DNA from: Actinomycetota bacterium
GTDB taxonomy: Bacteria; Actinomycetota; Thermoleophilia; UBA2241
NCBI GenBank assembly: GCA_003132645.1
Contig: PKYM01000167.1
Span: 1,829-12,287 of the forward strand
DNA length: 10,459 nucleotides
Direction of reading: 5' to 3'
Shown here: positions 1-10,459 of the stretch, piece by piece
Numbering within the stretch: the first letter of the stretch is position 1
Layout: every line of letters starts with the position of its first letter
Made by a program: the position numbers and the translations under genes
The notes under the pieces: model-generated
What the model saw: only the letters and a program-made list of their open reading frames with translations
What the model was told of the DNA's origin: nothing
Databases searched by the model: none

Positions 1-441
1 CTTGATCACCGCGCCGCCGATCTCGAGACCGACCTTGGCGACCACGCCCAGCACGTTGCGTTCGGCAGGGTCGGCGTCGGGTCCCACGACGAAGTCGGGG
101 GCGGCGAGAGCGTAGAAATGGGCGATGTGGCTGTGCAGGAAGTGAGCGCTGTAGTACATCTGACGCAACTTGACGGCAAGAGGCGCCACCTCGCCGCCGA
201 AACAGGCATCGACGGCCTTGGCGCTGGCCATGTGGTGCGACGCCGGACACACGCCGCAGATGCGGGTCACGAGCCGCGGCAGCTCCTCGATCGGCCGGCC
301 CACGACGAAGCGCTCGAAGCCGCGCAGCTCGGGGATCTGAAAGATGCAGTCCTCGACGGCGCCGTCGTCGTCGAGGAAGATCTCGATCTTGCCGTGACCC
401 TCGAGGCGGGTGATCGGATCGATGCTGATCTTCCTGGTCAT
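1..441 (-). CDS. mvhA: MvhA-like [NiFe] hydrogenase large subunit, 5' part only
   Basis: This is the N-terminal 147 codons of the catalytic large subunit of a cytoplasmic group 3c-like [NiFe] hydrogenase, which splits or forms H2 at a Ni-Fe(CN)2CO site. The reading frame stays open from the ATG at 441 to the window edge, so the C-terminal half, including the second cysteine pair, lies outside. Visible marks are the start MTRKISIDPITRLEGHGK, typical of the family, and the L1 motif RICGVCPASHH (residues 60-70), where Cys62 and Cys65 are the first pair of Ni/Fe ligands. Its ATG overlaps the stop of the small-subunit gene by 4 bp (ATGA), so the two subunits are translationally coupled. It is the last visible gene of the leftward operon. 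The family call is secure. The subgroup (MvhA rather than another group 3 enzyme) rests mainly on the neighbouring MvhG, MvhD and HdrA genes. Confidence 0.93.
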   Translation of the reverse strand, partial: MTRKISIDPITRLEGHGKIEIFLDDDGAVEDCIFQIPELRGFERFVVGRPIEELPRLVTRICGVCPASHHMASAKAVDACFGGEVAPLAVKLRQMYYSAHFLHSHIAHFYALAAPDFVVGPDADPAERNVLGVVAKVGLEIGGAVIK

Positions 442-1403
442 GTCCGCACACTCCTCTGCAGCAGCGAGGACGGCAGGCCGAACCGGTAGGCGTAGCCCGC
501 GAAATCCGGCAGCCCATCGATGATCTCCTCGATCTCCTTCGGGTCTTTGCTGTCGATGATCGAGACGACGGCGCTCAGGAACTTGGCGCCCTGGTCGACT
601 ACATTGGGGAGCGGACCATAGCAGCCGCGGCAGGGGATGCCGCTGCTCGGACAGCGCACCCCGCACCCCGAGCGCGTCGCCGGCCCCGCGCACAGGATCC
701 CCTGTTCGAGCAGGCAGACGTCGGGATCGGCCATGATCTGCCACGGCCGGTAGAAGTGCTTCACCTTCTTCTCGTTCTTGACGCGCGGGCAGTCGTCGCA
801 GACGGCGCGCTCCGAGGCTCCCACCACCGAGCCCTTGGCCGGCAACTCGCCAGCAATCACCGCCTCAAAGACCGCCTTCACCTGATCGGCGGCCGGGGGG
901 CAGCCCGGCACGTAGTAGTCGACGTCGATCACGTCGTTCAACTTGTACACGCGCTTGTAGAACCGGGGGATGGTGAGCTGCGAACCGTCGAAAGCGGTCT
1001 CGGGGTGTGGGATCGTGGTGTTGCCGGGTTCGATCGAGGGGTTGTGCAGGTAGGCGGCCGTGAAGATCTCCTCCCTGGTCACGAAGTTCGCGAGACCGGG
1101 AATGCCGCCCATGTGAGCGCAAGAACCAAAGGCGACCACGAGCTTGCTCTTCTGCCGCAGGAGTTTTGCGATGTGCTCGTTCTCGGAGTTGCGTACCGCT
1201 CCGTTGAAGACGGTGAGGTCGAGCTCGCCGTCCTCCATCGCTTCGACGTCTTTGTACTTGCCGTCGACGGCGATGGGCCACAGGCGAATGTCTGCGACGG
1301 CCGCGATGTCGAGGATGAACTCGTTGGTGTCGAGCACGGCGACGTCGCAGCCGCCGCACCCGGCGCCCCAGTAGAGAGCGATCTGAAGTTTTCTAGCAGC
1401 CAC
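438..1403 (-). CDS. mvhG: MvhG-like [NiFe] hydrogenase small subunit
   Basis: This 321-residue iron-sulfur subunit would relay electrons from the Ni-Fe site to MvhD. The cysteine pattern accounts for three clusters. The proximal-cluster ligands are Cys16 and Cys19 (in GCGGC), Cys95 (GSC) and Cys168 (PGCPP). Eight further cysteines at 202, 205, 230, 238, 247, 251, 258 and 261 suit two more [4Fe-4S] clusters. There is no Tat signal ahead of the first cysteine motif, so the enzyme is cytoplasmic, unlike group 1 uptake hydrogenases. The start is a GTG at 1403 preceded by a GAGAGGTGA ribosome-binding site, 3 bp after the mvhD stop. Its own stop overlaps the mvhA start by 4 bp. Length and cysteine spacing fit MvhG/VhuG-type subunits. 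FrhG-type subunits are similar, but the MvhD and HdrA neighbours favour the non-F420 type. Confidence 0.93.
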   Translation of the reverse strand: MAARKLQIALYWGAGCGGCDVAVLDTNEFILDIAAVADIRLWPIAVDGKYKDVEAMEDGELDLTVFNGAVRNSENEHIAKLLRQKSKLVVAFGSCAHMGGIPGLANFVTREEIFTAAYLHNPSIEPGNTTIPHPETAFDGSQLTIPRFYKRVYKLNDVIDVDYYVPGCPPAADQVKAVFEAVIAGELPAKGSVVGASERAVCDDCPRVKNEKKVKHFYRPWQIMADPDVCLLEQGILCAGPATRSGCGVRCPSSGIPCRGCYGPLPNVVDQGAKFLSAVVSIIDSKDPKEIEEIIDGLPDFAGYAYRFGLPSSLLQRSVRT

Positions 1404-1406
1404 CGC

Positions 1407-1841
1407 TCACCTCTCAACCGCGTCGGTTGCCAACGCCGACTTGACCAGACTCGGCCCCAGCTCGCAGAGACGCTCAGTCATGTCATCGACGATGTCGGCG
1501 AAACGTTTGCCTTCGCTGGCGCTGACCCACTCGAGGCGCACGCGTTCGTCATCGATGCCGTAGTCCGCAAGCAGGCGCTTGAGCAGCGGATAGCGACGCA
1601 TGGTCTTGTAGTTGCCCTCGGTGTAGTGACAGTCGCCGGGGTGACAGCCGCAGATCAGCACGCCGTCGGCGCCTTCGGCGAGGGCCTTGATGACGAAGGT
1701 CGGGTCTATGCGGGCCGAACACATGACGCGGATGACACGCACGTTGGGCCTGTACTTGATGCGACTCGTACCGGCCAGATCGGCGCCGGTGTAGGAGCAC
1801 CAGTTGCAGAGAAAACCAACGATCTTGGGCTCGAACGTCAT
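1407..1841 (-). CDS. mvhD: MvhD-like iron-sulfur linker subunit (FlpD/MvhD family)
   Basis: This 144-residue protein belongs to the MvhD/FlpD family. In methanogens MvhD carries a [2Fe-2S] cluster and passes electrons from the hydrogenase, or from formate dehydrogenase, into HdrA. Conserved cysteines are visible at 12 and 15 (LCNWCSY), 41 (MCSARIDP), and 64, 66 and 71 (ICGCHPGDCHY), which are the family's characteristic motifs. The ATG at 1841 overlaps the stop of hdrA copy 1 by 4 bp, and the gene is followed 3 bp later by mvhG. This physically places it as the link between the hydrogenase and HdrA copy 1. It is a stand-alone protein here, whereas in some HdrA and QmoB proteins it is fused. 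No key residue appears to be missing. Confidence 0.92.
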   Translation of the reverse strand: MTFEPKIVGFLCNWCSYTGADLAGTSRIKYRPNVRVIRVMCSARIDPTFVIKALAEGADGVLICGCHPGDCHYTEGNYKTMRRYPLLKRLLADYGIDDERVRLEWVSASEGKRFADIVDDMTERLCELGPSLVKSALATDAVER

Positions 1842-3559
1842 TCAAGCACCCCCTCGATCTCTGCGAAGATCTGCTCGTCGGTGAAGTGCCGCGCCTTGAT
1901 GGCTCCCGAAGGGCACGCCGCCACGCAGGCTCCACATGCCTTGCACAGTGCGCTGATGATGTGACTGCGGCGCTTCGTCTCGTCGTACTCGATCGCGACG
2001 TAGGGGCAGAGCTCGTTGCAGACGCGGCACCCGGAGCACCGATCCTCGTCGACCTCCGCGTACACGGCGTCGACCACCAGCTTGCCGCGCGCTATCCTCG
2101 CGAGAATGCGGGCGGCGGCGGCACGGGCTTGGGCCACGGTGTCGGGAATGTCCTTCGGCGCCTGGCAGGCGCCGGCGATGAAGATGCCATCCGTCGTGGT
2201 GGCGACGGGGTCGAGCTTGGGGTGGCTTTCGATGAACCAGCCATCCTTGTCGGTGCTGATGCTGACGAGGTGGGCGACGTCATCGACGTCCTCGCGAGGC
2301 TCCATGCCCACCATGAGGATGACGAGATCTGCCGGGATCTCCACCGTCTCGCCGGAGAGTAGCTCGTTCACCTCGATCAGCATGCCGCACTCGTCCCCGG
2401 GGTCGGCCTTGCGGATCACGGGATGTTCGCCGCGTCCGTACATGAGGAACAGCGTTTTGACCTCTGAGCTCTGGCGGTAGAAGTCCTCGCAACCCTTCCC
2501 GAACGCGTGCATGTCGACGTAGACGTCGGAGACGTAGCTCTTCGGCAACGCCGACTTGACCTCGTGGGCGTACTTCAGGGCCGTCATGCAGCAGACCCGC
2601 GAGCAGTAGCTGTGGTACTCCTCGCTGCGACTGCCCACGCAATGGACGATGGCGACGAACTGCGGCGGCCGGCCCTCCTTTGTCTCGATGCGCCCCTGGC
2701 GCAGCATCCTCTCGAGCTCGAACGACGTGATCACATTCGGCAGCTTGCCGTAGCCGTAGTGCGTGATCCGCGCCGCGTCGAACTCCTTGTAGCCGGTGCA
2801 CACGATGACACTGCCGACATCGACCGCAGCATTGCCGTCGGCGGCGTTGGCCAGGCTGCCGAGGGTGGCCTTGAAGTTACCGACGAACCCGTCCAGCCGC
2901 TCGACACGGCTCTCCGTCATGACCTCGATGTTGTCGTGTTCGAGCACACGAGTGACGAGGTAGGTCAGGATGTCGCGGGCAGAGTCGAGGTAGGGCGCCG
3001 TAAGGTCGACGCGCGCGATGTTGCCACCGAGATGATCCTGCTTCTCGACGAGGTAGACGCGTTTGCCTGCGTCGGCCAACTCGAGCGCCGCCGTCATTCC
3101 CGCGATGCCGCCCCCAATGACCAGCGTGTTGGGGCACATGTCGACCGACATCCGCTCCAGGGGCTCATGGCGAGCGACCCGGTTGACTGCGGCGTGGACC
3201 AGGGCCTGCGCCTTCTCGGTCGCGATCGCCCCGTCATCGTGGACCCAGCTGCATTGCTCCCTGATATTGGCCATCTCGAACAGATACGGGTTCAGGCCGG
3301 CCGTCTCGAGCGCCCGCCGGAAGGTCTGCTCGTGCATGCGCGGGCTGCAGGCGGCGACGACCACGCGCTCGAGGGATTGCTCCTCGATGTCCTGCACGAT
3401 CATCTCCTGGCCGGGGTTGGAGCACATGTACTTGTACGAACGCGCGACGACAACACCCGGCAGCTTCGCCGCGAACTCAGCGACCGCGTCGCAATCCACG
3501 ACCTTTGCGATGTTCGTGCCGCAGTTGCACACATAGACACCGATGCGTGGCTCTTCCAT
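1838..3559 (-). CDS. hdrA: HdrA-like flavoprotein, copy 1 (with C-terminal 2x[4Fe-4S] domain, no inserted ferredoxin)
   Basis: This 573-residue HdrA/QmoA-family flavoprotein is the probable FAD electron hub that accepts electrons from MvhD. The N-terminal domain has the cluster cysteines Cys11 and Cys13 (VCNCGTN), Cys46 (MCSNPGQ), Cys71 (ACSPRMHE) and Cys103. The FAD-binding glycine motif GGGIAG is at 149-154. The cysteines of the non-canonical cluster next to FAD are Cys307, 319, 323 and 324 (HCVGSR and YCSRVCC). Two C-terminal [4Fe-4S] motifs have cysteines at 508, 511, 514, 518 and 539, 542, 545, 549. Between the FAD glycine motif and residue 307 there is no inserted ferredoxin domain, unlike methanogen HdrA. 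I chose the ATG at 3559, where family homology begins and a GAGGGGGTGA Shine-Dalgarno sits 8 bases upstream. The frame stays open up to 3763, but that extension is antisense to the preceding gene and lacks homology. The stop overlaps mvhD. Confidence 0.9.
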   Translation of the reverse strand: MEEPRIGVYVCNCGTNIAKVVDCDAVAEFAAKLPGVVVARSYKYMCSNPGQEMIVQDIEEQSLERVVVAACSPRMHEQTFRRALETAGLNPYLFEMANIREQCSWVHDDGAIATEKAQALVHAAVNRVARHEPLERMSVDMCPNTLVIGGGIAGMTAALELADAGKRVYLVEKQDHLGGNIARVDLTAPYLDSARDILTYLVTRVLEHDNIEVMTESRVERLDGFVGNFKATLGSLANAADGNAAVDVGSVIVCTGYKEFDAARITHYGYGKLPNVITSFELERMLRQGRIETKEGRPPQFVAIVHCVGSRSEEYHSYCSRVCCMTALKYAHEVKSALPKSYVSDVYVDMHAFGKGCEDFYRQSSEVKTLFLMYGRGEHPVIRKADPGDECGMLIEVNELLSGETVEIPADLVILMVGMEPREDVDDVAHLVSISTDKDGWFIESHPKLDPVATTTDGIFIAGACQAPKDIPDTVAQARAAAARILARIARGKLVVDAVYAEVDEDRCSGCRVCNELCPYVAIEYDETKRRSHIISALCKACGACVAACPSGAIKARHFTDEQIFAEIEGVLE

Positions 3560-3565
3560 GACGGT

Positions 3566-3574
3566 CACCCCCTC
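3566..3574 (-). promoter_or_regulatory. Ribosome-binding site deciding the hdrA copy 1 start
   Basis: On the minus strand AGGGGGTG lies 8 bases before the ATG at 3559. It argues for that start against the upstream in-frame GTG at 3568, which lies inside the Shine-Dalgarno itself, and against the longer open frame to 3763. Confidence 0.7.
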
Positions 3575-4718
3575 ACGCGGCCCGCAGGCCTTCGGACGGC
3601 ACCGACGCCGGCTCCCGCCGTGTGAGCCCCTCCGCCCGCACGTCCGCGAAGTACATGGCCAGCGGCCGGTAGGCCAGATGGGACCACTTGCCGAAGGGAA
3701 CCTCAAGCGCGAGCATCGGCACAACGACCGAGAGATGCACGACATACATGATGTTGGCGGCAACGTCGACGCCGCTATGGTGCAGGATGCTCTGACTGAT
3801 GCCGGTCAGGGTCACGACCAGAAGCAGAACGAGGAACAACCAGTCGGATTCGTGTGAGTGCGTATACTGCGCCGACGACTTCCGTAGTCGATTGCGCAAG
3901 AAGAGGACGCTCCCCACGACGAGCCCGACGGTCGCCAGGTAGCCGAAGATGTGCACGTACCAATCGATCTTTGGACCGGAGGCCATCTTCGACAGGAAGA
4001 ACATGATCAGCACGAGCATGGTCAGGTAGCTGAGCATCAGCACGAGGTGCGTGAGCCACGGCGTCTTGCGCGCGCACTTCGCGTAGCGCATCTGGGTAAT
4101 GAAGTGGGCGGGCAGCAGGTAGGCCTTGGTGATGTAGCTCTTCATCGGCACTTTGACTGATCGGTCACGTCCGACCGTGTACCACCACATTCGTGCCGCG
4201 TTGCTGAGCAGCACAGCGAGCAGGAGCATGGCCAAGGTCCAGTCGAAGACGTGGATCTTCGAGCTGGGCAGGAACGCGTTCGAGCCGTTGTAGTGGGTGA
4301 TGCTTCCCTGGGAGAAACCGAACAGCAGGAACCCCAGAGCCGTGAGAAAGCCGACGAGCAAAATCGCACCGACCTCCCAACGCCACGACCGGTAGAAGAG
4401 CCGCGAGATGCCGGTCCAGTCGTAGCGCGACGTGAGCCAACGGCGCAGGCTCATCATCGTTTCGCCAGGTTCGGCCTCGCGAGGGCACTGCTCGGAACAC
4501 TCGCCGCAGTAGTAGCAGAGCCACGGCTCCAGGCCGCCCTTGAGCTTGTCTTCGAGGCCCATCTGCAGATTGCGCATCGACCTGCGCGGAAACACGTACG
4601 GGTCGCTGGAATGGACACACACGGCGGAGCAGTTGCCGCAGTGATAGCACTTCGACACGTCCTCGGCGCCGTACACCTCGAGCTCGTCGATGAGCTTGGG
4701 GTTGATGCGTAGTGCCAT
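3573..4718 (-). CDS. qmoC: QmoC-like membrane subunit: HdrC-type 2x[4Fe-4S] domain fused to a heme-b-type membrane domain
   Basis: This 381-residue protein combines a soluble electron-transfer domain with a membrane anchor, the architecture of QmoC (HdrC plus HdrE fused). In sulfate reducers QmoC links QmoAB to the menaquinone pool. Residues 24-34 (CYHCGNCSAVC) and 68-78 (CYYCGECSEQC) give two four-cysteine [4Fe-4S] motifs. About six hydrophobic segments follow, near 115-136, 158-176, 222-243, 254-273, 293-312 and 322-343. Candidate heme ligands in or near them are His205, His224, His256, His313, His314 and His328. Loops rich in Arg and Lys (around 180-190 and 275-281) probably face the cytoplasm. 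The ATG at 4718 follows a GGAGGAG site that overlaps the hdrA copy 2 stop 8 bp upstream, and hdrA copy 1 begins 13 bp downstream. It probably anchors the HdrA/Mvh proteins to the membrane and exchanges electrons with quinone. Separate HdrC plus HdrE or another NarI-like cytochrome b is the alternative reading. The name QmoC is by architecture, not proven orthology. Confidence 0.82.
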   Translation of the reverse strand: MALRINPKLIDELEVYGAEDVSKCYHCGNCSAVCVHSSDPYVFPRRSMRNLQMGLEDKLKGGLEPWLCYYCGECSEQCPREAEPGETMMSLRRWLTSRYDWTGISRLFYRSWRWEVGAILLVGFLTALGFLLFGFSQGSITHYNGSNAFLPSSKIHVFDWTLAMLLLAVLLSNAARMWWYTVGRDRSVKVPMKSYITKAYLLPAHFITQMRYAKCARKTPWLTHLVLMLSYLTMLVLIMFFLSKMASGPKIDWYVHIFGYLATVGLVVGSVLFLRNRLRKSSAQYTHSHESDWLFLVLLLVVTLTGISQSILHHSGVDVAANIMYVVHLSVVVPMLALEVPFGKWSHLAYRPLAMYFADVRAEGLTRREPASVPSEGLRAA

Positions 4719-4726
4719 GGCTCCTC

Positions 4727-6535
4727 CTACACCGTCGCCAGGCTCTTGGCCCGCGTCTCAATGTCTTCGAGGCTGAGGCTCTCGAGGCTATCCACACCCT
4801 TGCCGGTGACGATGGTCTTCAGCACACGAGCGGCCACCGCAGAAGCCTGCGCGACCGTGTCGGGGATGTCCTTCGGTGCCTGGCACATCCCGGCGACGTA
4901 GACCCCCCCACGCTCGGTGCCTGTTGGATCTGCGTTGTAATCGGCCTCGGCGAACCAGCCGGCCTCGTCACGCGGGATGCCAAGCATCCAGGCGAGCTGG
5001 TCCGACCGCGCGGCGGGCACCAGGCCGACCGCGAGAAGGACCATGTCGACGGGGAACTCCATCATCTTGTCGCTGATGATGTCCTCTCCCCTGACGATCA
5101 TCTGGCCGTCGTGCTCGGTGATGGTCCCCGATCGGCCACGCATCACGAAGGTCCCCTCGGCTTTGATGCGCTGGAAGAACTCGTCGTAGCCTTTGCCGAA
5201 GGCGCGCATGTCTATGTAGAACTCGTAGCACGTCGCGTCGGGCAGCTTCTCTTTGACGAGGTGCGCGAACTTGAGCGAGTACATGCAGCAGACCCGCGAG
5301 CAGTAGGCGTTGAAGTTGGCGTCGCGCGACCCGACGCAGTGGATGATGGCGACGCTGCGCGGCGAGGGACCCTCGGGGTCGAACACCCACTCCTCGGCTT
5401 TCTTGCGCTTGTTGAGACGCTTGGTCTTGAGCACGATGCGACCGCCGGTGGGTCCCGACGCATTGGTCAGGCGCTCGAACTCCAAGGCGGTCAGGACGTT
5501 GGGGTGGGTGCCGTAGCCGTATTGCTCGATCCTGTGGGCATCGAGCACGTCGTAGCCCGTCGCCACAACGACGTTGCCGATCTCGATCTGCAGGACATCG
5601 CCGTGCGCGTCCAGGTCGATACAGTCCTTGGGGCACTTCTTGGCGCAGGCGCCGCATTTCTTGCCATTGCTTTGCACATACGTGCAGGCAGACTCATCGA
5701 CCAGGTAGGCCGCCGGGACCGCCTGAGGGAAAGGTATGTAGATCGCCTTGCGCGTGGCGATGCCGGCGTCGAACTCGCTCGGCACCGAAACGGGACAGAC
5801 GTCGGAGCAGATCCCGCAGGCGACGCAGGACTCCTCGTCGACCCTGCGCGCGTTGCGCAACACCGTCGCCTTGTAGGCGCCGGGTGAGCCGGTGATCGCC
5901 TCGACTTCGGAGTACGTCAGCAGGTCGATCATCTCGTGCTGGCCGACCGACACCATCTTCGGAGTCAGGATGCAGGCGGCGCAGTCGAGGGTCGGGAAGG
6001 TCTTGTCGAACATCGCCATGTGGCCGCCGATGGTGCCGGTCCGCTCGACGAGATAGACCCTCTTGCCCGCGTCTGCGATCTCGAGAGCCGTCTGGATGCC
6101 GGAGATCCCAGCTCCGATCACGAGCGTGGCCGCGTTGGTCCTGGTCTCCTTGGGCACCGCCGCCAGCGGAAACGGAACGCCGTAGACGGCGCAGGCCAGG
6201 ATGGACTTGGCACGTTCCGAGGAGTCTTGCGTCACTCCCCCGTGTTCGCGAAACGAGGCGAGCCGGACCTGCTCGGGGTCGGCGTCGGCGAGGGCCATCG
6301 CCCTGGTGAACGCCGGCTTGAAGAACCCCGGCGAGTCGCCGGCGATCACGATGGCGTCGAGCCGCGCCGCCGCGATCTCCTCTGCGAGAGCGTCGGGATC
6401 GATCGTCGGCAAGGAGCCCAGGGGTCGCACGCTTTCGACCTGCGGGAGATTCGCGGCGTAGTGCGCCACGGCTTCGAGAGCTGCCTCGTCAGCCAGCGCG
6501 CTGCCGACCTGGCAGATGTACACCCCAATCCTCAT
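4727..6535 (-). CDS. hdrA: HdrA-like flavoprotein, copy 2 (inserted ferredoxin domain kept, N-terminal cluster and C-terminal ferredoxin lost)
   Basis: This 602-residue HdrA homologue is the first gene of the leftward operon. The FAD motif GAGISG is at 141-146, followed by a family motif with two cysteines, LDCAACILTPKM (Cys185, Cys188). An inserted ferredoxin domain has cysteines 237, 240, 243, 247 and 284, 294, 297, 301, with an extra Cys305. The cluster next to FAD has Cys400, 412, 416 and 417 (HCVGSR, YCSRVCC). The N-terminal domain (about 1-130) keeps its fold-like length but has lost the cluster cysteines: only Cys8 of the usual set remains, and SPRMHE-type sequence is replaced by SPGFFK. 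The protein ends shortly after the FAD domain, without a C-terminal ferredoxin module. The ATG at 6535 follows a GGGGGAGG ribosome-binding site. In the methanogen HdrA structure the inserted ferredoxin domain is regarded as the ferredoxin exit, so this copy may host the ferredoxin branch. Confidence 0.9.
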   Translation of the reverse strand: MRIGVYICQVGSALADEAALEAVAHYAANLPQVESVRPLGSLPTIDPDALAEEIAAARLDAIVIAGDSPGFFKPAFTRAMALADADPEQVRLASFREHGGVTQDSSERAKSILACAVYGVPFPLAAVPKETRTNAATLVIGAGISGIQTALEIADAGKRVYLVERTGTIGGHMAMFDKTFPTLDCAACILTPKMVSVGQHEMIDLLTYSEVEAITGSPGAYKATVLRNARRVDEESCVACGICSDVCPVSVPSEFDAGIATRKAIYIPFPQAVPAAYLVDESACTYVQSNGKKCGACAKKCPKDCIDLDAHGDVLQIEIGNVVVATGYDVLDAHRIEQYGYGTHPNVLTALEFERLTNASGPTGGRIVLKTKRLNKRKKAEEWVFDPEGPSPRSVAIIHCVGSRDANFNAYCSRVCCMYSLKFAHLVKEKLPDATCYEFYIDMRAFGKGYDEFFQRIKAEGTFVMRGRSGTITEHDGQMIVRGEDIISDKMMEFPVDMVLLAVGLVPAARSDQLAWMLGIPRDEAGWFAEADYNADPTGTERGGVYVAGMCQAPKDIPDTVAQASAVAARVLKTIVTGKGVDSLESLSLEDIETRAKSLATV

Positions 6536-6556
6536 CGGGCCTCCCCCATCGGCTTC

Positions 6557-6585
6557 GTCTCAGCACCCCACGAGTGCGCTGAGAC
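6557..6585. promoter_or_regulatory. Inverted repeat in the predicted leader of the hydrogenase operon
   Basis: GTCTCAGC, a 13-nt spacer, then GCTGAGAC: perfect 8-bp arms. It lies 21 bp upstream of the hdrA copy 2 start, just before the ribosome-binding site, so it could be an operator or an RNA hairpin affecting translation. There is no T-tract, so it is not a typical terminator. Confidence 0.45.
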
Positions 6586-6625
6586 ACCCCATCTCGTGCC
6601 CGTGTCCCGCGCCTCCGAGGTAGTT

Positions 6626-6641
6626 TGTGAAAATGTTCTCT
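6626..6641. promoter_or_regulatory. Rex-like (NADH/NAD+ sensing repressor) candidate site
   Basis: TGTGAAAATGTTCTCT resembles the actinobacterial Rex operator form TGTGAAC-N3-TTCACA. The left half matches well and the right half imperfectly (TTCTCT against TTCACA). It is nested in a wider dyad AGGTAG-N16-CTACCT (6618-6645) and lies just downstream of the predicted leftward transcription start, a repressing position. No Rex gene is visible in the window and the match may be chance. Confidence 0.25.
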
Positions 6642-6652
6642 ACCTACGGAAG

Positions 6653-6681
6653 TGTGTATCACCACCGGGTCAGAACGTCAA
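6653..6681 (-). promoter_or_regulatory. Candidate sigma70-type promoter for the hydrogenase operon
   Basis: On the minus strand, TTGACG (6681-6676) and TACACA (6658-6653) are separated by 17 bp. The -35 box is strong (5 of 6) and the -10 box weak (3 of 6). It would start transcription near 6646, giving a leader of about 110 nt that carries the inverted repeat at 6557-6585. Confidence 0.4.
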
Positions 6682-6767
6682 TTTGTTTCCCAACAATTTC
6701 TCAGGGTTATGACCCATACCGTTCTAGGTGAGGGAATCGGCGCGCAACGGCGACGAATCGCGATTGC

Positions 6768-6800
6768 CTCGCCCTCCCCAGGCGTCTGAAGGAGGGCGAG
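6768..6800. promoter_or_regulatory. 10-bp-stem hairpin with an alternative overlapping hairpin
   Basis: CTCGCCCTCC and GGAGGGCGAG form perfect 10-bp arms around a 13-nt loop. The right arm can instead pair with the bases that follow: GAGGGC-GA-GCCCTC at 6792-6805. The two structures exclude each other. No run of T follows on either strand, so it is not a standard terminator. It lies upstream of the candidate rightward promoter, so it may be a DNA site or part of a longer transcript. Confidence 0.4.
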
Positions 6801-6830
6801 CCCTCGCGGCTTCCGAGAGCTTCGGGGACG

Positions 6831-6859
6831 TTGTGTCTGCCCCTATCAACCGGTATGTT
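6831..6859 (+). promoter_or_regulatory. Candidate promoter for the two-component cassette
   Basis: TTGTGT (6831-6836), 17-bp spacer, TATGTT (6854-6859). The boxes match the sigma70 consensus at 3 and 4 of 6 positions. Transcription would begin near 6866, leaving a leader of about 95 nt before the GTG at 6961. The -10 box lies inside the inverted repeat at 6844-6863. Confidence 0.3.
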
Positions 6860-6863
6860 GATA
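6844..6863. promoter_or_regulatory. Perfect inverted repeat overlapping the rightward -10 box (candidate operator)
   Basis: TATCAAC-N6-GTTGATA: perfect 7-bp arms centred between 6853 and 6854. The spacing and symmetry are those of a dimeric repressor or activator site. The halves are everted relative to the FNR form TTGAT-N4-ATCAA, so it is not a simple FNR box. The regulator is unknown. Confidence 0.45.
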
Positions 6864-6948
6864 AGGCTCATGGAGCGCCTCGGCGGGTCTTCTGGGGTGT
6901 CATCCGGAGTCGCCTTCCCGAGCACATCGGTCGAGACGCTAAGGGTCT

Positions 6949-6954
6949 GGAGGT
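6949..6954 (+). promoter_or_regulatory. Ribosome-binding site for the GAF histidine kinase
   Basis: GGAGGT lies 6 bases before the GTG at 6961. It supports the GTG start, since no ATG or TTG in frame has a comparable site. Confidence 0.75.
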
Positions 6955-6960
6955 GTTGCG

Positions 6961-8295
6961 GTGAGCCTGCAATCCACGCTGCGCTATGTCGACCCCTTGC
7001 GCGAGCGCGGGAATCACAAGATCAATGCCGGCACGCGCGCCGTCTTGCTCACTGTCAATCAGAAGGTCGCCGCGAAGCTCTCCCTGAACGATGTCGTCGA
7101 CTTTCTCTTTGAGCGCACGCGTTCGATTATTCCTTGCGACCGCATCGGCCTTGCATTCGTTGAAGACGACGGCCATCGCATCGTCTCGCACTACGCGCGA
7201 GCGGACTATCAACCCCTCCTTCTCACGCGCGGCTACGCCGGCGATCTTCGCGGGAGCTCGCTGGAGCCCATGATCAAGACAGGCAAGCCGCGTATCGTCG
7301 ACGACCTTGTCAAGTACCTCGAAGCTCACCCCGGAAGTCACTCGACGCGACTCCTGGTCGGCGAAGGCGTGCGGTCGAGCCTGACCTGCCCCTTGATCGT
7401 GGAAGGCCGAGTTCTGGGATTCCTCTTTCGCAGCTCACGCCAGGCGTACACATACACTGCGCACCACGTCGAACTGGAGATGGCAATCTCTGAGCGGCTC
7501 AGCCAGGCAGCGGAGAAGGCGTGGCGTATCGAGCAGCTGACGGCCGCCAACCACGCGTATCTCGAGATGCTGGCGTTCGTGAGCCACGAGATAAAGAACC
7601 CCGTCGCCTCGATCGTCACCGACGCCCGCTTGCTGGCCGACGGGTACCTGGGAGCGCTCGAGCAGCCACAAAAAGACAAACTCGAACGACTGATCGGCAA
7701 GGCGCAGTACCTCCTCGAGCTTGCCCAGGACTACCTCGATCTCGCGCGGGTCGACGGCGGGCAGCTGGTGCTCGAGGCCGACGCCCAAGTCGACGTGGTC
7801 GGCGAGGTGGTCCTTCCGGCTATCGACATCGTGCGCAGCCAGATCGATCGGCGGAGCATGCACGTGGAGCTCTCCCTGCCCGACGAGTGCGCCGCCGTCG
7901 AGTGTGACTCCGGCCTTCTGCGCATCGTTCTCGTGAACCTGCTCAGCAACGCGGTGAAATACGGCAACGAGGGTGGCGAGATCCGTGTCGGCGTCGTGCG
8001 CGAACCGTCACGACTTGCCGTCTCGGTGTGGAACGAAGGTCAGGGCTTCCCCCCCGAGGACCGCGCCAGACTCTTCCGGCGGTTCTCTCGTCTCCGCTCG
8101 ACCGCGGCGCAGAAGAAGGGAACCGGGGTGGGACTGTACAGCGCCTGGCGGATCATCCAGTTGCATCACGGGCGCATCCGCGCACGGTCGGAGCAGGGAG
8201 CCTGGGCCGAGTTCTCATTCGAACTGTCTCAGCCGCTGGGGGTCGAAGGCGGAGCCGCCGAGAACACGGATCGTCACGCCACCGCGCGCCCGTAA
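6961..8295 (+). CDS. Soluble GAF-domain sensor histidine kinase (HisKA type)
   Basis: This 444-residue cytoplasmic sensor kinase has no membrane segment. Residues about 30-185 form a GAF domain, which binds small ligands or cofactors in this family; the ligand cannot be read from the sequence. The dimerisation domain carries the phosphoaccepting His209 in FVSHEIKNPVASI, a classical HisKA H-box. The ATP-binding domain follows: N-box LLSNAVKYG with Asn330, G1 motif WNEGQG (357-362, with Asn in place of the usual Asp), F-box RLFRRFSR and G2 motif GTGVGL (387-392). It starts with GTG after GGAGGT. The next kinase gene begins 22 bp after its stop. Its HisKA class usually partners OmpR- or receiver-only regulators, yet the only regulator nearby is NarL-type. 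It may cross-talk with the second kinase or act on a distant regulator. The last 20 residues look unstructured. Confidence 0.93.
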   Translation: MSLQSTLRYVDPLRERGNHKINAGTRAVLLTVNQKVAAKLSLNDVVDFLFERTRSIIPCDRIGLAFVEDDGHRIVSHYARADYQPLLLTRGYAGDLRGSSLEPMIKTGKPRIVDDLVKYLEAHPGSHSTRLLVGEGVRSSLTCPLIVEGRVLGFLFRSSRQAYTYTAHHVELEMAISERLSQAAEKAWRIEQLTAANHAYLEMLAFVSHEIKNPVASIVTDARLLADGYLGALEQPQKDKLERLIGKAQYLLELAQDYLDLARVDGGQLVLEADAQVDVVGEVVLPAIDIVRSQIDRRSMHVELSLPDECAAVECDSGLLRIVLVNLLSNAVKYGNEGGEIRVGVVREPSRLAVSVWNEGQGFPPEDRARLFRRFSRLRSTAAQKKGTGVGLYSAWRIIQLHHGRIRARSEQGAWAEFSFELSQPLGVEGGAAENTDRHATARP

Positions 8296-8317
8296 CGGAT
8301 CGCAGGAGACCGCGGCC

Positions 8318-9370
8318 ATGGCAGGTGCGCTTCGCGACGGACGCCGGCCGGCAGTGCGCAACCGTTCCTTTCCCCAAGAGATGCTCCTCGCCAACTGCGT
8401 CATCGTCGCCGCGTTCGTCGCGGGCGCCGCCATCGTCGCGCGTCACCTGTCGGGACAGTCCGCAATCGCGACCGGTGGCCTACTTGTCGTCGGCGGCCTC
8501 GCCGTCACGGCACTCGTCAATGTCGCGCTGTCCAGGCACGCGTGGAACCGCCTGAGCGAGCTCAGCAGTGCCATGGAATCCGCCCACAAGGGCGAGTTGC
8601 GGCAACGAGTGCGCGTCGACTCAGTCGATCCCGAGCTGCGCAGGCTGGCTCTGTCTTTCAACAACATGTGCGCACGCCTCGAAGACGAGTCGCGCCAGTA
8701 CGCCGCGAAGCTCCTCAGCTCGATTGAAGATGAACGTCGCCGCATCGGGCGGGAGTTGCACGACGAGACCAGCCAGACTCTTGCGGCGACCCTGGTGATC
8801 CTCAATCTGGCGGAGAAAGCCCTGCAAAGCGGCGACCTGCTCGGCGCCCATGAGCACGTGGCCAACTCCACGGCGCTCATCGGACACAGCATCGACGAGA
8901 TCAAGCTGCTCGTGTACGATCTCAGGCCCGTCATGCTCGACGATATCGGCCTTGCTCCGACCCTGCGGTGGTACATTCAGTCGCACCTGAAGGACGCTGG
9001 CCCAACGATCGTCACCGATTTCGAGGGCGCCACTTCTCGACTGCCGAGCGAGGTCGAGACCGCGCTCTACCGAACAACACAGGAGATGCTGGCCAATGCC
9101 GTCCGACACGCCTCCGCGACCAAGATCATCGTCCGGCTCGAGACCCGACCCGGGTACGCCAATCTCGCCGTTATCGACAACGGCCATGGGTTCGACCCCG
9201 ACGCCGCCCTCCACAGCACAGATCGGCGGGGGCTCGGGCTGCTGTCCATCAAGGAGCGGGTCGAGCTGGTCGGAGGAACTGTGAACATCGAATCGACTCT
9301 AGGGCGGGGTACACGCGTCTACGTCGTCATCCCCTTCGAAACCGAGCCACCCAGCGTGGGGAAGCCATGA
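8318..9370 (+). CDS. Membrane HAMP-HisKA_3 sensor histidine kinase (NarX/DegS-like class)
   Basis: This 350-residue kinase belongs to the class that partners NarL-type regulators. Two hydrophobic segments (about 22-42 and 52-71) are joined by a loop of only about ten residues, so there is almost no extracytoplasmic sensor. A HAMP linker (about 72-125) follows. The HisKA_3 domain has His148 in RRRIGRELHDETSQTLAA, and DLRPVMLDDIGL (201-212) is the usual second conserved helix. The ATPase domain shows the N-box QEMLANAVRHA (Asn260), G1 DNGHGF (287-292) and G2 GLGLLSIKER. I chose the ATG at 8318, which has AGGAGA 8 bases upstream. The frame is open to 7973, but that extension lies within the preceding kinase gene. 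Its stop overlaps the response regulator start by 4 bp, so the pair is coupled and almost surely cognate. The stimulus could be membrane or quinone state, but that is inference. Confidence 0.93.
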   Translation: MAGALRDGRRPAVRNRSFPQEMLLANCVIVAAFVAGAAIVARHLSGQSAIATGGLLVVGGLAVTALVNVALSRHAWNRLSELSSAMESAHKGELRQRVRVDSVDPELRRLALSFNNMCARLEDESRQYAAKLLSSIEDERRRIGRELHDETSQTLAATLVILNLAEKALQSGDLLGAHEHVANSTALIGHSIDEIKLLVYDLRPVMLDDIGLAPTLRWYIQSHLKDAGPTIVTDFEGATSRLPSEVETALYRTTQEMLANAVRHASATKIIVRLETRPGYANLAVIDNGHGFDPDAALHSTDRRGLGLLSIKERVELVGGTVNIESTLGRGTRVYVVIPFETEPPSVGKP

Positions 9371-10038
9371 CATCGCGAGCCGCCGCCGACGAAGCCGAAG
9401 CCATCAAGGTGCTGCTCGTCGACGATCACACCATCCTGCGGCAGGGCATTCACGCTCTCCTCGCGCGCGAGCCCGATATCGACGTCGTAGGAGAGGCCTC
9501 CGACGGGCTCGAGGCACTCGACCAGGTGTCGCGACTCGAACCGCACGTCGTCATCATGGACCTCGTCATGCCCCATATGAACGGGCTCGAGGCGACGAGG
9601 AAGATCCGTGAGCGGCATCCCCAGGTGCGCATCCTCGTCCTGAGCATGTACGACGACGACGAGTACGTGCGTGAGATCATTCAAGCGGGGGCCGCAGGCT
9701 ATGTCCTCAAGCGCGTCGCCACCGAGGACCTGGTGAAAGCCATTCACGAGGTCTACAAAGGATCGTCATTCCTCTACCCGCCGATCGCCGCCAAGCTCAT
9801 TGACTACGTGCGCAGCGTGCAGGGGGGCGACGACGTCGAGTCACTGACGCCCAGGGAACGAGAGGTCCTCAAGCTCATCGCCGAAGGCAATACGAACCAG
9901 GGCATTGCGACGATCCTCGGCCTGAGCAGAAAGACGGTCGAGAGTCACCGTGCCAACATCATGCGCAAGCTCGAACTGCACGACGTGACCGATCTCGTGA
10001 AATACGCCATTCGCAAAGGGCTGACCACGCTCGATTGA
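9367..10038 (+). CDS. NarL/LuxR-family response regulator
   Basis: This 223-residue DNA-binding response regulator has a receiver domain at residues 12-130. Asp19 and Asp20 form the acidic pocket, Asp65 in VVIMDLVMP is the phosphoacceptor, Ser93 is the switch residue and Lys115 in YVLKR is the conserved lysine. A LuxR-type helix-turn-helix at about 158-220 begins SLTPREREVLKLIAEG and contains the recognition helix near SRKTVESHRANI. The ATG at 9367 overlaps the kinase stop (ATGA). Because the cassette is divergent from the hydrogenase operon, the likely target is the 6536-6960 region, either the operon, its own promoter or both. The gene ends 34 bp before the convergent hypE stop, and no terminator is evident between them. 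Confidence 0.95.
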   Translation: MTSRAAADEAEAIKVLLVDDHTILRQGIHALLAREPDIDVVGEASDGLEALDQVSRLEPHVVIMDLVMPHMNGLEATRKIRERHPQVRILVLSMYDDDEYVREIIQAGAAGYVLKRVATEDLVKAIHEVYKGSSFLYPPIAAKLIDYVRSVQGGDDVESLTPREREVLKLIAEGNTNQGIATILGLSRKTVESHRANIMRKLELHDVTDLVKYAIRKGLTTLD

Positions 10039-10072
10039 ACGATGATCAGGGGCTCGCGAGCAGGACCGATCT

Positions 10073-10459
10073 TCAGCAGATGCGCGGCAGCAGCTCGCCG
10101 ACCGGCATGTCGACGACGCGACGGGTGCCGTAGGCGGTGCGCAAGGCCACGCGACCGGGGTGCTCCGTGGTGAGGGCGCCGATGCGCGCTGCGCGGGCGC
10201 CCTCTGGGCGCCCGCGCAGCGCGCCGAGCACCGCTTCGGCCCGGTCGGGCGCGACGACGAACACCATCTTGCCCTCGTTGGCCAGGGAGAGCGGGTCGTA
10301 GCCCAGCAGGTCGCAGGCCGAGCGCACCGCCGCCGACACTGGAATGGACTCTTCGTCGATGTCGATGCCCAGCCTGCTTTCTTCGGCAAGCTCGGCCAGG
10401 ACGGTCGCAAGCCCGCCGCGCGTGGGGTCGCGCATGAAGTGGATCGCCTCGCCGCCGGC
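10073..10459 (-). CDS. hypE: HypE, hydrogenase maturation protein, 3' part only
   Basis: These are the last 128 codons of HypE, which dehydrates an S-carboxamide on its own C-terminal cysteine to a thiocyanate and so supplies the CN ligands of the [NiFe] centre together with HypF, HypC and HypD. The visible part starts at the family motif FMRDPTRGGLATVLAE and ends VVDMPVGELLPRIC, with the C-terminal Cys that carries the modification. The reading frame runs off the right edge, so the N-terminal ATP-binding half is outside. The gene converges on the response regulator and lies on the same strand as the hydrogenase operon, separated from it by the signalling cassette. The sequence shows no frameshift. 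Coding positions 10184-10224 contain a perfect hairpin. Confidence 0.94.
   Translation of the reverse strand, partial: AGGEAIHFMRDPTRGGLATVLAELAEESRLGIDIDEESIPVSAAVRSACDLLGYDPLSLANEGKMVFVVAPDRAEAVLGALRGRPEGARAARIGALTTEHPGRVALRTAYGTRRVVDMPVGELLPRIC
10184..10224. repeat. Perfect 19-bp-stem inverted repeat inside hypE
   Basis: The arms at 10184-10202 and 10206-10224 are perfect reverse complements, separated by TCT. The left arm begins GCGCGCTGCG and is almost pure G and C. It lies wholly within the hypE frame, encoding roughly GALRGRPEGARAAR. From memory, the family has residues at these positions, so it does not look like an insertion. It could be a REP-like element, an mRNA hairpin or a transcription or translation pause site. 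Confidence 0.85.

What the first reader, a model, noticed from the sequence alone, without database searches (positions are those of the whole stretch)
1..6535. Mvh hydrogenase wired to a QmoC-like membrane subunit: possible H2:quinone oxidoreductase with a ferredoxin branch
Seen: one tightly packed operon of hdrA copy 2, a QmoC-like gene, hdrA copy 1, mvhD, mvhG and mvhA. Known: in methanogens MvhADG feeds HdrABC, where HdrB reduces CoM-S-S-CoB; in sulfate reducers QmoABC exchanges electrons with menaquinone. Here there is no HdrB (its CCG motifs appear nowhere in the window), and the electron acceptor module is QmoC-like. Inference: a membrane-bound complex in which H2 oxidation reduces menaquinone, possibly driving ferredoxin reduction by flavin bifurcation, or running in reverse to make H2. 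MvhG has no Tat signal, so the active site is cytoplasmic. I do not know of a characterised enzyme with this composition.
Basis: partly seen in the sequence, partly recalled or inferred. Interest (0 to 1): 0.72.

Follow-up and report, generated by a model that had tools for sequence, protein, structure and literature searches.

The report
Hydrogenase wired to quinone-linked Hdr–Qmo module
A conserved bacterial gene set appears to encode a membrane-attached enzyme that uses hydrogen gas to reduce membrane quinones and, by splitting electrons, ferredoxin; a similar gene set has been proposed in archaea, but I found no report of such an enzyme being purified.

Summary
Window 1-6535 (- strand) is a tight operon hdrA_a–qmoC-like–hdrA_b–mvhD–mvhG–mvhA; on the contig a hydrogenase maturation protease follows, not hdrB. 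Of 80 QmoC loci kept by a genome scan, 31 share hdrA_a–qmoC; of the 27 whose sequence reaches past hdrA_b, 24 carry mvhD–mvhG(–mvhA), under seven lineage labels. The other three carry an NADH-type (2) or formate-type (1) module at MvhD. AprA passes its cut-off in 0 of 32 cassette genomes. The two HdrAs are complementary halves of methanogen HdrA: HdrA_a keeps the inserted ferredoxin domain and Cys197 (31 of 31); HdrA_b keeps the N-terminal cluster and C-terminal ferredoxin domain (29 of 30 each). Best reading: a quinone-linked, probably ferredoxin-bifurcating, reversible [NiFe]-hydrogenase complex; activity, direction and ferredoxin role are inferred. Not unprecedented: an Mvh–Qmo–Hdr cluster with this proposed reaction is in print for 'Ca. 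Methanoglobus' (PMC10945360), and complementary HdrA pairs for ANME. New here: bacterial spread and swapped inputs on one core. Against a simple story: 7 of 32 genomes lack both menaquinone markers sought, and QmoC does not share the hydrogenase's history.

The parts
4727..6535 (-). hdrA_a, 602 aa: HdrA-like with inserted two-cluster ferredoxin domain and Cys194/Cys197 equivalents; [quoted passage not shown]
   Evidence: NF040770 545 bits over 1-564/777, below its cut-off of 1100; phmmer to 5odc_A residues 5-568; cysteine table
3573..4718 (-). qmoC-like, 381 aa: HdrC-like domain with two CxxCxxCxxxC motifs, then predicted membrane helices with conserved His
   Evidence: NF038018 qmoC 188 bits over 5-360/360, below its cut-off of 300; HdrC chains in PDB match residues 18-93; Cys/His conservation; helices in the model
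1838..3559 (-). hdrA_b, about 573 aa: HdrA-like with N-terminal cluster cysteines and C-terminal ferredoxin domain; lacks the inserted ferredoxin domain and Cys197; start at 3559 is inferred
   Evidence: NF040770 617 bits in two stretches, below its cut-off of 1100; aligns to 5odc_A 1-234 and 319-649
1407..1841 (-). mvhD, 144 aa, expected link between the input module and HdrA_b
   Evidence: PF02662 FlpD 183.6 bits
438..1403 (-). mvhG, 321 aa, [NiFe]-hydrogenase small subunit; begins VAARKLQIALYWGAGCGGCD, no Tat leader seen
   Evidence: PF01058 87.4 bits; NF045875 VhuG 210.8 bits, cut-off 450; sequence
1..441 (-). mvhA (first part), [NiFe]-hydrogenase large subunit; continues outside the window to L009 902
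   Evidence: PF00374 120.4 bits for the whole gene; RICGVC and DPCYSC motifs; the only PF00374 gene found in the genome
10073..10459 (-). hypE (C-terminal part); surroundings, followed in the contig by hypD and hypF
   Evidence: whole gene TIGR02124 347 bits, cut-off 251.6
6961..8295 (+). GAF/HisKA sensor kinase between the operon and hyp genes; surroundings, role unproven
   Evidence: PF00512, PF02518, PF13185
9373..10038 (+). LuxR-type response regulator, preceded by a HAMP/HisKA_3 kinase in the frame 7973-9370; surroundings
   Evidence: PF00072, PF00196; PF07730, PF00672

Best explanation
The six gene products form one complex. H2 is split in the cytoplasm by MvhA/MvhG; electrons pass through MvhD to the C-terminal ferredoxin domain of HdrA_b and on to FAD. 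HdrA_b and HdrA_a act as an obligate heterodimer that together has the features of one methanogen HdrA: the N-terminal cluster of HdrA_b is completed by Cys197 of HdrA_a. At the flavin the electron pair is split. One branch leaves through the inserted ferredoxin domain of HdrA_a to soluble ferredoxin; the other goes to the HdrC-like clusters of QmoC and through its haems to menaquinone. Net: 2 H2 + Fd + MQ -> reduced Fd + MQH2. QmoC thus takes the place that HdrC/HdrB has in methanogens. Shown here: gene content, order, domain and cysteine complementarity, lack of AprA in the genomes and of HdrB in the cluster, and swapped input modules. Inferred: complex formation, electron path, haem ligation, bifurcation, quinone as acceptor. 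The reaction is computed to lie near equilibrium at about 1-5 Pa H2, so it may run either way.
For: Same order in 24 of 27 loci that reach past hdrA_b. Input swaps on the same hdrA_a-qmoC-hdrA_b core with an MvhD: an NAD-binding Flx-like set in L049 and L055; a formate/nitrite transporter, an Fe-S protein and the first 74 residues of a protein best matched by formate dehydrogenase alpha in L057. Half-HdrA complementarity: HdrA_a 31 of 31, HdrA_b 29-30 of 30; meaning of the domains and of Cys197 from PMC9012536. Glu356 and Lys409 equivalents kept in 31 of 31 and 30 of 30 (their role at the flavin is recalled). QmoC keeps each of its eight Fe-S cysteines in 28-29 of 29 and His156, 224, 256, 289, 328, 347 in 29 of 29 cassette rows. 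AprA over cut-off in 0 of 32 genomes (positive control). 18 QmoC-linked MvhAs from several phylum labels and 9 MvhAs of the HdrB kind from the window's family fall on two sides of one 100/100 branch. A menaquinone marker in 25 of 32 genomes, own genome included. Energetics -49 to -59 kJ per 2 H2 under standard assumptions.
Against: No activity, complex or haem has been measured. QmoC, HdrA_a and HdrA_b score below the curated cut-offs of QmoC and HdrA models. The QmoC model (mean pLDDT 71.7) found no PDB match at E <= 0.001. 7 of 32 genomes show neither MqnA/MqnD nor MenB, and six of these seven form one QmoC subclade. QmoC distances correlate poorly with those of MvhA, MvhG, MvhD (r 0.06-0.14, 17 loci), and hydrogenase-linked QmoCs are not one clade, so QmoC has been exchanged or evolves differently. 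Keeping the inserted ferredoxin domain does not prove ferredoxin use, and the split of HdrA features over two subunits is not special to this cassette: 21 of 21 rows labelled with the Chloroflexi-type QmoA keep all eight inserted-domain cysteines.
Confidence: 0.64

Rival explanations
1. A plain, non-bifurcating H2:menaquinone oxidoreductase: all electrons go from Mvh through the HdrA pair to QmoC, and the inserted ferredoxin domain of HdrA_a is only a relay or a relic.
For: H2 to menaquinone alone is strongly downhill, so no coupling is required for it to run. 21 of 21 QmoA rows of the Chloroflexi-type label keep the inserted domain too, in clusters whose function is not known.
Against: All eight inserted-domain cysteines are kept in 31 of 31 HdrA_a, while 9 of 12 QmoA rows of the Apr-type label have lost two or more cysteines of that domain; a relic would be expected to decay likewise.
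Confidence: 0.2
2. The same complex working in reverse: electron confurcation from menaquinol and reduced ferredoxin to protons, making H2 in fermentative or syntrophic cells.
For: Computed equilibrium H2 pressure of about 0.7-5 Pa, a range usually quoted for syntrophic settings (recalled). AcsB/CdhC is found in only 9 of 32 cassette genomes, so CO2 fixation by that route is not the common need.
Against: Own genome has AcsB/CdhC, which demands reduced ferredoxin. Direction cannot be read from sequence.
Confidence: 0.25
3. Electrons leave QmoC to an acceptor other than menaquinone, at least in one subclade.
For: Neither MqnA/MqnD nor MenB (at 1e-60) was found in 7 of 32 genomes; six of them (L047, L048, L050, L051, L054, L058) form one QmoC subclade, 96/89.
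Against: 25 of 32 genomes have a marker; MAGs are incomplete, other routes or uptake are possible, and of the nine QmoC histidines tabulated these rows lack only His287, in 4 of 7.
Confidence: 0.1
4. An ordinary QmoABC complex for APS reduction that happens to lie beside an unrelated group 3 hydrogenase.
For: QmoC and the HdrA-like subunits are homologous to QmoABC; four QmoCs of Apr-type clusters (AprA found in three of the four genomes) lie inside the same QmoC clade.
Against: AprA over cut-off in 0 of 32 genomes; the hydrogenase is there in 24 of 27 loci that reach past hdrA_b; MvhD is a separate gene, whereas QmoB carries an MvhD-like C-terminal domain (PMC4911364, passage).
Confidence: 0.02

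Closest known systems
Mvh-Qmo-Hdr gene cluster of 'Ca. Methanoglobus hypatiae' and 'Ca. M. nevadensis' (Archaeoglobi); PMC10945360 (passages read), Buessecker et al. 2023 PMC10504316 (not held, seen only as cited)
   Same: MvhAGD, two HdrA copies, QmoC fused to HdrC, HdrB absent; proposed H2 -> menaquinone plus ferredoxin by bifurcation; no aprAB or dsrAB found in the M. hypatiae genome
   Different: Archaeal; its sequences and gene order could not be compared here. The present set is bacterial, under several phylum labels, with interchangeable H2, NADH and formate modules
H2:CoB-CoM heterodisulfide,ferredoxin reductase HdrABC-MvhADG (PDB 5odc, 8rvu)
   Same: MvhADG input, HdrA domains and cysteines, HdrC-like clusters
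   Different: No HdrB; one HdrA is replaced by two complementary halves; the HdrC-like part is joined to a membrane domain
QmoABC of sulfate reducers
   Same: Two HdrA-like subunits that split HdrA features between them, plus QmoC with Fe-S and membrane parts
   Different: No AprA; a free MvhD and a hydrogenase are attached; inserted ferredoxin domain fully kept; His256 and His/Tyr313 where the rows outside this QmoC clade mostly have Arg/Arg
Heterodimeric HdrA pairs and fusions of ANME archaea and Moorella MetFV-HdrABC (PMC9012536, part 1 of section 15 and passages read)
   Same: One HdrA with N-terminal cluster but no Cys197, the other with Cys197
   Different: The outputs described there are HdrBC or HdrD, not QmoC
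FlxABCD-HdrABC (NADH-linked; seen as a figure legend and citations in passages of PMC10553843)
   Same: A Flx-like NAD-binding module with an MvhD-like subunit, as in L049 and L055 (names by domain make-up, recalled)
   Different: Those two loci have hdrA_a-qmoC-hdrA_b in place of HdrABC

Membership tests
Group 3c (Mvh-type) [NiFe]-hydrogenase | Large subunit with both Ni-binding motifs RxCGxC and DPCxxC | tested here: met
   RICGVC and DPCYSC in the window's MvhA; over 22 cassette MvhA pieces 21 and 19, the misses being cut or split frames (L022, L050, L053) and L045, where the piece examined did not hold the second motif
Group 3c (Mvh-type) [NiFe]-hydrogenase | Cytoplasmic small subunit without Tat leader, and an MvhD partner | tested here: met
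   MvhG begins VAARKLQIALYWGAGCGGCD; FlpD 183.6 bits
Group 3c (Mvh-type) [NiFe]-hydrogenase | Curated cut-offs of the methanogen Vhu models | tested here: not met
   VhuG 210.8 of 450, VhuD 132.5 of 215, VhuA (147-aa fragment) 179.3 of 800 bits; so not claimed as Vhu
HdrABC-MvhADG | HdrB with CCG motifs in the cluster | tested here: not met
   No CCG match on contig C193; HdrB flagged in 1 of 31 related loci, in a separate cluster; positive control: 6 of 6 HdrB-kind clusters with context flagged
HdrABC-MvhADG | One HdrA with all four domains | tested here: not met
   Two halves; HdrA model cut-offs not reached: 545 and 617 of 1100 bits
QmoABC | QmoC above curated cut-off | tested here: not met
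   188 of 300 bits, though over nearly the full model length
QmoABC | Association with AprAB | tested here: not met
   AprA over cut-off in 0 of 32 genomes; 20 of 32 have weak matches, best 55 of 641.75 bits; control 10 of 48
Flavin-based bifurcating HdrA | Flavin-domain residues and ferredoxin-donating inserted domain | tested here: met
   Sequence level only: inserted-domain Cys 31 of 31 in HdrA_a; Glu356/Lys409 equivalents 31 of 31 and 30 of 30
Flavin-based bifurcating HdrA | Coupled reduction of ferredoxin and a high-potential acceptor | not testable with these tools
   Needs purified enzyme
Mvh-Qmo-Hdr cluster of Ca. Methanoglobus | MvhAGD, two HdrA, QmoC with HdrC domain, no HdrB in the cluster | tested here: met
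   Composition as described in passages of PMC10945360
Mvh-Qmo-Hdr cluster of Ca. Methanoglobus | Common descent with the archaeal genes | not tested
   No record title among the 80 loci kept by the scan names an archaeon

The most novel reading that the evidence does not exclude
A general quinone-linked bifurcation platform: a core of two half-HdrAs, QmoC and MvhD that accepts interchangeable H2, formate and NADH modules and couples them to both menaquinone and ferredoxin, spread over many uncultured bacterial lineages; in one subclade without known menaquinone genes the same core may serve another membrane acceptor.
Probability: 0.45. Interest if true: 0.78.

Novelty: new variant of a known kind. 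Interest (0 to 1): 0.6.

Why it matters
If true, hydrogen (or formate, or NADH) oxidation would charge the quinone pool and make low-potential ferredoxin in a single step, without a heterodisulfide. That would link H2 turnover directly to anaerobic respiration in lineages labelled Actinomycetota, Acidobacteria, Krumholzibacteria, Aminicenantes and others, and would change how Mvh-type hydrogenases are read in metagenomes: an MvhADG beside qmoC should not be annotated as feeding heterodisulfide reductase. In practice, MvhA lineage and a neighbouring hdrB or qmoC tell the two apart.

Tried and rejected
Ordinary Qmo locus: rejected. Canonical HdrABC-Mvh with HdrB just outside the window: rejected as far as the contig reaches. 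Structure of QmoC: model with mean pLDDT 71.7 from an 18-row alignment; Foldseek gave 0 matches at E <= 0.001; a NarI chain (1siw_C) came sixth at E 0.53, which is not evidence. Mirror distances over 17 loci: HdrA_a/HdrA_b r 0.85, but QmoC against the other five 0.06-0.35; so co-inheritance of QmoC is not shown. Idea that loss of His287 marks the genomes without menaquinone genes: rejected, 4 of the 7 lack it but so do L024 and L028. Rfam (gathering threshold) and tRNA scans of the window: nothing. A 246-genome sample of the phylum gave QmoC at 1e-60 in 3 genomes, the own one included.

Rows dropped before counts: in the HdrA table L024 for HdrA_a (cut to 93 aa) and L052, L062 for HdrA_b (cut or missing), where the picker had taken the wrong paralogue; in the MvhA tree L022, L045, L050, L053; in the mirror test those four plus L024, L034, L051, L052, L062, and any locus without all six pieces; in the QmoC tree L062, L099, the own genome's further QmoC-like frames and L018-L021. 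Only 80 of 93 confirmed relatives were kept by the scan. Labels come from BLAST against the window's own proteins and a few from the fetched loci, so distant partners may be missed.


Full report
What is there. On the - strand of window 1-6535 lie hdrA_a (6535-4727), a qmoC-like gene (4718-3573), hdrA_b (3559-1838), mvhD (1841-1407), mvhG (1403-438) and the start of mvhA (441 onward). The window is G000:C193:1829-12287, from a MAG of 3.24 Mb in 370 contigs, 87.95% complete. On the whole contig (17,847 bases) mvhA ends at 902 and is followed by a hydrogenase maturation protease; then the contig ends. A sensor kinase, a second kinase and a LuxR-type regulator lie on the other strand, then hypE, hypD, hypF, all over their cut-offs. 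mvhA is the only [NiFe] large-subunit gene found in the genome.

Is it more than chance? A scan of the GTDB species genomes with an 18-row QmoC alignment confirmed 93 relatives and kept 80. In 31 of 80, hdrA_a is followed by qmoC. Four of the 31 (L033, L051, L052, L062) end at or before the end of hdrA_b; of the other 27, 24 continue with mvhD and mvhG, and 21 of these reach mvhA. Record titles of the 24 name Actinomycetota/Actinobacteria/Thermoleophilia, Eisenbacteria, Sumerlaeota, Acidobacteria (with Holophagae and Thermoanaerobaculaceae), Krumholzibacteria, Aminicenantes and a deltaproteobacterium; some labels may be wrong. HdrB was flagged in 1 of 31, L023, in a separate divergent hdrB-hdrA-mvhDGA cluster.

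Not a sulfate-reduction locus. AprA (TIGR02061): 0 of 32 cassette genomes (own genome included) over the cut-off; 20 of 32 have weak matches, best 55 bits against 641.75. The same search over the 48 genomes holding the other 49 QmoC loci gave 10 over the cut-off and 13 at 1e-60, so the method works.

Two hydrogenase kinds, two acceptors. In 399 genomes of the class, 17 have an MvhA relative at 1e-60. The MvhAs near 50-55% identity sit next to a long HdrA (frames of 665-895 aa) and an HdrB with CCG motifs in 6 of 6 loci with context (L147, L155, L156, L159, L160, L161); L157, L158, L162 are cut before that place. The MvhAs at 73% or more sit next to hdrA_a-qmoC-hdrA_b in 7 of 7 loci with context, and in the window; L149 is cut. 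The seven are the same records as loci. A tree of 18 QmoC-linked MvhAs from several phylum labels and 9 of the other kind (all from the window's family, three without visible HdrB) puts the two on the two sides of one 100/100 branch; wider sampling of the HdrB kind could change this. A genome of the window's own genus (G336) has the HdrB kind. The HdrA of one HdrB cluster (L155) matches the HdrA2 model over 1-640/777, so it spans both ferredoxin domains.

The half-HdrA pair. Aligned to M. wolfeii HdrA (5odc_A), HdrA_a keeps all eight inserted-ferredoxin-domain cysteines and Cys194/Cys197 in 31 of 31 rows, and has no cysteine at positions 13, 46, 71 nor at the eight C-terminal ferredoxin positions in 31 of 31. 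HdrA_b has no inserted-domain cysteine and no Cys194/197 in 30 of 30, and keeps the four N-terminal cysteines in 29 of 30 and the eight C-terminal ones in 29 of 30; the two misses are a split frame (L034) and a cut contig (L051). The four flavin-domain cluster cysteines are kept in both, 31 of 31 and 30 of 30 (the window is one row of each). [quoted passage not shown] the authors infer heterodimers for archaeal tandem HdrAs with the same complementary pattern. Read in that light, each cassette has one input route and one ferredoxin output route. The split as such is not new or special to the cassette: QmoA/QmoB rows show it too. But 9 of 12 QmoA rows of the Apr-type label have lost two or more cysteines of the inserted domain, while 31 of 31 HdrA_a and 21 of 21 rows of the Chloroflexi-type QmoA label have not.

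Swapped inputs. L049 and L055 carry mvhD and three Flx-like genes in front of the core; the last has FAD-, NAD-binding and DHODB-type Fe-S domains. L057 carries a formate/nitrite transporter, mvhD, an Fe-S protein and, at the contig end, 74 residues of a molybdopterin protein whose best NCBIfam match is formate dehydrogenase alpha (1.3e-21, far below the full-length cut-off). More distant QmoC loci show HdrA with an NfnB/GltD-like part (L029 kind) or NuoF-like proteins (L100) (names by domains, recalled). A common core with changing donors suggests a common output, QmoC.

QmoC. Each of eight Fe-S cysteines is kept in 28-29 of 29 cassette and 49-50 of 50 other rows; His224, 328, 347 in 79 of 79. 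In a QmoC tree of 79 rows the cassette kind lies in a 43-row clade (100/100) that also holds, among others, the NfnB-like, Flx and formate kinds and four QmoCs of Apr-type clusters (L056, L059, L060, L061; no AprA was found in the genome of L061); hydrogenase linkage needs 8 changes. The rows of that clade examined have His at 256 and His (Tyr in L046, L052, L068; L062 is cut before it) at 313; the rows outside have Arg at both except L094, L098 and L114. This may be an extra haem or quinone site; not tested.

Quinone and ferredoxin supply. MqnA/MqnD is present in 23 of 32 cassette genomes; MenB at 1e-60 in 6 of 32 (4 over its cut-off); together 25 of 32. The seven without are those of L047, L048, L050, L051, L054, L057, L058; all but L057 form one QmoC subclade. 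This speaks against menaquinone there, unless the pathway was missed or the quinone is taken up. AcsB/CdhC is in 9 of 32, own genome included.

Energetics. With H2 -414, MQ -74 and ferredoxin -450 to -500 mV (MQ and -450 from the abstract of PMC10734219 and H2 from that of PMC9304861 in the listing; -500 from PMC9012536), 2 H2 + Fd + MQ gives -59 to -49 kJ and reaches equilibrium at 0.7-5 Pa H2. Uptake and release are both possible.

Prior art. PMC10945360 (passages) reports in 'Ca. Methanoglobus hypatiae', and cites for 'Ca. M. nevadensis', a highly expressed cluster of MvhAGD, two HdrA and QmoC fused to HdrC, and proposes bifurcation from H2 to menaquinone and ferredoxin. PMC12008871 (passages) cites the same source. 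The source itself (Buessecker et al. 2023) is not held. Searches cover an open-licence library only, and the listings of 15 and 38 were capped (30 of 141, 30 of 63). All nine papers (QmoC, Mvh and hydrogenase) were opened by passages; none of these passages describes a bacterial cassette of this kind. Nearest in bacteria: PMC4911364 suggests that a separate hdrCBA-mvhDGA and Qmo act together in one species, and PMC2702500 reports mvhA2DG clustered with hdrA1 and HysAB. Passages of PMC10553843, PMC7380581, PMC3949148 and PMC9539880 did not describe it either.

Verdict. A real, conserved bacterial version of a proposed archaeal complex, for which I found no biochemistry. I rate it a new variant of a known kind.

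Noticed in passing
L047, L048, L050, L051, L054, L058 (genomes G263, G264, G266, G267, G270, G273): Six cassette genomes that form one QmoC subclade show neither MqnA/MqnD nor MenB; their QmoC acceptor is an open question.
   Followed up: partly
QmoC positions 256 and 313: QmoCs of the cassette clade carry His256 with His or Tyr313, where most other QmoCs examined carry Arg/Arg.
   Followed up: partly
L056, L059, L060, L061: QmoCs of Apr-type clusters from Myxococcota/Acidobacteria lie inside the cassette QmoC clade, a switch of context between hydrogen and sulfur enzymes; AprA was found in three of the four genomes.
   Followed up: partly
L114 (C222), L115 (C74), L111 (C131) of the own genome: The genome has further Hdr clusters: mvhD-qmoA-qmoB-qmoC of the Chloroflexi kind, hdrB with an HdrA/NfnB-like fusion, mvhD, an HdrA and a partial QmoC, and an mvhD-flxCBA-like run.
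   Followed up: no
L027, L029, L031, L032, L036, L037: An HdrA with an NfnB/GltD-like part, a half-HdrA of the HdrA_b kind and QmoC form another recurring Actinobacterial cluster, possibly NAD(P)H-linked.
   Followed up: partly
window 6961-10038; L023, L030, L043, L058: A relative of the HisKA_3 kinase lies divergently upstream of the cassette in these four loci too, with a LuxR regulator in L023, L043 and L058; possibly shared control of the operon.
   Followed up: no
L047, L050, L051: Near-identical QmoCs under three different phylum labels (Aminicenantes, Acidobacteria, Chrysiogenales), so some record labels are doubtful.
   Followed up: no
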